Of a stretch of DNA of 64,000 bases, positions 1-64,000 are shown piece by piece. Position 1 is the stretch's first letter. Every line of letters starts with the position of its first letter. Under the pieces are notes generated by a model, which saw only the letters and a list, made by a program, of their open reading frames with translations, searched no databases and had not been told where the DNA came from. The position numbers were made by a program, and so were the translations under genes. Origin of the DNA: Bacillus sp. ISL-7 (GTDB lineage: Bacteria; Bacillota; Bacilli; Bacillales_B; DSM-18226); contig NZ_JAGGQW010000031.1 in assembly GCF_018613065.1 (NCBI RefSeq), positions 124,001-188,000 on the forward strand, written 5' to 3'.

Positions 1-130
1 CACCAATGGAAACAACTATATCTGGTTGGTCCTCATCGTACACAAGATCAAAATCAAGTAAATAGGTCCTCATTTTGTGCATTAAAATATTTGATTTTTG
101 ATCTCCTTTTGATGTTATCGCAAATTTCAT
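1..130 (-). CDS. nadF: NAD kinase, N-terminal part (cut by window edge)
   Basis: Only the first 43 codons are in the window; the gene runs off the left edge. They read MKFAITSKGDQKSN and continue to DIVVSIGG, which matches the start of Bacillus NAD kinase (NadF/PpnK/YjbN) up to the beginning of the GGDGT nucleotide-binding motif. The family phosphorylates NAD to NADP with ATP or polyphosphate in the cytoplasm. The ATG at 130 is preceded by AAGGAG (141-146). It follows relQ on the same strand by about 50 bp, the same order as yjbM-nadF in B. subtilis, so the two are probably co-transcribed. Confidence 0.9.
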   Translation of the reverse strand, partial: MKFAITSKGDQKSNILMHKMRTYLLDFDLVYDEDQPDIVVSIG

Positions 131-183
131 AGTATTTTTGCTCCTTGTGACTTGAATGGCTTTTCAAAAGACGGTTATGACAA

Positions 184-822
184 TTAATCCTTTTCTTCTT
201 GTTTTAATTCTTTCTTTCTTGTAAAAAAGGCCTGAGCATCCTGAATTTCACCACGAATCAATGACATTTCCTCATCCAACCGAAATGCCGCTTCAGCTGC
301 TCTTTTCAAACGCATTTGAATATCACTTGGAAAAACACCTTTATACTTATAGCTTAGCGTATGTTCTATGGTCGCCCAAAAATTCATTGCCAAAGTTCGT
401 ATTTGAATTTCCGCTAAGATTTTCTTTTCCCCATGTATCGTTTGAACGGGGTAGCTAATGACAACATGATAGGACCGGTACCCGCTTGTCTTTTTATGGG
501 ATATATAATCTCTATCCTCTACGATTTCAAAATCATTCCGGTTTCGTAATAAATCGACAACTGTATGAATGTCATCGACAAACTGACACATAATACGCAT
601 ACCTGCAATATCTTGCATTTCCTCTTCCAATCTTTCTAGTGGTATTCCTTTCTGATTCGCTTTGTCAAGAATACTTGCGATTGGTTTGACTCTCCCCGTC
701 ACAAATTCAATCGGTGAATGAGTAGCATCGAGTTCAAATTGACCTCTCATCCCCTTTAATTTTACTTTTAATTCTGCAACAGCCTGTTTATATGGAGCTA
801 AAAATTGGTCCCAATGCTTCAT
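184..822 (-). CDS. yjbM: Small alarmone synthetase RelQ/YjbM (GTP pyrophosphokinase)
   Basis: A 212-residue single-domain (p)ppGpp synthetase with no hydrolase or regulatory domain, the usual size of the RelQ/SAS1 family. Family enzymes transfer pyrophosphate from ATP to GDP or GTP in the cytoplasm, acting as homotetramers. Visible motifs are SPIEFVTGRVKPIASI (about 36-51), the core DIAGMRIMCQFVDDI (about 71-85), SGYRSYHVV (about 113-121) and EIQIRTLAMNFWATIEH (about 138-154), which holds the EIQIRT and W-x-x-x-EH active-site residues. SD GAGGTGA precedes the ATG at 822. It lies between yjbL and nadF, as in B. subtilis. In B. subtilis the gene is also called sasB. Confidence 0.95.
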   Translation of the reverse strand: MKHWDQFLAPYKQAVAELKVKLKGMRGQFELDATHSPIEFVTGRVKPIASILDKANQKGIPLERLEEEMQDIAGMRIMCQFVDDIHTVVDLLRNRNDFEIVEDRDYISHKKTSGYRSYHVVISYPVQTIHGEKKILAEIQIRTLAMNFWATIEHTLSYKYKGVFPSDIQMRLKRAAEAAFRLDEEMSLIRGEIQDAQAFFTRKKELKQEEKD

Positions 823-841
823 GATTTCACCTCAAAACAAA

Positions 842-1207
842 TTAAGTTAAGAAAATACCCTCTACTTTTGTAACCAATTCTTTTCCATAATTACTATTAC
901 CTTTAATATTTGTTAAGAGATAATCAAATTCATCATGAAAATTTATTAGTTCTTTTTGCTCATCATTAAAGGTAGCCCAGACAGGTACCTTGTTTTCCTG
1001 TGCATTTTTTAAAAGCGGCCAGATTTGTTCATGTAAAACGATATATGTATAATCATTTTTATCTTCCATTAAGTAAATGAAAGAGTATTGGGCAGAATCT
1101 ACAAGAATCTGTTCCCCAGGAACCAATTCAAGAATTGGCTCATTTGTTTCTAACATTAGTTTATCTTCTTTTATGTATGCCTTTAGGATTGCAATATTTT
1201 TCTTCAT
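842..1207 (-). CDS. yjbL: YjbL-like conserved protein of unknown function
   Basis: A 121-residue acidic soluble protein with no signal peptide or membrane segment. The start at 1207 (MKKNIAILKAY) is chosen because GGAGGT lies 6 nt upstream at 1214-1219; a longer reading frame from 1228 would place the SD inside the coding sequence. The assignment to YjbL rests on size and on position between yjbK and yjbM, which is conserved with B. subtilis; no catalytic motif is seen. It is 19 bp upstream of relQ and is probably the first gene of a yjbL-relQ-nadF operon, divergent from yjbK. Confidence 0.75.
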   Translation of the reverse strand: MKKNIAILKAYIKEDKLMLETNEPILELVPGEQILVDSAQYSFIYLMEDKNDYTYIVLHEQIWPLLKNAQENKVPVWATFNDEQKELINFHDEFDYLLTNIKGNSNYGKELVTKVEGIFLT

Positions 1208-1327
1208 CTCTATACCTCCATTGTTCACCTACCTATTTTAGCATAATTCATCCATTTCTCCCAAGGATTGATGTTTAAGTTGGAAGTGAGATAATAAAGA
1301 AAACACTCAGTTGAAAGGAAGTACGGT

Positions 1328-1918
1328 ATGACACAAAATATTGAAATTGAATTTAAAAATATGCTAACAAGATTAGAATATGAAGGCCTTCTTAAGTATT
1401 TCAAGATAGACAAAAGCCAAATATTCTCACAAGAAAACCACTACTTTGATACACCTGAATTTGATTTAAAAGGTAAAGACTCTGCACTAAGAATTCGTAA
1501 AAAGGGCGGGGCCTACGAAATGACCTTAAAACAGCCGGCATCTGTAGGGCTGCTAGAGACGAATCAGATAATAGGGGAAGAGGAAGCCTCTACCGCCATT
1601 CACCATGGGAGACTTCCAACAGGGATCATTCAGCGTCTCATCGAGGACTACCAAATTTCTTTTTCAACTATTAAATATTTTGGATCATTAATTACGGAGA
1701 GAGTAGAATTCAATTACAAACAAGGCTTACTGGTATTGGACCATAGTATTTATCTAACTGAAGAGGATTATGAATTAGAATATGAGGTTGAAAACTATCA
1801 GGTTGGAGAAAAAATTTTTCTTAAATTTCTTAAGCAATTTAAGATTCCTACACGAAAAACAGAAAATAAAATCCGCCGTTTCTATAGCAAAAAATACGAA
1901 CTAACAAACCGTGATTAA
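1328..1918 (+). CDS. yjbK: CYTH-domain protein YjbK (inorganic triphosphatase-like)
   Basis: A 196-residue protein with the CYTH fold signature. The N-terminal E-x-E-x-K motif is EIEFK (residues 6-10), followed by HYFDTP (about 38-43), ALRIRKK (about 55-61) and YEMTLKQ (about 64-70). A later acidic/basic series ends in KTENKIRRFY. CYTH enzymes bind triphosphates with metal inside a beta-tunnel and release phosphate or form cyclic nucleotides; the Bacillus YjbK substrate is not settled. It is divergent from yjbL. The SD is a purine-rich GAAAGGAAG before the ATG. A gap of about 200 bp separates it from yjbI; the cwlQ/yjbJ gene found here in B. subtilis is absent. Confidence 0.9.
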   Translation: MTQNIEIEFKNMLTRLEYEGLLKYFKIDKSQIFSQENHYFDTPEFDLKGKDSALRIRKKGGAYEMTLKQPASVGLLETNQIIGEEEASTAIHHGRLPTGIIQRLIEDYQISFSTIKYFGSLITERVEFNYKQGLLVLDHSIYLTEEDYELEYEVENYQVGEKIFLKFLKQFKIPTRKTENKIRRFYSKKYELTNRD

Positions 1919-2062
1919 ATTCTTTAAATTAGCTAAAGGGAAGTTTCAATTTGGAATTTTTTCCAACATACTACTGCCTCTTTCTTCTATTAAGAATTGC
2001 TCACTTGGTACACATTAATAATGTGTTCAGAGTGACAAATTCACATTTTCAAAGCAATTAAT

Positions 2063-2091
2063 TTGAGATATGAAATAGGCATTGTTAAAAT
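2063..2091 (+). promoter_or_regulatory. SigA-type promoter for yjbI-yjbH
   Basis: TTGAGA (2063-2068) and TAAAAT (2086-2091) are separated by 17 bp and lie 34 bp upstream of yjbI. The match to the vegetative consensus is good; activity is inferred. Confidence 0.55.
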
Positions 2092-2124
2092 AAATCTACA
2101 TAATACTTTAAAGGAGTTGTCAAC

Positions 2125-2532
2125 ATGATTGAGAGAAAGCTTTCACCATTTGAATCCATTGGTGAAGATACATTACACCATCTTGTGGACACTTTTTATG
2201 GACTTGTTGCACAACATCCTGATCTTGCTCCAATATTCCCAAATCAATTTACAGAAATTGCTCGTAAACAAAAGCAATTCTTAACTCAATATTTAGGCGG
2301 CCCTGCATTGTATACAGAAGAACATGGCCATCCAATGATGCGTGCTCGCCATTTGCCTTTTCCAGTTACTCCAACACGTGCGAAAGCATGGTTATCTTGC
2401 ATGACTCAAGCAATGGACAAAATTGGCTTAAATGGTCCAATAAGGGACGAATTTTATTCAAGACTTCATCTTACTGCCCAACACATGATTAACACGCCTG
2501 ATGGCGAAGTTTTAGGTGAAGATCGTGAATAG
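2125..2532 (+). CDS. yjbI: Group II truncated haemoglobin YjbI
   Basis: A 135-residue truncated haemoglobin. The N-terminus [14 protein letters not shown], the [15 protein letters not shown] helix, [12 protein letters not shown] (about 52-63, with the Tyr/Gln distal pocket region) and [12 protein letters not shown] (about 69-80, proximal His) are typical of Bacillus YjbI. The protein binds haem and O2 or NO in the cytoplasm and has been linked to protection from oxidants and NO. It overlaps the start of yjbH, so the two are translationally coupled. That arrangement is conserved across Bacillaceae and ties the globin to the Spx stress system. Confidence 0.95.
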
Positions 2533-3394
2533 TTCAAGATCTTCTGGCTCCAAGCAGCAATGTGGCGGAAATGAGAAAAAACCAATTGAGATTTATATGT
2601 TTATTGACCCATTATGTCCGGAATGTTGGGCATTAGAGCCCATTTTAAAGAAGCTTCAAATCGAATATGGCCGTTATTTTTCAATTAAGCATATTTTGAG
2701 TGGTCGATTAGCCGATTTAAATTTGAGTAAGAAAAAGAATTTTGAGAATCTCGCTCAAGTTTGGGAAAAGACTGCTAGCAGGTCAGGAATGTCATGTGAT
2801 GGAAGCCTATGGTTAGAAAATCCCGTCGATTCTCCTTTTACAGTTTCAATAGCTCTAAAAGCAGCTGAATTGCAAGGGAGACGTGCTGGTCTTCGTTTCC
2901 TGCGAAGAATACAAGAGGGCTTGTTTTTAGAGAAACTAAATGTTTCTAATCTTGAAGTGTTAAAGGATTGCGCTAAGAGTTTAGGTTTAGATGTGGAGGA
3001 ATTCATGTATGATATCCATTCCGAAAGTGCTGCGAAAGCCTTCCAATGTGATTTGAAGATCACATCTGAAATGGATGTACAAGAAATTCCTACGTTAGTA
3101 TTTTTCAATGAAAATGTTGAGGATGAAGGAATTAAGATAACTGGTTCTTATCCATATGAGGTATATGTCCAAATTTTAGAGGAAATGCTCTCTGAAAAAC
3201 CAGTGCAATCTCCCCCGCCTCCGTTAGAAACATTTATGAAATTTTTTAAATTTGTTGCCTCAAAGGAAATTGCCGTTGTTTATAATATGTCTATTTCACA
3301 AATTGAGCGGGAGATGAAGAAACTACTATTAAAGCAAGTGGTTGAACAAATCCCCGCTAAATATGGAACCTTTTGGAGATATATCGAAGAATAG
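2525..3394 (+). CDS. yjbH: SpxH/YjbH, ClpXP adaptor protein for Spx
   Basis: A DsbA-like (thioredoxin fold) adaptor of about 289 residues that presents Spx to ClpXP for degradation. The hallmark [17 protein letters not shown] (about 24-40) carries the CPEC motif of the DsbA fold, and [13 protein letters not shown] and [14 protein letters not shown] match the family. A Cys near the N-terminus (QQCGG) fits the Cys/His-rich start of this family. GTG at 2525 is preferred because AGGTGA (2514-2519) lies 5 nt upstream; GTG at 2516 in the same frame is the alternative. It overlaps yjbI by 8 nt. Its target gene spx lies in the same window. Confidence 0.93.
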
Positions 3395-3395
3395 A

Positions 3396-3425
3396 AAATG
3401 TCGTTTGCAAACGGCATTTTTTTAT
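3396..3425 (+). terminator. Rho-independent terminator of yjbI-yjbH
   Basis: A short inverted repeat (TGTCGTTTGC / GCAAACGGCA type) directly after the yjbH stop is followed by a run of seven T. Confidence 0.8.
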
Positions 3426-3510
3426 TTTAAGGCTATGTTAAAGGGGTATTGTTGGTTTTATAGCTAGTTGATTGGAGTTGAAATTTAACAGATCCTATAA
3501 AAAAAACGAA

Positions 3511-3546
3511 AATGCCTTGCAGCTTTTATACTGCAAGGCATTTTTC
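3511..3546. terminator. Second hairpin terminator, bidirectional
   Basis: AATGCCTTGCAG (3511-3522) pairs perfectly with CTGCAAGGCATT (3531-3542) and has A and T tracts on both sides. No gene is obviously served by it; it may back up the yjbH terminator. The 3395-3774 stretch otherwise holds only the palindromes described under findings and a TATAAT at 3629-3634. Confidence 0.7.
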
Positions 3547-3774
3547 TATTATACGAACAAAGGGGATGGGAGAAATTTTTCACGGTTCAAACAAAGGGGT
3601 ATATGTTTGTTGTGATCAACTTCACGTATATAATATAGCATGGGGTTAAAGATACTGACAATAAGTTTGTGCTTTATTTCACATAATTGTCAAATATCAT
3701 AATTTCATGGAATGGACAATAGACATAATAGTACGAAGAATGAAAACTACTTTTTAAAAGGGTGGCCATGTTCG

Positions 3775-3948
3775 ATGAGAAAATTCCCTTTCATTATTAT
3801 GGTACTGTTTATTTTGATTGCCTTTTTCCTCCAAGTACTCGCATTATTAAAGATCTTCCCTCTATTGCTTAGTACACCAATATTGATTGTATCCATTTTT
3901 ATTTTCATTTTTTACCTTAATGATAGAAAACGATTCAGAGGATTTTAA
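3775..3948 (+). CDS. Small two-helix membrane protein, unknown function
   Basis: A 57-residue protein, almost entirely two hydrophobic helices (FPFIIMVLFILIAFFLQVLA and LLLSTPILIVSIFIFIFYL) followed by a basic tail NDRKRFRGF. The start at 3775 (MRKFPFII) is chosen because AAAGGGTGG lies at a good distance upstream; a longer frame from 3712 adds 21 hydrophilic residues without an SD. It sits between yjbH and pepF, where B. subtilis carries a similar short gene (yizD), but homology could not be verified. Function unknown. Confidence 0.65.
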   Translation: MRKFPFIIMVLFILIAFFLQVLALLKIFPLLLSTPILIVSIFIFIFYLNDRKRFRGF

Positions 3949-3982
3949 AAGGGATGGCTGCCAACAGGCACCATCCCCTTTA
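3948..3982. terminator. Bidirectional terminator between the small membrane gene and pepF
   Basis: AAAGGGATGG (3948-3957) and CCATCCCCTTT (3971-3981) form a stem with a single bulge, with A/T tracts on both sides. It can stop the small gene on + and pepF on -. Confidence 0.75.
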
Positions 3983-3983
3983 T

Positions 3984-5807
3984 TTATGCTTTTGATAACA
4001 ATTGTTCTAATTCATTCAATTTCTCTTCAAATACCTTACAAGCATTTTTGATTGGCTCTGCACTTGTCATATCTACACCAGCTTTTTTCAGCACTTCAAT
4101 TGGATAATCTGAACTTCCCGAACTTAGAAAGTCAATGTATCTTTTGACTGCTGGCTCGCCCTCTTCTAAAATTTGCTTGCTTAATGCAGTGGCTGCACTA
4201 AAACCAGTTGCATACTGGTAAACATAATAATTGTAATAAAAATGAGGAATTCTCGCCCATTCTAATCCGATTTCCTCATCAATCACAATATCCTCATCAC
4301 CGAAATATTTTTTATTCAATTCGTAATAGCTTTCCGTTAATGCATCCGCTGTTAATGCCTCGTTATTTTGTGCCTTTTGATGGATGATGTGTTCAAATTC
4401 CGCAAACATGGTTTGACGGAACACGGTGCCTCTAAAGCCTTCTAAATAATGATTGAGTAAGTATATTCGTTTTTGTTCATCATCAATTGTTTTTAATAAG
4501 TAGTCATTTAGGAGTGCTTCATTGCAGGTTGAAGCCACTTCAGCAACGAAAATAGAATAGTTACCGTAAGGATATGGTTGTGATTTCCGTGTATAGTAAC
4601 TGTGAACAGAATGGCCAAATTCATGGGCAAGCGTAAATAAATTATTTACATTATCCTGCCAGTTCATTAGAATATACGGATGTGTACCGTATGCTCCTGA
4701 AGAATAAGCCCCACTCCGCTTTCCTTTATTTTCATGCACATCAACCCAGCGATTTTCAAAGCCCTCTGTTAATATTTTCGAATATTCCTCGCCTAATGGG
4801 GCTAACCCTTTAATGACTAAATCCTTAGCCTCATCGTATTTAATTTCCATTTTTACATCCTTCACAAGTGGAGTAAATAAATCGTACATATGAAGCTCAT
4901 CAAGCCCAAGCACTTTTTTACGAAGCTTTACATAGCGATGTAATAAATGAAGATGATCGGTTACCGTATTTACAAGGTTATCATAAACACTCTCTGGTAT
5001 ATTATTAGCGGAAAGGGCTGAATGTCTAGCTGAATCATATTTTCTTACACGTGCATTAAAATTATCCTTCTTCACATTTCCACTTAATGTACTTGAAAAT
5101 GTATTCTTAAATTCACCATACGTTTTATAAACGGCTTTAAACGCATCGTGTCTTACTCTAGGATCTGAGCTTTCTAAAAAGCGAATATAACGGCCATGAG
5201 TAATTTCTACTTCTTCGCCATTTTCATCCTTGATAGATGGAAATTGAAGGTCCGCATTGTTTAACATTCCAAACGTATTGCTAGAAGCATCCATCACTTC
5301 ACTCGCTTCAGCTAGCAATGCTTCCTGCTCCGCTGTTAGGACATGTGGTCTTTGCAAATTAATTTCAGCTAGAGCATGCTCATATAATTTTAGTTCTGGT
5401 TTCTCATTTAAGAAGCTAGTTACTTTGCTCTCGTCTTGCGAGAGAACTTCTGGAACAATATAAGCCAACTGGCTGGCTGCTTGTGAATATAGATTTTTCA
5501 TTCTGTCATCCAAGCCCTGGTAAAAAGAGTTCGTCGTGTCTTGGTCATAGCGCATATGTGAATATGTATAAAGCTTTCCAATTCGTTCTAACAGCTTGTC
5601 TTGGAACTGAAGTGCTTGATACAGTGTCTCTGCACTTTCCCCTAATTTCCCTTCGAATTCTTTAATCCCTGGGATTTGAGCTTTTACCTCTTGAAACTCT
5701 TTTTCCCATTCCTGGTCACTCGAAAAAATATCTTCTAATTTCCATGTATCTTGTTCAGGGATTTCGCTTCGTGCTGGCAGCGATTTTACTGCAGTTTCAT
5801 TTGCCAT
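3984..5807 (-). CDS. pepF: Oligoendopeptidase F
   Basis: A 607-residue cytoplasmic zinc metallopeptidase of the M3B family that cleaves peptides of roughly 7-17 residues. The catalytic HExxH is in TLAHEFGHSVHSYY (about 390-403), with the third zinc ligand expected in the downstream Glu of FVAEVASTCNEALL. The length and the N-terminal ARSEIPEQDTWKLEDIFSSD are typical of Bacillus PepF. SD GGAGG (5815-5819) precedes the ATG. It follows coiA on the same strand by about 145 bp, as in B. subtilis. In B. subtilis overexpression of pepF/yjbG interferes with sporulation signalling peptides; the normal role is peptide turnover. Confidence 0.97.
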   Translation of the reverse strand: MANETAVKSLPARSEIPEQDTWKLEDIFSSDQEWEKEFQEVKAQIPGIKEFEGKLGESAETLYQALQFQDKLLERIGKLYTYSHMRYDQDTTNSFYQGLDDRMKNLYSQAASQLAYIVPEVLSQDESKVTSFLNEKPELKLYEHALAEINLQRPHVLTAEQEALLAEASEVMDASSNTFGMLNNADLQFPSIKDENGEEVEITHGRYIRFLESSDPRVRHDAFKAVYKTYGEFKNTFSSTLSGNVKKDNFNARVRKYDSARHSALSANNIPESVYDNLVNTVTDHLHLLHRYVKLRKKVLGLDELHMYDLFTPLVKDVKMEIKYDEAKDLVIKGLAPLGEEYSKILTEGFENRWVDVHENKGKRSGAYSSGAYGTHPYILMNWQDNVNNLFTLAHEFGHSVHSYYTRKSQPYPYGNYSIFVAEVASTCNEALLNDYLLKTIDDEQKRIYLLNHYLEGFRGTVFRQTMFAEFEHIIHQKAQNNEALTADALTESYYELNKKYFGDEDIVIDEEIGLEWARIPHFYYNYYVYQYATGFSAATALSKQILEEGEPAVKRYIDFLSSGSSDYPIEVLKKAGVDMTSAEPIKNACKVFEEKLNELEQLLSKA

Positions 5808-5952
5808 CTTTCATCCTCCATTCTATATTCGCCCTACTTAAAGAAATGATCATTACATTATATTCTCCTTATCTTTTCAAACTCCTTTTCACAATTAGCA
5901 GCTAGGAAACTATTTACACTTTTATATAGTATGCCCTTATACATATTTTCAT

Positions 5953-7148
5953 TTATTTATTTAAAAGGATTCGCTGATATTTTTGAAAAAATATCAGCTT
6001 CGCTCCCTCTCTTTCTCGATTGGACTTTGGAATCGATATCTTCCGTTTCAATTGGTAACTAGTATCTCCTTTTCTTGATATCAAACCCAATTGCTCTAAC
6101 AGTAAAAGGTAATCGAAAATGGCTAATATCGGATTCACTTTTTCAAGCTGTGATAAATTTCTTACAATGATTTCATTTTTCTTAATTCTCTTATTTAAAT
6201 GGCATTTAATTTCATATAGGGATATTAAATCATCGGGGCTTTTGTCGGCGATTATATCTATAAAAAATACGTTTGCCAAATGATCGGTGGTGTTTGGAGA
6301 AGTAGTGCGTGATGGACGGGAAGACCAATTTCTGGCGGTAATAAGAAAAGATTAAGGTTTTTGTTATATATTTCATGAAAAAAAGATTTATGCTGATTCC
6401 CTGGATGAAGAGCCCAATTTAGATTAAATTTTTCATTTTCACTATTCCAGCTTGATAGATTAAACTCATTGCCCATTTTGGGTTCCAATAAATCACTTAA
6501 GTCTATTTTTTTTATAGGATAAAAGGAATGATTAGCGAAGGCATTTTTTGTGGAATAGGGAGTGATTGATTCAACCAAATGAAATTGTTGTTTTTCGGGG
6601 CAATATGATGGAATATAGAACTTTCCAGAAGTAGTGGTCCGTAAAAATAAGTACTGAAAGTTTGACAATGCAACGATATTCCTCTTTTTAATGATTATTT
6701 TGTTGCTAGAAAGAATCCATAGTGGAATGTACCCATTCTGAAGATATGAATTCGTCCGCTTAATAAAAATGCTCTCTGGAATGGTTGAGCATTGAAACTC
6801 TAACGCGTATTTCTTTCCATTATAATTGAACATGATATCAGGTCGCTGTTGAATATCCCTATCATAGTACTCTAAATCGGAAGGAATCTTTTGTCTTATC
6901 AGCCACTGATAGAGTTGACGTTTTCCCTTCATGTGGTAATTCGATTCGCTTTCATAAAAATCACGGCAAGCTCCCCCCTGCTTATGGGCAAAATGAAAAA
7001 TCCGCTGATCTCCTAATTTTAGCAAAACACTTTCCCCACAAATAGGGCAAAAAAATTCTTCTTTGCTGCGAAGGGCCAAAAGAGTGTCTTTTTTGTAATC
7101 AAGCCCTAGACAGATTTTTTCACCAATTTTTGTTTGTGCTGTTAACAA
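5953..7148 (-). pseudogene. coiA: coiA competence protein, broken by one frameshift
   Basis: Two overlapping minus frames (7148 to 6258, 296 aa; and from about 6279 to 5953) together make one CoiA-like protein of about 395 residues, near the family length. The first holds the N-terminal zinc-finger-like CPICGESVLLKLGDQRIFHF with a later Cys, and a PD-(D/E)xK nuclease-like core (RPDIMFNYNGKKYALEFQCS). It stops just after IIWQTYFL. The second frame continues as FFIDIIADKSPDDLISLYE. Adding one base to the A6 run at 6262-6267 would rejoin them. CoiA acts after DNA uptake in natural competence and promotes RecA-dependent recombination of imported DNA. The start is TTG at 7148 with AAGGAGG upstream. 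The lesion may be genuine or a homopolymer sequencing error. Confidence 0.85.
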
Positions 7149-7214
7149 TTATTTCTCGCCTCCTTCAACTATCATAATTCGCTATAATTATCATTAATTC
7201 CTTTTAATAGCAAA

Positions 7215-7245
7215 AAAAACTCGCCAATTCGACGAGTTTTTTATC
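7215..7245. terminator. Terminator between cls and coiA
   Basis: AAAAACTCG (7215-7223) pairs with CGAGTTTTT (7233-7241), with flanking A and T tracts. It lies just after the cls stop on the minus strand, so coiA probably has its own promoter. Confidence 0.75.
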
Positions 7246-7253
7246 ATGGCTTC

Positions 7254-8774
7254 TTAGAGTAAGGGCGATAGTAACCGAGCTGTTGATTCAAGTACTCTTA
7301 AACCCAGATGTCTTTCATGAAAAATTGTTTTATCCAGCTGTTTAGAATATTCAAGGTCATTAATATATTCATCAACTAGCTTCTGAGTACTTTTAGTACG
7401 GAATAAGAATGCATTTACCTCAAAATTCAAATGGAAGCTCCTCATATCCATATTGGATGTTCCAATCGAGGCTAGTTCATGATCAACGATAACAATCTTA
7501 CTGTGCATAAAGCCCCGTTGGTATTCATATACCTTAACGCCTGCTTCTAAAAGCTCTGGGAAATAAGATCTTGATGCATGAAAGACGATCCGTTTATCAG
7601 GTTTATTGGGTACTAGGAGGCGTACGTCTATACCACTTAGTGCTGCAACTTTTATTGCTGAAAAGATATCTTCATCTGGAATAAAATACGGTGAAGCAAT
7701 CCAAACTGATTTTTCCGCACTTGCAATCATTGAGAAAAAGATATTTTTGATAACACTCCATTCGTTATCAGGCCCTCCAGCGATGAGTTGAACACCACCG
7801 TGACTTTCATTATCATTTTGGGGTGATAAGTATTCGGCTGTTAGGAAACTGTGATTAGTCATGTAATACCAGTCTTGTAAAAAAATTAGCTGAAGTGTTC
7901 GAACAGCTTCCCCACGAAGCATTAAATGCGTATCACGCCAAAAACCAATGTTCTTATCTCTTCCTAAATATTCATCTCCAATATTGAGCCCGCCAACAAA
8001 TCCAATCGTCCCATCTATTATGATCATTTTACGATGATTACGGAAATTAAATTTATTATTTAAAAAAGGCAGTTTTACAGGCCCGAAAATCACCATTTCT
8101 ATCCCTGCATTTCTTAGGTCGTTTATATAAGACTTGGACAACTGCCAAGAACCCACTGCGTCATATAAGAAACGAATCTTTACACCTTGATGGGCCTTTT
8201 CAATAAGAATATTTTTAATTTCTTGACCAATATGGTCGTGACGAACAATATAATATTCAAGATGGATATGATGCCTAGCTTTTTTTAGTTGTTCTAAGAT
8301 ATGGTGAAATGTTTCTTCTCCATTTGTTAAGATTTTTGTGGAGGTATCAAAGGAAATTGGACTATTCCCCAGTTTTTGAGCCAAATTGAATAATTTACCT
8401 TGGTGTTCCCCCATTAAGCTAAGCTTTTCATCACTTCTTGGATCATCCTCACCTTCAACTGTCAAAAACGCTTGCTTATCTAAGAAATACTTCTTCCTAA
8501 ACATCTTTTCTTTCCGATAATTTCGGCCAAAAAGGAGGTAAAAAATAAAACCAACCAAAGGAAAGCTACCTAGAACTACTAACCAAGTGATCGTTTGAGT
8601 TGGGTGGCGGTTCTCAAGGAAAATAACAAAGCCAATAAAAATAACTGACAGTGTAACCAAAACACTTAGGACTCCAAAGATCCCACTTGCTAATCGATCC
8701 TTAAAGAAAAACAATAGTACGGATAATACCGCCAAAAATATAATAACCCTTACTGTGTTTTTCAGTGCCCTCAC
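7254..8774 (-). CDS. cls: Cardiolipin synthase (phospholipase D family)
   Basis: A 506-residue membrane enzyme that condenses two phosphatidylglycerols into cardiolipin and glycerol. Two N-terminal transmembrane helices (about 8-25 and 32-52) and a PLDNc-like segment (HPTQTITWLVVLGSFPLVGF) precede two HKD motifs: NHRKMIIIDGTIGFVGG (about 243-259) and MHSKIVIVDHELASIGTSN (about 420-438). This is the usual Gram-positive Cls architecture. The start is uncertain: GTG at 8774 has a poorly spaced SD. It sits between coiA and mecA, a position seen in other Bacillaceae but not in B. subtilis 168. Confidence 0.93.
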   Translation of the reverse strand: MRALKNTVRVIIFLAVLSVLLFFFKDRLASGIFGVLSVLVTLSVIFIGFVIFLENRHPTQTITWLVVLGSFPLVGFIFYLLFGRNYRKEKMFRKKYFLDKQAFLTVEGEDDPRSDEKLSLMGEHQGKLFNLAQKLGNSPISFDTSTKILTNGEETFHHILEQLKKARHHIHLEYYIVRHDHIGQEIKNILIEKAHQGVKIRFLYDAVGSWQLSKSYINDLRNAGIEMVIFGPVKLPFLNNKFNFRNHRKMIIIDGTIGFVGGLNIGDEYLGRDKNIGFWRDTHLMLRGEAVRTLQLIFLQDWYYMTNHSFLTAEYLSPQNDNESHGGVQLIAGGPDNEWSVIKNIFFSMIASAEKSVWIASPYFIPDEDIFSAIKVAALSGIDVRLLVPNKPDKRIVFHASRSYFPELLEAGVKVYEYQRGFMHSKIVIVDHELASIGTSNMDMRSFHLNFEVNAFLFRTKSTQKLVDEYINDLEYSKQLDKTIFHERHLGLRVLESTARLLSPLL

Positions 8775-8813
8775 CTACCCGAGTTTTTTCAGGAAACAGT
8801 TAATGTTAAAAAT

Positions 8814-8842
8814 ACCGATTTCAATATTGAAATCGGTACATT
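8814..8842 (-). terminator. mecA terminator
   Basis: A 12-bp palindrome (ACCGATTTCAAT / ATTGAAATCGGT, 8814-8837) lies immediately downstream of mecA. On the minus strand it is followed by ATTTTTAAC. Confidence 0.75.
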
Positions 8843-8844
8843 AA

Positions 8845-9516
8845 TTAGCGAAAATGTTTTCGTAATTCAGTAAAAACATTTCCAGAAATTATTTCTTTAC
8901 CATATTCTTGAATACGATGAATGGTAAGTTGTGTTTCAAAACCGTACTCAAGCAAAATACTTAATATATCGTCAATTTCATCTTCTTCAAATAAGTCTTC
9001 AGGAAATTCAATATATAAATAGTATTTTCCTTCAAAATGATACAGCATTGTCACTAAATCATCCAATCCTGAACGATTAGATAAGCTAATAACATCCTCA
9101 AAGTCTTTAAAGCCAATGAGGAATTCTAACGTTTCTTCCTCAAGAATTATATCTTCCTCATCTGAATGATTGCGATTAAAATGATGATCCAAAAGATCTT
9201 CAATCTTATCATCAGCAGGAAAATCTTTTATTTTTTCATTAGGAATGGGGAGTTCAAACTTTTCTCCATCTTTTGACAACTGTGCTTTGGTAACCAGAAC
9301 CTCTAAGCCTTTATCAAGTGCTTGGACTTGAATCCAAAGAGGACCTTCAATAACAAATTCTTCCTCATCATGGACTTCATCCATCATTTCCCAAAAGAGT
9401 TCTTCACTACGTTCGCGATTGTACCAAATCTCTTCACGGTCAAAGCCTCTTTCCTCTATATCACCATATGAAATGTAAAACTTCACTGTATTTTCATTAA
9501 TGCGTTCAATCTCCAT
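8845..9516 (-). CDS. mecA: MecA, ClpC adaptor protein
   Basis: A 223-residue adaptor. The N-terminal substrate-binding part starts MEIERINENTVKFYISYGDI and includes the RGFDREEIWYNRERSEELFW segment. An acidic linker (about 110-140) leads to a C-terminal ClpC-binding domain (about 140-218). MecA delivers ComK and other proteins to ClpCP. The start at 9516 is fixed by GGGAGAGG at 9523-9530; a 17-codon upstream extension in frame is ignored. The upstream gap (9517-9823) holds the spx terminator and an 8-bp inverted repeat (GTACTTTT/AAAAGTAC near 9638-9665) of unknown role. Confidence 0.95.
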   Translation of the reverse strand: MEIERINENTVKFYISYGDIEERGFDREEIWYNRERSEELFWEMMDEVHDEEEFVIEGPLWIQVQALDKGLEVLVTKAQLSKDGEKFELPIPNEKIKDFPADDKIEDLLDHHFNRNHSDEEDIILEEETLEFLIGFKDFEDVISLSNRSGLDDLVTMLYHFEGKYYLYIEFPEDLFEEDEIDDILSILLEYGFETQLTIHRIQEYGKEIISGNVFTELRKHFR

Positions 9517-9790
9517 TAAAAACCTCTCCCTTCCGTTTTCCAGATTGAAGGGACTAAATACCCCCAAGCAGATACTGCCTTAGCATTTACTTAATTTCAA
9601 AAAAATTTTCATAAGGGTGTAAAAAAGTAAATACTTGTGTACTTTTATTTTATGTTAAAAGTACTAATAAGGGAAATAAAAAAGGCTGAAATCTAAAAAA
9701 CCGTGTTAATACCTATTCAACTTAGTTAAGATTTTCATTATATTGTAGCAAAGTGGAATAGAAACCACAACGATATTATTTTTTATATAC

Positions 9791-9822
9791 AAAAAAAGAC
9801 CTCCAAAAAGAAGGCCTATTTA
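9791..9822 (-). terminator. spx terminator
   Basis: AGGCCTTC / GGAGGTCT form a slightly imperfect stem just past the spx stop, followed on the minus strand by a run of seven T. Confidence 0.65.
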
Positions 9823-9823
9823 T

Positions 9824-10219
9824 TTAATTAACCATACGCTGTGCTTCGCGCAACTGAAACGTTCGGACTCTTCTTGGGAGGAATCGTCTGATTTCATCCT
9901 CATTATATCCAACTTGTAAACGTTTTTCATCGATTATAATCGGTCTGCGCAAGAGACCAGGATTCTCTTTTATTAATCCAAATAAATCCTGAAGCGGCAT
10001 TGCATCTAAGTTAACGTCTAATTTTTGAAATGTCTTTGATCTTGTTGAAATAATTTCATCCGTACCATCTTCAGTCATCCGAAGTATTTCTTTTATCTCT
10101 TCCATTGTTAATGGTTCGGAGAAAATATTTCTCTCTGTGTATGGTATTTCATGTTCTTCTAACCATGATTTGGCTTTCCTACATGATGTACAACTTGGTG
10201 AAGTGTATAGTGTAACCAT
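9824..10219 (-). CDS. spx: Spx, redox-sensing transcriptional regulator
   Basis: A 131-residue ArsC-like protein that binds the RNA polymerase alpha C-terminal domain. It activates thiol-stress genes and represses others under disulfide stress. The redox switch CxxC is SPSCTSCRK with C10 and C13. [10 protein letters not shown] (about 58-67, with the Arg needed for alpha-CTD contact nearby), [22 protein letters not shown] and the C-terminal tail ending in MVN match B. subtilis Spx closely. It is monocistronic here: the yjbC gene that precedes spx in B. subtilis is missing. Control appears to involve a PerR-like operator over its -35 (separate entry). Its ClpXP adaptor gene yjbH is 7 kb away. 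Confidence 0.97.
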
Positions 10220-10293
10220 TCGATCTTCACACTCCTCTTTTATTTGCGTCTATTTATTGATATATCCCGTATATTGAATTATTAAACCAATTT

Positions 10294-10333
10294 ATTATAA
10301 TCAAGTTAAATCATCTTTCAATAATCATTATAA
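10294..10333 (-). promoter_or_regulatory. spx promoter overlapped by a PerR-like operator
   Basis: On the minus strand TTGAAA (10316-10321) and TATAAT (10294-10299) are 16 bp apart, about 75 bp before the spx ATG. CAATAATCATTATAA (10319-10333) overlaps the -35 and matches the PerR 7-1-7 box TTATAATnATTATAA at 12 of the 14 defined positions. In B. subtilis spx has a PerR-repressed promoter, so the assignment fits known biology, but PerR and Fur boxes are hard to tell apart by eye. Confidence 0.55.
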
Positions 10334-10503
10334 ATAAGTAATTTATATCATTGATTATACACCACTGTTTCTTAAAAGGGTATCTTTTTTTCAAAAAATA
10401 TTGTAAGACGAAAAACAATTCAAAAATTTGTTGTATCACTATATTAGACGAATAATTCTCCTAAAAGTTTCATATTTTTTTATTATTTCATCTTGAAATT
10501 TTT

Positions 10504-10518
10504 CAATAATCATTATTC
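10504..10518. promoter_or_regulatory. Second PerR/Fur-like box upstream of spx
   Basis: CAATAATCATTATTC contains the perfect 6-1-6 palindrome AATAATcATTATT. It shares the 16-mer TTTCAATAATCATTAT with the promoter-proximal site at 10317-10332. The rest of the 10220-10808 gap is AT-rich, and no further gene was found in it. Confidence 0.4.
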
Positions 10519-10808
10519 CTCTTCCTATAATGTTCGTCTATAATGTGTAATTAAGAGTTTGTCATCCAGAAATAAATTGTTTTCACTACTTTAATAATTT
10601 TATTTCTCTACGGCAAAAAACGATAAACCAAAATTCTATTCTCAATTAAAAATTTGCAGTGAAAACGCATTCATTTATTTTAAAAATCAAATCGAAAGTT
10701 ATTTAATTTCCACTTTAAATAAACGGTAAGTTCTTTTACAATAAAGGAGGGATATTAATATCGTGCTACGAATATTCAAATCAGCTGATAATGAAGGGGG
10801 TTAATACT

Positions 10809-10994
10809 ATGGGAGCATACATATTGGATTTAACTATTGTTGCTTTACTAATTGTAGGAATTACTGCCCTAATGGGTGTTATTACAAACAGTTTTGGTGA
10901 AAAAGTGTTTGGTGGTAAAAATCGAAGTGAATTTGTTGATGAAAGTGCTAAATACCAGACTGGATGGAAAACTGTCGGGGGCAATAAGAAATAA
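10809..10994 (+). CDS. Small single-helix membrane protein, unknown function
   Basis: A 61-residue protein with one N-terminal transmembrane helix (residues about 4-28, YILDLTIVALLIVGITALMG) and a charged tail (KNRSEFVDESAKYQTGW). The start at 10809 has AAGGGGG 8 nt upstream. A 13-codon frame (GTG 10763 to TAA 10802) preceded by AAAGGAGGG ends 4 nt before this ATG, so translational coupling to a leader peptide is possible but unproven. It is divergent from spx, convergent with oppF and followed by a strong terminator. Family not recognised. Confidence 0.6.
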   Translation: MGAYILDLTIVALLIVGITALMGVITNSFGEKVFGGKNRSEFVDESAKYQTGWKTVGGNKK

Positions 10995-11005
10995 TAAACA
11001 AAAAA

Positions 11006-11038
11006 AAACGATCTCGCAGCGAGATCGTTTTTTTTGTT
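11006..11038. terminator. Strong bidirectional terminator after oppF and the small membrane gene
   Basis: CGATCTCG (11009-11016) and CGAGATCG (11020-11027) form a perfect stem around CAG, flanked by A8 and T8 tracts. Confidence 0.9.
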
Positions 11039-11977
11039 TTATTTAGATTGTACTTTGTATTGTTTGAACTCTTTTTCCGAGCATAGAACAAAGTGACCAG
11101 GAGTCACCTCTCTAAATTCAACTGATTCATTAGGCTCGTAGTTATGACTAGCTGGATCATATGATTTCCGTTTCCGTGTCCGTTCACTGATTGGATCTGG
11201 AGCAGGAATCGCTGATAAAAGTGATTGTGTATACGGGTGCAGTGGATTTTTATAAAGTTCATCGGCAGGTGCAAGTTCTACCATTTTACCAAAATACATA
11301 ACACCGATACGATCACTAATGTATTTTACCATTGAAAGATCATGGGCAATGAAGAGATAGGTTAAGTTTTTCTCTTTTTGAAGTTTTTTCATTAAGTTAA
11401 CAACCTGCGCTTGGATAGAAACATCCAACGCTGAAATAGGTTCATCAGCAATGATAAATTCTGGTTGAACAGCAAGGGCACGTGCAATACCAATTCGCTG
11501 ACGCTGACCACCACTAAATTCATGAGGATAGCGGTTCGCATGCTCTCTATTCAAGCCAACGGTTTCTAAGAGCTCATATACTTGCTCCATCCGATCTTTT
11601 TTTGAATTTGCCAAGCCATGGATATCAATTCCCTCGGCAATAACATCAGCTATTTTTAATCTCGGATTTAATGACGCATATGGATCTTGGAATATCATTT
11701 GCATTTTCCGATTAAAATCTTTTAATTGTTTTTTAGACTTTTTACCGTGGACGTTAACTCCATCGTATAAAACTTCGCCGCCAGTAGCATCGTATAAACG
11801 GATTATTGTTCGACCTGTTGTTGATTTACCACAACCAGACTCTCCTACTAATCCCATTACTTCACCTTTAAATATATCAAAAGAGACATTATCTACTGCT
11901 TTTACTTCGTTCACTTTACCTTCATTAAAATATTGCTTTAAATTTTTAATCTCAAGTAATTTTTCTCTTTGAGCCAT
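11039..11977 (-). CDS. oppF: Oligopeptide ABC importer ATPase OppF
   Basis: A 312-residue ABC ATPase that powers oligopeptide uptake together with OppD. Visible are Walker A GESGCGKSTTGRT (about 44-56), the Q-loop MIFQDPYASLNPR, the signature FSGGQRQRIGIARAL and Walker B FIIADEPISALD, then the switch His in FIAHDLS. The C-terminal oligopeptide-transporter extension is present (NPLHPYTQSLLSAIPAPDP). It lacks the Gly-Cys...Arg-Cys-Pro cysteine cluster that AppF and AppD carry. It starts directly after oppD ends and is the last gene of oppABCDF. Confidence 0.95.
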   Translation of the reverse strand: MAQREKLLEIKNLKQYFNEGKVNEVKAVDNVSFDIFKGEVMGLVGESGCGKSTTGRTIIRLYDATGGEVLYDGVNVHGKKSKKQLKDFNRKMQMIFQDPYASLNPRLKIADVIAEGIDIHGLANSKKDRMEQVYELLETVGLNREHANRYPHEFSGGQRQRIGIARALAVQPEFIIADEPISALDVSIQAQVVNLMKKLQKEKNLTYLFIAHDLSMVKYISDRIGVMYFGKMVELAPADELYKNPLHPYTQSLLSAIPAPDPISERTRKRKSYDPASHNYEPNESVEFREVTPGHFVLCSEKEFKQYKVQSK

Positions 11978-13072
11978 TTATTTCCCCTCCTTTATTCCAG
12001 GGAATTGACCTTGATTCGTTTTCTCTAGAGTAGCTACTGGAGTATTTCCTGCAAATTGATTTTGGCGTCTTTTTACAGCCTCAGGTGGGTTAACCTTTGG
12101 TGCATCAGGATGTAACAGCCATGTTGCTGCATAATGTGTGTCAGAAACTTTAAAGAAAGGCGGCTCTTGCTCTAAATCAATTTTCATAACAAATGGATTA
12201 CGTGGCGCGAACGCATCCCCTTTTGGTGGATCTAATAAATCCGGTGGTGTTCCCGGGATCGAGAATAGTTCATCATCTTGGGTGTCCATATCAGGCATTG
12301 AACTGATTAATCCCCATGTATATGGATGCTTGGGATTATAGAAAATCTCATCAGCAGTTCCAATTTCAACTATTTTCCCTCCGTACATAACAGCAACACG
12401 GTCGGCTACATTAGCAACTACACCAAGATCATGTGTAATAAAGATAATCGATGTATCGATTTTCTTTTGAAGATCTTTCATTAATTCAAGAATTTGTGCT
12501 TGAATGGTAACGTCAAGCGCTGTTGTCGGTTCATCTGCAATGAGAACTTTCGGGTTACATGCCAAAGCAATAGCGATAACAACCCTTTGCCTCATACCAC
12601 CTGAGAACTGATGCGGGTATTGATCTACACGTAACTCTGCCTTAGGAATACCAACTAGCTTTAATAATTCAATTGCTCTTTCCTTTGCAGCGTGTCTGCT
12701 CATGTTTTGGTGTTTGATAAGCGGTTCCATAATCTGATTGCCAATTTTCATCGTTGGATTTAAAGAAGTCATCGGATCCTGAAAAATCATTGATATATCT
12801 TTTCCACGGATTTTTTGCATTTCTTTATCTTTTAATTTTGTTAAATCCTTGCCATCAAATAGAATCTGGCCGCTTTTAATTTCTGAATTTTGCTCAGGAA
12901 GTAAACGCATGATTGATTTGGTTGTTACAGATTTACCGGAACCTGATTCACCCACAATGGCTAAGGTTTCACCATTATATAAATCAAAACTTACGCCACG
13001 AATAGCTTTAACTTCACCCGAAAAAGTATGAAATGAAATATTTAAATCTTTTACTTCTAAAATTTTCTCCAT
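11978..13072 (-). CDS. oppD: Oligopeptide ABC importer ATPase OppD
   Basis: A 364-residue ABC ATPase partner of OppF. Walker A GESGSGKSVTTKS (about 39-51), Q-loop MIFQDPMTSLNPT, signature FSGGMRQRVVIAIAL and Walker B VLIADEPTTALD are complete. The C-terminus carries the long Gram-positive OppD extension (NPFVMKIDLEQEPPFFKVSD, then a tail rich in Pro and Lys) instead of a cysteine-rich motif. It is the fourth gene of oppABCDF, 17 bp after oppC. In Bacilli this importer takes up nutrient peptides and Phr/CSF signalling peptides. Confidence 0.95.
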   Translation of the reverse strand: MEKILEVKDLNISFHTFSGEVKAIRGVSFDLYNGETLAIVGESGSGKSVTTKSIMRLLPEQNSEIKSGQILFDGKDLTKLKDKEMQKIRGKDISMIFQDPMTSLNPTMKIGNQIMEPLIKHQNMSRHAAKERAIELLKLVGIPKAELRVDQYPHQFSGGMRQRVVIAIALACNPKVLIADEPTTALDVTIQAQILELMKDLQKKIDTSIIFITHDLGVVANVADRVAVMYGGKIVEIGTADEIFYNPKHPYTWGLISSMPDMDTQDDELFSIPGTPPDLLDPPKGDAFAPRNPFVMKIDLEQEPPFFKVSDTHYAATWLLHPDAPKVNPPEAVKRRQNQFAGNTPVATLEKTNQGQFPGIKEGK

Positions 13073-13089
13073 TTACATCCACCTGCCTT

Positions 13090-14118
13090 CTAATCACGCA
13101 TTTTTGGATCCAACGCATCACGTAATCCGTCTGCAACAAGGTTGAAGCATACCATGATTAATGCAATCATAATAGAAGGAATAATCATTTGATACGGAAA
13201 AGCAATCATTGATTTAAATCCTGAATTGACTAATGTTCCTAAAGATGCATGAGGTTCCTGTAATCCTAACCCGATAAAACTTAGAAATGCTTCAAAGAAA
13301 ATTGCATTCGGGATGGAAAACATCGTATTAATAATAATTACACCAAACATATTCGGAATCATGTGTTTAAAAATAATAGACGAATTTGAAGCACCTAAGG
13401 TTTTAGCTGCCAGAACAAATTCTTGGCCTTTAAATTTTAATACTTGCGCACGTACCACACGGGCCATACTTGTCCATCCCGTAATGGTTAAGGCGAGAAT
13501 AATTGGGATAATACCGGGTTTTAACACGAGAATCATCAATACAACAACAATCAGGTTCGGTATACCAACTATAACCTCTATGATCCTCTGCATTACACTA
13601 TCTATACGACCACCTAAATAACCTGAGATGGCTCCATATGCAACTCCAATAGCCATATCAATTAACGCAGCCATAAAAGCGATAAATAACGATACTTGTG
13701 TACCTTTCCAAACACGTGCAAATTGGTCTCGGCCTAAATTATCGGTACCAAACCAATAATAGGCATCCACCTTACGAACTTCATAAGCGTTATATTCGAT
13801 ACCATCTCTTCTTGACAAGGTACCATCAAACGGAAGCCAGTGAACATCCTCTAAACCTTGAATTCGCGGTGGCAAATTATTATGTTTCGTGTTTTGCGTA
13901 TCGTAGGAATATGGCGTAATCATTGGTCCAACAAAGGCCATGATAATCATAATAACCAGGATTATCATGCTGACCACAGCACCTTTATTTTTCCGGACTC
14001 TTAGCCATGAATCCTGCCAGAAATTTAAACTTGGTTTAGCAATTTTTTCACTTTTTGATGGATCAATATGGACAGGAGCAAACATATCCTTTGAAATTGT
14101 TATGTCTTTGTTGCTCAT
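13090..14118 (-). CDS. oppC: Oligopeptide ABC importer permease OppC
   Basis: A 342-residue inner permease subunit. A hydrophilic N-terminus (1-35) leads to TM1 (VSMIILVIMIIMAFVGPMI) and a long extracytoplasmic insert (about 70-125, with RIQGLEDVHWLPFDG and WFGTDNLGRDQFARVW) typical of OppC. Five further helices and the EAA loop region AAKTLGASNSSIIFKHMIPN complete it. The ATG overlaps the oppB stop by 4 nt (ATGA), so translation is coupled. It pairs with OppB to form the membrane channel. Confidence 0.95.
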   Translation of the reverse strand: MSNKDITISKDMFAPVHIDPSKSEKIAKPSLNFWQDSWLRVRKNKGAVVSMIILVIMIIMAFVGPMITPYSYDTQNTKHNNLPPRIQGLEDVHWLPFDGTLSRRDGIEYNAYEVRKVDAYYWFGTDNLGRDQFARVWKGTQVSLFIAFMAALIDMAIGVAYGAISGYLGGRIDSVMQRIIEVIVGIPNLIVVVLMILVLKPGIIPIILALTITGWTSMARVVRAQVLKFKGQEFVLAAKTLGASNSSIIFKHMIPNMFGVIIINTMFSIPNAIFFEAFLSFIGLGLQEPHASLGTLVNSGFKSMIAFPYQMIIPSIMIALIMVCFNLVADGLRDALDPKMRD

Positions 14119-15047
14119 TTTGTTTTCCCCCCCGATACACGAATACGTGGGTCGATGATTCCATAAAGAATATCAACAATTAAGATAACTACGATAAATA
14201 ATACAGCAAATAATATGTTAGTTCCCATAATAACGGGATAATCATTCATATTAATCGATTTAACGAACTGCTCACCAATTCCTGGGATTCCAAAAATTTG
14301 CTCAATAACAAGTGACCCAGTCATTAAGCTAACAGCTAATGGTCCTAAGACAGTTACAACAGGAATTAAGGCATTTCTCAAAGCATGCTTAAAGCTAATC
14401 TGCCAGCGGCTCGCACCTTTAGCTCTCGCCAAAGTAATATAATCAGTTCCTAAAACCTCAACCATTTCAGTACGCATAAAACGCGCTGCAATTGAGATTG
14501 GGAACATCGCAAGTGCAATAGTAGGAAGGATTGTATATTCAGGTCCTTTCCATAACATTACCGGAAGCCAGCCTAATTTAACCGAAATAAAATATTGCAT
14601 TAATCCAGCAAAAATAAATGATGGTACAGATTTACCAACTACTGCGATAAATGTTGAACCGTAATCTATCCAAGTGTTTTGCTTTAGAGCTGCAACTACA
14701 CCTAATAAGATACCTAAAATTGAACCTACAACCATTGCTTGAAAACCTAATTGTGCAGAAGGTCCAAGTCGATTAGCAATAAGTTCTGTCACAGGGGTAT
14801 TATCAAATTGGAAAGAAACTCCTAAATCCCCTTTTACCAAGCTCACCATATAGTTAAAATATTGAACAGGCAGGGGGTCATTCAAGCCATATTTATCTAG
14901 CAAAATAGTACGCTGAACTTCAGATAGCTTTTCGAAATTATTAAAGGGACTACCTGGAATTAGCTTCATGAGGAAAAAGGTAAGCGATGTTACGACAAAA
15001 AGTGTAATAATCATATAGCCAACACGTTTTAGTATATATTTGACCAT
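14115..15047 (-). CDS. oppB: Oligopeptide ABC importer permease OppB
   Basis: A 310-residue permease with six predicted helices. The N-terminal MVKYILKRVGYMIITLFVVT is a classic OppB/DppB start, followed by PGSPFN, DPLPVQYFNYM and the EAA-loop segment LARAKGASRWQISFKHALRN. The C-terminal end YGIIDPRIRVSGG is a family hallmark. It follows oppA by 112 bp, a gap that holds a 15-bp hairpin likely to reduce downstream expression relative to the binding protein. Confidence 0.95.
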   Translation of the reverse strand: MVKYILKRVGYMIITLFVVTSLTFFLMKLIPGSPFNNFEKLSEVQRTILLDKYGLNDPLPVQYFNYMVSLVKGDLGVSFQFDNTPVTELIANRLGPSAQLGFQAMVVGSILGILLGVVAALKQNTWIDYGSTFIAVVGKSVPSFIFAGLMQYFISVKLGWLPVMLWKGPEYTILPTIALAMFPISIAARFMRTEMVEVLGTDYITLARAKGASRWQISFKHALRNALIPVVTVLGPLAVSLMTGSLVIEQIFGIPGIGEQFVKSINMNDYPVIMGTNILFAVLFIVVILIVDILYGIIDPRIRVSGGKTK

Positions 15048-15104
15048 GCCTACACCTCCTAATTAATTGAATTTTCGACATCTTACGACAATTCTCATAC
15101 AGGT

Positions 15105-15140
15105 AAAAAGAGAGTATATTGGTAAATATACTCTCTTTTT
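15105..15140 (-). terminator. Hairpin between oppA and oppB (attenuator or mRNA stabiliser)
   Basis: A perfect 15-bp stem (15105-15119 with 15126-15140), loop of 6, ends in a T5 run on the minus strand. In binding-protein operons such an intercistronic hairpin partly terminates or protects the oppA message. The exact effect is inferred. Confidence 0.7.
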
Positions 15141-15159
15141 ATTTGATTAGTTATAGTTA

Positions 15160-16848
15160 CTATTTTGTGATTTTAATCCACTGGTAACTATAGTCAGGAC
15201 CAAATGCATGGTGAGCAAAACCTTGAACCTTAGGATTGATTAGAAGGTTAACTGAACGTTGGTAAAGTGGTGCGATTGCCGCATCATCTTCTAACAAGAT
15301 TTTTTCTGCATCTTGAAGAGCTTTCCAACGATCTTGTGGCTTAGCTACAAGTTCTTCACTAGCTGATTTAATTAACTTATCAAATTCAGGATTGCTGTAG
15401 TTCATGTGGTTTTGTCCGCCGTTAGTAACCCATAGATCCATGTAAGTCATTGGGTCAGCGTAGTCAGGTCCCCAACCACCCATTAATAAATCATAATCCA
15501 TAGCATCTTCACGAGCGATACGAATTTTGAAAGGAACTGCTTCGATTGTAATTTTTAATCCTGGTAAGTTTTTCTCTAACTGATCTTTAATGAATGCGTC
15601 AGTTACTTTTGAAGTTTCAGTATCTTGACCTACATAAGTAAATTTAACTTCTTTAAGTCCAGTTTCTTTAAGACCTTGTTCCCAAAGCTTTTTAGCTTCT
15701 TCTTTATTAGCACTTAGGTAAGTTCCTGCAGTATCACGGAAATCTTTACCGTCTAAGAATGAGAAACCTTTTGGTACTAGGAAATCAGCAGGGATAGATC
15801 CGTTTGCTAATACATCTTCTGTTAAAGCTTTTTTGTCAACAGATAAAGCAATTGCTTTACGGATATTAACATTCTTCAACGCTTTGTTCTTTTCGTTCAT
15901 TTTTAACCACCAAATAGATGGCTCTTGGTAGCGAAGTAAATCTTTTTGTCCTTCAAATTGAGAAAGGATTGCAGCTTGTGCAAGCTTCGGTGTGATATCA
16001 GCTTCACCAGCAGTATATGCGTTTGCAGATGCTTGTGGATCTTTAGAAACGTTAAAGTTAATTTTTTCTAAAGTAACGTCTTTTGCATTTACATAATCAG
16101 CATTCTTTTCTAATACCCACTCAGTACCAGTAGGACCATCCCACTTAGTCATTTTAAATGGACCATTGTAAAGTAGGTGAGTAGCATCTTTCGCATAGTT
16201 AGTGCCTTCTGCTTCAACAAACTTTTTGTTTTGTGGGTAGAACAATGGGAATGTTAGGTAAGATTCGATGTATGGAAGCGCTCTCACTAAAGTGATTTCG
16301 ACAGTATAATCATCTAATGCTTTAATACCTAAATCTTCCACTTTTGCTTTACCAGCAACAATTTCAGATGCATTTTTGATTTTTCCTTCCATAAAGTATG
16401 CACCGTATGGAGAAGCAACTTTCGGATTAATTGCACGTTGCCATGCAAACACAAAGTCATGTGCAGTAACAGGGTCACCATTAGACCATTTTGTATCTTG
16501 TTTTAATTTAATTGTAATAACAGTTTTGTCATCATTGTAAGTTGGTGCACCCTCAGCAACGCCAGGGATAACTTTTTGGTCTGGATCTAAGCGATATAGA
16601 CCTTCGTTTGTTGCATTAAGTGTTGTAAAACTTAATGCGTCTTGAGACATTACACTGTCCATAGAAGGAATTTCTGCAGACTCAAGAACATTTAGAACTT
16701 GCTCATCAGCTAAAGCAGTTTCATCAGCACCAGTTTTGCCTTCATTCTTTTCCTTGCCTTCATTCTTGTCTCCGCCTGAACATGCTGCTAGAAACATGCT
16801 TAGAACTAGTGATAGTACTAAAAGTAGTGAAAGTTTTGATTTCTTCAC
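15160..16848 (-). CDS. oppA: Oligopeptide-binding lipoprotein OppA
   Basis: A 562-residue solute-binding lipoprotein (SBP family 5). The signal peptide MKKSKLSLLLVLSLVLSM leads to the lipobox LAAC with lipidated Cys23, then a Lys/Glu/Gly-rich linker. Family motifs include WSNGDPVTAHDFVFAWQRA (about 120-138) and, near the C-terminus, YDLLMGGWGPDYADPMTYMD. It captures extracellular peptides at the membrane surface for OppBCDF. First gene of the opp operon. A CodY-like box lies 20 bp upstream of the ATG. Confidence 0.96.
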   Translation of the reverse strand: MKKSKLSLLLVLSLVLSMFLAACSGGDKNEGKEKNEGKTGADETALADEQVLNVLESAEIPSMDSVMSQDALSFTTLNATNEGLYRLDPDQKVIPGVAEGAPTYNDDKTVITIKLKQDTKWSNGDPVTAHDFVFAWQRAINPKVASPYGAYFMEGKIKNASEIVAGKAKVEDLGIKALDDYTVEITLVRALPYIESYLTFPLFYPQNKKFVEAEGTNYAKDATHLLYNGPFKMTKWDGPTGTEWVLEKNADYVNAKDVTLEKINFNVSKDPQASANAYTAGEADITPKLAQAAILSQFEGQKDLLRYQEPSIWWLKMNEKNKALKNVNIRKAIALSVDKKALTEDVLANGSIPADFLVPKGFSFLDGKDFRDTAGTYLSANKEEAKKLWEQGLKETGLKEVKFTYVGQDTETSKVTDAFIKDQLEKNLPGLKITIEAVPFKIRIAREDAMDYDLLMGGWGPDYADPMTYMDLWVTNGGQNHMNYSNPEFDKLIKSASEELVAKPQDRWKALQDAEKILLEDDAAIAPLYQRSVNLLINPKVQGFAHHAFGPDYSYQWIKITK

Positions 16849-16867
16849 TAGTAGACCTCCCTTTTCT

Positions 16868-16882
16868 ATTATTCTGAAAAAT
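16868..16882 (-). promoter_or_regulatory. CodY-like box upstream of oppA
   Basis: ATTATTCTGAAAAAT matches the CodY consensus AATTTTCWGAAAATT at 12 of 15 positions. opp genes are CodY targets in several Bacilli and related Firmicutes. It lies in the leader, where it could block transcription. Confidence 0.4.
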
Positions 16883-17069
16883 TACTACATTCTCTATTAT
16901 ACATATTTTAAATTAATTGTACATTATTTTTTAGAATTTTATTTACAGGATTGAAACATTCGTTACGTATTCGTTACAAATTCCTGTGTTATAATTTACA
17001 CTTATAATAATTTATTTGTATAATATTAAGTGTCTACCCTTATTAAATCTATGTTTTGGAGGTTATACT

Positions 17070-17435
17070 GTGAATTACAGATTAAGGAAAAGACTTTTAA
17101 TATTGGCACTAACACAGTTGCTTATACTAATAATTTCTTCATTTTCAAAAAAAGGATTTTCATTATTTAGTTATATCGATATATCGTTTTATGTTTCTTC
17201 TCTGCTTCTTCTTACATCCTTACTACTTTATACGATAAATTCTGGCTTTTACGATGCCATTGGTAAATCATTTAATTTGGCTTTTTCAAGAGGGCAAAAC
17301 AATAGAAGGTTGGAAGATATTCCTGCATTATCAGAGCTCATTACATTCAATCCATCACCCCTTCTATTTCATGGATTAGCTAACGGTCTACTGATGTTAA
17401 TCTCCTGTTGCCTATATTATTTTTTACGGACTTGA
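17070..17435 (+). CDS. DUF3899-type membrane protein
   Basis: A 121-residue membrane protein with three hydrophobic segments (LLILALTQLLILIISSF, FYVSSLLLLTSLLLYTI and a C-terminal GLANGLLMLISCCLYYFL). Between the last two lies a hydrophilic loop containing GFYDAIGKSFNLAFSRG, the segment that suggests DUF3899. The GTG at 17070 is chosen because TTTGGAGGT ends about 6 nt upstream; a longer frame from 17016 lacks an SD. It lies between oppA (divergent) and the trpS T-box. Function unknown. Confidence 0.75.
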   Translation: MNYRLRKRLLILALTQLLILIISSFSKKGFSLFSYIDISFYVSSLLLLTSLLLYTINSGFYDAIGKSFNLAFSRGQNNRRLEDIPALSELITFNPSPLLFHGLANGLLMLISCCLYYFLRT

Positions 17436-17461
17436 AATTAAATATACAGTTCATTTATAAT
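17432..17461 (+). promoter_or_regulatory. Promoter of the trpS T-box transcript
   Basis: TTGAAA (17432-17437) and TATAAT (17456-17461) are 18 bp apart, directly before the T-box leader. Confidence 0.6.
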
Positions 17462-17489
17462 AAGAACAATTGTATAGTTGCTTAACAGG

Positions 17490-18768
<1,279 letters not shown>

Positions 18769-18773
18769 CAACA

Positions 18774-18826
18774 AAAAGCCTGACCCACAAAAGATATGGA
18801 ATACATATCTTTTGGGTCAGGCTTTT
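18774..18826. terminator. Bidirectional terminator between trpS and yjbA
   Basis: A very long stem (left arm 18775-18798, right arm 18804-18826; core GCCTGACCCA/TGGGTCAGGC) with A and T tracts. It includes the last bases of yjbA and serves both convergent genes. Confidence 0.9.
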
Positions 18827-19571
18827 AATTTACTTTCGGACCGTGCTCCATTTCCCAAAGCTTTTCAAAAAACGGCTGTCCTTTTATTAAATTTTCACAA
18901 AATGTCTCATGTCGCTTAGACCACCCATACTTTGTTTCCTCAAACAATTGTTCCCATGCAGCTTCAAAATTTAATTCTTGAATGGTTGAATAATGCTCCG
19001 GGCACCATTCGGTATACCAATATCTAACTTCTGCTTCATTACTAGATGAGAGCAATTGATCTAAAGCCATAAATAACAGTTGTTTTAATTGACGCTCTTT
19101 TCTTGTTAAACCTCTCATTAGTTCTGGTTCAGGTGAGAGAATATGATAGTCCTTCATTTTTTCCTGCTCATAAAAATGATATTTAGTAGCCTCGTGTTGG
19201 GCAATCATTTCGTACACCAATTGCTCTTGTCTAGGAATTAACCGACTTTTTCGAATCGGGATATTATAGCCTATGGTATCAATTGCTAAGATCCCAATTC
19301 CATCCGTTACCACGAAGCAATAGTCAAGTTGAACTCTTTCATGGTTTTTTCTTAAATAGGCTTTCTGATAAATATCATCTAGAAGTTGTTGAGGTAATTC
19401 CGACAAATCGTTTTCAATGTACTTAAACAAAACAGGCTCAACTTTTATCAGTGGTACCTGATCTAACAGTTCCACCCCGTCATCCTTACGCCATTCATGA
19501 AAGTGACATACATTATAACCGTTTTCTTCCCCTTCAAACCAATTTACCCATACATCATGAAGATACAACAT
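18825..19571 (-). CDS. yjbA: UPF0736 protein YjbA
   Basis: A 248-residue soluble protein closely matching B. subtilis YjbA from [20 protein letters not shown] through [19 protein letters not shown]. The family is confined to Bacillaceae and has no known activity. The start at 19571 has GTGAGGGG upstream; five more in-frame codons upstream are not supported. Transcribed alone, convergent with trpS and following the app operon in the conserved order app-yjbA-trpS. The 19587-19756 gap upstream holds no recognisable element. Confidence 0.93.
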
Positions 19572-19756
19572 TTTACAACCCCTCACTTCAAGAAACTGTT
19601 TGTAAATCAGTATGGGCAGACCTTAGTTAAATTATTCCTTTATATATATTTTGCTCCAATTTCAATGATTGACCTAATTTTTTAGCACTTGTCCTATTAT
19701 ATATCTTAATGTATATGGGTATATGATATTGGTTATTCCAGAATGAAGAGAATAAC

Positions 19757-19787
19757 AAAAAAATCTACCACATTAATGGCAGATTTT
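19757..19787 (-). terminator. Terminator of the app operon
   Basis: AAAATCTGCCA / TGGTAGATTTT (minus strand) forms the stem and is followed by a run of T; it overlaps the appC stop codon. Confidence 0.8.
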
Positions 19788-20697
19788 ATCTTTTTGATTT
19801 TGGATTGAAAGCATCCTTTAGTCCTTCTCCGATAAAGTTTATCGATAAAATAGTAATCGTTATAATTAATGCCGGCGGTACCCATATCCAAAGCTTAAAT
19901 TGGAGAACATCCGGCTCGTTTGCCGAATTCAACATATTTCCCCAACTTGGAATTTCCTGAGGGACACCAAAGCCAAGAAAACTTAATCCTGTTTCAGCGA
20001 CAATCATTGTCGCAAATGTAATCGTCGCTTGCACGATAATAGTAGATAAAATGTTTGGTAATAGATGTTTCATAATTACTTTGGCTGGTGAACAACCAAT
20101 TGAAATAGCTGCCGTAATATATTCATTTTCTTTTTCAGCGAGGATTTTACTACGGACAATCCGGGCGATTCCCCCCCAGCTTAACAAGCTAATGGTTCCG
20201 ATTAATACCCATAACCCATTTACTTTTCCAAAAAGAATGGCATTAAGGACTATTACAAATACTAGAAATGGAAAGTTTAAGATAAAATCAGTAAATCTCA
20301 TTAATATACTATCTACTGCTCCACCAAAATAACCTGAAATAGAGCCGATCAATGTTCCAAGTAAAATGACAAATAATGTACAACTCATTCCAACTAATAA
20401 CGATATGCGGCCCCCATAGAGTAATCTCGTAAAAACATCCCGCCCGGCTTTATCCGTTCCAAGCCAATGATCACCCGATGGTTCTAACGACATTTGGCCA
20501 ATATTAATTCTCGTAATATCTGCAGTGGTAATAAAAGGAGCTAGTATCGAAACAATAGTAACAATTAATAAAAAGGTAAAGCTGACCATTGCTAATTTAT
20601 TTTTTACAAATTTCTTCCGAGCAATGGCAAAAGGAGATAAACTTTTTTTCGGGGGTGTTACGATAACATTTTTTTCGTATTGTGTTACGACTTTCAT
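19786..20697 (-). CDS. appC: Peptide ABC importer permease AppC
   Basis: A 303-residue permease, the same length as B. subtilis AppC. A cytoplasmic N-terminus (SPFAIARKKFVKNKLAMVSF) leads into TM1. A short periplasmic part with HWLGTDKAGRDVFTRLLYGGR, further helices and the EAA loop ISIGCSPAKVIMKHLLPN follow, then the end NFIGEGLKDAFNPKSKR. Last gene of appDFABC. It is paralogous to OppC but lacks its long extracytoplasmic insert. Confidence 0.93.
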   Translation of the reverse strand: MKVVTQYEKNVIVTPPKKSLSPFAIARKKFVKNKLAMVSFTFLLIVTIVSILAPFITTADITRINIGQMSLEPSGDHWLGTDKAGRDVFTRLLYGGRISLLVGMSCTLFVILLGTLIGSISGYFGGAVDSILMRFTDFILNFPFLVFVIVLNAILFGKVNGLWVLIGTISLLSWGGIARIVRSKILAEKENEYITAAISIGCSPAKVIMKHLLPNILSTIIVQATITFATMIVAETGLSFLGFGVPQEIPSWGNMLNSANEPDVLQFKLWIWVPPALIITITILSINFIGEGLKDAFNPKSKR

Positions 20698-20708
20698 TTT
20701 TTCTCCCC

Positions 20709-21674
20709 CTAATCTAGCCTAATTCTCGGATCTACAACACCATATAATACATCCGCTACTAAATTGCCGATAAGTGTTAAGAAAGAGAAAAACATGGTCA
20801 ATGTCATTAATACTGGATAATCTCTTGTCCCGACAGACTGCAGGAATAATTGTCCAAGACCTGGATATGTAAAAATCGTCTCGGTGATAATAGCACCACT
20901 AATAATGGCAACAATATCAAAGCCTAAAAAGGTTATAAGTGGGATAATTGAGTTTCTTAAAATATGAACATTGTATATCTTACTTTCCGGAGTCCCTTTT
21001 GCACGAGCAGTACGAACATAATCTTTACGACTATTTTCAATAATATCGTTACGTAAAAATTGTGTATAACTTGCTGTACTTAATAATCCAAGTACGATAG
21101 CTGGTAAAAAAACATGGTGAAAACGGCTTAGCCACCATTCTAAGGTTCCATCTGTAACACCAATGTCTACTGAGCCATTAGATGGAAACCAGCCTAACTT
21201 AAATGAAAAGAAAAAGATGGCGAATACCCCTGCAATAAAGGATGGAATTGCCAAGCCTATGTAGTTTAATCCTCCTATTAGGTTATCCATTAAGGTATAC
21301 GGCTTTCGACCTGCATATGAACCCATAAAAAATGCAAGGACGTATGTTATTAAGATAGCTGAAATGCCTAATAGTATGGTGTTAGGGAGACGTTCTCCAA
21401 TAACCTCAGATACAGCAATTTTGAATCGTGTTGATTTCCCAAAATCCCCCTCCACGAAACCACTAATCCAACGGAAATACTGCTGAGGCATCGGATCATT
21501 GTATCCCAATTTCTCACGCATTTCTGCGATGTATTCTGGATTTGTATTTCTTGGATCAATCTCTCCACTAAGAGAATCCCCCGGCATGAATTTTGCCAAG
21601 GAAAACACTACTATGGAAGTAAGGAGTAACATTGGAATCATTCCCAATATTCTACGAAATGCATATTTCAACAT
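20709..21674 (-). CDS. appB: Peptide ABC importer permease AppB
   Basis: A 321-residue permease with the N-terminal MLKYAFRRILGMIPMLLLTS, GYNDPMPQQYFRWI, the EAA-loop ARAKGTPESKIYNVHILRN and the terminal YGVVDPRIRLD of the DppB/OppB family. ATG at 21674 is preferred over the one at 21680, because AAGGAG lies 7 nt before the former and abuts the latter. It pairs with AppC. A 165-bp gap with a 15-bp hairpin separates it from appA. Confidence 0.93.
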   Translation of the reverse strand: MLKYAFRRILGMIPMLLLTSIVVFSLAKFMPGDSLSGEIDPRNTNPEYIAEMREKLGYNDPMPQQYFRWISGFVEGDFGKSTRFKIAVSEVIGERLPNTILLGISAILITYVLAFFMGSYAGRKPYTLMDNLIGGLNYIGLAIPSFIAGVFAIFFFSFKLGWFPSNGSVDIGVTDGTLEWWLSRFHHVFLPAIVLGLLSTASYTQFLRNDIIENSRKDYVRTARAKGTPESKIYNVHILRNSIIPLITFLGFDIVAIISGAIITETIFTYPGLGQLFLQSVGTRDYPVLMTLTMFFSFLTLIGNLVADVLYGVVDPRIRLD

Positions 21675-21733
21675 GTGCATTCTCCTTGTCTATAAGCTTT
21701 GGTAACCACAAGCTGTATATCTCGACTAATTTG

Positions 21734-21769
21734 TTCAAATGGGAGAAGCAAAGCCTTCTCCCATTTGAA
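21734..21769 (-). other. 15-bp intercistronic hairpin between appA and appB
   Basis: The left arm (21734-21748) and right arm (21755-21769) are perfectly complementary (core AAATGGGAGAAG / CTTCTCCCATTT), loop of 6. No T-run follows on the minus strand, so a role as RNase barrier stabilising appA mRNA is more likely than termination. Confidence 0.65.
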
Positions 21770-21838
21770 GTTCAAAATTGAGTTGTCAGTATTAGTAAGC
21801 CCTTAAAACAAATTGTATTAACTTTTTAGAAAACTGTA

Positions 21839-23554
21839 CTATTGTTTTATCCACCATTCGTTTGGACGGTTCATACCAGATACGTCAAATTTAACTTCCT
21901 GAACTCGCTTGCTAACAGCCATTGTTTCTTCTAGTTCAGCAATTGGTAATACGGGAAGATCTTGCATGAATAGTTTTTGCCATTGTACATAAAGATCCTT
22001 ACGTTTTTCGTTATCTGTTCCAACAACACTGATATCAAGTGCTTGATCCAACAATTTATCACTGTCCGCATTTACCCAGCGTGGATAGTTCCAAAGTGCT
22101 TTTGAGCCCCAAAGTGGCGTTGGATCTGGATCTGCACCAGTTGACCAGCCTCCGAAGAATACTTCCATTGATTTGTCCGCTTTTTCAAGCATTTCATAGT
22201 AAAGATTTACGTCAGTCATCGTTAATTTAGTTTTCAATCCAACAGCTTCCCAATATTGAGTCATTGCTTTGGCACGAGATTCAAAAGTTGGGTTATCCGT
22301 TGCATAGTGGCTGAAGTTTACAACGAATTTCTTACCGTTTGGATCTTCACGGAATCCATCGCCATCAATGTCTTTGTAGCCTGCTTCATCTAATAGTGAT
22401 TTAGCTTTTTCCGGATCATATTTGTATTGCTCTAAATCTTCATTAGGTGCTGCAATCCAATGGTTTGTCGGGATTGGACGGTTCACAGGTTTACCTACAC
22501 CAAAGAAGAACGCCTTAACCCATTCCTCACGATTGATTGCATAATACATTGCTTCACGAAGCTTTTTCTCTTGGTATTTTGGTTCGTTCATGACATTTTT
22601 CTCGCCATCCCAAGTACCTAATCTGAAACCAACATAGTAATAGCTTACGCCAGGATAAGTTACTGCGTTTACATTATCCAGCGCTTTAACTTGATCAATA
22701 ATACTAGGATGGAAAGAAGTCATATCAAGCGTTCCGTTTTTAAGTTCTCCTACAGAAAGAGATGGGTCGATCACTTTAACAACGACTTTTTCGATATGCG
22801 GTTTGCCTCCGAAGTAATCATCAAAGCGCTCCATTTCAACTGATTCACCGGGGATAATTTTAGAAACTTTAAATGGTCCTAAACCAACTGGCTTTGTACG
22901 AACCTGTTCAGACCCCATCATATCTTTTACAGCAATTCCTTTAAATGCTGTACGGTTCATAGGGTATGTCCAAAGATTATCCAAGTTGTTTACACGGGCC
23001 TTATCGAATGTAATTTGAATGTGGTAATCGTCGACTACTTTAATACCAGCGATTTCCTTTGCTTTACCATCATGATAATCTTGTGCACCCATAATGTTTC
23101 TTACGTTATCAAAGCGCGGACCTTCATAATCCTTGTCAGCAACAACTTTCAAAGCGAATTCCCAGTCCTTAACTGATAATTCGTCCCCGTTGTGCCATTT
23201 AACACCTTGTTTGATTTCGAAGTCAAACACTTTATTGTCTGCTGTTTTCCATGAGGCGATATGTGGTTGTGCCTTTAGGTTCTCATCATAATCAATTAAG
23301 TTTTCATCAAAGAAATCAATTACATATGCATCAGTTTGTGTACCATAAAAAGAGTAGTTGAATTTACCTTCAGGTGCTGAATCCAATGCATAGACTAGTG
23401 TACCGCCATCCTGTGGTTTTCCGGCTGTTTCGCCGCTTTTACCTTCATTTTCATTTTTCTTTGTACCCGCTTTTTCACCGCCGCTGCAAGCTGCTAAAAA
23501 TGCGGACAGAACCAGCATTAATGCTGCTAACATAAGCATACTTCTCTTCTTCAT
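21839..23554 (-). CDS. appA: Oligopeptide-binding lipoprotein AppA
   Basis: A 571-residue SBP family 5 lipoprotein. The signal peptide MKKRSMLMLAALMLVLS leads to lipobox LAAC (Cys23), followed by a Gly/Lys/Glu-rich linker. GVKWHNGDELSVKDWEFALK (about 114-133) and VFFGGWSTGADPDPTPLWG near the C-terminus are family motifs. It sits between appF and appB as in B. subtilis appDFABC. In strain 168 appA carries a frameshift; here the gene is full length, so the App importer is probably functional. Confidence 0.95.
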   Translation of the reverse strand: MKKRSMLMLAALMLVLSAFLAACSGGEKAGTKKNENEGKSGETAGKPQDGGTLVYALDSAPEGKFNYSFYGTQTDAYVIDFFDENLIDYDENLKAQPHIASWKTADNKVFDFEIKQGVKWHNGDELSVKDWEFALKVVADKDYEGPRFDNVRNIMGAQDYHDGKAKEIAGIKVVDDYHIQITFDKARVNNLDNLWTYPMNRTAFKGIAVKDMMGSEQVRTKPVGLGPFKVSKIIPGESVEMERFDDYFGGKPHIEKVVVKVIDPSLSVGELKNGTLDMTSFHPSIIDQVKALDNVNAVTYPGVSYYYVGFRLGTWDGEKNVMNEPKYQEKKLREAMYYAINREEWVKAFFFGVGKPVNRPIPTNHWIAAPNEDLEQYKYDPEKAKSLLDEAGYKDIDGDGFREDPNGKKFVVNFSHYATDNPTFESRAKAMTQYWEAVGLKTKLTMTDVNLYYEMLEKADKSMEVFFGGWSTGADPDPTPLWGSKALWNYPRWVNADSDKLLDQALDISVVGTDNEKRKDLYVQWQKLFMQDLPVLPIAELEETMAVSKRVQEVKFDVSGMNRPNEWWIKQ

Positions 23555-23629
23555 TTGTTTCCCCCCTAATTGTTTTATATTTATCCTTTTGCAACAGACT
23601 AGCTCCAGCCCCTAGTCACTTTCACTTTT

Positions 23630-24640
23630 CTAGTAAAGGTGGCAAGCTACTCGATGAGAGGGCTTCACCTCCTTTAATACTGGCTTACTTTTAGAACATT
23701 CCTCCATTGCCATTGGGCAGCGGGGATGGAATGTGCATCCAGATGGAGGACTGATAGGGCTTGGCACATCACCTTTTAAAATGACCCGCTCCCTTTTCAC
23801 CCTGGGATCTGGAGTTGGAATAGCTGAAATTAATGCCTGTGTATATGGATGGAGAGGTTTAGCGTATAGGTTGTCTTTATCCGAAACCTCAACCATATTC
23901 CCTAAGTACATAACACCTATTCGGTCACTCATGTGTTTAACAACACTTAAGTCATGCGCAATGAAAAGAAAAGTAAGATCAAATTCTTCCTGTAAGTCCT
24001 TTAACAGGTTTAATACCTGTGATTGGACGGACACGTCTAGTGCTGAAACCGGTTCATCGGCGATAATTAATTTGGGTTTTAATGCTAGAGCTCTTGCTAT
24101 TCCAATTCTTTGGCGCTGTCCCCCAGAAAATTCGTGGGCATACTTGTAATAGGCATCGGGCGGCAAGCCTACTTTATCTAACAAATCCATGACTTCCCGT
24201 TTTAACTCAGCTTTATCTTTTTTTGAAAAATTATAAATGGGTTCTGCAATTATATCTCCAACCATTTGCATGGGATTCAAGGAAGCATAGGGATCCTGAA
24301 AGACCATCTGCATATCTTTGCGAATCTCTCGAAGTGATTTACCAGTTACTTTGGTAATGTCTTTTCCATTAAAGAGAATTTGTCCCCCCGTTGGTTTAAG
24401 TAAACGAAGAATGGTTCTCCCTGCCGTAGATTTGCCACATCCGGATTCACCTACTAGTCCAAGAGTTTCTCCTTTTTTTATCTCAAAAGAGATATTATCT
24501 ACCGCTTTTACATTTCCAATAGTGCGCTTGAAGAACCCACCTTTGACTGGGTAATAGGTTTTAAGATTTTTAATCTCTAATAGATTTTCAGATTGAGAGG
24601 AAGAATGGACTTCCTTTTTATGTATATAAATGGTACTCAT
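23630..24640 (-). CDS. appF: Peptide ABC importer ATPase AppF
   Basis: A 336-residue ABC ATPase. Walker A GESGCGKSTAGRT, Q-loop MVFQDPYASLNPM, signature FSGGQRQRIGIARAL and Walker B LIIADEPVSALD are intact. The C-terminal extension holds a cysteine cluster (SGCTFHPRCPMAMEEC, with a final Cys in RVACHLY) of the type that binds an Fe-S cluster in related dipeptide-transporter ATPases; the OppD/F pair here lacks it. The ATG overlaps the appD stop by 4 nt. Confidence 0.94.
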   Translation of the reverse strand: MSTIYIHKKEVHSSSQSENLLEIKNLKTYYPVKGGFFKRTIGNVKAVDNISFEIKKGETLGLVGESGCGKSTAGRTILRLLKPTGGQILFNGKDITKVTGKSLREIRKDMQMVFQDPYASLNPMQMVGDIIAEPIYNFSKKDKAELKREVMDLLDKVGLPPDAYYKYAHEFSGGQRQRIGIARALALKPKLIIADEPVSALDVSVQSQVLNLLKDLQEEFDLTFLFIAHDLSVVKHMSDRIGVMYLGNMVEVSDKDNLYAKPLHPYTQALISAIPTPDPRVKRERVILKGDVPSPISPPSGCTFHPRCPMAMEECSKSKPVLKEVKPSHRVACHLY

Positions 24641-25662
24641 TTTTTCACCCCTTCCCTTGGCTTGCTAGTTTCAAAGAGCAAACAGGCAACCTCATGGCCT
24701 TGTTCAACATCTTCAAGCAAAGGGGTAATTTTAGTGCATTCAGGCATGGCGTTTGGACATCGATGGGCAAATCGGCAGCCAGTTTTCGGCATATTTATAA
24801 GCGATGGGACGATACCTTTAATCGAACTTAACCGTTCTTCTTGTCCATCCAATTTCGGGATTGCCCCTAAGAGCAAACCTGTATATGGATGTTTAGGATT
24901 ATGGAAAAGTGTATCCACATCGGTCCGTTCTACAATCCTTCCAGCATACATCACCATTACTTCGTCACACATTTCAGCAATTACACCCAAATCATGTGTA
25001 ATCAAAATAACAGACATATCATTTACGGCTTGTATATCTTTTAAAAGTTCGAGAATTTGGGCTTGAACGGTAACATCGAGGGCAGTGGTTGGCTCATCAG
25101 CAATTAATAATCTAGGCTGACAAGCAATGGCAATGGCGATCATGACGCGTTGTCTCATCCCGCCTGATAATTGGTGCGGATACTCATCAACGAGTTTTTC
25201 TGGCCGGGAGATTCCAACACTTTTCAATAAGGCGATCGATTTTAACCGAGCCTCTTTTTTAGTAATCTTTGTATGGTTAAAAAGGACTTCTTGGAGTTGA
25301 TATCCAATTGTAAAGACTGGATTTAATGAGGTCATTGGTTCTTGGAAAATCATGGAGACGTCTTTCCCACGGATTTTATTGATTTGTGATTCGGACATTT
25401 TCTCAAGATTTACTCCATCAAAAATGACTTCACCTGATTTTATTTTTCCACTTCCTTTCGGGAGTAACTTCATAATCGAAAGGCTCAAAACAGACTTACC
25501 ACAACCAGATTCTCCAACAATACCGATAATTTCCCCTGGCATTACATTGAACGAAACATTTTCTACTGCATTATAATCAGTTCCGTCAATATCAAAAGCG
25601 GTCTGTAAATTTTTCACTTCAAGCAATGGTGCCTCTTTGTGCAGCGATTTTTTTGCGCTCAT
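24637..25662 (-). CDS. appD: Peptide ABC importer ATPase AppD
   Basis: A 341-residue ABC ATPase and first gene of appDFABC. Walker A GESGCGKSVLSLS, Q-loop MIFQEPMTSLNPV, signature LSGGMRQRVMIAIAI and Walker B LLIADEPTTALD are complete. The C-terminus carries the cysteine motif GCRFAHRCPNAMPEC plus a late Cys in HEVACLLF, probably an Fe-S site as in AppF. The app operon is separated from yjaZ by the yjaZ terminator and about 110 bp of AT-rich leader. Confidence 0.94.
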   Translation of the reverse strand: MSAKKSLHKEAPLLEVKNLQTAFDIDGTDYNAVENVSFNVMPGEIIGIVGESGCGKSVLSLSIMKLLPKGSGKIKSGEVIFDGVNLEKMSESQINKIRGKDVSMIFQEPMTSLNPVFTIGYQLQEVLFNHTKITKKEARLKSIALLKSVGISRPEKLVDEYPHQLSGGMRQRVMIAIAIACQPRLLIADEPTTALDVTVQAQILELLKDIQAVNDMSVILITHDLGVIAEMCDEVMVMYAGRIVERTDVDTLFHNPKHPYTGLLLGAIPKLDGQEERLSSIKGIVPSLINMPKTGCRFAHRCPNAMPECTKITPLLEDVEQGHEVACLLFETSKPREGVKK

Positions 25663-25786
25663 AGTACACCTTCCAACTTTTTTTAATTATTCAGTTTATT
25701 CTATATATTCAATAAAATTCTATTACAGAATTGTTACAATTGCAAGATTTTTTTGCACAATTTCTAATATATGTTATTTCATCATT

Positions 25787-25815
25787 AAAAAAAGCCTTAT
25801 TTCACTGGCTTTTTT
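25787..25815 (-). terminator. yjaZ terminator
   Basis: AAAAAAGCC (25788-25796) pairs with GGCTTTTTT (25807-25815); the right arm overlaps the end of yjaZ on the minus strand. Confidence 0.7.
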
Positions 25816-26602
25816 CGAAGGTCTTATTATAGTATTCTAGATATTTTATTGCAGGATTTATAAAAGATAGTTTTGTAGAATAATTATTGTTTTTGTAAAA
25901 ATGTTCAATCAAATGATATCCTGCAGCATAACCTAATAGATTTGGCAGTCTTCCTCCTCCATAAAGTAATTCATCGTGTTTCTTTTCATGTTTTTTTGTG
26001 TTTAGCTGTTCTTTCAAATATTTCTCCCAAAAATTTAATAACTCCTTTTCTTTATAAATACGGCACCATGGAGCTAAATATTCCCGTCCACAATTTTTTA
26101 AAACTGCATATTCTGCCAGTCCTTCTATGATAATGGAATCAAGCAAAGTATAGTCTTCCAGCCTTTTATCTAACAACCTAAGCCGGCAGACGTGGTGGTA
26201 TTCATGAATCAAAAGTGCCTCTACTTCTTTTGGGTCATCATAAGTAGAGAGAAAAAGAAACATTTTATCAGGGAACGAAACACCAGCCTTGCTTTTAGCT
26301 TCTCTGATAAAAAAACCTCCTGACTGTGCTACTGGAAAGAGAAAAATTGGTATGTCAGGGCCATTCCATTTATGTTTATATTTATTAAATAGACGCTCTA
26401 CTTTATCCCATGCTTTTTGTTCCTTCATCTGAACAAGATTGTTCCTTGCGGCCCTAGACGGCCGATACATCCCAAAACCCATCAATTGATTATAAATTTC
26501 CTTTGCGGTTTGTTTTTTAAAATATGGCTCTAATCTTTTACAAATCTTAACGGGTCTGTCAATCTCCTCCTCTAACCATTGCTCTGTTCGAATGATTCCC
26601 AT
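25802..26602 (-). CDS. yjaZ: YjaZ, DUF2268 putative zinc protease
   Basis: A 266-residue protein of the DUF2268 family, predicted to be a zinc-dependent peptidase. The metal motif is ALLIHEYHHVCRLRLL (HEYHH, about 136-140), followed by IIEGLAEYAV with a likely third Glu ligand. No signal peptide is evident. The start at 26602 (MGIIRTEQWLEEE) follows GGGGTGA; a longer frame from 26629 is less likely. It lies between fabF and appD, as in B. subtilis. Substrate unknown. Confidence 0.88.
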   Translation of the reverse strand: MGIIRTEQWLEEEIDRPVKICKRLEPYFKKQTAKEIYNQLMGFGMYRPSRAARNNLVQMKEQKAWDKVERLFNKYKHKWNGPDIPIFLFPVAQSGGFFIREAKSKAGVSFPDKMFLFLSTYDDPKEVEALLIHEYHHVCRLRLLDKRLEDYTLLDSIIIEGLAEYAVLKNCGREYLAPWCRIYKEKELLNFWEKYLKEQLNTKKHEKKHDELLYGGGRLPNLLGYAAGYHLIEHFYKNNNYSTKLSFINPAIKYLEYYNKTFEKSQ

Positions 26603-26696
26603 TACTTCACCCCATTTAACTTCACTCACTCTCTGATCAGTTTATTAAACGTAACAAAAGTGGTTCATGTATTTCTGAGGTATTATTTCTCAAAAA

Positions 26697-26730
26697 AAAT
26701 TCGACCAGAAAATATCTCTGGCCGAATTTT
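26697..26730 (-). terminator. fabH-fabF terminator
   Basis: AAAATTCGGCCAGA / TCTGGTCGAATTTT (minus strand) with one mismatch, then a T-run, just past the fabF stop. Confidence 0.8.
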
Positions 26731-26734
26731 TTAC

Positions 26735-27973
26735 TTATTCATATTTTTTGAAAACAATCGTTGCGTTGTGGCCGCCAAAGCCTAGCGAATTACTCATGGC
26801 TGCTTTAATTTCTTTCGAACGTGCTTTATTGACGACATAATCTAAGTCACATTCAGGGTCAGGTGTTTCATAATTCATTGTTGGAGGAAGGATGCTGTCT
26901 CTTATTGCTAAAACAGTGAAAATCGCTTCGACACCACCTGCTGCACCTAGAAGGTGTCCTGTCATAGATTTAGTTGAGCTGATTGCTAATTTATATGCAT
27001 GTTCGCCAAATACTTCCTTTACCGCAAGGGTTTCAAACTTGTCATTATATTCAGTACTAGTCCCGTGCGCATTCACATAATCAATTTCCTCAGGTTTTAA
27101 TCCGCCATCATTAATAGCCATTTTCATTGCACGGGCACCACCTTCACCACCAGGTGCTGGTGCAGTTATATGATAAGCATCACCAGTTGCCCCATAACCA
27201 ATAATTTCGGCATAGATTTTAGCACCACGTGCTAAGGCATGATCAAGTTCCTCCAGAACAATGATCCCGGCACCTTCACCTATAACAAAGCCATCGCGGT
27301 TTTTATCGAATGGTCTGCTAGCTGTCTTCGGGTCTGGATTTGTTGAAAGAGCCGTATTCGCGCAGAAGCCTGCGACAGACATTTTTGTAATTGGTGCTTC
27401 CGCTCCGCCGGTCACCATTGCATCTGCATCACCGCGTTGAATTACTTTAAAGGCATCACCTATGGAATTAGTTCCTGTTGCACAGGCAGTTACTGTACAA
27501 GAATTGAACCCTCTTGCCCCAAGTATAATTGAAACCTGTCCTGTTGCCATATCAGGAATCAACATTGGTACAAAGAATGGGCTTACACGCTTGTAGCCTC
27601 TCTTCTGAAATATTTCGTATTGCTGTTCAAATGTTTCCATTCCGCCGATGCCAGAACCAATCCATACTCCAACACGATGGGAGTTATCTTCATTAATAGT
27701 TAAATTAGCATCTTTTACTGCCATTAATGCCGATGCAACTGCAAATTGTGTAAAACGGTCCATTTTGCGTGCATCTTTTCTATCCATAAAGGCTTCTGGG
27801 TTAAAATCAGTAGATTCTGCGGCAACTTTTGCAGGATATTCATCTGCATTAACTCTTGTCAATGGCCCAATCCCTGATTTACCTTCTAATATGTGCTTCC
27901 ATGTTGTTTCAGCATCATTTCCAAGTGGGGTTACTGCACCTACGCCTGTTACAACGACCCTGCGCTTTTCCAT
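26735..27973 (-). CDS. fabF: Beta-ketoacyl-ACP synthase II
   Basis: A 412-residue condensing enzyme of fatty acid elongation (KAS II). It joins malonyl-ACP to acyl-ACP in the cytoplasm. The nucleophile is Cys164 in [11 protein letters not shown]; the two active-site histidines lie in [12 protein letters not shown] (about 304) and [12 protein letters not shown] (about 341). ATG 27973 has AAGGAG upstream; six more codons in frame are not favoured. It follows fabH with about 60 bp between them in a two-gene operon under a FapR-like site. Confidence 0.97.
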
Positions 27974-28034
27974 TTTATCTATCTCCTTCATTTCGTATCT
28001 TGTTTCGTATGGTTATTTATCAAAAAAAATCTCT

Positions 28035-28967
28035 TTATTTTCCCCATCTAATGGCAATTGCTCCCCAAGTTAAGCCTCCGCCGAAGCCAACCATGACAAT
28101 GAGGTCATCATCTTTAATTCTTCCCTCTTCTAAATCTTCCACAATCGAAATTGGAATCGATGCAGCAGAAGTATTACCATATTTATTAATCGTTTTGGAC
28201 ATTTTTTCGACTGGCAGCTCTAATCTTTGTCTAGATGCTTCCATAATACGAATATTGGCCTGATGAGGAATAAGGAAATCAACATCATCCTTTGTTAAAC
28301 CTGCTTTTTCGAGAACATTGATACAGCTTTCCCCCATTTGCCTTACAGCAAATTTGAACACTTCTCTACCATTCATAATAATATATTCATCCTGGTAAAG
28401 GTGTTTTGATCCAGTCCCATCTGCTCCAAGCTCAAAGGAAAGGATTCCGCGATTTTCTGAAACAGGTCCAATTATGGTGGCACCAGCCCCGTCCCCAAAC
28501 AATACTGCCGTATTGCGGTCACTCCAGTCAGTAACTTTCGAAAGCTTTTCCACGCCAACGACTAGGACATATTTATAAACTTCGGTTTCAATGAATTGTT
28601 TCGCTGTCACAATTCCGTACATGAAGCCAGCACATGCTGCACTGACATCCATCGCTGCCGCCTTTTTTGCCCCCAGCCTTTCTTGAATTCTGCAGGCAAC
28701 CGATGGAAAAGGTGTATCAGGTGTAACGGTAGCTACCAAAATTAAATCAATCTCTTCCGCGGTAATTCCAGCATCTTGAATGGCCTGTTTTGCTGCTTCA
28801 AATGCCATATCTGATGTATTAACATCATCGGCAGCAATTCTTCTTTCTTCGATACCTGTCATCGTACGAATCCATTCATCAGAGGTATCCATTATTTTTT
28901 CTAAATCTTTATTGGTGACAATTTTCTCTGGTAAATACCTGCCAATCCCAACAATACCTGCTTTCAC
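28035..28967 (-). CDS. fabH: Beta-ketoacyl-ACP synthase III
   Basis: A 310-residue KAS III that starts fatty acid synthesis by condensing acyl-CoA (branched primers in Bacillus) with malonyl-ACP. The catalytic triad is visible: Cys112 in [11 protein letters not shown], His in [10 protein letters not shown] (about 237) and Asn in [11 protein letters not shown] (about 267). GTG at 28967 aligns with the known MKAGI start of FabHA and has AAGGAG 9 nt upstream; a TTG three codons earlier is the alternative. B. subtilis has two paralogues; only this FabHA-type copy is in the window. Confidence 0.97.
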
Positions 28968-29026
28968 AAGTTCCAACTCCTTTTTTTTCGCAAGATTCTC
29001 TATATCCTAAAGTTTAATATCAATTA

Positions 29027-29072
29027 TTATGACTTGGTACTAATTTTATCAAATAAAGCCTATTTTAAGCAA
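29027..29072 (-). promoter_or_regulatory. fabH promoter with FapR-like operator
   Basis: On the minus strand TTGCTT (29067-29072) and TAAAAT (29043-29048) are 18 bp apart. TTAGTACCAAGTCATAA (29027-29043) lies immediately downstream. It is an imperfect palindrome resembling the FapR operator of the TTAGTACC...GGTACTAA type, with a perfect left half. FapR represses fabHA-fabF in B. subtilis until malonyl-CoA binds, and this position over the start site fits. Confidence 0.7.
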
Positions 29073-29230
29073 CTGTTTCTTCTTATTTCTCTCTCCGAAT
29101 AAGTATATTCCATTAAAAAAAATGGCTAATTAAACTTTGCAGTTGATTTACACTTCAGGCGCTTCTCTCCAATAAAACTTGGCTGTAAAATCAACAAATA
29201 ATCCTTAACATAGCAAAAAAAATAAATAAG

Positions 29231-29255
29231 CCCCCTATTACGAGAGCTTACTTCC
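29231..29255 (-). terminator. med-comZ terminator
   Basis: AAGCTCTC / GGGGGCTT forms a short imperfect stem after comZ, followed by TATTTATTTTTTT on the minus strand. The remaining gap up to 29026 has no gene; the yjzB gene present here in B. subtilis was not found. Confidence 0.5.
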
Positions 29256-29258
29256 TTT

Positions 29259-29450
29259 TTATAGTTCTTTTCGACCTTCAGCTAGACCGAGTTCATATGC
29301 TTCTTGCATGACCTTTGTAAAAAGATTCATGAATGGCTCGATTAATTCCATTGATAATTCCACACCGGCCGTGTCCAATTGTTCCTTTGCTTCTGGTAAG
29401 TATTTCATCGCGATCTGCATAAATTGAAAAGTTTTATCTTGACTGTTCAT
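29259..29450 (-). CDS. comZ: ComZ, small late-competence regulator
   Basis: A 63-residue acidic helical protein. QFMQIAMKYLPEAKEQLDTA and PFMNLFTKVMQEAYELG match B. subtilis ComZ almost residue for residue. ComZ negatively affects comG operon expression. It lies 18 bp downstream of med, as in B. subtilis, where the two form one transcript. Together with coiA, mecA and med it shows that this genome carries competence control genes. Confidence 0.93.
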   Translation of the reverse strand: MNSQDKTFQFMQIAMKYLPEAKEQLDTAGVELSMELIEPFMNLFTKVMQEAYELGLAEGRKEL

Positions 29451-29468
29451 ATGTACTCCTTCAATTTT

Positions 29469-30416
29469 TCATTTTGGCAAGTTTCCTGTTTTTTTATAAT
29501 CTTCAATTTGATTGTTTATCTCCTGAATGAATTCTTTGTTTACATGGGGACTAAATTTACCAAGTGAAATAACATTGTCTTGAAAATCATAGGAAAGGTT
29601 ACCTGCTTTTAGTTCCCCTTTATTGTATAGATCTGCAACTTTTTCATATAAAATATCTACCTGCTGTATGGTACTTGTTAATACCGTAGATTCACCTAAA
29701 TCAGATTGGTCAGAAACATAACCGATTACATACATGCCGTGTTCCTTTACTGTTTCTATTACTGGCACATTAAACCCGTCACCAGCAGGATAAATCACAT
29801 CAATTCCCTTTTCCATCATGTCATTTGCTAATCTAACGGCTTTTATTTCATCATCCCAATTTCCAACATATTCTATACTAACATTCGTGTTTTTATTTTC
29901 AGCCATAGCCCCTTGATAGAAGCCCTCAATCTCTGGCTGCCATTCATGGGCAGCTATAACACCGACATTTTGTGTTTTTGACATATGTGCAGCAACCATT
30001 CCTCCAAAAAAACCCATCGCGTGAGCTTTAAAATTCAGACTAGTTGTGTTTTTGTTTTTAGCATCACCATTAAAACTAATAAAATGGATTTCAGGATAAT
30101 CTTTAGAAAGATTATTAAAGTATTCAGCATATTCAGACCCATGGCCGTATATTAGATTTACCCCTTTTTGGTCAAACTCTTCTACTGCACGTTCGACAAC
30201 TGCTTCTGAATTCATTCCTTCTTTATAAAACACATCCACATTAAATTTTGACTGTATCTTTAACAAACCTTTAAAGCCCTTCGTCCCCCATACTTGGTCA
30301 TTGACCGTTTCAGGTACTAACAATCCAACCTTTTTTATTTTACCTCTAGGTTTTGTTTCTCCGCAGGCCCCAAGCAAAAAAAGGCATAAAAGTATGATTC
30401 CGAAACGGTTTATCAT
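29469..30416 (-). CDS. med: Med, BMP-family lipoprotein affecting comK
   Basis: A 315-residue surface lipoprotein of the Bmp/PnrA substrate-binding family. The signal peptide INRFGIILLCLFLL leads to lipobox LGAC (Cys18). The periplasmic-binding-like fold follows, with KKVGLLVPETVNDQVWG, NLIYGHGSEYAEYF and GVIAAHEWQPEIEGFYQGA. In B. subtilis Med stimulates comK expression. No ABC partner is adjacent. ATG 30416 is chosen because AAGGAG lies 9 nt upstream; the frame upstream would overlap the SD. Confidence 0.93.
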   Translation of the reverse strand: MINRFGIILLCLFLLGACGETKPRGKIKKVGLLVPETVNDQVWGTKGFKGLLKIQSKFNVDVFYKEGMNSEAVVERAVEEFDQKGVNLIYGHGSEYAEYFNNLSKDYPEIHFISFNGDAKNKNTTSLNFKAHAMGFFGGMVAAHMSKTQNVGVIAAHEWQPEIEGFYQGAMAENKNTNVSIEYVGNWDDEIKAVRLANDMMEKGIDVIYPAGDGFNVPVIETVKEHGMYVIGYVSDQSDLGESTVLTSTIQQVDILYEKVADLYNKGELKAGNLSYDFQDNVISLGKFSPHVNKEFIQEINNQIEDYKKTGNLPK

Positions 30417-30635
30417 TTCATGCATCTCCTTCGTACTGTTGCCATTTCTATAACACGTTTCCTTTACATTATTAATTTATAGAACAAAGGAAAATAATTC
30501 TATGACTGCTTTTTCCAATTTTATTCTAACCTTTCAACAAATAAATGAAAAGACAATTTTAAAAACCACAACACATCTGGATCTTTTTTTATGTTCATAT
30601 ATTTCATGATTCTTTCAATCAGTATGCCAATTGCC

Positions 30636-31475
30636 TTATAAACGATTATCATACAATCGCTGCACATGTTCCATTTGTGCCAGGATAGAATCTGTAATTG
30701 GGGTTACCTTTCTAACTGTTATTTTTAATACTGGAAGATCACCTTGTATTGATGATAAGTTACTTAACCGAGCCTGATTTTCATTGATTTTTAGGAAAGA
30801 AGCACACCTGAACCATTGGTCATCCCTTCCACTTTCAATCAAATAACTCCCAGGTTTTCCTTTTTCTATGATTTCTAAAATTGATTTAATGGCATCATCA
30901 ACAAATATGACATCGTTTATCCATTCCCGTTCTTCATGAGTTATATCTGTCGTTTTATATTTAGAAACAATAGCTTTTTGAAACAAAAAAGTTAACGGCT
31001 GCCATGGACCATAAATAGCAGGTAAATACAATATCTGTGTATTCTTTACTAATCCGTTTATCTTACTTAGGAATCCCTCAATTTCTTTTCCCCTAAATGT
31101 ACTGGTAAGCATTTGAATCGGAAGAATAAAAACGATATTCGCATGTTTGTTATTGTCCTCTATATACTGAATTATCGGCTTTGTTACCTCTTCATTTTGT
31201 AAAATTTGTTCCTTTTTAAGCATAAATAAGTCATATATAGAAAATATAATCCTTGTATTACTCATGTCTTCTCTAGGACTATTCTCCAACTCGAATAATG
31301 ATTTTTCCAGAAAGTTTGCATTTCTACCGACTTCAAGTCTTTTTTCATCAAGAAAATCTATATTATCAACCTCATCTATATGAACGCCATTGACCTCTAT
31401 TCCTTTATTGAGCAGGTTTTTGCCAACGTGAAAACCAACAAAGTCAAACATCCCAAATATAATTGCCTTGTCCAT
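30636..31475 (-). CDS. Extended-SDR/epimerase-like protein (YjaV position)
   Basis: A 279-residue protein resembling NAD-dependent epimerases. MDKAIIFGMFDFVGFHVGKN mimics the N-terminal dinucleotide-binding region but with a degenerate G-x-x-G-x-x-G. ILYLPAIYGPWQPLTFLF resembles the family Y-G-P region, and an FVDDAIKSIL segment follows. The catalytic Y-x-x-x-K is not evident, so enzymatic activity is doubtful. It sits between med and the hydrolase-like gene, the position of yjaV in B. subtilis, but homology was not checked. Confidence 0.65.
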   Translation of the reverse strand: MDKAIIFGMFDFVGFHVGKNLLNKGIEVNGVHIDEVDNIDFLDEKRLEVGRNANFLEKSLFELENSPREDMSNTRIIFSIYDLFMLKKEQILQNEEVTKPIIQYIEDNNKHANIVFILPIQMLTSTFRGKEIEGFLSKINGLVKNTQILYLPAIYGPWQPLTFLFQKAIVSKYKTTDITHEEREWINDVIFVDDAIKSILEIIEKGKPGSYLIESGRDDQWFRCASFLKINENQARLSNLSSIQGDLPVLKITVRKVTPITDSILAQMEHVQRLYDNRL

Positions 31476-31554
31476 AAAATATTCCTCCCCATACTTACCT
31501 TAATGAATCCTATGCGTATCGCTAAGGAATTATTTCTTTTTGGGGAGGACCAGC

Positions 31555-32277
31555 CTAGAGGATCGATTCATGGTTGTTGAAAAACTTTAACATCATATTG
31601 CCAAGCTGTTGTTTTTTTTCAGGTAGAATGAAAGTAGGGTTTATTTCTGGGTCACTGATTATTTGGTGATACACTTTAGATTGGTTATACGATTTCCCCC
31701 CTGAAAGGACATGAATAATTTTAACTGGACATCCAAATTGAAGATTTATTTTATCATCCATACTGAAAATATGGTTTTCGAGTACATATTGGTCCATTTG
31801 ATGTGCTACTACTAATTCCCTCATTAACTTTTTATAAAAGAATTTATGTTCCTTTTCTTGTTCAAGATGGTTTTTCAAGGAAATAATGGGGTTGAGCAGA
31901 ATAATTGACCGTATTCGCCCTTTCATTTTCTCCATTAAACTTATGGCAACCAGCGCCCCCATACCTTCGGCTAAGATATGGATTTTGTTATTTAATATTT
32001 CACTTCTTATAACATGCTGGTATAACCTCTCGGCAAGCTCAACTGCATTATTGCTTCCCCAGTTTCGCCCATATAGATTTGAGGAAAAAATGGTGTACCC
32101 TTTTTCTTTAAGCTGGTTAACAATAGCTAACCTTCCTTCATTTTGTGTCCAAAAGCATTTACTTTCATCGACAAAATGCCTTTCATCTCCAATTATTAAG
32201 ATCCCAAATCCGGTAGGCTTTTCAGGGTAGTGAATAATATTCCATTGGGTATCCATCTGAAAATTACGATTCTCCAT
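31555..32277 (-). CDS. Alpha/beta-hydrolase-like protein (YjaU position)
   Basis: A 240-residue soluble protein with an alpha/beta-hydrolase outline. GILIIGDERHFVDESK comes first, then a nucleophile elbow region IHILAEGMGALVAISLMEK, where the usual G-x-S-x-G is AEGMG with the Ser replaced by Met. A late strand GCPVKIIHVLSGG follows. Loss of the nucleophile Ser suggests a non-catalytic or diverged role. ATG 32277 follows AAAGGAGA; a longer frame from 32307 is not favoured. It is the first gene of a run leading to med-comZ. Confidence 0.6.
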   Translation of the reverse strand: MENRNFQMDTQWNIIHYPEKPTGFGILIIGDERHFVDESKCFWTQNEGRLAIVNQLKEKGYTIFSSNLYGRNWGSNNAVELAERLYQHVIRSEILNNKIHILAEGMGALVAISLMEKMKGRIRSIILLNPIISLKNHLEQEKEHKFFYKKLMRELVVAHQMDQYVLENHIFSMDDKINLQFGCPVKIIHVLSGGKSYNQSKVYHQIISDPEINPTFILPEKKQQLGNMMLKFFNNHESIL

Positions 32278-32518
32278 AGATAAATCTCCTTTTACATATT
32301 TCCTCACAGTATTGTATGCCGCCTTATTAAAGATGAAAGGGGGGTTAGCCTATTTTATTAAGCTCAGCTGGAAAATTAGTAATTACCCTTTTAAAAACGG
32401 AAAATGGCCGGAATAGCCTGAGTGGTATTACTTACCACTGGCGGAAGTTTCACTTTATCATTTCAGAATCATATGATAATATAAATGAAGATGTAAAATA
32501 GGTTAGAGGTGAAAAATA

Positions 32519-32704
32519 GTGCGATTTTTTTGGACCTTTTTCTGGTCATTTCTTTTAGTGCAAATGCTTACATATGTAGTGAGTTCAATGACTGCAGGTG
32601 CTAAATATGAATTTATGCCTGCTGCTATTGCTTCAGTTGGGGTAACAATCTTGATTTACATTGCTGCTGCAATAATTCCTAACGAGCCTGCAACAAAACA
32701 TTAA
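32519..32704 (+). CDS. yjzD: YjzD, DUF2929 small membrane protein
   Basis: A 61-residue protein with two hydrophobic helices (FFWSFLLVQMLTYVVSSM and IASVGVTILIYIAAAII), matching the DUF2929/YjzD pattern. The GTG start has AGAGGTGA 6 nt upstream. It is divergent from the hydrolase-like gene and convergent with clpB, sharing a strong terminator. Function unknown. Confidence 0.8.
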   Translation: MRFFWTFFWSFLLVQMLTYVVSSMTAGAKYEFMPAAIASVGVTILIYIAAAIIPNEPATKH

Positions 32705-32742
32705 GAAAAAGGTCATCCTATCAAATGGATGACCTTTTTCTA
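32704..32742. terminator. Bidirectional terminator between yjzD and clpB
   Basis: A perfect 15-bp stem: AGAAAAAGGTCATCC (32704-32718) with GGATGACCTTTTTCT (32727-32741). Confidence 0.9.
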
Positions 32743-32749
32743 TAGGTAT

Positions 32750-35344
32750 CTAATGAACCGATAAAGTAATCTCACCGTCGTTAATATTTATTTCCACTCT
32801 AGACTGATCATGTAACTTGCCAGCGATAATTTCACGGGCTAGCTTGGTTTCAATGTTTCTTTGAATAAATCGTTTTAAAGGCCTTGCCCCATAAATTGGA
32901 TCAAATCCATTTACGGCAATGAATTCTTTTGCTTCCTCATTAATGATTATATCAATTTGTTGATGTTTTAACCGATTTTGAAGTTCTCTCATCATTTTGG
33001 CAACGATATTCTTAATTTCATCCAATGATAGCGGCTTAAAGAGGATCGTCTCATCGATTCGATTTAAGAACTCAGGACGGAAATGTCCCCGTAATTGACT
33101 CATCACTTTCTCCCTTACCTCTTCAGAGATTTCAACCTCGGTTTCACTTCTTTCTAGTAAAAAATGTGAGCCAATATTAGAAGTCATTATAATAACTGTA
33201 TTTTTAAAGTCAACGACACGCCCTTTTGAATCTGTAATTCTTCCGTCATCAAGCGCTTGTAAGAGAATGTTAAATACCTCAGGATGAGCTTTTTCAATTT
33301 CATCCATTAAAACAACAGAATATGGTCTTCTCCTTACTGCTTCCGTCAATTGTCCGCCTTCTTCATAGCCAATATAGCCTGGAGGGGCTCCAATTAGGCG
33401 GGACACAGCATGCTTCTCCATATATTCAGACATATCGATACGTATAATATGTTCCTCACTGTCGAATAAAGACTCGGCCAATGCTTTCGCTAGCTCCGTT
33501 TTCCCAACACCTGTCGGACCTAAAAATAAAAATGATCCAATTGGTCGATTAGGATCCTTAATTCCAGCACGCGCCCTGAGTACTGCATCTGCCACTAAAT
33601 TTACTGCCTCATTCTGGCCGATGACTCTTTCGTGTAGGATGGATTCCAATTTTAACAGCTTTTCTCTCTCCCCTTCTACTAGCTTAGAAAGGGGTATTCC
33701 TGTCCATCTTGATACGATATTGGAGATTTCTTCTCCAGTAACTTCTTCACGAAGCAAACGTTCATCCTTAGCAGTTGCTTTTTCGAGTTCCTTTAGGTCT
33801 TTTTCTGCTAACGGAATTTGACCGTGGCGAAGCTCTGCCGCTCGGTTTAAATCGTATTTATCTTCAGCTTGTTGAAGCTCCCTGCGAAGTTTTTCCAGTT
33901 GTTCTCTTTTCTCCTGCAATTTCTGTATACTTTGTTTCTCTTGAAGCCATTTCGCCTTCATTTCATTGGCTGTTTCTTTTAAATCAGCTAGTTCTTTTAG
34001 GAGTGCCTCCAGCCTCAACTTGCTCCCCTCATCAACCTCTTTACTTAAGGCAGCTTCTTCAATTTCCAATTGCATAACCCTGCGTGTTACTTCATCTAAT
34101 TCGGTAGGCATTGAATCTATTTCAGTACGTATTAACGCACAAGCCTCATCGACTAGATCAATTGCTTTATCAGGCAAAAAACGATCGGTGATATAACGAT
34201 CAGATAATGTGGCTGCAGCAACCAAGGCATGGTCATGAATTTTAACACCGTGATGCACTTCATATCGTTCTTTTAACCCTCTTAAGATTGAAATGGTATC
34301 TTCAACGTTTGGTTCTTGAACCAGTACCTGCTGAAATCTACGTTCAAGCGCTGGATCCTTTTCAATATATTTTCGGTGCTCATCTAGAGTAGTTGCTCCA
34401 ATACAATGAAGTTCACCACGGGCCAGCATTGGTTTTAACATATTACCTGCATCCATCGCGCCTTCCGTCTTACCGGCTCCTACGATCGTGTGAATTTCAT
34501 CAATAAATAACAATATTCGTCCTTCACTTTTTTTGATTTCATTTAGGACTGCTTTCAATCTTTCTTCAAACTCACCTCTAAACTTGGCTCCAGCAATTAG
34601 TGCACTCATATCCAATGAGAAAATTGTTTTATCTTTGAGTCCTTCCGGTACATCTTTCCTAACTATCCTTTGTGCCAACCCTTCCACAATTGCAGTTTTC
34701 CCTACACCAGGTTCACCGATTAAAACAGGATTATTCTTTGTCTTCCTTGATAATATCCGAATTACATTGCGGATTTCAGAATCACGGCCAATTACTGGAT
34801 CCATTTTTCCTTCTTTAACCTCAGCAACAAGATCCCGTCCATATTTTTTTAGTGCTTCGTATCCTGCTTCTGGATTTTGTGATGTCACTCTTTGGTTCCC
34901 CCTGATTTCTTTAATTGCTTGCAAAACTTTGTCTGGTTGAATTCCAACGTTTTGTAAAATCTTTCGCATTTCTGAATCCTTCGCGTAGACAGCAGCTAAC
35001 AGAATATGTTCAACCGATAAATACTCATCAGAAAACTTTTTGGCAAACTCCTCGGCACTGACAAAAATTTTTTGCAGCTTGGCTGTGATATAAAGTTTTC
35101 CCTGTTCAACCCCGCTTCCCGTAACCTCTGGTTTTTTAGCAAGAGCAGCAGTAAGGTTCTTTCTAATTTTTTCGGGAGGGACACCTGACTTTTCTAATAT
35201 AGAAGAAATGAGACTATCTTCTTGATCCATTAAACATAAAAACAAATGGGGTTCATCAATCTCTTGATGGTTTTTTTTTACAGCTAGCGACTGAGCATCC
35301 ATTAGCCCCTTTTGTAACCTTTCTGTCATTCGATTCATATCCAT
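32750..35344 (-). CDS. clpB: ClpB protein disaggregase
   Basis: An 864-residue Hsp100 ATPase that pulls proteins from aggregates together with DnaK. In order: N-domain (about 1-150), AAA1 with Walker [17 protein letters not shown] (about 206), the coiled-coil M-domain (about 410-525, rich in Lys/Glu/Leu heptads), AAA2 with [18 protein letters not shown] (about 605) and a C-terminal sensor-2 domain with [15 protein letters not shown]. There is no ClpP-binding loop. B. subtilis 168 lacks clpB, so this is a difference from that species. A CtsR operator lies directly upstream. Confidence 0.98.
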
Positions 35345-35359
35345 TTTTCATCACACCTC

Positions 35360-35414
35360 TTTGACCAATTTTGACCTTTTCTTTTATTATAAAACGTCAA
35401 ATATAAAAAGTAAA
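35360..35414 (-). promoter_or_regulatory. clpB promoter with CtsR operator
   Basis: The tandem heptads GGTCAAA-ATT-GGTCAAA (minus strand, 35360-35376) match the CtsR operator. Upstream are TATAAT (35386-35391) and a weak -35 TTTACT (35409-35414), 17 bp apart. CtsR represses class III heat-shock genes, and clpB is a known target in low-GC Gram-positives that have it. Confidence 0.85.
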
Positions 35415-35475
35415 TTTTTGCAAAGAAGAAAAACAGCAAAAATTGCCCACAAACGCCAAGGCGCAGGCAAAAGAA

Positions 35476-35507
35476 AAAGCCACCCTATGGATGACCTTTT
35501 CCTTATT
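35476..35507 (-). terminator. yjzC terminator
   Basis: AAAAGGTCATCC / GGGTGGCTTTTT stem with G-T pairs (minus strand) follows the yjzC stop and ends in T5. Confidence 0.6.
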
Positions 35508-35510
35508 TAT

Positions 35511-35690
35511 TTATGGTTTCCGCTGATATGTCCAAACACGTTCATCATTTGATGTTTCAGGAAATGGATCCCCTGCTTTTAGCCTTATTTTTTTGGGATT
35601 ATTAACATTGCTTTCCGTGTCACCGATTTCAACATACACCCCATTATTAGGTGCTTTTTTTCCTGATTTAAACTGATGATTTTGGCCCAT
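35511..35690 (-). CDS. yjzC: YjzC small conserved protein
   Basis: A 59-residue gene. It starts MGQNHQFKSGKKAPNNGVYV and ends NDERVWTYQRKP, the same length and pattern as B. subtilis YjzC. AGGAGGG (35697-35703) lies 6 nt before the ATG. It is upstream of clpB on the same strand, with its own terminator between. Function unknown; members are common in Bacillaceae. Confidence 0.85.
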   Translation of the reverse strand: MGQNHQFKSGKKAPNNGVYVEIGDTESNVNNPKKIRLKAGDPFPETSNDERVWTYQRKP

Positions 35691-35971
35691 TTTTTTCCCT
35701 CCTTCTCTTCTACATCTTTATTATTACCTTTTTGTTAGCGGCCCATTATTGGAATTTTTTTGCAAATTATCTTATTAGTCGACATTATTTCCTAAGAAAT
35801 ACGCAAAGATTCTTCAAACTTTTGACGATTGTATGAACTTATTGCTCATTTGTTGCTAATTATTCTTTGTTAACAATATAATTATAGTATTATCTAGCAA
35901 ATTAAACCTTGACTGTCATTTTTTTAAATCAAATGAGCATTGAATTCGTACCTTTAAAGGTGGTTATGAGT

Positions 35972-36664
35972 ATGCAGTCAGTAAAAGAAATGCCGGTAAC
36001 ACTGTCCCATCTTTTTGATACCGTTCACCATATAAAAAAAGTTGAAAAAGGTACCTTTTTATTTCAAGAAGGCTCTGTAGCCGATGAATTGTATATTGTT
36101 CAAAGTGGCATTCTTCAAATCAGCAAGATCATCCCTGACGGAAGAGAACTTACGTTAAGAATGTGCTCGCGTGGTGATTTTGTTGGTGAATTAAACTTAT
36201 TTTCCCCTTCTTCAAGATATTTATTAAGTGCACGTGTTGTCGAGAGTGGTGAAGTAGCCGTTATTATGAAAGACATGCTTGAAGAAAAACTCTCGCAAAA
36301 TCTGGCACTTTCATTTGAATTCATTAAGTGGATGAGTCAACAATATCGAAAAACACAAACCAAGTTTCGTGATTTGGTTCTTCATGGAAAAAAAGGGGCT
36401 CTTTATTCCACACTTATTCGAATTACCAATAGTTATGGAATTAAAACCAATAAAGGAATATTAATTGAATTACCATTAACCAATCAAGAGTTAGCCAATT
36501 TTTGTGGTACATCAAGAGAAGTAGTAAATCGCTTGTTGAGCGATTTACGTAAGGCCGGTATCCTGTCAATAGATAAAGGAACAATTACTATTCATGATTT
36601 AGAGTATTTAAAACGGGAAATTGATTGTGAAGATTGTCCAACCGAAATCTGTAAAGTTGATTAG
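35972..36664 (+). CDS. fnr: Fnr, oxygen-sensing [4Fe-4S] transcription regulator
   Basis: A 230-residue Crp/Fnr-family regulator of anaerobic genes. A cyclic-nucleotide-like beta-roll (about 20-105, GTFLFQEGSVADELYIVQSG) leads to a dimer helix. The helix-turn-helix follows at LTNQELANFCGTSREVVNRL (about 169-188). The C-terminus carries C219-x2-C222-x4-C227, the Bacillus-type cluster site, and D134 in KFRDLVL is the likely fourth ligand. This layout differs from the N-terminal cluster of E. coli FNR. The start at 35972 is favoured by AAAGGTGG about 8 nt upstream. Six Fnr-type operators lie within the next 7 kb. Confidence 0.93.
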   Translation: MQSVKEMPVTLSHLFDTVHHIKKVEKGTFLFQEGSVADELYIVQSGILQISKIIPDGRELTLRMCSRGDFVGELNLFSPSSRYLLSARVVESGEVAVIMKDMLEEKLSQNLALSFEFIKWMSQQYRKTQTKFRDLVLHGKKGALYSTLIRITNSYGIKTNKGILIELPLTNQELANFCGTSREVVNRLLSDLRKAGILSIDKGTITIHDLEYLKREIDCEDCPTEICKVD

Positions 36665-36684
36665 GATTGCTGCTGGCAAACAAC

Positions 36685-36825
36685 TTAAAATAAAGCAAAA
36701 AAATCGGTCATATCGACCGATTTTTTTATTTTAATAAGATTATTTGAATTGCCAATGACACCAAGCCAAAAAGGGATGATTAGCATTGCCCACGCACCAT
36801 GTTGTTTCGGTAAAAATAACTCCAT
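36685..36825 (-). pseudogene. ywiC: Truncated ywiC remnant (first about 24 codons)
   Basis: A 46-codon frame starting MELFLPKQHGAWAMLIIPFW, which matches the beginning of YwiC-like membrane proteins (usually about 240 residues). After about residue 24 the similarity ends and the frame runs through the fnr terminator to a stop at 36685. The SD GAGGAGTGA and a consensus Fnr promoter upstream are intact. ywiC neighbours fnr in B. subtilis. A functional micro-protein cannot be excluded, but deletion of the gene body is simpler. Confidence 0.55.
36700..36727. terminator. fnr terminator
   Basis: AAAATCGGTC (36700-36709) and GACCGATTTT (36715-36724), followed by T-rich sequence. It lies inside the ywiC remnant frame. 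Confidence 0.85.
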
Positions 36826-36855
36826 TATTTTCACTCCTCTTCCTTGACTAACCTA

Positions 36856-36898
36856 AATATAAGCCAGCTAAGCGGAAAAATAAGTGAAACACATCACA
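36856..36898 (-). promoter_or_regulatory. Fnr-dependent promoter of the ywiC remnant
   Basis: The minus-strand TGTGATGTGTTTCACT (36883-36898) is a perfect TGTGA-N6-TCACT Bacillus Fnr box. TATATT (36856-36861) serves as -10, placing the box centre near -41.5. Confidence 0.75.
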
Positions 36899-36909
36899 TA
36901 ATTACAGTA

Positions 36910-36935
36910 AAAAAGAAGGACTCCGCCTTCTTTTT
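36910..36935 (-). terminator. Terminator of the Fnr-driven short transcript
   Basis: AAAAAGAAGG (36910-36919) pairs with CCTTCTTTTT (36926-36935); on the minus strand it ends in T6. Confidence 0.75.
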
Positions 36936-36987
36936 GTGACAAATTTGTTTAGGTTAAAATGGAAGTACAGCAAATCTATCTCATCTA

Positions 36988-37077
36988 CTAGGTAACTTCA
37001 ATCATCTCTAGGTCGGTTATCTGATGAGTGATTGCTGTATTTCCATTAAAGACCCATAATTCTATTTTAACAAACAT
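36988..37077 (-). CDS. Possible 29-residue micro-protein in the Fnr-driven transcript
   Basis: An ATG at 37077 preceded by AGGGGAT (37081-37087) opens a 29-codon frame starting MFVKIELWVFNGNTAI and ending TDLEMIEVT, closed by two TAG codons. The spacing of the SD is short but usable, and it would lie at the very 5' end of the predicted RNA. The 5' arm of the long hairpin falls inside the frame. Homology is unknown, and it may be chance. Confidence 0.35.
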   Translation of the reverse strand: MFVKIELWVFNGNTAITHQITDLEMIEVT

Positions 37078-37094
37078 TATATCCCCTAATTTGT

Positions 37095-37137
37095 ATTGTA
37101 GAGTATATCCATATTTCAAGCTGTGACAAAAGTAACA
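37095..37137 (-). promoter_or_regulatory. Fnr-type promoter downstream of mobB
   Basis: The minus-strand TGTTACTTTTGTCACA (37122-37137) differs from TGTGA-N6-TCACA at one base. TACAAT (37095-37100) has the same spacing to the box as the other Fnr promoters here. The box is also part of an AGCTGTGAC / GTAACAGCT inverted repeat. Confidence 0.55.
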
Positions 37138-37152
37138 GCTTTGACAATTTTA

Positions 37153-37701
37153 TTAACTTTTTTGATCAATATTATGAACAAGCTCCTGAAGTACTTGCGC
37201 AGTCCAGATTAATGCACCTTCATCGTTGATATGAAAGCTGGGCACATTGATTCTTGATGTGATTTGCTCTAGCATTACTTCCTTCCAATACACAATAGCT
37301 GAAACATTACTTACGGTATCTAACAAAGTAAGGTCACTTTCATCTCTTAATAGGAGTAACTTCGGGAAGGACTTAAACTTATAGCCTTCGATTAATATTA
37401 CATCTGGATGAAAGAATTTCATTAACTCAATCTGATCTTCTAGTGATGGATAGAAATTGTCAGCCTGTAACATTAAACTTCCATCTCCTTCCACAATCGA
37501 GGCAAGAGCACCTGCATTTAGATGTTTTTCTGTATCTTTCTGCGGTAGCGCTGCGAGCCTTCCTCCATGACCATGATGCTTAATCGTAACTGTTTTAAGT
37601 CCTTTTTTTACTAAGTCTTCGATCATTTTGGCTGTTATGGTTGTTTTACCACTATTTTGATAACCAACCACCTGAAAGATAACAGGCTTTACCAAGGCCA
37701 C
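37153..37701 (-). CDS. mobB: MobB, molybdopterin-guanine dinucleotide biosynthesis protein
   Basis: A 182-residue GTP-binding protein that assists attachment of GMP to molybdopterin. The N-terminal KPVIFQVVGYQNSGKTTITAKM holds the P-loop (NSGKTT, about 15-20). HHGHGGRLAALPQKDTEKHLNAGA and DVILIEGYKFKSFPKLLLLR (about 98-117) match the family. The GTG start overlaps the end of moeA by 13 nt, so it is co-translated from the moeA message. No mobA is adjacent. The cofactor probably serves nitrate reductase or similar enzymes elsewhere. Confidence 0.93.
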   Translation of the reverse strand: MALVKPVIFQVVGYQNSGKTTITAKMIEDLVKKGLKTVTIKHHGHGGRLAALPQKDTEKHLNAGALASIVEGDGSLMLQADNFYPSLEDQIELMKFFHPDVILIEGYKFKSFPKLLLLRDESDLTLLDTVSNVSAIVYWKEVMLEQITSRINVPSFHINDEGALIWTAQVLQELVHNIDQKS

Positions 37702-38954
37702 ACACTGCCAACCTGGTCTTCAAGCAGGAGGACATCCACTTCACTTCCGGCTGTAAAGCCTCTAGTTCCGCCTGGAAGAATCATCAACGAATTCGCTCCA
37801 GAAAGGCTCATAATAATGTTAGACTTGTCAAGTCCACTCGGTGTTGCCTTTAGTCTTCCCGCATCTATAAATGTAGAACTTCGGACAAACCTTGTAAATG
37901 GATTGGCTTTAGGAAAATCTACTTCTAAAAGAGCTTGCTCTTTACGAAGGTGAGGTTTTTCTGAAAAAAGCAACCTACGGATAATTGGACGGGCAAACAA
38001 TTCAAAGCCTACATAACAAGCCGAAGGATTACCCGAAAGTCCAAAGAGAAGCTTCCCATTGTGCTGTGCAACCGTCGTCACACTTCCAGGGCGCATGGCA
38101 ACTTTATTAAAGAAAACCTCTGCCCCAAGCTTTTCATAGATAGCAGGCAGATAATCAAAGTCCCCAACTGACACCCCGCCGGTGGTAATTAATAAGTCTA
38201 CTTCATTTATTGCTTTTTGAACTGCTTCAAAGCAAGTGTCAAATTCATCAGGAAGCTTTCCAAAATAGTGAACAATGCCTCCCGCTCTTTCAATTTGGGC
38301 TGCAATCATATGTGAATTACTATTACGAATTTTTCCTGGAACCAAGGCTTCATTTACTTCTAAAAGCTCTGTCCCTGTTGCAAACAAACCAATACGTGGC
38401 TTTTTCGCAACGGACACTCGTTCATATCCAAACGTTGCAAGCATTGCTTGAATTCCAGGATTTATCAATGTTCCTTTTTTCACCAAAACTTCACCCTGCT
38501 TGGCATCTTCACCACTGAACGAAACATTATCACCCTTTTTAAAGCTGCGTTTAATGGACATATATGGGATTCCATTCTTTTCGTAGGCCTTTGCCACCTC
38601 AAACATAACGACAGCATCTGTTCCCACTGGCATCATTGCGCCAGTCATAATTCTAACAGCTTGGTGCTCCCCAATTACTTTAGTAGAAACCATTCCCGCG
38701 CCGATGTGATCGACCACTTCAAATTCAACTACATTGGATAGCGATGCCTCACGTGTATCGATTGACCTGACAGCAAAGCCATCATACGGTGCACGGTCAA
38801 AATGGGGCACATCGCTAGTTGCGATCAAATCCTCCGATAAAAAGCGGCCAAAGCTTTCATTTATCGAAACTTGTTCGGTCACACCAAGTAATTGATATTC
38901 CATTATGCTTTTGACCGCTTCTCCAATTGGAATCGGTCTTCTTCTTTCGAACAA
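37689..38954 (-). CDS. moeA: MoeA, molybdopterin molybdenumtransferase
   Basis: A 421-residue enzyme that inserts molybdate into adenylated molybdopterin. Visible are FDRAPYDGFAVRSIDT (about 55-70), RIMTGAMMPVGTDAVVMFE (about 101-119), RIGLFATGTELLEVNE (about 184-199), DLLITTGGVSVGDFDYLPA and KLLFGLSGNPSACYVGFELF. The TTG at 38954 has AGGAG 9 nt upstream. First gene of moeA-mobB. A half-conserved Fnr site and a perfect TATAAT lie upstream, so anaerobic induction is likely. Confidence 0.95.
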   Translation of the reverse strand: MFERRRPIPIGEAVKSIMEYQLLGVTEQVSINESFGRFLSEDLIATSDVPHFDRAPYDGFAVRSIDTREASLSNVVEFEVVDHIGAGMVSTKVIGEHQAVRIMTGAMMPVGTDAVVMFEVAKAYEKNGIPYMSIKRSFKKGDNVSFSGEDAKQGEVLVKKGTLINPGIQAMLATFGYERVSVAKKPRIGLFATGTELLEVNEALVPGKIRNSNSHMIAAQIERAGGIVHYFGKLPDEFDTCFEAVQKAINEVDLLITTGGVSVGDFDYLPAIYEKLGAEVFFNKVAMRPGSVTTVAQHNGKLLFGLSGNPSACYVGFELFARPIIRRLLFSEKPHLRKEQALLEVDFPKANPFTRFVRSSTFIDAGRLKATPSGLDKSNIIMSLSGANSLMILPGGTRGFTAGSEVDVLLLEDQVGSVWPW

Positions 38955-39025
38955 AATAATCAGCTCCTGCCTTAAACAAATATCTATCCCTTGTGATATG
39001 TACTAATAGTCATCGACTAATCAAC

Positions 39026-39068
39026 ATTATAAGCTTATTAAAAACTAACTAACATATCAAATGTCACA
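39026..39068 (-). promoter_or_regulatory. Probable Fnr-type promoter of moeA-mobB
   Basis: On the minus strand TGTGACATTTGATATG (39053-39068) has a perfect upstream half-site and a poor downstream half. TATAAT (39026-39031) lies at the spacing shared by the other Fnr promoters. Confidence 0.45.
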
Positions 39069-39111
39069 AAATAAAAGAATCTTGCCAAAAAATATAAGAT
39101 CATAGGGAATG

Positions 39112-39154
39112 TGTGATTTAGGTCACCTTGTTTTTTTCTATTTTACATTATGCT
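39112..39154 (+). promoter_or_regulatory. Fnr-dependent promoter of ric
   Basis: TGTGATTTAGGTCACC (39112-39127) matches TGTGA-N6-TCACA except for the last base. TATGCT (39149-39154) is the -10 at the class II spacing, about 40 bp before the ric ATG. Confidence 0.7.
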
Positions 39155-39194
39155 TAGGTTAGATTTAATCTTGGACTTTGGGAGGAAATTAAAG

Positions 39195-39890
39195 ATGAGT
39201 TTTACAATTACAGCCAATTCATTAATTAAAGATATTGTTAACGAATTACCTAAAACAAGTGATGTTTTCAAAAAGAACCGAATCGATTTTTGCTGCGGTG
39301 GTAATATCCCGTTAACTGAAGCAGTTGCTCAAAATAAGCTTAACCTTGAAACTTTGTTAGATGAATTAAAAGAGGTATTTGAAAAATACGAAAACACCGA
39401 GAAAGATGTTGAGGTTTGGACTAATTCTGATTCAACTACAATTATTGATCATGTCATTTCCAACTACCATCGTGTATCTGAAGAGGAACTAACTATGCTA
39501 AGTCCCTATGTAACGAAGGTTTCACGTGTCCATGGAGATATCCATCCAGAGTTACTAAAGGTTTACGAACTCTTCTATGAATTCAAAAAAGAATTGATGG
39601 AGCATATGGCGAAAGAGGAAGCTGTTGTATTTCCATTAATTAAGCAGCTCGCGGATGGAACCGTGGAGAATCGTGAAGAAGCAATTGCAATGATTGTTGA
39701 ATTAGAAAAGGAACATGACCATGCCGGTGAAATTTTAAGAGAAATCCGTGCAGTAACTTCTGACTACACTCTACCTCTGGATGCATGCGGTACGTACCGT
39801 TTAGTATATGCACGCTTGGAAGCATTAGAAGGATTAACCTTTATGCATGTGCATCTTGAAAACAACATCCTATTTCCTAGGTATCTTTAA
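39195..39890 (+). CDS. ric: Ric/ScdA/YtfE iron-sulfur cluster repair di-iron protein
   Basis: A 231-residue protein that restores Fe-S clusters damaged by NO or oxidants. The N-terminal DUF542 domain has RIDFCCGGNIPL (C33-C34). The hemerythrin-like domain has its metal ligands in HVISNYHRV (His about 84), SRVHGDIHPEL, MEHMAKEEAVVFP (His about 137, Glu), ELEKEHDHAGE and FMHVHLENNILFP. GGGAGGAAA precedes the ATG at 39195. An Fnr box upstream and the Moco neighbours place it in an anaerobic/nitrogen-oxide response. Confidence 0.95.
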   Translation: MSFTITANSLIKDIVNELPKTSDVFKKNRIDFCCGGNIPLTEAVAQNKLNLETLLDELKEVFEKYENTEKDVEVWTNSDSTTIIDHVISNYHRVSEEELTMLSPYVTKVSRVHGDIHPELLKVYELFYEFKKELMEHMAKEEAVVFPLIKQLADGTVENREEAIAMIVELEKEHDHAGEILREIRAVTSDYTLPLDACGTYRLVYARLEALEGLTFMHVHLENNILFPRYL

Positions 39891-39897
39891 TAAAATC

Positions 39898-39932
39898 AAC
39901 AGTCCGCTTTTCTTAAAGCGGCCTGTTTTTTT
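39898..39932 (+). terminator. ric terminator
   Basis: CCGCTTT / AAAGCGG with outer ACAG/CTGT pairs, followed by T7. Confidence 0.8.
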
Positions 39933-39941
39933 GTACAAAGA

Positions 39942-39966
39942 AACTCTCTTCCTGGAAGAGAGTTTA
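39942..39966 (-). terminator. moaA terminator
   Basis: AAACTCTCTTCC / GGAAGAGAGTTT, a 12-bp stem overlapping the moaA stop region; on the minus strand it is followed by CTTTG. Confidence 0.65.
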
Positions 39967-40980
39967 ACCACCAATATAGGACATTTCTATTTTTTTACGG
40001 TTTTTGTGCGTTTCGGCTGTTCGTTCGTCTGAATATCTGTCATCTCGTCCATTCCAAATGGCGCTCACCCGCTCACGGATTTCTGCGTCAGAGGCACCGT
40101 TTCTCATAAAATTACGGATATCATGCCCATTCCCATTAAATAAACAAGTAAAAATCTGACCATTCGCTGAAAGTCGAGAACGAGTGCAACTAGAACAAAA
40201 CGATTCCGAAACAGATGTGATAAATCCTACATTCACATCTTTATCTTTATAGCGGTACACCTTTGCCACTTCTCCGTAATAGGCTGGGTCAACGGGTTCA
40301 AGATCAAATTGTTCTTTTAACAAATAATATATCTGTTTTTTTGTAATAACATCATCCATTTTCCAGCCGTTCGTGGAGCCAACATCCATGAATTCTATAT
40401 AGCGAAGCTCCAGACTGTTCTCCTTGCAGTACTCTGCCATTGGAATAATTTCAGTATCATTCAAACCTTTTTTGACAACCATATTAATTTTGACCCCAAG
40501 ACCTGCTTGTTTCGCTGCTTCAATGCCTTCCAAAACTGGCCCAGTTCCAACCCCACGCCCGTTAATTTGGCCAAACAATTCATCGTTCAAGGTATCAAGG
40601 CTGACATTTACTCTTTTGAGTCCTGCTTCCTTTAAATCTTGGGCAAATTTCGGCAGGAGCACACCATTCGTCGTTAATCCGATATCAAGTAAGCCCTCAA
40701 TAGCTGACAGCTTCTTAACAAGAATAGGCATATCTCTTCGAAGAAGAGGTTCTCCTCCAGTTAGGCGAATTTTTTCCACACCCAAACTAACAAATATTTT
40801 CGCTAGTCGTTCGATCTCTTCATAGGATAGCAAAGCACTTTTAGGAAGAAACTCAAAATCAGGACCAAATTGATCTGCTGGCATACAGTATTGGCAACGG
40901 AAATTACATCGATCAATCACAGAAATTCTTAAGTCATGCAATGGTCTATTTAATTTATCTTTAATAATGGTTTTTTCCAT
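39964..40980 (-). CDS. moaA: MoaA, GTP 3',8-cyclase
   Basis: A 338-residue radical SAM enzyme that begins molybdenum cofactor synthesis by converting GTP to 3',8-cyclo-GTP. The N-terminal cluster is C25-x3-C29-x2-C32 ([12 protein letters not shown]). The second cluster lies in [20 protein letters not shown] (about 262-281). [12 protein letters not shown] (about 71-82) binds SAM, and the C-terminal Gly-Gly (SYIGG) is required for catalysis. It is close to moeA-mobB, though moaB-E genes are not in the window except a MoaD-like gene at 57.7 kb. Confidence 0.96.
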
Positions 40981-41021
40981 TCCATATCAACTCCATTATT
41001 TTAAGGAACCTAATGATATCC

Positions 41022-41064
41022 AGTGTACCAGTCTTTAGATAAAAAAACTGTTACTTTATTCACT
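41022..41064 (-). promoter_or_regulatory. Possible Fnr-type promoter of moaA
   Basis: Minus-strand AGTGAATAAAGTAACA (41049-41064) has two mismatches to the Fnr consensus. TACACT (41022-41027) is a weak -10 at the shared spacing. Supported mainly by geometry. Confidence 0.35.
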
Positions 41065-41199
41065 ATAACAATACTTTTAAATACAATTCTTATCTTAGCA
41101 GAAGTTTTACAATCTATAAATAACTGTTTTGGTAAAAATTTTCCTCTACAGATTTTATTCATTTAACCTAAAATTCAAAAAGAAAATAAATAAACATGA

Positions 41200-41750
41200 T
41201 TAAAAATCAGTAAAATTACTTCAGATGGCCGTGAACTTTCATTAAGAATTTGTGGAGAAAATGATATATGCGGGGAATTAACCCTATTTACTGATAACCC
41301 CAGATATTTATTAAGTGCAATGGTTCTTGAAGAAGGAGAAATCGTAGCAATAAAAAAGGATATAATCGAAAGTGAAATTTTCCAAAACAGTAAGCTGGCT
41401 TTTGAATTTATGAAATGGATGAGTGATCATTTCCGGAAAACACAAACAAAATTTCGCGACCTCGTTTTAAATGGAAAACGAGGTGCCTTTTCTCAACTCT
41501 TATCCGTATGTCGAATAGTTATGGTATTCAAAAAGATAATGAAATCTTAATAGATCTGCCGTTAACTAACCAAGAACTTGCCAACTTCTGCGGTACTTCG
41601 CGGGAGAGTACAAACCGTATACTTAGTGAACTAAAGAAAGATAAAATCATTTCAGTTAAAAAAGGAAAGATCTCAATATTGGATTTACAATACTTAAAAA
41701 ATGAAATCGACTGTGAAAATTGTTCTGCCGTTTATTGCAGTATCGAATAG
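41200..41750 (+). pseudogene. Decayed second fnr-like gene
   Basis: From 41200 one frame reads LKISKITSDGRELSLRICGE and continues through YLLSAMVLEEGEIVAIKKD to KFRDLVLNGKRGA, closely parallel to Fnr residues 48-143. The first 45 or so residues are missing, with no start. Near 41483-41490 one base is lost (GCC-TTT where GCN-CTT-TTC is expected), ending the frame. The remainder (MSNSYGIQKDNEILIDLPLT, the HTH, and CENCSAVYC) continues in another frame to 41750. Cluster ligands are still readable, so decay is recent. A hairpin at about 41783-41815 could be its old terminator. Confidence 0.8.
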
Positions 41751-41782
41751 GCTGGCCTTTACTTATTGCAGTTATCAATATA

Positions 41783-41818
41783 GGCAAGGCTGTCTCACTT
41801 TAATGAGGTAGCCTTTTA
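41783..41818. terminator. Terminator between the fnr-like pseudogene and the radical SAM gene
   Basis: AAGGCTGTCTCA / TGAGGTAGCCTT with one mismatch, followed by TTTT. Confidence 0.6.
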
Positions 41819-41831
41819 TTATCGGTTTTAA

Positions 41832-42956
41832 TTACTGTTCTTGCTTTTCCCATAATGATTTAGGAATATAAACACAGAATGGCTCGCTTTCTAGATAATC
41901 TCCAGTCATTGCATAAGCTCTAGACCTTGATCCCCCGCAAACATAACGGAATTCACAGACACCACATTTCCCTTTAAAAAGATCTGGGTTTCTTAGTGAT
42001 TGGAAAATTGGTGATTCACGATAAATTTCAGCTAATGGCGTTTCCCGAATATTACCAGCTTTAACGGGTAATAGTCCGCTTGGATATACATCGCCAATAT
42101 GGGAGATGAAAACAAAACCATTACCATCATTAACACCTTTTGGTGCTCGTCCTAAACCATCGATAGAGCCTGTTAATCCTTTTTCTGTTAATGCGCTTAA
42201 ATACTCAATCTCATCTGTTGTTTCCTTCGCTTCGCGCATTTTTTGTTGAATCACAACACGTCTGTAGTGCATAGCTTCTGTTGTTTTGATATCAAAAGAT
42301 ACGCGCTTACTTAAATCATATAGCCATCTGAATACTTTTTCATGTTGAACTGGAGAAATCATATCTGATTGTTGACCTCTTCCTGTTGGCACTAGGAAAA
42401 AGACACTCCATAACACACATTCTAAATCTTCAACCATTTTTGCCATTTCATCAAGATAGTCAATATTGTAACGGGAAATCACCGTATTAATCTGAATGGG
42501 TAATCCAACTTCATGCAAATATTTTATTTTTTCCATGGTAAGGTCGAATGATCCAGCTGTTCCTCTAAAATGGTCATGAATCTCAGCCCTAGGACCATCA
42601 ATACTAAATGCCCAGCGAGCAAGACCAACTTCTTTTGCTTTTTCAATTGCTTCCTTTGTTACATTTGATGTCGCGCTTGGGGTCATTGATACCCGTACGC
42701 CTTTTTCAACTGCATATTTCGCAATATCAAAAACATCTTCTCTCATCAGCGGGTCTCCGCCAGTAAAAACAAGCATCGGATTGTTCATTTCATATATTTG
42801 ATCAATTAGATTTTTTCCTTCTTCAAAAGATAGTTCACGTGGATCCCTTTTATACTGTGCATCGGCACGGCAGTGCAGGCACTTTAATTGACAAGCTCTA
42901 GTGAGTTCCCATATTACGATAAAAGGGTCTTTATTAAAATCTCGGCTAATAGCCAT
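41832..42956 (-). CDS. Radical SAM/SPASM protein (NirJ/AhbD-like)
   Basis: A 374-residue radical SAM enzyme. The cluster motif is C22-x3-C26-x2-C29 (RACQLKCLHCRA), with LVFTGGDPLMRED for SAM binding. A C-terminal SPASM domain has CGVCEFRYVCGGSRSRAYA and a late Cys (SEPFC), so one or two auxiliary clusters are expected. The overall form resembles the haem-modifying NirJ/AhbC/AhbD group and the TIGR04053 family, but no substrate can be assigned. A consensus Fnr promoter upstream ties it to anaerobic metabolism. Confidence 0.88.
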   Translation of the reverse strand: MAISRDFNKDPFIVIWELTRACQLKCLHCRADAQYKRDPRELSFEEGKNLIDQIYEMNNPMLVFTGGDPLMREDVFDIAKYAVEKGVRVSMTPSATSNVTKEAIEKAKEVGLARWAFSIDGPRAEIHDHFRGTAGSFDLTMEKIKYLHEVGLPIQINTVISRYNIDYLDEMAKMVEDLECVLWSVFFLVPTGRGQQSDMISPVQHEKVFRWLYDLSKRVSFDIKTTEAMHYRRVVIQQKMREAKETTDEIEYLSALTEKGLTGSIDGLGRAPKGVNDGNGFVFISHIGDVYPSGLLPVKAGNIRETPLAEIYRESPIFQSLRNPDLFKGKCGVCEFRYVCGGSRSRAYAMTGDYLESEPFCVYIPKSLWEKQEQ

Positions 42957-43009
42957 ATAAAACGCCTCCTAATAACGGCTATTCAAATCCAACAGCCTTA
43001 TTTATCTGT

Positions 43010-43052
43010 ATTATAAAGGTGTTTATATTTGAAAAAAGTGAACTATCTCACA
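43010..43052 (-). promoter_or_regulatory. Fnr-dependent promoter of the radical SAM gene
   Basis: Minus-strand TGTGAGATAGTTCACT (43037-43052) is a perfect TGTGA-N6-TCACT box, and TATAAT (43010-43015) is a perfect -10. The box centre is near -41.5. Confidence 0.85.
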
Positions 43053-43090
43053 TTCTGTAAGCTAGATATGTCTGAATCGTGAAGAATAAG

Positions 43091-43239
43091 AAAAGCGTAA
43101 GCGCCCGGTTAGCTGCGTATGGACTGGAGCACTTTGTCTGAGATAAAGGAAACACGGAGGGCGTTAGCGATCCGATGTTGACTTATCGTAGGGAAAAGGG
43201 CGAAGTACACTAGCCGCTGGGCGCTGGAGCTAGACAGTT
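43091..43239. repeat. Dispersed GC-rich repeat element, copy 1
   Basis: About 150 bp, clearly richer in G+C than its surroundings, bounded by AAAGCGTAAGCGCCCGG and GCTGGGCGCTGGAGCTAGAC. The end is the reverse complement of the GTCTAGCT-CAG-GCC end of the element at 45.2 kb. No coding sequence. It resembles short intergenic repeats frequent in Bacillaceae genomes. Confidence 0.6.
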
Positions 43240-43280
43240 ATCTAAGTTCAAATTTTCAACTTTCTTATTTTGAAATAAAA

Positions 43281-43305
43281 AAACAGCAGAAAATCTGCTG
43301 TTTCT
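43281..43305 (-). terminator. yitW terminator
   Basis: AAACAGCAGA (43281-43290) / TCTGCTGTTT (43294-43303), followed on the minus strand by T7. Confidence 0.8.
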
Positions 43306-43352
43306 AAAAAATACGCTTATTTTACTGAGAGTTCAAAAGCCTCTAATTAAGC

Positions 43353-43661
43353 TTAGCGAATTCCTAATGCGATTTTCGCATAACGTGACATCATTTCTTT
43401 ATTCCATGGAGGATTAAAAACAATATTTACTTCTACTTCTTTGATTTCCGGAATGTCGGCCAATGCCCGTTTAACCTGGTCAACAATTGTTCCAGCAAGT
43501 GGGCAGCCCATTGAAGTTAACGTCATGGTAATCGTTACGTTTCCTTCTTCATCCATTTCAGCATTATATACTAATCCTAAATTAACAATATCTACTCCTA
43601 GTTCAGGGTCGATTACTAGTTCTAAGGCACCCATGATATTTTCTTTTAGTTCTTCATTCAT
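43353..43661 (-). CDS. yitW: YitW, MIP18/DUF59-type Fe-S assembly factor
   Basis: A 102-residue SufT/PaaD-like protein. The DUF59 signatures VIDPELGVDIVNLGLVYN (about 16-33) and LTSMGCPLAGTIVDQV (with the conserved reactive Cys near 53) are present, with VNIVFNPPWNKEMMS near the end. The family helps mature or transfer Fe-S clusters in the cytoplasm. It is divergent from yitU, as in the yit region of B. subtilis. Exact clients are unknown. Confidence 0.92.
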   Translation of the reverse strand: MNEELKENIMGALELVIDPELGVDIVNLGLVYNAEMDEEGNVTITMTLTSMGCPLAGTIVDQVKRALADIPEIKEVEVNIVFNPPWNKEMMSRYAKIALGIR

Positions 43662-43939
43662 GTTTGATCCACTCCTTCATTATCTTTGTCCCACTCTATT
43701 ATAGCAAATTATCAAGCATGCCAAGATTGAGACTTAGTTTAAAAAAGTATATAGTTTTTTTATATCATTTGGTGTGAATTTTTTTACAGTTTAGATATAA
43801 AATTGTTAACATAGTAAATATAGGAATTAATAATTCCACTAAGTATTAAATTCATAATTGCAGTGTAACATGTATATAAATTTTTTCCTAAAGCGACGCA
43901 CTTTATTAGCGATGAAAATTATAATTAGAAGGAGTTATT

Positions 43940-44755
43940 ATGACAGATAGACACTTAATTGCATTAGATTTGGATGGGACATTATTAAAAGATGATAAAA
44001 CGATATCATTAAAAACACACGGAATTATTAAAAAAGCAAGAGAACAAGGTCATATCGTTATGATTGCAACAGGAAGGCCTTATCGTTCCAGTGAGATGTA
44101 CTATCGGGAATTGGATTTGGACACTCCGATTGTCAATTTCAATGGAGCATTTATGCATCACCCTCGAAAACCTGACTGGGGATTTTATCATGAACCTCTT
44201 GATATAAAGGTTGCAAAAGAAATTGTGGAAGCGTGCAGAAGTTTCCACTTCCATAATATAATTGCCGAAGTGATCGATGATGTTTACTTCCATTACCATG
44301 ATGAAAAGCTGTTAGATATTTTCAACTTTGGCAATCCAAAAATCACTACGGGAGACCTGGCAAATTATCTAAATGATTCACCCACGAGTTTATTAATTCA
44401 TACGGAGGCGGATCAATTAAAGATAATTCGCGAACACTTATCGGCTGTCCATGCAGAAGTTATCGATCATCGCAGTTGGGCCGCTCCATGGCATGTGGTT
44501 GAAATTATAAAGGTTGGCTTAAGTAAGGCCGTGGGGTTAAAAAAGGCTTCTGATTATTATGGTATTCCCGCTGATAGAATTATTGCGTTTGGCGATGAAG
44601 ACAACGACCTTGAAATGCTTGAATATGCTGGTCATGGAATTGCCATGGGAAATGGAATCGACAGTGTGAAAAATATTGCTAATGACGTCACTTTAAGTAA
44701 CGAAGAAGATGGTGTTGCTCAATATTTGGCGGATTTGTTAAATATAAAATATTAA
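43940..44755 (+). CDS. yitU: YitU, HAD-family phosphatase
   Basis: A 271-residue Cof-type HAD phosphatase. Motif I is LDLDGTLL (D10, D12), motif II lies in IATGRPYRS, and motif IV is AFGDEDNDLEML (about 213-224). It matches B. subtilis YitU along its length (AEVIDDVYFHYHDE, HRSWAAPWHVVEIIK). YitU dephosphorylates 5-amino-6-(5-phosphoribitylamino)uracil phosphate in riboflavin synthesis, with broad side activities. AGAAGGAG precedes the ATG. The 43662-43939 gap upstream is AT-rich with nothing recognisable. Confidence 0.94.
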   Translation: MTDRHLIALDLDGTLLKDDKTISLKTHGIIKKAREQGHIVMIATGRPYRSSEMYYRELDLDTPIVNFNGAFMHHPRKPDWGFYHEPLDIKVAKEIVEACRSFHFHNIIAEVIDDVYFHYHDEKLLDIFNFGNPKITTGDLANYLNDSPTSLLIHTEADQLKIIREHLSAVHAEVIDHRSWAAPWHVVEIIKVGLSKAVGLKKASDYYGIPADRIIAFGDEDNDLEMLEYAGHGIAMGNGIDSVKNIANDVTLSNEEDGVAQYLADLLNIKY

Positions 44756-44867
44756 CACTCATTTCACCATTGTTTACCTAAATGAACCGCCCCCTTTTGG
44801 TACATACTATTTTTTGAGGCAGCGTTGCTGTTTCAATATGAGCTATGAGCATATTGGAGGGATTCGA

Positions 44868-45020
44868 ATGGGTAAACGAAACAAATCAAAACGCTTTGTC
44901 CAGCAAGGAGTGGATACGGTCAGTAAGCATGCTGAACGTATTCCTTATCACATGACATACGCTGAAGCGGAAGCTCAGAAGATGTCCAATGTGCAAGAAT
45001 CCTCGCTTGGAGGAATATAA
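44868..45020 (+). CDS. Small basic protein, unknown function
   Basis: A 50-residue hydrophilic protein starting MGKRNKSKRFVQQGVDTVSK with a Lys/Arg-rich head, no membrane segment, and Ala/Glu-rich helix TYAEAEAQKMSN. TTGGAGGGA lies upstream of the ATG at 44868; an 18-codon in-frame extension is not favoured. One base separates its stop from the next gene. The composition recalls minor spore proteins, but this is a guess. Confidence 0.65.
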   Translation: MGKRNKSKRFVQQGVDTVSKHAERIPYHMTYAEAEAQKMSNVQESSLGGI

Positions 45021-45021
45021 C

Positions 45022-45207
45022 ATGGGAAACCAATTGTTCCAAGAAGCACGAAGATTTGTTGAGATGGCGAAGTCTGCCGACCCAGCTGATCTTGATTCTG
45101 CTGTCGCGAAAGCTAAAAATGCATTAAGTTCTGCTTATGCAAATTCGACTGTAGCAGAGCAAGCACAGCTCCAACAAATGCAACAAGAGCTTGAACAGAT
45201 GAGTTAA
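45022..45207 (+). CDS. DUF3813 small protein
   Basis: A 61-residue helical protein (MGNQLFQEARRFVEMAKSA, then an Ala-rich helix and a Gln-rich end LQQMQQELEQ), consistent with DUF3813 of Bacillaceae. TTGGAGGA lies inside the end of the preceding gene, so the pair is translationally linked. In B. subtilis a gene of this size near yitU (yizC) is probably the equivalent. Function unknown. Confidence 0.7.
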   Translation: MGNQLFQEARRFVEMAKSADPADLDSAVAKAKNALSSAYANSTVAEQAQLQQMQQELEQMS

Positions 45208-45209
45208 AA

Positions 45210-45376
45210 GGAAAAGCGGAGGCACCTAAGGGCGCTTCCGCTTTTCTTTTTGTCTAGCTACAGAGCCTAGGGGCTCGGGGTCATAAGCCAATCCGTACTG
45301 AAGGTTAAAAAGCAACCTTCAAGCCGGCTCGTCTTATGCCTGTCGCCCCTGAACAAGGCGCTTCTGCTTTCCTTTT
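45210..45376. repeat. Dispersed GC-rich repeat element, copy 2, with nested hairpins
   Basis: It starts with an AAAAGCGGA...TCCGCTTTT hairpin (45211-45244) that may end the preceding operon. GTCTAGCTACAGAGCC then opens a nested palindrome: GGGGTCATAAG near 45278 with CTTATG and GCCCC near 45335-45351, and an inner GAAGGTT / AACCTTC stem (45301-45321). It shares its ends with the element at 43.1 kb. It abuts the yitT terminator region. No coding sequence. Confidence 0.6.
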
Positions 45377-45381
45377 TAACT

Positions 45382-46224
45382 CTATTCCTTGCGAAAAAAT
45401 CCATAGATATTGGTTGTTTGAATGATATTTGTAAAGGCATTGGGATCCACTTCCTTAAGGATCCTTTCCAAATCAAAGAGCTCATAGCGGGTAATAACAA
45501 CCATCAACATTTCTCTTGCTTCGTTTGAGAACGCACCTTTTGCTGGTAGAATCGTGATTCCTCTTACAAGTTTTTCTTGTATCGCCTTTTTCATGACATC
45601 AGCCTTTTTGGTAATAATTATTGCAGTGAGTTTTGCATGTCTAGTATGAATGGCGTCAATCACTCTAGTCGAAGTATATAAAGTGACAAGTGTATAAAGT
45701 GCTTTCTCCCAGCCATACAAAAATCCTGCTGTTATAATAATCACTCCATTTATAACCAACATATAGGGTCCAATCGGCTTGTCTTTCATTCTCGATAAAA
45801 CCATTGCAATGATATCTACTCCGCCTGTTGAAGCCCCCCATTTTAACGTAATCCCGACGCCAACAGCTTGGATAACGCCACCAAAAACAGCATTTAGAAG
45901 AATATCATTCGAAACTTGTTTAATAGGAATTAGTATTAAAAACAACGAGGAAAGGGCAACACTTATAAAGCTATAGACGGTAAAGGATTTCCCTACCTTT
46001 TTCCAGCCTAAAATGGCCACAGGAATATTCAGCAATAATAATAAGAACCCTAGTGAAACATGGATAGGAGAATAGTCACTTAACACCTTTGAAAGTAGTT
46101 GCGCTATTCCAGTAAATCCACTTGAATAAATATTTGCAGGTATTAAAAATAAATTCATTGCTAATGCACCTAACAATGAACCCGCTGCCACCACTGCCAG
46201 TTTTTGCGCCTGGAGCCATATCAT
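45382..46224 (-). CDS. yitT: YitT family membrane protein
   Basis: A 280-residue protein, the same length as B. subtilis YitT. Five or six transmembrane helices occupy about 10-180, including GSLLGALAMNLFLIPANIYSSGFTGIAQ and the motif KWGASTGGVDIIAMVLSR. A cytoplasmic DUF2179 domain follows (about 200-275, HAKLTAIIITKKADVMKKAI and EVDPNAFTNIIQTTNIYG). Function unknown. Divergent from yitS. Confidence 0.92.
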   Translation of the reverse strand: MIWLQAQKLAVVAAGSLLGALAMNLFLIPANIYSSGFTGIAQLLSKVLSDYSPIHVSLGFLLLLLNIPVAILGWKKVGKSFTVYSFISVALSSLFLILIPIKQVSNDILLNAVFGGVIQAVGVGITLKWGASTGGVDIIAMVLSRMKDKPIGPYMLVINGVIIITAGFLYGWEKALYTLVTLYTSTRVIDAIHTRHAKLTAIIITKKADVMKKAIQEKLVRGITILPAKGAFSNEAREMLMVVITRYELFDLERILKEVDPNAFTNIIQTTNIYGFFRKE

Positions 46225-46348
46225 TTCAATTTCCCCCTTTTTATTTGATTGTCAGTCCATTAATACTTTTGTCGTGATTGCTAATTGTATTTTTATGGTG
46301 AAACCGATAAACTGAAACTATAAATTAGCCTGAAAGCAGGTGAGCTTC

Positions 46349-47209
46349 ATGCAGGTAAGAATACTAGCTGATAGCGCATGCGATTTACCAAAAAGTTTTT
46401 ATGAAGAGAATCATGTTACTTTATTTCCTTTAAAAGTCGAGATTAATGGAAAAGAATTTGAAGATGTAAAATCAATTGATCCAAACACCGTCTATGAGGC
46501 AATCCGTAATGGTGTTGTTCCAAAAACATCTCAAGTCTCCCCACTTCTGTTTGAGGAAGTATTTACCGAAATGGCAGAAAAAGATGAAGATGGGATATAC
46601 ATAGCTTTTTCTTCAGAATTATCTGGTACATATTCAACCGCTGTTATGATTCTTGACCAAGTGAAGGAAAAATATCCAAATTTTAAATTAACAATTGTCG
46701 ATACAAAATGTGCATCGCTTGGATCTGGTCTTGTAGTTATAGAAGCAGCATCACTCGCCATGAAAGGTGTCGGTAAAGAAACAATCTTAGAAGATGTTGT
46801 TTTTAGAAGCCAACACATGGAACATCTTTTTACTGTTGAAGATTTAGATTATTTAGCAAAGGGTGGCCGAGTATCAAAAGCATCTGCCTTCCTCGGCGGA
46901 TTATTGAACATTAAGCCCATCTTAAATGTAGAAGCCGGAAAACTTGTTCCAATTGAAAAAATACGTGGGAAGAAAAAAGTAATGCGCCGTATCATCGAAA
47001 TCATGAAGGAACGCGGGGCAAATATGAAAGACCAAGTGATTGGGATTAGCCAAGCTGATTGTGAAGAAACTACATTAGAAATGAAAGCACTGATTAAAGA
47101 AGAATTCCATCCGAAAGAGGTATTCATTTCTTCCATTGGTTCTGCCGTTGGGTCACATACAGGTGCAGGAACAATCGCCATTTTTTTCTTAAATCAAATG
47201 CCTTCTTAA
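46349..47209 (+). CDS. yitS: YitS, DegV family fatty-acid-binding protein
   Basis: A 286-residue DegV protein. VRILADSACDLP at the N-terminus, PKTSQVSPLLFEEVF, SSELSGTYSTA (lipid carboxylate contact) and EDLDYLAKGGRVSKASAFLG (about 163-182) are family motifs. Such proteins act as the FakB fatty-acid carriers for the FakA kinase in Gram-positive bacteria. ATG 46349 is preferred to GTG 46340 because of AGGTGA placement. A perfect 16-bp terminator follows. Confidence 0.92.
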   Translation: MQVRILADSACDLPKSFYEENHVTLFPLKVEINGKEFEDVKSIDPNTVYEAIRNGVVPKTSQVSPLLFEEVFTEMAEKDEDGIYIAFSSELSGTYSTAVMILDQVKEKYPNFKLTIVDTKCASLGSGLVVIEAASLAMKGVGKETILEDVVFRSQHMEHLFTVEDLDYLAKGGRVSKASAFLGGLLNIKPILNVEAGKLVPIEKIRGKKKVMRRIIEIMKERGANMKDQVIGISQADCEETTLEMKALIKEEFHPKEVFISSIGSAVGSHTGAGTIAIFFLNQMPS

Positions 47210-47216
47210 TAAGAAA

Positions 47217-47250
47217 AAAATGAGTGAGGTGCGCACCTCACTCATTTTTC
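47217..47250. terminator. Bidirectional terminator after yitS
   Basis: AAAATGAGTGAGGTGC / GCACCTCACTCATTTT is a perfect 16-bp inverted repeat without a loop spacer, with T-tracts. Confidence 0.9.
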
Positions 47251-47381
47251 TATTTATGGTCTGTCAGCTTGGAGTATTGATTTTTTCCAGCTTGACGATT
47301 TTTTTCGCGCATCATATTCTTTTCATGGCGAAGGGCATTGTTGTCTTTTGCTTTTTTATCGTTGTCTGATGTGTGTGGCAT
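47250..47381 (-). CDS. DUF3941-type short hydrophilic protein
   Basis: A 43-residue, strongly charged, probably disordered protein: MPHTSDNDKKAKDNNALRHE, then KNMMREKNR and YSKLTDHK. This pattern fits the DUF3941 family found in sporeformers. AAGGGG precedes the ATG at 47381; the frame upstream lacks an SD. Convergent with yitS. Function unknown. Confidence 0.65.
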   Translation of the reverse strand: MPHTSDNDKKAKDNNALRHEKNMMREKNRQAGKNQYSKLTDHK

Positions 47382-47448
47382 ATCCTTACCCCTTTCAAAT
47401 AGATTCACTTTAGTTTCTGTCAATTTGAAAAGAGTATGTAAAAACACA

Positions 47449-48312
47449 TTAATCTTTCTTTACATATGTCCAGTTGCCCTCTTGGTATACCCTGCCCTCT
47501 TTCATGAGCTTTCCAAGTGCCCGCTTGAAGGCACCTTTGCTCAAATCGAAACGATCCTTAATATCTTCAGGCATGCTTTTATCGTTATAGGGCATGGCTC
47601 CATTTCTGCTCATTAGATATTCATATATCCGTTCCGCATCTAGATCCTGTGATTCCTCTTTCCTTGCCAGTAAAGAAACATTAATTGTTCCGTCTTCCTT
47701 AACGTCAATAATCCTTCCCTCAACCTTTTCACCTATCCGTGGCTCTTCTGGTCTTTGTGATTCATGAATGAAACCTTTGAACCCTTCTATTGTATAGATC
47801 CAGCTGCCTACTTTAGCTGTGCGATAAATATGTCCCTGCACATTTTTATTAAAATTTTCTCTTGTTGCTTTTACGGAAATGGATTCAATTACTTGGTCAC
47901 TGGCAAGCTTCGCGTAAAGAAGGTAATTGCTGCTTAGCTTTAAAGTTATGTAGACTAAATCTCCTGGCTTCGGCCATACGGACTTATGCACAGGCAAATC
48001 ATCGATTCCTAACAAAATATCCTTTGGAAGTCCTATATTGATAAAGACGCCAATTCTGGGATTTATGTCCGTTACTTTAACCCAAGCATATCGTCCAATC
48101 GCAACCTCAGGAATTGTGGTTGATGCAGAGATTCGACCTTCTGAATCAACATAAAGAAACACCTCAACCTGATCCTCTTCTTCTAATTCTTGATTGGCTT
48201 GATTTATATGCAGCAAAACATCTTCATTACCGTCTGTTAAAAAATAGCCAAAGGATGCTTTACGGGCGACTGTTAATGTGGTTGTTTGACCAATAAGTTC
48301 ATTTAAAGACAT
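47449..48312 (-). CDS. yitL: YitL/CvfB, S1-domain RNA-binding protein
   Basis: A 287-residue protein with three S1-like OB folds (about 4-62, 66-135, 150-215) and a C-terminal winged helix (about 225-285). ARKASFGYFLTDGNEDVLLH, GVFINIGLPKDILLGIDDLP and GEKVEGRIIDVKEDGTINVSLL are the repeated S1 signatures. CvfB of Staphylococcus binds RNA and affects virulence gene expression; YitL is the Bacillus counterpart. Cytoplasmic. Single gene, divergent from yitK. Confidence 0.93.
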   Translation of the reverse strand: MSLNELIGQTTTLTVARKASFGYFLTDGNEDVLLHINQANQELEEEDQVEVFLYVDSEGRISASTTIPEVAIGRYAWVKVTDINPRIGVFINIGLPKDILLGIDDLPVHKSVWPKPGDLVYITLKLSSNYLLYAKLASDQVIESISVKATRENFNKNVQGHIYRTAKVGSWIYTIEGFKGFIHESQRPEEPRIGEKVEGRIIDVKEDGTINVSLLARKEESQDLDAERIYEYLMSRNGAMPYNDKSMPEDIKDRFDLSKGAFKRALGKLMKEGRVYQEGNWTYVKKD

Positions 48313-48448
48313 ATATAACTCCTTCTTTCTTTTTCGGAGAATTTTCCTAAGCAGTTGTTACAACTGCTATATTTTACTATAATGTACCCATAAAGGGAAA
48401 CTTTAGCAGGCTGGGTTTCACAAATCGTTATTAAATGGAGGTTTTGTT

Positions 48449-48946
48449 ATGTCAAAAGATAGCTCATTTGATATTGTATCTCAAGTAGACTTATCTGAAG
48501 TTTCAAATGCGATTGCCCAAACCATGAAGGAAATTGGCACTCGCTATGATTTTAAAGGCAGTAAAAGTGAAGTCTCACTTGATAAAGAAAAAGAAGAGCT
48601 TGTTCTTATTTCAGATGATGAATATAAAATGGACCAGCTTAAAGATGTTTTATTTAGCAAATTGATGAAACGAAGCGTTCCCGTTAGAAATCTTGACTAT
48701 GGGAAAGTCGAAAAAGCATCAGGTGGAACTGTTCGCCAAAGAGCCAAGCTTGTTCAAGGTATTGATAAAGAAAATGCAAAAAAAATCAATACAATTATTA
48801 AAAATAGTGGCGTCAAGGTAAAAAGTCAGGTACAGGACGACCAAGTTCGTGTTAGCGGTAAAAACCGCGATGATTTACAAAAAATAATCTCCCTCGTGCG
48901 CGAAGCGGACTTAACTGTAGATGTCCAGTTTATTAATTATCGGTAA
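48449..48946 (+). CDS. yitK: YitK, YajQ-family nucleotide-binding protein
   Basis: A 165-residue protein of the YajQ family (DUF520). [20 protein letters not shown] at the N-terminus, [21 protein letters not shown] split over about 31-51, and [21 protein letters not shown] near the C-terminus are diagnostic. Some family members bind c-di-GMP, which may matter here because a c-di-GMP riboswitch lies 12 kb away, but binding by the Bacillus protein is not shown. A terminator follows at about 48954-48982. Confidence 0.93.
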
Positions 48947-48953
48947 AACAAAA

Positions 48954-48984
48954 CGGCGGAAGGATTTAAAATCCTTTCGCTTTT
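48954..48984 (+). terminator. yitK terminator
   Basis: GGCGGAAGGATTT / AAATCCTTTCGC stem with one bulge, then T5. Confidence 0.75.
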
Positions 48985-49059
48985 TATTATCTTTATTTTT
49001 CATAATTTAACCCATTTAACTAAAACTAATTGTGAGTAAACACTTGGAGGTTTTAGTAA

Positions 49060-49932
49060 ATGAGCAACAATCAAAATAAACAAAAGAATATCTTTCCACC
49101 TCAGCATCAGAACCATCAACCTGGCATAGAAAGTGAAATGGATCCTCGGCCTATTTCAGTTGATCCTAATTATAAGCCTGGAGGAAAATTAGCAGGTAAA
49201 ACAGCGATTATTACCGGTGGCGACAGTGGTATAGGAAAATCAGTTGCAATTTATTTTGCCAAAGAAGGTGCAGACATTGCTATTGTCTATTTAGAAGAGC
49301 ATCAAGATGCAGAAGAAACTAAACAAATGATTGAAGCCGAGGGTCGAAGATGTCTTCTTTATTCGGGTGACATTGGCAATGAAGATTTTTGTAAGGAGAC
49401 TGTCAATAAGATTCATTCTGAGTTTAGCCATTTAGATATACTCGTCAACAATGCAGCGGAACAACATCCGCAAAAAAGCTTATTGTCTATTACTTCGGAT
49501 CAATTGGAAAAAACGTTCCGAACGAATATTTTCTCCTTTTTTTATATGACTAAAATGGTTCTGCCTTTTTTAAAACAAGGGGCATCCATCATTAATACTG
49601 CCTCGATTACTGCTTACAAGGGGAATGAACAATTATTGGACTATTCAGCTACAAAAGGTGCGGTTGTCTCCTTTACCCGCTCTTTAGCGATGTCTCTAGC
49701 ACCTCAAGGGATTCGTGTTAATGGTGTGGCTCCAGGTCCCATTTGGACACCACTCATTCCATCGACTTTCCCCGCAGACCAGGTTGCAGCTTTCGGATCA
49801 ACTACCCCAATGGGGAGAGCAGGACAACCATTTGAATTGGCCGCAAGCTATGTTTTCCTGGCTTCAGATGACTCCTCCTATGTAAGCGGGCAAATGATAC
49901 ATGTAAATGGCGGAGAAATTATCAATAGTTAA
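49060..49932 (+). CDS. Short-chain dehydrogenase/reductase (YhdF/YhxC-like)
   Basis: A 290-residue NAD(P)-dependent oxidoreductase of the classical SDR type with an N-terminal extension. Cofactor motif TGGDSGIGKS (about 53-62), NNAAEQ (about 130-135), catalytic Ser in IINTASITAYKG and Y-x-x-x-K in LLDYSATKGAVVSF are all present. The hydrophilic extension (1-45, rich in Asn, Gln and Pro) is typical of Bacillus general-stress SDRs. Substrate unknown. TTGGAGG precedes the ATG. Confidence 0.9.
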   Translation: MSNNQNKQKNIFPPQHQNHQPGIESEMDPRPISVDPNYKPGGKLAGKTAIITGGDSGIGKSVAIYFAKEGADIAIVYLEEHQDAEETKQMIEAEGRRCLLYSGDIGNEDFCKETVNKIHSEFSHLDILVNNAAEQHPQKSLLSITSDQLEKTFRTNIFSFFYMTKMVLPFLKQGASIINTASITAYKGNEQLLDYSATKGAVVSFTRSLAMSLAPQGIRVNGVAPGPIWTPLIPSTFPADQVAAFGSTTPMGRAGQPFELAASYVFLASDDSSYVSGQMIHVNGGEIINS

Positions 49933-49933
49933 A

Positions 49934-49961
49934 AAAATGTCGGGGATTTCCCCGACATTTT
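49934..49961. terminator. Bidirectional terminator between the SDR and amylase-like genes
   Basis: AAAATGTCGGGG / CCCCGACATTTT around ATTT, a perfect 12-bp stem. Confidence 0.9.
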
Positions 49962-51471
49962 ATCTTCTTCGTTTCCTTATTTTATAAAGAAATAAGAAAC
50001 ACAACAGGTATACAACGGCTAAGCTTGCAATTAATGAGAATTTGATGCCACTTTTCTCAGCTAAAACATATACCTCTGAATTATCCCGATCAAGGATGAT
50101 CATGTATTTATTATCTTCACTTTGAACTTTATCTCCTGCCAACAGGCCCCGCAGCTCTTTTCCACCTTCAATTTGACTATTTGTTAACGTAACACTTTGG
50201 GATTTACTCGAATTATTGATTGCAATTATTGACGTTTCACCTTTATAAACTCGTTTATAAACTGCCATTCCCTTTTGATCATAGAGCATTTCCATTGTCC
50301 CTCTTGTTAGCGATGGAAGCTGATTTCTTAATTCACTCACCTTGGTAATATAATCAATCAGGTCCTTTTCCGCTCGAAAGCTCATTTGCCCACGGTTATC
50401 CGGGATTTCTCCCCCATTTAAAGCAATTTCACTTCCATAATAAAAGAAGGGGATTCCAGGTGTCGTGTAAAGATAAACCAATGCAGTTTTCCAGCGTGAG
50501 CCAGGGAATTGTTTCTTTGCCACAATGTCACTCGTAAATCTTGACGTATATTCATTATCCATAAAATTTGCCCTTAATAAGGAGTTCAGACCATTATCAG
50601 CATCCGAATAAAGTGTGCTGAAAGATTGATCCGTACCTGCAAACGTTTTTCTTAACTTTTCGCTATACGAGTAATCAACTACACTATCTATTCCAGCACT
50701 TTCATACTCTTTCAGATTAGTTGAAGTATTTTTTGACATGACTCCCAACAGAAAGAAATCCTTGTTTTCTTTCTTAACTTCAGTTGAAAAATCTGTCCAA
50801 AAGCTTACTGGAACATAATTTACTTCTGGTAGACTAAGACCATCAATATCCGTTTTATTAATCCACCATTTTGCTGCATCAATTAAGTACTTTTTTACTT
50901 CAGGGTTGTCCTGATTAAGGTCAGGCAGGCCCTCCGACCAGCCCATTTCAAGCTCCTTCTGATTTTCATTTCCAGCTAGGGTATCCTTTTTTTCATGAAA
51001 CCAGTCCTGCTTATTAGTATCACTTAACCATGGATGGTCCGCGGCTACATTATTCGTCACAAAATCCATGATAACCTTCATCTTTCGCTTATGCGCTTCT
51101 TTTACAAGCGTTTGGAAAGTCTTAATTGTGCCAAAATGCTCGTCTACTTTGTAAAAATCATTCACCCAAAAACCATGGTAGCCATTCTTCACATTGTCAA
51201 CTATCGGAGTTAGTCGAATCGAAGTAAATCCCATATCATGGATGTAATCCAATTTATCAATAATACCTTGGATATCACCGCCGTTATATGCTAATGGGTC
51301 TTTGGCATTAACATCGATGTCATTTTTTCTATCCCCGTCGTTAAAACGATCTACCATGATAGAATAAACGGATTCATCCTGCCACAAACGTTCTTCTTTT
51401 TCAACAGCAGCATTTGCAGGAAATGATGAATTTAGTAATAATAGCATTAAAATAAAAGTAATTTTTTTCAT
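49960..51471 (-). CDS. Membrane-anchored GH13 amylase-like protein, catalytic residues lost
   Basis: A 503-residue protein with a signal peptide (MKKITFILMLLLLNSSFPANA) and a C-terminal transmembrane helix (SLIASLAVVYLLCFLFLY) plus RKRRR tail, so it is displayed outside the cell. The GH13 barrel is clear (DESVYSIMVDRFNDGD, YHGFWVNDFYKVDEHFGT, PGIPFFYYGSEIAL). However, region I reads DFVTNN rather than D-x-x-x-N-H. Region II reads DIDGLSLPEV, with P at the Asp nucleophile. Region III is LLGVMS, with V for the acid Glu, and region IV is FMDNEY rather than F-x-D-N-H-D. Hydrolysis is therefore unlikely; a binding role is inferred. Next to asnO. Confidence 0.85.
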   Translation of the reverse strand: MKKITFILMLLLLNSSFPANAAVEKEERLWQDESVYSIMVDRFNDGDRKNDIDVNAKDPLAYNGGDIQGIIDKLDYIHDMGFTSIRLTPIVDNVKNGYHGFWVNDFYKVDEHFGTIKTFQTLVKEAHKRKMKVIMDFVTNNVAADHPWLSDTNKQDWFHEKKDTLAGNENQKELEMGWSEGLPDLNQDNPEVKKYLIDAAKWWINKTDIDGLSLPEVNYVPVSFWTDFSTEVKKENKDFFLLGVMSKNTSTNLKEYESAGIDSVVDYSYSEKLRKTFAGTDQSFSTLYSDADNGLNSLLRANFMDNEYTSRFTSDIVAKKQFPGSRWKTALVYLYTTPGIPFFYYGSEIALNGGEIPDNRGQMSFRAEKDLIDYITKVSELRNQLPSLTRGTMEMLYDQKGMAVYKRVYKGETSIIAINNSSKSQSVTLTNSQIEGGKELRGLLAGDKVQSEDNKYMIILDRDNSEVYVLAEKSGIKFSLIASLAVVYLLCFLFLYKIRKRRR

Positions 51472-51496
51472 AAAGTTATATCCTCCTCTAAAAAAA

Positions 51497-51514
51497 GAAG
51501 AGGATATCCTCTTC
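51497..51514 (-). terminator. asnO terminator
   Basis: GAAGAGGATATCCTCTTC is a perfect palindrome followed on the minus strand by T7. Confidence 0.75.
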
Positions 51515-51584
51515 CCTACACCATTTTAATCTAATCAAGTCCTTATTCCAAATTTTAATTCTTCGTTTTATCGGAAATTCCTTT

Positions 51585-53432
51585 TTAATTTACTATGTTA
51601 ATATTGTAATCTTTAAACCATGTGTGGAGCTGCACAAGATATGCCAATAACTGTGGTCCTGTCATCAACTGCCCAAACCAAGGTTCTTGAAATGAATTTC
51701 CACCAGACTTGACGATACTCTCAAGCTGTTCTTTATTAAAAAATTCATGCAATGCTGAGGATTTATCTTGTAATATATTTTCCACCAGTTTTTGAACGGC
51801 AATGGTATAGGCAGGATTATGTGTTTTTGGATAAGGGCTTTTTTTCCGGTACAATACTTCCTCTGGTAATATACCTTCAAAGGCTTTTCTAAGAATCCCT
51901 TTTTCCCTGCCTCGATACATTTTCATCTCCCATGGGATATTCCATACATATTCTACAAGACGGTGATCAGCAAAGGGAACTCTGACTTCCAGGCTTGCGC
52001 CCATACTCATTCGGTCTTTCCGATCAAGTAATGTCGTCATAAAATTAATCATATTAATATAAAATAATTCTCTGCGCTTAGAATCTTCCCCGCTTTCACC
52101 CTCTAGCCTCGGGGTTTCGGCGACCGCTTGATAATACTTTTCCATGACATAGTCATTTAATTTTAATTTTTCCTGCCAATGCGATTTCAACAAATTTTGT
52201 CTTTCAGATACAGATCTCATCCACGGAAATCCTGGACGTTCTAAGTCTTGTTTTCGATGGAACCAAGGATACCCCCCGAAAATTTCATCCGCACATTCCC
52301 CTGAAAGGCTGACAACAAAATCCTGTTTGATTTCCTTACAAAACCACAGTAACGATGAATCCACATCAGCCATCCCTGGAAGATCTCTGACATGTGTAGC
52401 TTCCACCAAATCATTGACCAATTGCTTTTGAGTAATAATTTTGTTATGGTGCTTTGTATTAAATTTATCCGTTATCATTTGAATAAATTTCCCATCAGCA
52501 TCCGGCTGGAATTCATTTGAAGAAAAGAATTTGTCATTACCCTCATAATCGATTGAATAAGTGTGTAACTGCCCCTTATTTTGGTCCTTGAATCCTTTTG
52601 CGGCAATGGCCGTGATGATGCTAGAATCTAGTCCGCCAGATAAAAAGGTACTTAGAGGAACATCGGAAACAAGCTGCCTTGTTACCGCATCGGTGACTAA
52701 ATAACGGACCTTTTCTGCTGTTTCTTCCACATTATCCTTGTGTTCACCACTTTTTACATTCCAATATCTCCAAATTTTCAAACCATTTTTTGAAAATGTT
52801 AATGCATGGGCTGGTCTTAGTTCTTTAATCCCTTTAAAAACACCAGAACCCGGTGACCTGGAAGGGCCGATTCCAAAGATCTCAGCAAGCCCCTCTTGAT
52901 CAATCTCTGTTTTCACTTCTGGATGGGCTAAAATAGCCTTGATTTCAGAAGCAAATACAAGCCCCTTCTTGTGTTCTCTGAAAAATAATGGTTTAACCCC
53001 TAAGCGGTCACGACTAATAAACAGCTGTTCCTTCTTACGATCCCAGATGGCAAATGCATAAATCCCATTTAAGTAATTTACACACTCTTCCGCCCATTCT
53101 ATATAGGCAGATAATAGAACTTCTGTATCAGAATGACCTTTAAATGAATACCCTTTAGTATGGAGAACTTTGCGGATATCTTCTGTATTATATAATTCCC
53201 CATTGTAGCAAATGGTGTAATCGAAGCCGTCTTTTTGTTTGGACATTGGCTGCCTTCCCCCTTCAGGGTCGACAACAATAAGTCTCTTATGGCCAAAAGC
53301 GACATGTGTCTCAGACCAGATGTTGGTCTCATCAGGTCCTCTTTTTGCCAGTGTATTTGTCATTTTGGTAAGTGTACCCGCCTCGTTCTTAAGTGATTTA
53401 TCAAAATTAATCCAGCCTGTAATACCACACAT
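51585..53432 (-). CDS. asnO: Asparagine synthetase (glutamine-hydrolysing), AsnO type
   Basis: A 615-residue AsnB-family enzyme making Asn from Asp, Gln and ATP. The glutaminase nucleophile is Cys2 (MCGITGWINF). RGPDE, FGHKRLIVVDPEGGRQP and YNGELYN follow. The synthetase P-loop is STFLSGGLDSSIITA (about 262-276), and the DRKDRMSMGASLEVRVPFAD segment is present. Length and position beside yisN match B. subtilis AsnO (YisO), which is needed for full sporulation. A GAGGAGTG SD lies about 10 nt before the ATG. Confidence 0.95.
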   Translation of the reverse strand: MCGITGWINFDKSLKNEAGTLTKMTNTLAKRGPDETNIWSETHVAFGHKRLIVVDPEGGRQPMSKQKDGFDYTICYNGELYNTEDIRKVLHTKGYSFKGHSDTEVLLSAYIEWAEECVNYLNGIYAFAIWDRKKEQLFISRDRLGVKPLFFREHKKGLVFASEIKAILAHPEVKTEIDQEGLAEIFGIGPSRSPGSGVFKGIKELRPAHALTFSKNGLKIWRYWNVKSGEHKDNVEETAEKVRYLVTDAVTRQLVSDVPLSTFLSGGLDSSIITAIAAKGFKDQNKGQLHTYSIDYEGNDKFFSSNEFQPDADGKFIQMITDKFNTKHHNKIITQKQLVNDLVEATHVRDLPGMADVDSSLLWFCKEIKQDFVVSLSGECADEIFGGYPWFHRKQDLERPGFPWMRSVSERQNLLKSHWQEKLKLNDYVMEKYYQAVAETPRLEGESGEDSKRRELFYINMINFMTTLLDRKDRMSMGASLEVRVPFADHRLVEYVWNIPWEMKMYRGREKGILRKAFEGILPEEVLYRKKSPYPKTHNPAYTIAVQKLVENILQDKSSALHEFFNKEQLESIVKSGGNSFQEPWFGQLMTGPQLLAYLVQLHTWFKDYNINIVN

Positions 53433-53522
53433 TTCCTATCACACTCCTCATTAACAGAACTGCTGTACATGAATTCATGTTTTTATAGTATTCAGCCCAT
53501 GGGAAATGGTTAATTGTCCGAA

Positions 53523-53560
53523 TAGAAAAGCGGAGGTCGATGGAGTAAGCCAACAATTCA
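53523..53560. repeat. Fragment of the dispersed repeat family
   Basis: AGAAAAGCGGAGGTCGATGG shares AAAAGCGGAGG with the start of the 45.2-kb element; only a short piece is present. The 53433-53654 gap otherwise holds a CATGAATTCATG palindrome and the yisN leader. Confidence 0.35.
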
Positions 53561-53654
53561 TATGATTTAAAAGATAATACTTTATCTTTCAGTTATAAAA
53601 TTTCATGAAGATGTCTAAAAAGAATATGATAGCATCTGGGCACGGAGGTTAATA

Positions 53655-54218
53655 ATGAATCGACAACAACGAATGAGACTTTACGATTTTCAGGAAAGAG
53701 CATATACAGAAGGAACTGTTGAACAAATTAATGAACAATGGATTTTTTTTGATGAGGAAACAGAAGAAGCTGAAATGTTAGATGATTACCTTCAGCAAGA
53801 AATAGAAGTCTTCCGAATGAATCGTTGGAAGAAAGGTAAATTGTATGAAACAGGAAAGGTCCGAATTGGAAACGAAGCAACGATGCTTCGCAACCATGAT
53901 TTAGTAAGAATTAGGAAACATTTAATTTATTCACTTGAGCGGCTTTTAGATGGAATCAATGATGATGCTTTTTTTCAATTTGTGACCACTTTAAACTCCT
54001 TAAACTTTTCTATTTACGATTGCATCTATTGTTACAACCATTTATCCTTCTTATCGGACGAAAATCGAAAGGATGGAGTTAATTTTTTGGTTTTCGATAA
54101 TCAAGAGCAAATTTGTAATGTCCAGCACCACTTTTGTTACTTTGAAAAAGTTAATGATCGATTTGAATTTACATTAAATACCGGAAAACGATTAGTGATC
54201 GAAAAAATGATATCATAA
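53655..54218 (+). CDS. yisN: YisN, DUF2777 protein
   Basis: A 187-residue acidic soluble protein (MNRQQRMRLYDFQERAYTEG, then VRIRKHLIYSLERLLDGIND and IYDCIYCYNHLSFL). Size and position divergent from asnO agree with B. subtilis YisN. No motif suggests an activity. SD GGAGGT is 8 nt before the ATG. It ends in a strong terminator shared with the MoeB-like gene. Confidence 0.82.
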   Translation: MNRQQRMRLYDFQERAYTEGTVEQINEQWIFFDEETEEAEMLDDYLQQEIEVFRMNRWKKGKLYETGKVRIGNEATMLRNHDLVRIRKHLIYSLERLLDGINDDAFFQFVTTLNSLNFSIYDCIYCYNHLSFLSDENRKDGVNFLVFDNQEQICNVQHHFCYFEKVNDRFEFTLNTGKRLVIEKMIS

Positions 54219-54219
54219 G

Positions 54220-54252
54220 AAAAAGGCTGGGGCAGCTCCCAGGCCTTTTTTT
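54220..54252. terminator. Bidirectional terminator between yisN and the MoeB-like gene
   Basis: AAAAAGGCTGGG / CCCAGGCCTTTTT stem with one bulge. Confidence 0.8.
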
Positions 54253-54262
54253 TGGTACCAAT

Positions 54263-55291
54263 TTAGTTCCCGATGTATTTTGAATAAAGCAATTTTGCTT
54301 GGACCACATCATTTGTACCATGAATCAATACACGTGCATCTTTAAATACGACAATAGAAATATCTTCATCAGGAGTAAAACGGATTAAGTAGTCATTTCC
54401 TGATACTTTGCCACTTTTCTTGAGATTCGCAGCCAACTTTTTTACATCTAAGTCGCGATTATTTCTTGGATTGATTTGGACTGTATTACGCCCACAAAGT
54501 GTCGTATAGGCCACCTGAAGTTCCGAGGATCGATCTAAAAAATCAAATTGATGATTCACACATGTCGGACAATTAGGATTTCTCCCCTCCGAAAAATCCA
54601 TTTGCATGGTGGTATAATCCCAAATATCAATTTGTTCTAGATTAGGTGTAGTCTTTTCATCAATTAATATTTTCATTGTTTCCATGACTTGAAAGGAACC
54701 GATAATATCCGTCAATGGTGACAATACGCCAACTGTATCGCAGGTTTCCCCCGTCCCAGTTGGGACATGTGGAAAGAGACAGCGGTAGCAGGGGGTAATT
54801 CCGGGTTTTATCGAGGCAAACATGCCTCTTGAACTAACAGCAGCACCATGAACCCAAGGAATTCCGTACTTTACGGCCACATCATTGATTAAAAAACGTG
54901 TCATAAAATTATCAGTGCCATCAACGATACAATTAAAATCCGTTAATAATTCTTCCGCATTATCTACGTTTAAATCAGCGATTACTGCATCGACTGTAAC
55001 AGTAGAATTAATTCGATTTAATCTTTTTTTTGCAGCAATTACCTTGGGGAGCTGTAATCTTGCATCCTCTTCATCAAAAAGTGTCTGCCGCTGCAAATTT
55101 GATAGTTCAACCAAATCCCTATCAATTAACCTTATATAGCCAACCCCAGAACGAACCAGATGGTTCGCGATTACCGTGCCAAGTGCACCAACTCCGACAA
55201 TTGCCACTTTGCTATTTTGCAATTTTATTTGTCCTGACTCCCCAATCTGTTGAAAAAGAATCTGTCTTGAATAGCGTTCTAAATCACTCAT
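54263..55291 (-). CDS. MoeB/ThiF-like adenylyltransferase (E1-type)
   Basis: A 342-residue E1-like enzyme that adenylates the C-terminal Gly of a MoaD or ThiS-type protein. RYSRQILFQQIGESGQ at the N-terminus, nucleotide loop VGVGALGTVIANHL (about 33-46), Arg/Asp contacts in LIDRDLVELSNLQRQ, VDGTDNFMTRFLIND, and the zinc pairs CYRC (about 169-172) and CPTC (about 240-243) are present. There is also a C-terminal extension (about 260-342) beyond the E1 core. Divergent from the aldehyde oxidoreductase gene, it probably serves the MoaD-like protein at 57.7 kb. Confidence 0.88.
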   Translation of the reverse strand: MSDLERYSRQILFQQIGESGQIKLQNSKVAIVGVGALGTVIANHLVRSGVGYIRLIDRDLVELSNLQRQTLFDEEDARLQLPKVIAAKKRLNRINSTVTVDAVIADLNVDNAEELLTDFNCIVDGTDNFMTRFLINDVAVKYGIPWVHGAAVSSRGMFASIKPGITPCYRCLFPHVPTGTGETCDTVGVLSPLTDIIGSFQVMETMKILIDEKTTPNLEQIDIWDYTTMQMDFSEGRNPNCPTCVNHQFDFLDRSSELQVAYTTLCGRNTVQINPRNNRDLDVKKLAANLKKSGKVSGNDYLIRFTPDEDISIVVFKDARVLIHGTNDVVQAKLLYSKYIGN

Positions 55292-55458
55292 GATCCACCT
55301 CTTTCCTAAGTTAAACTGTAATCATGAACCGCAAAAGAAAAAGTTATATTACTATTATCTTACCAAATTATTTTTGATTGTCTTTGATAAATAATTTAAT
55401 TTTTAAAATAATGAAAAAGAGATATAATAAATATTGGGTTTTAGTATAATTTGGGAGG

Positions 55459-55494
55459 AATCTCTTATAACAATATCTAATATTATAAGAGATT
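55459..55494 (+). promoter_or_regulatory. Perfect 12-bp stem-loop in the aldehyde oxidoreductase leader
   Basis: AATCTCTTATAA (55459-55470) pairs with TTATAAGAGATT (55483-55494), loop of 12, 41 bp before the TTG start. A GGGAGG lies just upstream of it (55453-55458), and TATAAT sequences occur at 55423 and 55445. Operator or RNA control element; no family recognised. Confidence 0.45.
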
Positions 55495-55534
55495 AGTATA
55501 TATTTTTTAATATGGGAAAGAAGGGGGAAAAACT

Positions 55535-57367
55535 TTGAATCTAGGCGGTTTTAAAAACAAAGAAGTATTAGTCGACTTAACAAATGGTGTGGTTGATTAC
55601 AGAGGAATCAACCAAGATGATGCAGTTAAGTACATAGGTGGTCGTGGCCTAGGGGTTAAGTATGTTTTAGATAACGGCCCTGAAGTCGAGCCATTATCAG
55701 CAGAAAATATCATTTGTATTATGACAGGCCCTGTCACAGGCTCACGTTCTTCGATGAGCGGACGTCTTTGTGTTGTTACTAAATCTCCGCTGACTGGCAC
55801 TGTAACGGATTCACACATCGGCGGGTGGACTGCAGCGCGTCTCAAATGGGCAGGCGTGGATAATATTATTTTTTCAGGAAAAAGTGACAAGCCTGTATAC
55901 CTATTTATTGAAGATGGTAAAGCAGAGCTTCGTGACGCTTCAAACCTTTGGGGAACTAGCACACGAGCCTTTATTCAAGCAATGAAAGACGAACACGGTG
56001 AAGAAGACCTAAGTGTTATGACGATTGGTCAAGCAGGTGAAAACACCGTCCGCTTTGCTGCATTTATTAATGAACATGACCGTGCTGCAGGCCGTGGTGG
56101 TACAGCTGCTGTTGCGGGCTATAAAAAATTAAAAGCAATTGTTATCAAAGCCGCTCAAAAAGGCAATATGCCACAACCAAAATTAGATACCAATTACAAA
56201 GATGCCAATAAAAAAGCTGTAAAGGCGATCCTTGATGGCGGCTTAACGGCTCCTAATAAAGGCGGATTATCCGTATATGGAACAAATGTATTAACCAACT
56301 TGATCAATGAAGTGGGAGCGCTTCCAACAAAGAACTCCCAATTAACACACTGGGATGAAGCCGAGAAACACAGTGGTGAATATTACAACACTAATTTACG
56401 TGTTGCTAACAAGACATGCCATGCCTGCCCGGTTGGTTGTAAAATTGAAGTAGAAGTAAAAGATGGGAAGTATAAAACACGAGTAGAGAGCATTGAATTC
56501 GAATCCGCTTGGTCACTTGGCTCCAACTGTTTATTAAGTGATGCAGAAGCGATTTCATTTATGATCGACCGCTGTAATGAATATGGTCTTGATACAATTG
56601 AACTTGGACATTGTTTCTCCGTTACAATGGAAGCTTTTGAAAAAGGGATTATTACCGAGGAACTAATCTGGGGCGACGCCGATTCTATGATTGAATTAAC
56701 CAAAAAAATCGCCTTCCGTGAAGGATTTGGCGGCGTACTTGCTGAAGGGCCTGCACGTGCAACTGCACTTTGGGGTGCACCTGAATTATCAATGTCTGTT
56801 AAAGGCCAATCCATCCCTGCCTATGATCCTCGCGGCATTCAAGGTATTGGACTTGGTTACGCTACAAGTAACCGCGGTGCATGTCACCTTCGTGGGTACA
56901 CTGTAGCCAGTGAAATTGCTGGTATTCCTGAACCAACTGACCGCTTAAAGCCAGAAGGAAAAGGCGAATTACTAAAAGTATTCCAAGATATGCTAGCATT
57001 CTCAGATTCTATGAATATTTGTAAGTTCTCATCCTTTTCGGAAAACGCAGAGCATTATGCGGAGCAATACAGTGCAATGACTGGAGTTCAACTAACAGCT
57101 GAGGATGTTATGAAGGCTGGGGAAAGAATCTATAATCTTGAACGTTATTACAATAACCTTGCGGGCTTTAATACACGTGAAGATGACTTCCTTCCAAAAC
57201 GATTTACAGAAGAACCGGCATCTGGAAACAGTGCGGGCCATGTAAGCCGGATGGATATTATGTTAGAAGAATATTATCAAGTTCGCGGCTGGAAAGACGG
57301 ACTCGTAACAGATGAAAAGCTTCGTGAATTAGGAATTATCGATCCTGAAGTAAAACAACCTGTCTAA
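55535..57367 (+). CDS. Aldehyde ferredoxin oxidoreductase (tungsten-pterin type)
   Basis: A 610-residue AOR-family enzyme that interconverts aldehydes and acids using ferredoxin and a bis-pterin metal (usually W) cofactor. N-terminal domain: VDLTNGVVDY, YIGGRGLGVKYVL, MTGPVTGSRSSMSGR (about 63-77) and HDRAAGRGGTAAVAG. The [4Fe-4S] ligands are C295-x2-C298-x3-C302 (TCHACPVGC) and Cys about 496 (MNICKFSSF). GIGLGYATSNRGACH binds pterin. TTG start with AAGGGGG upstream. It is unusual in aerobic bacilli; no electron-transfer partner gene is adjacent. Confidence 0.95.
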   Translation: MNLGGFKNKEVLVDLTNGVVDYRGINQDDAVKYIGGRGLGVKYVLDNGPEVEPLSAENIICIMTGPVTGSRSSMSGRLCVVTKSPLTGTVTDSHIGGWTAARLKWAGVDNIIFSGKSDKPVYLFIEDGKAELRDASNLWGTSTRAFIQAMKDEHGEEDLSVMTIGQAGENTVRFAAFINEHDRAAGRGGTAAVAGYKKLKAIVIKAAQKGNMPQPKLDTNYKDANKKAVKAILDGGLTAPNKGGLSVYGTNVLTNLINEVGALPTKNSQLTHWDEAEKHSGEYYNTNLRVANKTCHACPVGCKIEVEVKDGKYKTRVESIEFESAWSLGSNCLLSDAEAISFMIDRCNEYGLDTIELGHCFSVTMEAFEKGIITEELIWGDADSMIELTKKIAFREGFGGVLAEGPARATALWGAPELSMSVKGQSIPAYDPRGIQGIGLGYATSNRGACHLRGYTVASEIAGIPEPTDRLKPEGKGELLKVFQDMLAFSDSMNICKFSSFSENAEHYAEQYSAMTGVQLTAEDVMKAGERIYNLERYYNNLAGFNTREDDFLPKRFTEEPASGNSAGHVSRMDIMLEEYYQVRGWKDGLVTDEKLRELGIIDPEVKQPV

Positions 57368-57378
57368 GACATTACTTT

Positions 57379-57416
57379 AAGAAAGCTTCTGCACCTATGC
57401 AGAAGCTTTCTTTTAA
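57379..57416. terminator. Terminator between the aldehyde oxidoreductase and the MoaD-like pair
   Basis: AAGAAAGCTTCTGC (57379-57392) / GCAGAAGCTTTCTT (57399-57412), a perfect 14-bp stem. Confidence 0.9.
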
Positions 57417-57452
57417 TACGTAGGTTTTTGACATCGCTAACGCTATTCTTAA

Positions 57453-57725
57453 TCAGCCGCCAATTCTGGTTGTTTTATAGCGGTAATTTTTGATTAACAC
57501 ATCTAGAGCATGATCGTCATTTGCACAAAAACGCACTTGGACGGTATTCACCTTAAAACTTGAAGTAAATGAAATTTCCTCTTCGGAGAGTATTTGACCC
57601 TTCCAGTTATCCGCTTCATAGACGTAAGGGAACCTATCTGTTCTCTGTAAAGCACCAAGTTCTTCAAAATACATGCCAAGATGTTCAATACTAATACCAC
57701 GAAACTCTAAATCTCTAATAACCAT
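57453..57725 (-). CDS. Small protein ending in Gly-Gly, coupled to the MoaD-like gene
   Basis: A 90-residue protein beginning MVIRDLEFRGISIEHLGMYF and ending KTTRIGG. The predicted beta-rich middle (EEISFTSSFKVNTVQVRFCA) does not look like a standard MoaD ubiquitin fold, yet the C-terminus is a diglycine. The ATG lies 1 nt past the MoaD-like stop, with GGGGGAT as SD, so the two are co-translated. Family not recognised; a cofactor-assembly role beside the tungsten enzyme is inferred from context. Confidence 0.65.
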   Translation of the reverse strand: MVIRDLEFRGISIEHLGMYFEELGALQRTDRFPYVYEADNWKGQILSEEEISFTSSFKVNTVQVRFCANDDHALDVLIKNYRYKTTRIGG

Positions 57726-57726
57726 A

Positions 57727-57999
57727 TCATCCCCCTGCAACTGGCGGAAAAAGAGCAAATTGATCCTTTTCTTCTACCTTAGTCTGAAGGTCATCAAGGT
57801 GGATGATATTTCTTCCGTTTACATAGACATGAACAAATGGAAGCAGTTCCTTTTCAGTTGTAAAGATTTCATCTTTTAATAGTGGAAACATTTCTATCAT
57901 TTTATCAAGTACATCTATTACCCGTTCACCATCAGGCTGAACGGCTACTGTTACCCCACCGCATATTTGCCGGAGATTAGCAAACACTTTTACGAGCAT
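57727..57999 (-). CDS. MoaD/ThiS-type ubiquitin-like sulfur carrier
   Basis: A 90-residue beta-grasp protein: MLVKVFANLRQICGGVTVAV at the N-terminus, FVHVYVNGRNIIHLDDLQTK in the middle, and the diagnostic end DQFALFPPVAGG with the diglycine used for adenylation and thiocarboxylation. It matches MoaD-like small modifier proteins found with AOR genes. Its E1 partner is probably the MoeB-like gene at 54.3 kb. First gene of a two-gene unit convergent with the oxidoreductase. Confidence 0.88.
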   Translation of the reverse strand: MLVKVFANLRQICGGVTVAVQPDGERVIDVLDKMIEMFPLLKDEIFTTEKELLPFVHVYVNGRNIIHLDDLQTKVEEKDQFALFPPVAGG

Positions 58000-58081
58000 A
58001 TGGATCTCTCCTCTCTACTTATTTCAATATTAAAACCAAACTAAGCAGTTGTCACGTTGTTTATCATTTTCGCAAATTTTA

Positions 58082-58112
58082 AAAGGCTGCCGATATGCTC
58101 GGCAGCCTTTAC
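58082..58112 (-). terminator. yisL terminator
   Basis: AAAGGCTGCCGA (58082-58093) / TCGGCAGCCTTT (58099-58110), a perfect 12-bp stem. Confidence 0.8.
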
Positions 58113-58126
58113 TAGTTACATTAGGT

Positions 58127-58486
58127 TTATGGGTGTAAAAATGACATTGGTAATTTTGCAAAGCCTAGGTATAATACAAGCACCCATGCAATGATAAACT
58201 GAATCCAGAATACAGAAGTTCTTCTGTTATTAGCCACACGTCCAAGGATCGTTTCAAATAATCCGATTATCCATAGACCTACAACCGCTTTTAAAATATA
58301 CCACACGTCAATTCTGTAAACCGAAAACAGAAGTCCTACACCTGTTGCTATTATAACTAAGTATAATACTCGTAAGATCATTTGTAGAATTTTAAATCCT
58401 TTTGCTTTTCCACTTTTATGTAAGGAAATGGCAACGAAAAATAAAATTAAAGCTAAAACCCATGCAGTGATATGACCGTGAATCAA
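58127..58486 (-). CDS. yisL: YisL, UPF0344 membrane protein
   Basis: A 119-residue protein with four transmembrane helices: IHGHITAWVLALILFFVAI, ILRVLYLVIIATGVGLLF, ILKAVVGLWIIGLFETIL and a final FWIQFIIAWVLVLYLGF. The pattern and length match B. subtilis YisL. AGGAGGT precedes the ATG. Function unknown. It follows yisK on the same strand after about 140 bp. Confidence 0.92.
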   Translation of the reverse strand: MIHGHITAWVLALILFFVAISLHKSGKAKGFKILQMILRVLYLVIIATGVGLLFSVYRIDVWYILKAVVGLWIIGLFETILGRVANNRRTSVFWIQFIIAWVLVLYLGFAKLPMSFLHP

Positions 58487-58626
58487 TACAGTACCTCCTA
58501 ATGAATGAAATTCATTTATTTCGACCTTATCATACCATAAAACATTAATAAAAACGAAAAAAGTAAGTCAATCTAGTAACAAACATGGATATGTTACCCT
58601 ACTATTTTGAGGTGTTTAAAGAGTGC

Positions 58627-59535
58627 CTATTGCTTAATGGTATTTTTAAGTGTTCCGATTTTTTCAATGGTGACTTCCATCTGATCGCCAGGGGATAAAA
58701 ATTTAGGAGGCTTAAACCCTTTTCCCACCCCTGCTGGTGTACCGGTCGCAATAATATCGCCTGGTTCAAGTGACATTCCGGCTGAAAGAACGGAGATAAC
58801 CTCCTCAATTGGAAAAATAAAATTCTTTGTATTTGAGTTCTGTCTTACTTCCCCATTTACTCTTGTTTCTATATGTAAATGGTTTGGATTTTCAATCACA
58901 CTTTTATGGACAATCCATGGTCCCATCGGACAGGTAGTATCTAAGCTTTTACCAATGAAAAATTGCTTGTGTCTTGATTGTAAGTCTCGTGCGGTCACAT
59001 CATTCAGAATGGTATAACCAAAAACGTAGTCGAGAGCCTCCTCTTTTTTTATCGCCCTTCCCTTTTTACCGATGACGACAGCTAGCTCCCCTTCATAATC
59101 AAGTTGATTCGTTACATCTTGATGGTTTAGGACTGTTTCATTCGGTCCAATAACTGTTGTTGGGGCTTTCGTAAAGACCATTACATGTTCCGGGATATCT
59201 GCTTCACTTCCCATTTCAATCGCATGCTCTGCATAATTTTTTCCTACACAGAAAATATTCTTGTTTGGTCTTGGAATAGGAGCTAGCAAGGTAACTTTCT
59301 CCAAGGAGACATATAAAGATGCAGCATGCGCACCACTAATTACCCAATCATGCAAACCTTGGACTTGTTCGATAAAACTTTCTCCTAAATCGATACATTC
59401 CTGCAATGAAGATGGGAAACTTCTCTTCCCTGTCCTTGCTTCTTCAGCAGGATTTAGTAAAAGGACTTTTGATTCATCTTGGTCTAATAAACCAACAAAT
59501 GTTTCTTGATTACGTTCTACTGTTACAAATTTCAT
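58627..59535 (-). CDS. yisK: YisK, fumarylacetoacetate hydrolase family enzyme
   Basis: A 302-residue FAH-fold enzyme. The metal-binding E-x-E...D set is seen in LDYEGELAVVIGKKGRAI (about 149-166) and TILNDVTARDLQ (about 181-192). NIFCVGKNYAEHAIEMGSEA marks the active-site lid, and IATGTPAGVG lies near the end. B. subtilis YisK has oxaloacetate decarboxylase activity and interacts with the cell-shape protein Mbl. Single gene; SD GAGGTGA before the ATG. Confidence 0.93.
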   Translation of the reverse strand: MKFVTVERNQETFVGLLDQDESKVLLLNPAEEARTGKRSFPSSLQECIDLGESFIEQVQGLHDWVISGAHAASLYVSLEKVTLLAPIPRPNKNIFCVGKNYAEHAIEMGSEADIPEHVMVFTKAPTTVIGPNETVLNHQDVTNQLDYEGELAVVIGKKGRAIKKEEALDYVFGYTILNDVTARDLQSRHKQFFIGKSLDTTCPMGPWIVHKSVIENPNHLHIETRVNGEVRQNSNTKNFIFPIEEVISVLSAGMSLEPGDIIATGTPAGVGKGFKPPKFLSPGDQMEVTIEKIGTLKNTIKQ

Positions 59536-59614
59536 GTTTTCACCTCAATTTATAGTAATCACACTTACCATATTAAAAGAAACAGATGAACCGAACAAAT
59601 AAAAAGAATTAAAA

Positions 59615-59648
59615 AAGGCTGAACCCTAATTAAATGGAATCAGCCTTA
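59615..59648 (-). terminator. Terminator of the cpaF-tadB remnant
   Basis: AAGGCTGA (59615-59622) and TCAGCCTT (59640-59647) form an 8-bp stem with a long loop; on the minus strand it ends in T6. Confidence 0.65.
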
Positions 59649-59664
59649 ACTATTTTTAAAAGTA

Positions 59665-59859
59665 TCAATAAATTGGATGATTGCTGGTCCTAATTTTTTG
59701 CTTCCTTTTCCCCGGGCATTCTCTTTTTACATCGTTCATTGATAAGTAATGCTGCACTCGATCCTGAACCTTAATTTCTGATAAAAACAACACCTTAAAG
59801 ATAGACCAGAATAATATAATCGCCGTTAATAAGAAAAAAATCAGGAGCAGTCCAATCAT
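59665..59859 (-). pseudogene. tadB fragment (N-terminal membrane segment only)
   Basis: A 64-codon frame starting [20 protein letters not shown] and continuing to VQDRVQHYLSMND, which resembles the first helix and cytoplasmic start of TadB-type inner-membrane pilus proteins (about 300 residues when intact). The ATG overlaps the cpaF stop (ATGA) with SD GGAGTGG, the normal cpaF-tadB coupling. After KRKQK the frame changes: dropping one A from an A6 run would continue as LGPAIIQFIDTFKNS before another stop. Either way more than three quarters of the gene is gone. Confidence 0.6.
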
Positions 59860-61166
59860 TGCCGCCACTCCTCATTGTCTATAAACACGGACGACGGAAT
59901 TTGAATTCCAGATGCCTCTAGACGATCATAAAATTTAGGGCGGACACCGGTCGGTACAAGCCTTCCGATTATTTTCCCTTCTGAGTTAAGTCCTTCTTGT
60001 TTAAAAGAGAAGATATCTTGGAGAACGATAATTTCTCCTTCCATCCCTTGTACCTCAGTTATATTGACAATTTTTCTTGTTCCGTCCTTTAAACGTGTTT
60101 GCTGTATAATCACATCAATTGCCCCGGCAATTTGCTCACGTAGTGCTTTTATCGGCAAATCTACACCAGATATAAGAACCATTGTTTCCAACCGAGCAAT
60201 CATATCTCTTGGACTGTTTGAGTGCCCTGTAGCCAATGAACCATAATGTCCCGTATTCATTGCCTGCAGCATATCAAGCGCTTCTCCTCCACGTACTTCC
60301 CCGATAATAACGCGGTCTGGTCTCATCCGTAGTGAGTTCCTGACAAGATCTCTAATGGAGATGGCTCCTATACCTTTTATATTGGGCGGACGTGACTCTA
60401 GGGATATCACATGCTCTTGTCCTAATTGAATCTCGGCTACATCCTCAATAGTTACGATTTTTTCATCATCTGGGATAAAATTTGACAAAACATTGAGTGT
60501 GGTTGTTTTGCCAGATCCTGTTCCTCCGCTGACAAACATATTTAACCGTGCTTTCACACAAGCATCTAGAAAGATAGCCATTTCCTCTGTGACTGTTCCT
60601 AAGTTAATCAAATCTTCAATCTGGTAGGGATCCTTTGAAAATTTCCTGATTGTTATAGTTGGTCCATTTAATGCCAAGGGGGGAATGATTGCATTAACAC
60701 GCGATCCATCCGGAAGCCTGGCATCTACCATTGGAGAACTTTCATCTATTCTTCGTCCCTGTGGGGCAACGATTTTGTCTATTACACTCATGACATGTTC
60801 ATTGTCTCGGAATTGAACTGGCGTTAACACCAACTTCCCTTTTCGTTCACAGTAAACTTGGTTGGGTCCATTCACCATTACCTCTGAAACATCTTCATCT
60901 AAAAGGAGGGAATTAATTGGTCCGAAACCAGTTAGGTCGTTGATTAGCTCATCATCTACTTTTTTTCGATCAATTTGCCCGCGGAATTCTTCATCTTCTT
61001 TTATTATTTCGACTGTCATTCCGTCAAACTTTGGAATGATTTCCTCAATTTCTTGCTCTTTTAACTCTTGCAAAATTTTCTTATCAAGAACATTCTTTAA
61101 TTCCTGATGTTTGTTAGCTTTTTTCGCCTTTTCATTTTCCTCGTCCATTAAAGGTGTCTTCAACAA
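59856..61166 (-). CDS. cpaF: CpaF/TadA-type pilus assembly ATPase
   Basis: A 436-residue secretion ATPase of the VirB11/TadA group. A helical N-terminus (1-70) precedes the N-terminal domain ([41 protein letters not shown]). The ATPase core has Walker [17 protein letters not shown] (about 210-225), Walker B/Asp box [19 protein letters not shown] and the His box [15 protein letters not shown]. It powers assembly of Flp/Tad pili. The start is one of two tandem TTG codons (61166/61163) with GGAGGTG at 61171-61177. No pilin, prepilin peptidase or tadC is nearby, so its own function is doubtful. Controlled by a c-di-GMP-I riboswitch. Confidence 0.92.
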
Positions 61167-61189
61167 TTTTCACCTCCGTGAAATAGAAA

Positions 61190-61216
61190 TAGCCCCACCT
61201 TTACCAAAGGGGGGAT
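61190..61216 (-). terminator. Hairpin between the riboswitch and cpaF (candidate expression platform)
   Basis: CCCCACCTTT (61193-61202) / AAAGGGGGG (61206-61214) form a GC-rich stem around ACC. On the minus strand it is followed by the T-rich but interrupted CTATTTCTATTTC. It ends 13 nt before the cpaF SD. Confidence 0.5.
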
Positions 61217-61294
61217 AGAATTCATAGAACAACCATATATACATAGAAAACCTATGCAGACATATAATATCTATTTTGAAACACCCTGATCTTT

Positions 61295-61385
61295 CGTTAA
61301 CTGGCTGGCTTAGTGCAAATGCACCTTAGCCCCTGTAGCTTTGCGTCACTGATTTTCATCAGCTTTGCCTTTATCGAGACTCAGT
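61295..61385 (-). promoter_or_regulatory. Cyclic di-GMP-I (GEMM-I) riboswitch upstream of cpaF
   Basis: On the minus strand the aptamer reads CGATAAAGGCAAAG, then a CTGAT-GAAA-ATCAG hairpin with the GNRA tetraloop, GACGCAAAGCTACAGGGGCT, AAGG, a GTGCATTTGCAC hairpin, GCCAGCC and the closing TTAACG. GGCAAA, GACGCAAAGC and the GNRA loop are the conserved core of class I c-di-GMP riboswitches. A hairpin about 80 nt downstream may be the switch. The remaining 61167-61639 gap has no gene. Confidence 0.93.
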
Positions 61386-61580
61386 GTTTATTTTTCCGAC
61401 TGATCTCATCATCACATAATAGAACGTTTTACCCTTATCGGATATCCTACTATTTTATCATTTTGCATTGTGAACCATAGGTTAATTGAACTATTTTCAT
61501 CCATACCCCTAAAAACAAATAAATAAAAGTGTAAATAAACTTAAATGACCTCGGTTTCCAATATATTTGGGCGAATCAAT

Positions 61581-61607
61581 CACATTACCTGTGCCCATAC
61601 ATAGGAT
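61581..61607 (+). promoter_or_regulatory. Candidate sigma-K promoter of gerP
   Basis: cACa (61581-61584) and CATAggaT (61600-61607) are 15 bp apart, resembling the SigK -35 AC and -10 CATAnnnTA. gerP is expressed in the mother cell late in sporulation in B. subtilis. Short motifs, so only tentative. Confidence 0.35.
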
Positions 61608-61639
61608 GTAGAAGATACTATGAAAAAAGGGTGTTGAAA

Positions 61640-61861
61640 ATGCCAGCGATTGTTGGAGTTGCACAGGTCATTACACTTGGCAGCAGTTCTGTTTTCCATA
61701 TTGGAGATGTTTATAAAATTATGCCATTTTCCAATGCAAAAACCTTTTCCGGTGCTGGTTCCTTTAACACAGGGGATAGCTTACGGCTCCATAATAATGT
61801 TAGTTCCACGAATACCAATGATCCAGATGTATATGATCAAGGAATTGCACTTAATGCTTAA
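61640..61861 (+). CDS. gerPA: Spore germination protein GerPA
   Basis: A 73-residue protein with MPAIVGVAQVITLGSSSVFH and GAGSFNTGDSL, the GerPA/GerPF signature. The six Gerp proteins sit in the inner coat and let germinants reach the cortex-embedded receptors. First gene of gerPABCDEF; AAAGGGTG precedes the ATG. Confidence 0.95.
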   Translation: MPAIVGVAQVITLGSSSVFHIGDVYKIMPFSNAKTFSGAGSFNTGDSLRLHNNVSSTNTNDPDVYDQGIALNA

Positions 61862-61879
61862 TGAATGGGTGATTTTCAA

Positions 61880-62101
61880 ATGAATTTCTATATCCAGCAG
61901 TCCATTCAGATTAATTTTATTAAAATTGGCGGGATTACCAATTCCTCCGTCCTACAAATAGGCAGTGCGGGGATTATCAAACCTACATCTCATTTATATA
62001 ATACCGGTGGATTTACACAACCCGCACCAAAAACTTCAGGCTCTTTATTAGGGACACCAGCCGTACCATTACAGGCTGCTGTAAGAGAACAAGATAGGTA
62101 A
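61880..62101 (+). CDS. gerPB: Spore germination protein GerPB
   Basis: A 73-residue protein starting MNFYIQQSIQINFIKIGGIT and containing SSVLQIGSAGIIKPTSHLYN and TGGFTQP, characteristic of GerPB. ATG 61880 is chosen over an upstream frame because GGGTGA lies about 7 nt before it. It follows gerPA by 18 bp. Confidence 0.93.
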   Translation: MNFYIQQSIQINFIKIGGITNSSVLQIGSAGIIKPTSHLYNTGGFTQPAPKTSGSLLGTPAVPLQAAVREQDR

Positions 62102-62159
62102 GCTCCCTATCATATAGAAATCGATAAACTTATTGGCGAAATAATTGTGAGGTGATTAC

Positions 62160-62774
62160 ATGTATCAGGATTATTCCCAATATCTTCAATGGCTGCAGAG
62201 GTGTATTCAAGCACAGGAGCAGCGAATTCTAACTTTAGAGAACGCTCTCCAAAAAATGAAAGAAGATATCAAACAATTAAATGAAAAAAAAGCCATCCAT
62301 GTTGATAAAATTGAATATAAATTTGATCAATTGAAAGTTGAGACTCTTGAAGGAACATTAAACATAGGTCTAAACCCATCAGAATTATCAGGAATCGAGG
62401 ACTTCGCAGTACAAAATCAATCCTTAACAACACCAATATCACCCAAGGATCAAATGCAAAGATCAATGAAAATCGAGGAAGCTATTTACAGATATTTAGA
62501 AACAGATTTACCTCAATTAGTTGAAAATGCCCAAAGGGAATTAACCGTTCAACCGAATGATGAATATTTATCGTTCATAAAACAAGACATCATTAAACAG
62601 CTTCCTATCAGGATTGAACAACATATAAACGCCCATTCCTCCGGCAGCCGCTCTTTTGAAAATGCGCCTTCGGACGATTTAGTTATTGAAGCATTAAAAA
62701 AGGAAATTCAAAATGGGGTATTTGTTTTTTTCAGCAATTTACCTGAAAATATGAAAGGGATGAAAACAGAATGA
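62160..62774 (+). CDS. gerPC: Spore germination protein GerPC
   Basis: A 204-residue protein, the largest of the GerP set. The N-terminus YQDYSQYLQWLQRCIQAQEQ continues in a coiled coil (about 15-50, ILTLENALQKMKEDIKQLNE), then IHVDKIEYKFDQLKVETLEG and LNIGLNPSE, typical of GerPC. Its stop overlaps the gerPD start (ATGA). SD GAGGTGA is close to the ATG. Confidence 0.95.
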   Translation: MYQDYSQYLQWLQRCIQAQEQRILTLENALQKMKEDIKQLNEKKAIHVDKIEYKFDQLKVETLEGTLNIGLNPSELSGIEDFAVQNQSLTTPISPKDQMQRSMKIEEAIYRYLETDLPQLVENAQRELTVQPNDEYLSFIKQDIIKQLPIRIEQHINAHSSGSRSFENAPSDDLVIEALKKEIQNGVFVFFSNLPENMKGMKTE

Positions 62775-62947
62775 ACTTCGAGGTTTATAACCGAGAACTC
62801 TTTGTCCAAAACATAAAAATCACTGGGGTGGCAAGCTCATCGTTAGTAATGGTGGGAGATACGGAAACGATCCAATTGGCCTCAACCTTTGATACCCCTG
62901 CAGAATCGCTAATCATAGGTCCGTTTGTTCCCCTATCACCGGAGTGA
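62771..62947 (+). CDS. gerPD: Spore germination protein GerPD
   Basis: A 58-residue protein starting MNFEVYNRELFVQNIKITGV, with SSSLVMVGDTETIQLAST and ending PFVPLSPE. The SSSL-x-x-VGD core is shared by GerPB/D/E. It overlaps gerPC by 4 nt and ends just before gerPE. The length fits B. subtilis GerPD. Confidence 0.92.
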   Translation: MNFEVYNRELFVQNIKITGVASSSLVMVGDTETIQLASTFDTPAESLIIGPFVPLSPE

Positions 62948-62952
62948 CCATC

Positions 62953-63366
62953 ATGTTGCAGAGAACCTCTTGTGTAGACACTATTAATATTAGGATTGCC
63001 TCATTTTCCTCTACGGTACAGCTAGGGGATTCCTGTATCATTAATGGACTTTCAACAGCAATCGCTGTCCAAAGGGAAGCTGAAGTATTTTATGGAAATG
63101 AGGGGAATTTATCCTCTTATCGAGTCTTTTCCGAACCTATTCCTTTTCTACCTATCAATGAACCTTTTTCATACTCCCGTCAAAATCCAAACCCACTAAT
63201 TAAGGTAAGTAAAATTGATATTATCGGGATATCATCAGCTTCCCTTTTACACGTTGGGAACAGCCGCCATGTTTCTATGGAGGCTAGAGTTAAGCATATT
63301 CGACAGTTACTTCCTATTCAAAGAAAAGAAGAAGAAGAAGTAGTAGAAGAACAGGGACAAAGATAA
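62953..63366 (+). CDS. gerPE: Spore germination protein GerPE
   Basis: A 137-residue protein with RTSCVDTINIRIASFSSTVQ and GDSCIINGLSTAIAVQREAE near the N-terminus and a second SSASLLHVGNS unit. The C-terminus is charged (KEEEEVVEEQGQR). ATG 62953 follows GGAGTGA at the end of gerPD; an in-frame GTG at 62944 overlaps that SD and is rejected. Confidence 0.93.
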   Translation: MLQRTSCVDTINIRIASFSSTVQLGDSCIINGLSTAIAVQREAEVFYGNEGNLSSYRVFSEPIPFLPINEPFSYSRQNPNPLIKVSKIDIIGISSASLLHVGNSRHVSMEARVKHIRQLLPIQRKEEEEVVEEQGQR

Positions 63367-63422
63367 AAGCATAAGTTACTTTAAGAGAAAATGCCGGGAA
63401 TATACTAAAAAGGATGTTTGTC

Positions 63423-63641
63423 ATGCCAGCGATTATTGGTCCTGTCCAAATCCTTCACGTAAGTGGAGGTATAGTGCAATTTGGAGATACCGTGTATATC
63501 TCTCCTAAGAGCACCTCAAAGACAAATGCTGGTTCAGGTGCATTTAATACTGGTGGATTTATCGTATCGAATTCCGGATTAAGTGGAACCAATGTTCTTG
63601 ATACCAAGTTAATTGACCAGCCAATTGTCGGGAATAATTAA
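63423..63641 (+). CDS. gerPF: Spore germination protein GerPF
   Basis: A 72-residue GerPA-like protein: MPAIIGPVQILHVSGGIVQF, GDTVYISPKSTSKTNAGSGA and FNTGGFIVSNS. Last gene of the operon, 56 bp after gerPE, with AAAGGATG as SD. Its similarity to GerPA suggests duplication within the operon. Confidence 0.95.
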   Translation: MPAIIGPVQILHVSGGIVQFGDTVYISPKSTSKTNAGSGAFNTGGFIVSNSGLSGTNVLDTKLIDQPIVGNN

Positions 63642-63682
63642 AAAATGACATAAACCATCCTAAATGGTCTATGTCATTTTTT
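63642..63682. terminator. Bidirectional terminator between gerPF and addA
   Basis: AAAATGACAT (63642-63651) with ATGTCATTTT (63671-63680), extended by ACCAT/ATGGT inside; T-tract on + and A-tract on -. Confidence 0.9.
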
Positions 63683-63688
63683 GTTCGT

Positions 63689-64000
63689 TTAATCTTTTTC
63701 AACCTTCAAAATATGAGCTCCATCAAAGAAAAACAAGTACTTTTCTGTGACCTTTCTTTTCCATATTTGTTCAATTGCTCTTGTATATAAGTTAATTTGC
63801 ATCTTGTAACGGTCTTCAAGTATGGACTTTGCTTGGTCAAACCCACCTTTATACCTGTCGGAAATTTGATCCGTTTTATAATCGACCAAAATAAGACCGT
63901 TTTCTTCCTCAAAGACACAGTCAATGATCCCTTGTACAAAAACAGATTCTTCTTCATCCTTCCAAGTGGGGTACACATCACGAGCAGGCATGGAAAGGGT
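63689..64000 (-). CDS. addA: AddA helicase-nuclease, C-terminal end (cut by window edge)
   Basis: The last 103 codons of AddA, a subunit of the AddAB recombinational-repair helicase-nuclease. The RecB-type nuclease motif is present: VQGIIDCVFEEENGLILVDY with DYKTD, followed by Q-x-x-x-Y in QINLYTRAIEQIWK, and the typical end YLFFFDGAHIL. The gene enters from beyond the right edge. addA lies on the other side of gerP in B. subtilis as well. Confidence 0.93.
   Translation of the reverse strand, partial: TLSMPARDVYPTWKDEEESVFVQGIIDCVFEEENGLILVDYKTDQISDRYKGGFDQAKSILEDRYKMQINLYTRAIEQIWKRKVTEKYLFFFDGAHILKVEKD

Follow-up and report, generated by a model that had tools for sequence, protein, structure and literature searches.

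Organization of the locus

The unit examined here lies on the minus strand of a 64,000-nt window, the whole stretch of Bacillus sp. ISL-7 DNA that was analysed, with mobB on one side and a ywiC remnant on the other (Table 1). Bacillus sp. OV166 and Neobacillus drentensis NBRC 102427, the latter carrying the unit (locus L316, genome G062), were among the closest relatives with a name. The truncated ywiC (36735–36825, minus strand) lacks about 620 bp present in genome G001, and its start is fused to the fnr terminator region. A second fnr-like gene (41200–41747, plus strand), about 60% identical to fnr, is frameshifted into two overlapping pieces; its uninterrupted counterpart in G001 lies about 6 kb from fnr. 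The window also carries a T-box leader (17483–17724, plus strand) and a c-di-GMP-I riboswitch (61293–61379, minus strand).

Table 1. Features of the unit, its neighbours and its predicted partner in the window
Feature	Position	Strand	Remark
Fnr-type box TGTTACTTTTGTCACA	37122..37137	−	centred at about −41.5/−42.5
−10 element TACAAT	37095..37100	−	TATAAT/TAAAAT in relatives
RoxS-complementary 5′ end of the predicted transcript, GGGGATATAATGTTTGTT	37069..37086	−	starts 1–2 nt past the expected start
29-codon frame (29 codons + stop)	36988..37077	−	coding sequence not conserved
Imperfect long hairpin	36954..37050	−	arms about 37050–37032 and 36973–36954
Intrinsic terminator hairpin	36909..36935	−	
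RoxS/RsaE small RNA gene, predicted partner	3510..3625	−	RF01820, 98.5 bits; pairing nt 15–30 = 3611–3596
fnr, presumed activator, convergent neighbour	35909..36664	+	C-terminal CEDCPTEIC
mobB, upstream neighbour	37153..37701	−	PF03205
Fnr-type box of the ywiC remnant, distinct from the unit's box	36883..36898	−	ywiC start codon 36825

All elements from which the earlier note had assembled a short Fnr-driven transcript, namely the Fnr-type box, the TACAAT hexamer, the stem, the terminator and the 29-codon frame, were present in the sequence. The box matched the Fnr consensus TGTGA-N6-TCACA at 9 of 10 positions. Because its centre lies 29 nt from the start of the −10 element and transcription is expected to start at 37088 or 37087, the box falls at about −41.5 or −42.5; the expected transcript begins at about 37087 with AGGGGATATAATGTTTGTT. 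A stand-alone terminated transcript with an Fnr box at about −41.5 has the architecture of an Fnr-dependent small RNA, as judged from sequence and with the box absent from 2 of 23 units. The proposal of a short, terminated and probably regulatory transcript was supported in silico, with an Fnr-type promoter of class II. The unit was rejected as a promoter of ywiC, which has an Fnr-type box of its own and is missing from four loci where the unit persists (L037, L038, L045 and L049).

The window by itself appeared unconvincing, and it is conservation that carries the case. The predicted fold of the 190-nt RNA (−44.4 kcal/mol) was more stable than the shuffled mean of −33.4 kcal/mol (z = −2.9; 1 of 200 shuffles as good). 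A promoter scan of positions 35000–39500 returned 12 sites against 13.5 expected and paired the unit's neighbourhood with another −10 element (TATACT at 37102), and the terminator of the unit was absent from its output. No Rfam family, RsaE/RoxS (RF01820) included, matched positions 36850–37170 up to E = 1.

Distribution and conservation of the promoter and leader

Searches were made with a model of the promoter plus leader, based on sequence only, and matches at E < 1e-9 were called strong. Of the 61 genomes examined in the genus, 22 gave a strong match, and the match after these stood at 1e-3; the unit is therefore dispensable, as 39 of the 61 genomes lack a strong match. In a 299-genome sample of the order, G133, G294, G090 and G204 were the genomes beyond the genus that reached about 1e-4 or better, and a survey of 151 genomes of the family gave 35 with E ≤ 0.002. 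The loci of genus g130 and locus L272 were not counted as units, having no flanking moeA, mobB, fnr or narI-like gene (narIL). A plasmid search gave no match.

The promoter geometry was nearly constant: the distance from the box to the −10 element was 28–30 nt in all 23 aligned units (29 in 19, 28 in three and 30 in one), and a GGG started 6–8 nt past the −10 element in every one of them. Mean pairwise identity, calculated over 22 distinct sequences out of the 23 units (window included), reached 0.84 for the Fnr box and 0.85 for the −10 element and, within the leader, 0.96 for TGTTTGTT, 0.84 for the GGGG and 0.75 for the linker between them, compared with 0.40 in the spacer, 0.54 between the −10 element and the GGGG, and 0.42 in the 20 nt past the leader. 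An AT-rich block upstream (GTTAATAAAATTGTCAAA) was also conserved (0.87). By this comparison the promoter has been held, together with the first 18 nt of the RNA (GGGG...TGTTTGTT), while the surrounding sequence drifted. The two units that lost the box, L050 and L052, match the consensus at 3 and 2 of 10 positions, respectively, and L051 has a weak box (6 of 10). L050 and L052 (genomes G021 and G081) kept the RoxS-complementary leader described below though the box was lost.

The long hairpin and the 29-codon frame

The long hairpin described in the earlier note proved genuine where present. In nine sequences of the genus, 26 consensus pairs were predicted (19 in the hairpin and 7 in the terminator), and the compensatory changes proposed as a check were found at 8 of the 26, all of them hairpin pairs that changed on both sides. 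However, 8 of the 22 units in the genus (L037, L038, L039, L042, L045, L047, L048 and L049) have no such hairpin, and it was consequently rejected as the core of the unit. Matches of the middle segment elsewhere had raised the possibility of a repeat or mobile insertion; this too was rejected, the middle being the variable hairpin, and the scattered short matches inspected having in common a TTAACAAATTTGTCACA-like stretch or pieces resembling a terminator. The 5′ arm of the hairpin resembles the start of a narI-like gene (ATGGAAATGCTACAG in L064, ATGGAAATACAGCAA in the window), and from this resemblance the ATG GAA ATA CAG CAA read from 37046 is probably a fossil of such a start.

The 29-codon frame did not behave as a conserved gene in its start codon, its stop or its substitutions, and the suggestion of a microprotein was not borne out. 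Although the frame was intact in the nearest relative, L033, the difference there was one nonsynonymous and no synonymous change, and the proposed comparison of substitutions gave no synonymous excess: relative to the window there were 2 synonymous and 7 nonsynonymous changes in L031, 3 and 5 in L034, and 1 and 6 in L035. These last three loci have also lost the stop and carry TTG at the start. Of 29 gene-less units, 20 have ATG at the position of the start codon, 6 have TTG and 3 have TGG. The GGGG followed by an ATG is also what the ribosome-binding site of a short frame would resemble.

Complementarity of the leader to RoxS

The start of the leader is complementary to nt 15–30 of the small RNA RoxS/RsaE, a match that the earlier note had missed. 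RoxS was present in all 61 genomes of the genus, its core AAACATATACCCC being kept in 22 of 22 unit-bearing genomes and in 34 of the 39 others; in the window it reads GUGAAGUUGAUCACAACAAACAUAUACCCC. Upstream of roxS there is a TGTGAAATAAAGCACA dyad (3668–3683, minus strand), which resembles a Rex or Fnr site. Two genomes of genus g120, G362 and G384, gave four and three matches to RF01820, respectively, two of those in G362 lying 0.7 kb apart on one contig; RoxS may have been duplicated there.

In the predicted duplex, UGUUUGUU pairs with AACAAACA, followed by UAUA and then by the GGGG opposite C-rich region 1 (CRR1) of RoxS, with a mismatch or bulge of 1–2 nt in most loci. The unit thus carries, in silico and with exceptions, the conserved G-rich stretch complementary to CRR1 that is expected of a RosA-type sponge. 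The duplex of the window leader covered RoxS nt 14–32 at −18.9 kcal/mol. Across 27 gene-less leaders the mean was −19.8 kcal/mol, and the best duplex fell at the same site in all but one (L252); 11 narIL leaders averaged −23.9 kcal/mol, several of them pairing best at other RoxS positions. Loci L062 and L063 were added to this scoring later, L262 had no recognisable leader and L269 was left out. Folded alone, RoxS was predicted to pair CAAACA with its own UGUUUG and to expose CCCC in a loop, so the leader could first pair at the loop and then displace the strand. Predicted folds left the leader only partly free, with mean unpaired probabilities of 0.33–0.64 over 15 transcripts and of 0.39 for the window.

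Pairing energy as the sole argument was not decisive. Measured by duplex energy against RoxS nt 1–34, the leader site ranked 37th among 25,522 window positions, and dinucleotide shuffles of 38 individual leaders gave z from +0.3 to −3.0. For 13 loci, co-folding of the complete molecules, which includes self-structure, yielded energies between −7.8 and −12.4 kcal/mol; when only the leader was shuffled, no more than 2 of 40 shuffles did as well in 9 of the 13 loci and 5 to 12 of 40 in the other four. A strict motif, GGGGN{1,4}TATANTGTTTGTT, which fits just 6 of 22 units, had 6 matches in the 61 genomes, all within the unit, and 0 for its reversed control; a looser motif did no better than its control (35 matches against 53) among the first ten genomes listed. 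The positional and evolutionary evidence is stronger than the pairing energy.

Part of that evidence comes from variation between genera. When nine genera were each assigned their own RoxS seed, the summed energy was the lowest among 504 assignments, in a test devised after the data had been seen and with one seed common to six of the nine. Two genera were misfits: for g118 its own seed was the poorest fit, and g27, taken together, fitted another seed better by 0.1 kcal/mol. Scored singly, 27 of 40 leaders preferred their own seed; of the eight loci with an unusual seed, three did so (L064, L068 and L254) and five did not (L263 and the four of g118). In G376, RoxS CATAAA stands opposite leader TTTATG, and in g27, CATTTA stands opposite TTAATG in L068.

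The RoxS seed core had changed in 5 of 39 genomes without the unit and in 0 of 22 with it. A link between seed change and loss of the unit was considered and dropped (Fisher p = 0.059 when a sixth genome, G083, with a change in the arm only, was counted): we did not rely on it because the arm has changed as well in G026 and G084, which carry the unit, and because the genomes do not represent independent cases.

Relation to a narI-like gene

In 13 loci elsewhere (L061, L064, L068, L253, L254, L256–L258, L260, L262–L264 and L269), the same promoter precedes a gene some 150 codons long, usually between mobB and ywiC. Two of the products were scanned and gave partial matches to Nitrate_red_gam (PF02665) at 50 and 47 bits; the narI model TIGR00351 scored below its cut-off in one and had no match in the other. 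In Neobacillus, tblastn (E ≤ 1e-4) found a narI-like gene in none of 57 fnr-flanking stretches (from 61 genomes; three end at contig ends), and 21 of the 57 contained the unit; the unit of G021 is situated at a greater distance from fnr.

A moeA tree of 63 of the 73 planned rows, rooted at the midpoint, with L254 missing and L062 and L063 left out, united its 10 narIL rows in a group that arises by a single change (support 96/63). Beyond this group lay gene-less units from three genera, complete losses were repeated, and well-supported branches forced at least six label changes. L062 and L063 are gene-less units in another family. This pattern suggests that the narI-like gene was lost and that its promoter and leader were retained; since the tree was rooted at the midpoint, the direction of change is drawn from the shared leader. 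A role as leader peptide of the NarI-like gene was weakened by loss of the frame in several loci.

Three of the four loci in g118 (L256, L257 and L260) had a leader with no match to CRR1, and there the Shine-Dalgarno (SD) region of narIL paired with RoxS from nt 47 on at −25.9 to −29.2 kcal/mol, which 3 to 6 of 300 shuffles equalled. Such strong pairing suggests a different way in which RoxS can target the narI-like gene. In these loci the RoxS site may have switched from the 5′ end of the mRNA to the SD region.

Proposed mechanism and alternative explanations

We give roughly even odds (about 0.5) to the reading that the unit in Neobacillus, a group of soil bacteria, encodes an Fnr-induced sponge RNA that binds RoxS and was once the leader of an mRNA that has been lost. 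Comparison supports its basis, namely the promoter architecture, the complementarity and its conservation, some covariation and the absence of the gene. The promoter and the pairing are supported by these comparisons; from them we infer that the unit is transcribed in dependence on Fnr and that its RNA binds RoxS in the cell, affects it and functions as a sponge.

According to this reading, Fnr would activate the promoter at low oxygen and give rise to an RNA of roughly 180 nt, or about 60–80 nt in relatives without the hairpin. Its 5′ GGGG would pair with CRR1 in the loop of the first RoxS hairpin, and UGUUUGUU would then displace the UGUUUG strand of RoxS and pair with AACAAACA. Such pairing would cover the RNase Y cut (the Bacillus subtilis form begins at nt 20) if the numbering carries over, and RoxS could be restrained, or its processing by RNase Y altered, at low oxygen. 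The capacity of the sponge is tied to the abundance of the RNA. As to origin, an Fnr-driven narI-like mRNA would have lost its coding part and retained promoter, leader and terminator. More tentatively, and at somewhat less than even odds, we propose that gene loss thereby turned an mRNA into a regulatory RNA, the Fnr-driven leader, a RoxS-binding site even before the loss, now being a sponge under the control of oxygen and a link between the Fnr regulon and RoxS; as part of this proposal, the sponge would act on the 5′ arm of an NO/redox small RNA, the arm that RNase Y removes.

The main rival shares the pairing with the sponge and makes the unit a client of RoxS: RoxS would bind the extreme 5′ GGGG, shield the RNA from RNase J1 and so control it, and in relatives the narI-like mRNA would be shielded likewise. 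We consider this unlikely, even though RoxS, according to the account consulted (PMC5419742), binds four G residues at the extreme 5′ end of yflS, which is thereby protected, and though both the fixed placement of the GGG in 23 of 23 units and the similar leader upstream of narIL in several relatives agree with it. Gene-less loci would have no effector to protect and have kept the leader nonetheless, and yflS uses CRR3, whereas the predicted site of the unit is CRR1 plus the 5′ arm.

It is improbable that the conserved leader is a translation element, in which the GGGG serves as SD sequence, ATG or TTG followed by TTT GTT starts a very short peptide and the RoxS match is incidental or secondary. 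In favour of it, 26 of the 29 gene-less units have ATG or TTG where the frame would start, and in RosA, as described in PMC8216469, the G-run that binds RoxS is the SD sequence of a 7-aa frame. Three units nevertheless have TGG at the start, length and residues past MFV vary, nonsynonymous changes outnumber synonymous ones, and covariation with the RoxS seed would not be expected.

We think it quite improbable that the unit is a relic, the decaying promoter and leader of a lost narI-like gene with no present function. Repeated complete loss in the genus, with the six or more forced label changes, fits such decay, as does the decayed ywiC of the window; yet the box, the −10 element and the leader stand at 0.75–0.96 identity where spacer and downstream sequence have fallen to about 0.40, and the hairpin pairs change on both sides. 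Very improbable is a DNA-level site, the conserved start being bound by a repressor or ResD at the promoter: the upstream block GTTAATAAAATTGTCAAA is conserved and the leader abuts the start, but the conserved stretch stops where the RoxS complement stops and, from genus to genus, changes in part along with the RoxS seed.

Comparison with known systems

RoxS/RsaE is a widely conserved small RNA of Bacilli and Staphylococci. In the reports consulted, RoxS is activated by ResD, and cutting by RNase Y yields a form that starts at nt 20 and acts on a wider range of targets (PMC4409812); in B. subtilis, RosA is a CcpA-controlled RNA sponge of RoxS, for whose binding CRR1 is the essential contact (PMC8216469). 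The unit resembles RosA, as described there, in being a free-standing RNA that sets a G-rich stretch against CRR1 and in having a G-run that is also the SD sequence of a tiny frame. It differs, by the same description, in its Fnr-type box, in pairing that adds the RoxS 5′ arm AACAAACA, in its one G-run at the extreme 5′ end and in its apparent origin from a narI-like mRNA leader. RsaI of Staphylococcus aureus, a G-rich RNA reported to bind the RoxS homologue RsaE, is described as CcpA-regulated, conserved in Staphylococcus and not in Bacilli, and equipped with an additional C-rich targeting region (PMC8216469). The yflS leader likewise pairs four G at its extreme 5′ end with RoxS; as reported, it differs in belonging to an mRNA with an intact gene, in using CRR3 and in that protection from RNase J1 was shown (PMC5419742).

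The RoxS antagonists named in the literature consulted are CcpA-linked (RosA, and RsaI as proposed), and no Fnr-controlled RoxS sponge appeared among the papers listed by searches of open-access literature. An Fnr-controlled antagonist would tie oxygen sensing directly to RoxS, and the locus presents successive states, from gene with leader through leader alone to nothing, in which one can read how a small RNA sponge may arise from an mRNA. FnrS of Escherichia coli is a short non-coding RNA that regulates mRNAs. Its link to Fnr is documented in the source consulted (PMC8139620). The unit would resemble FnrS as a short non-coding RNA under Fnr and differ in its predicted partner, which is another small RNA and not mRNAs.
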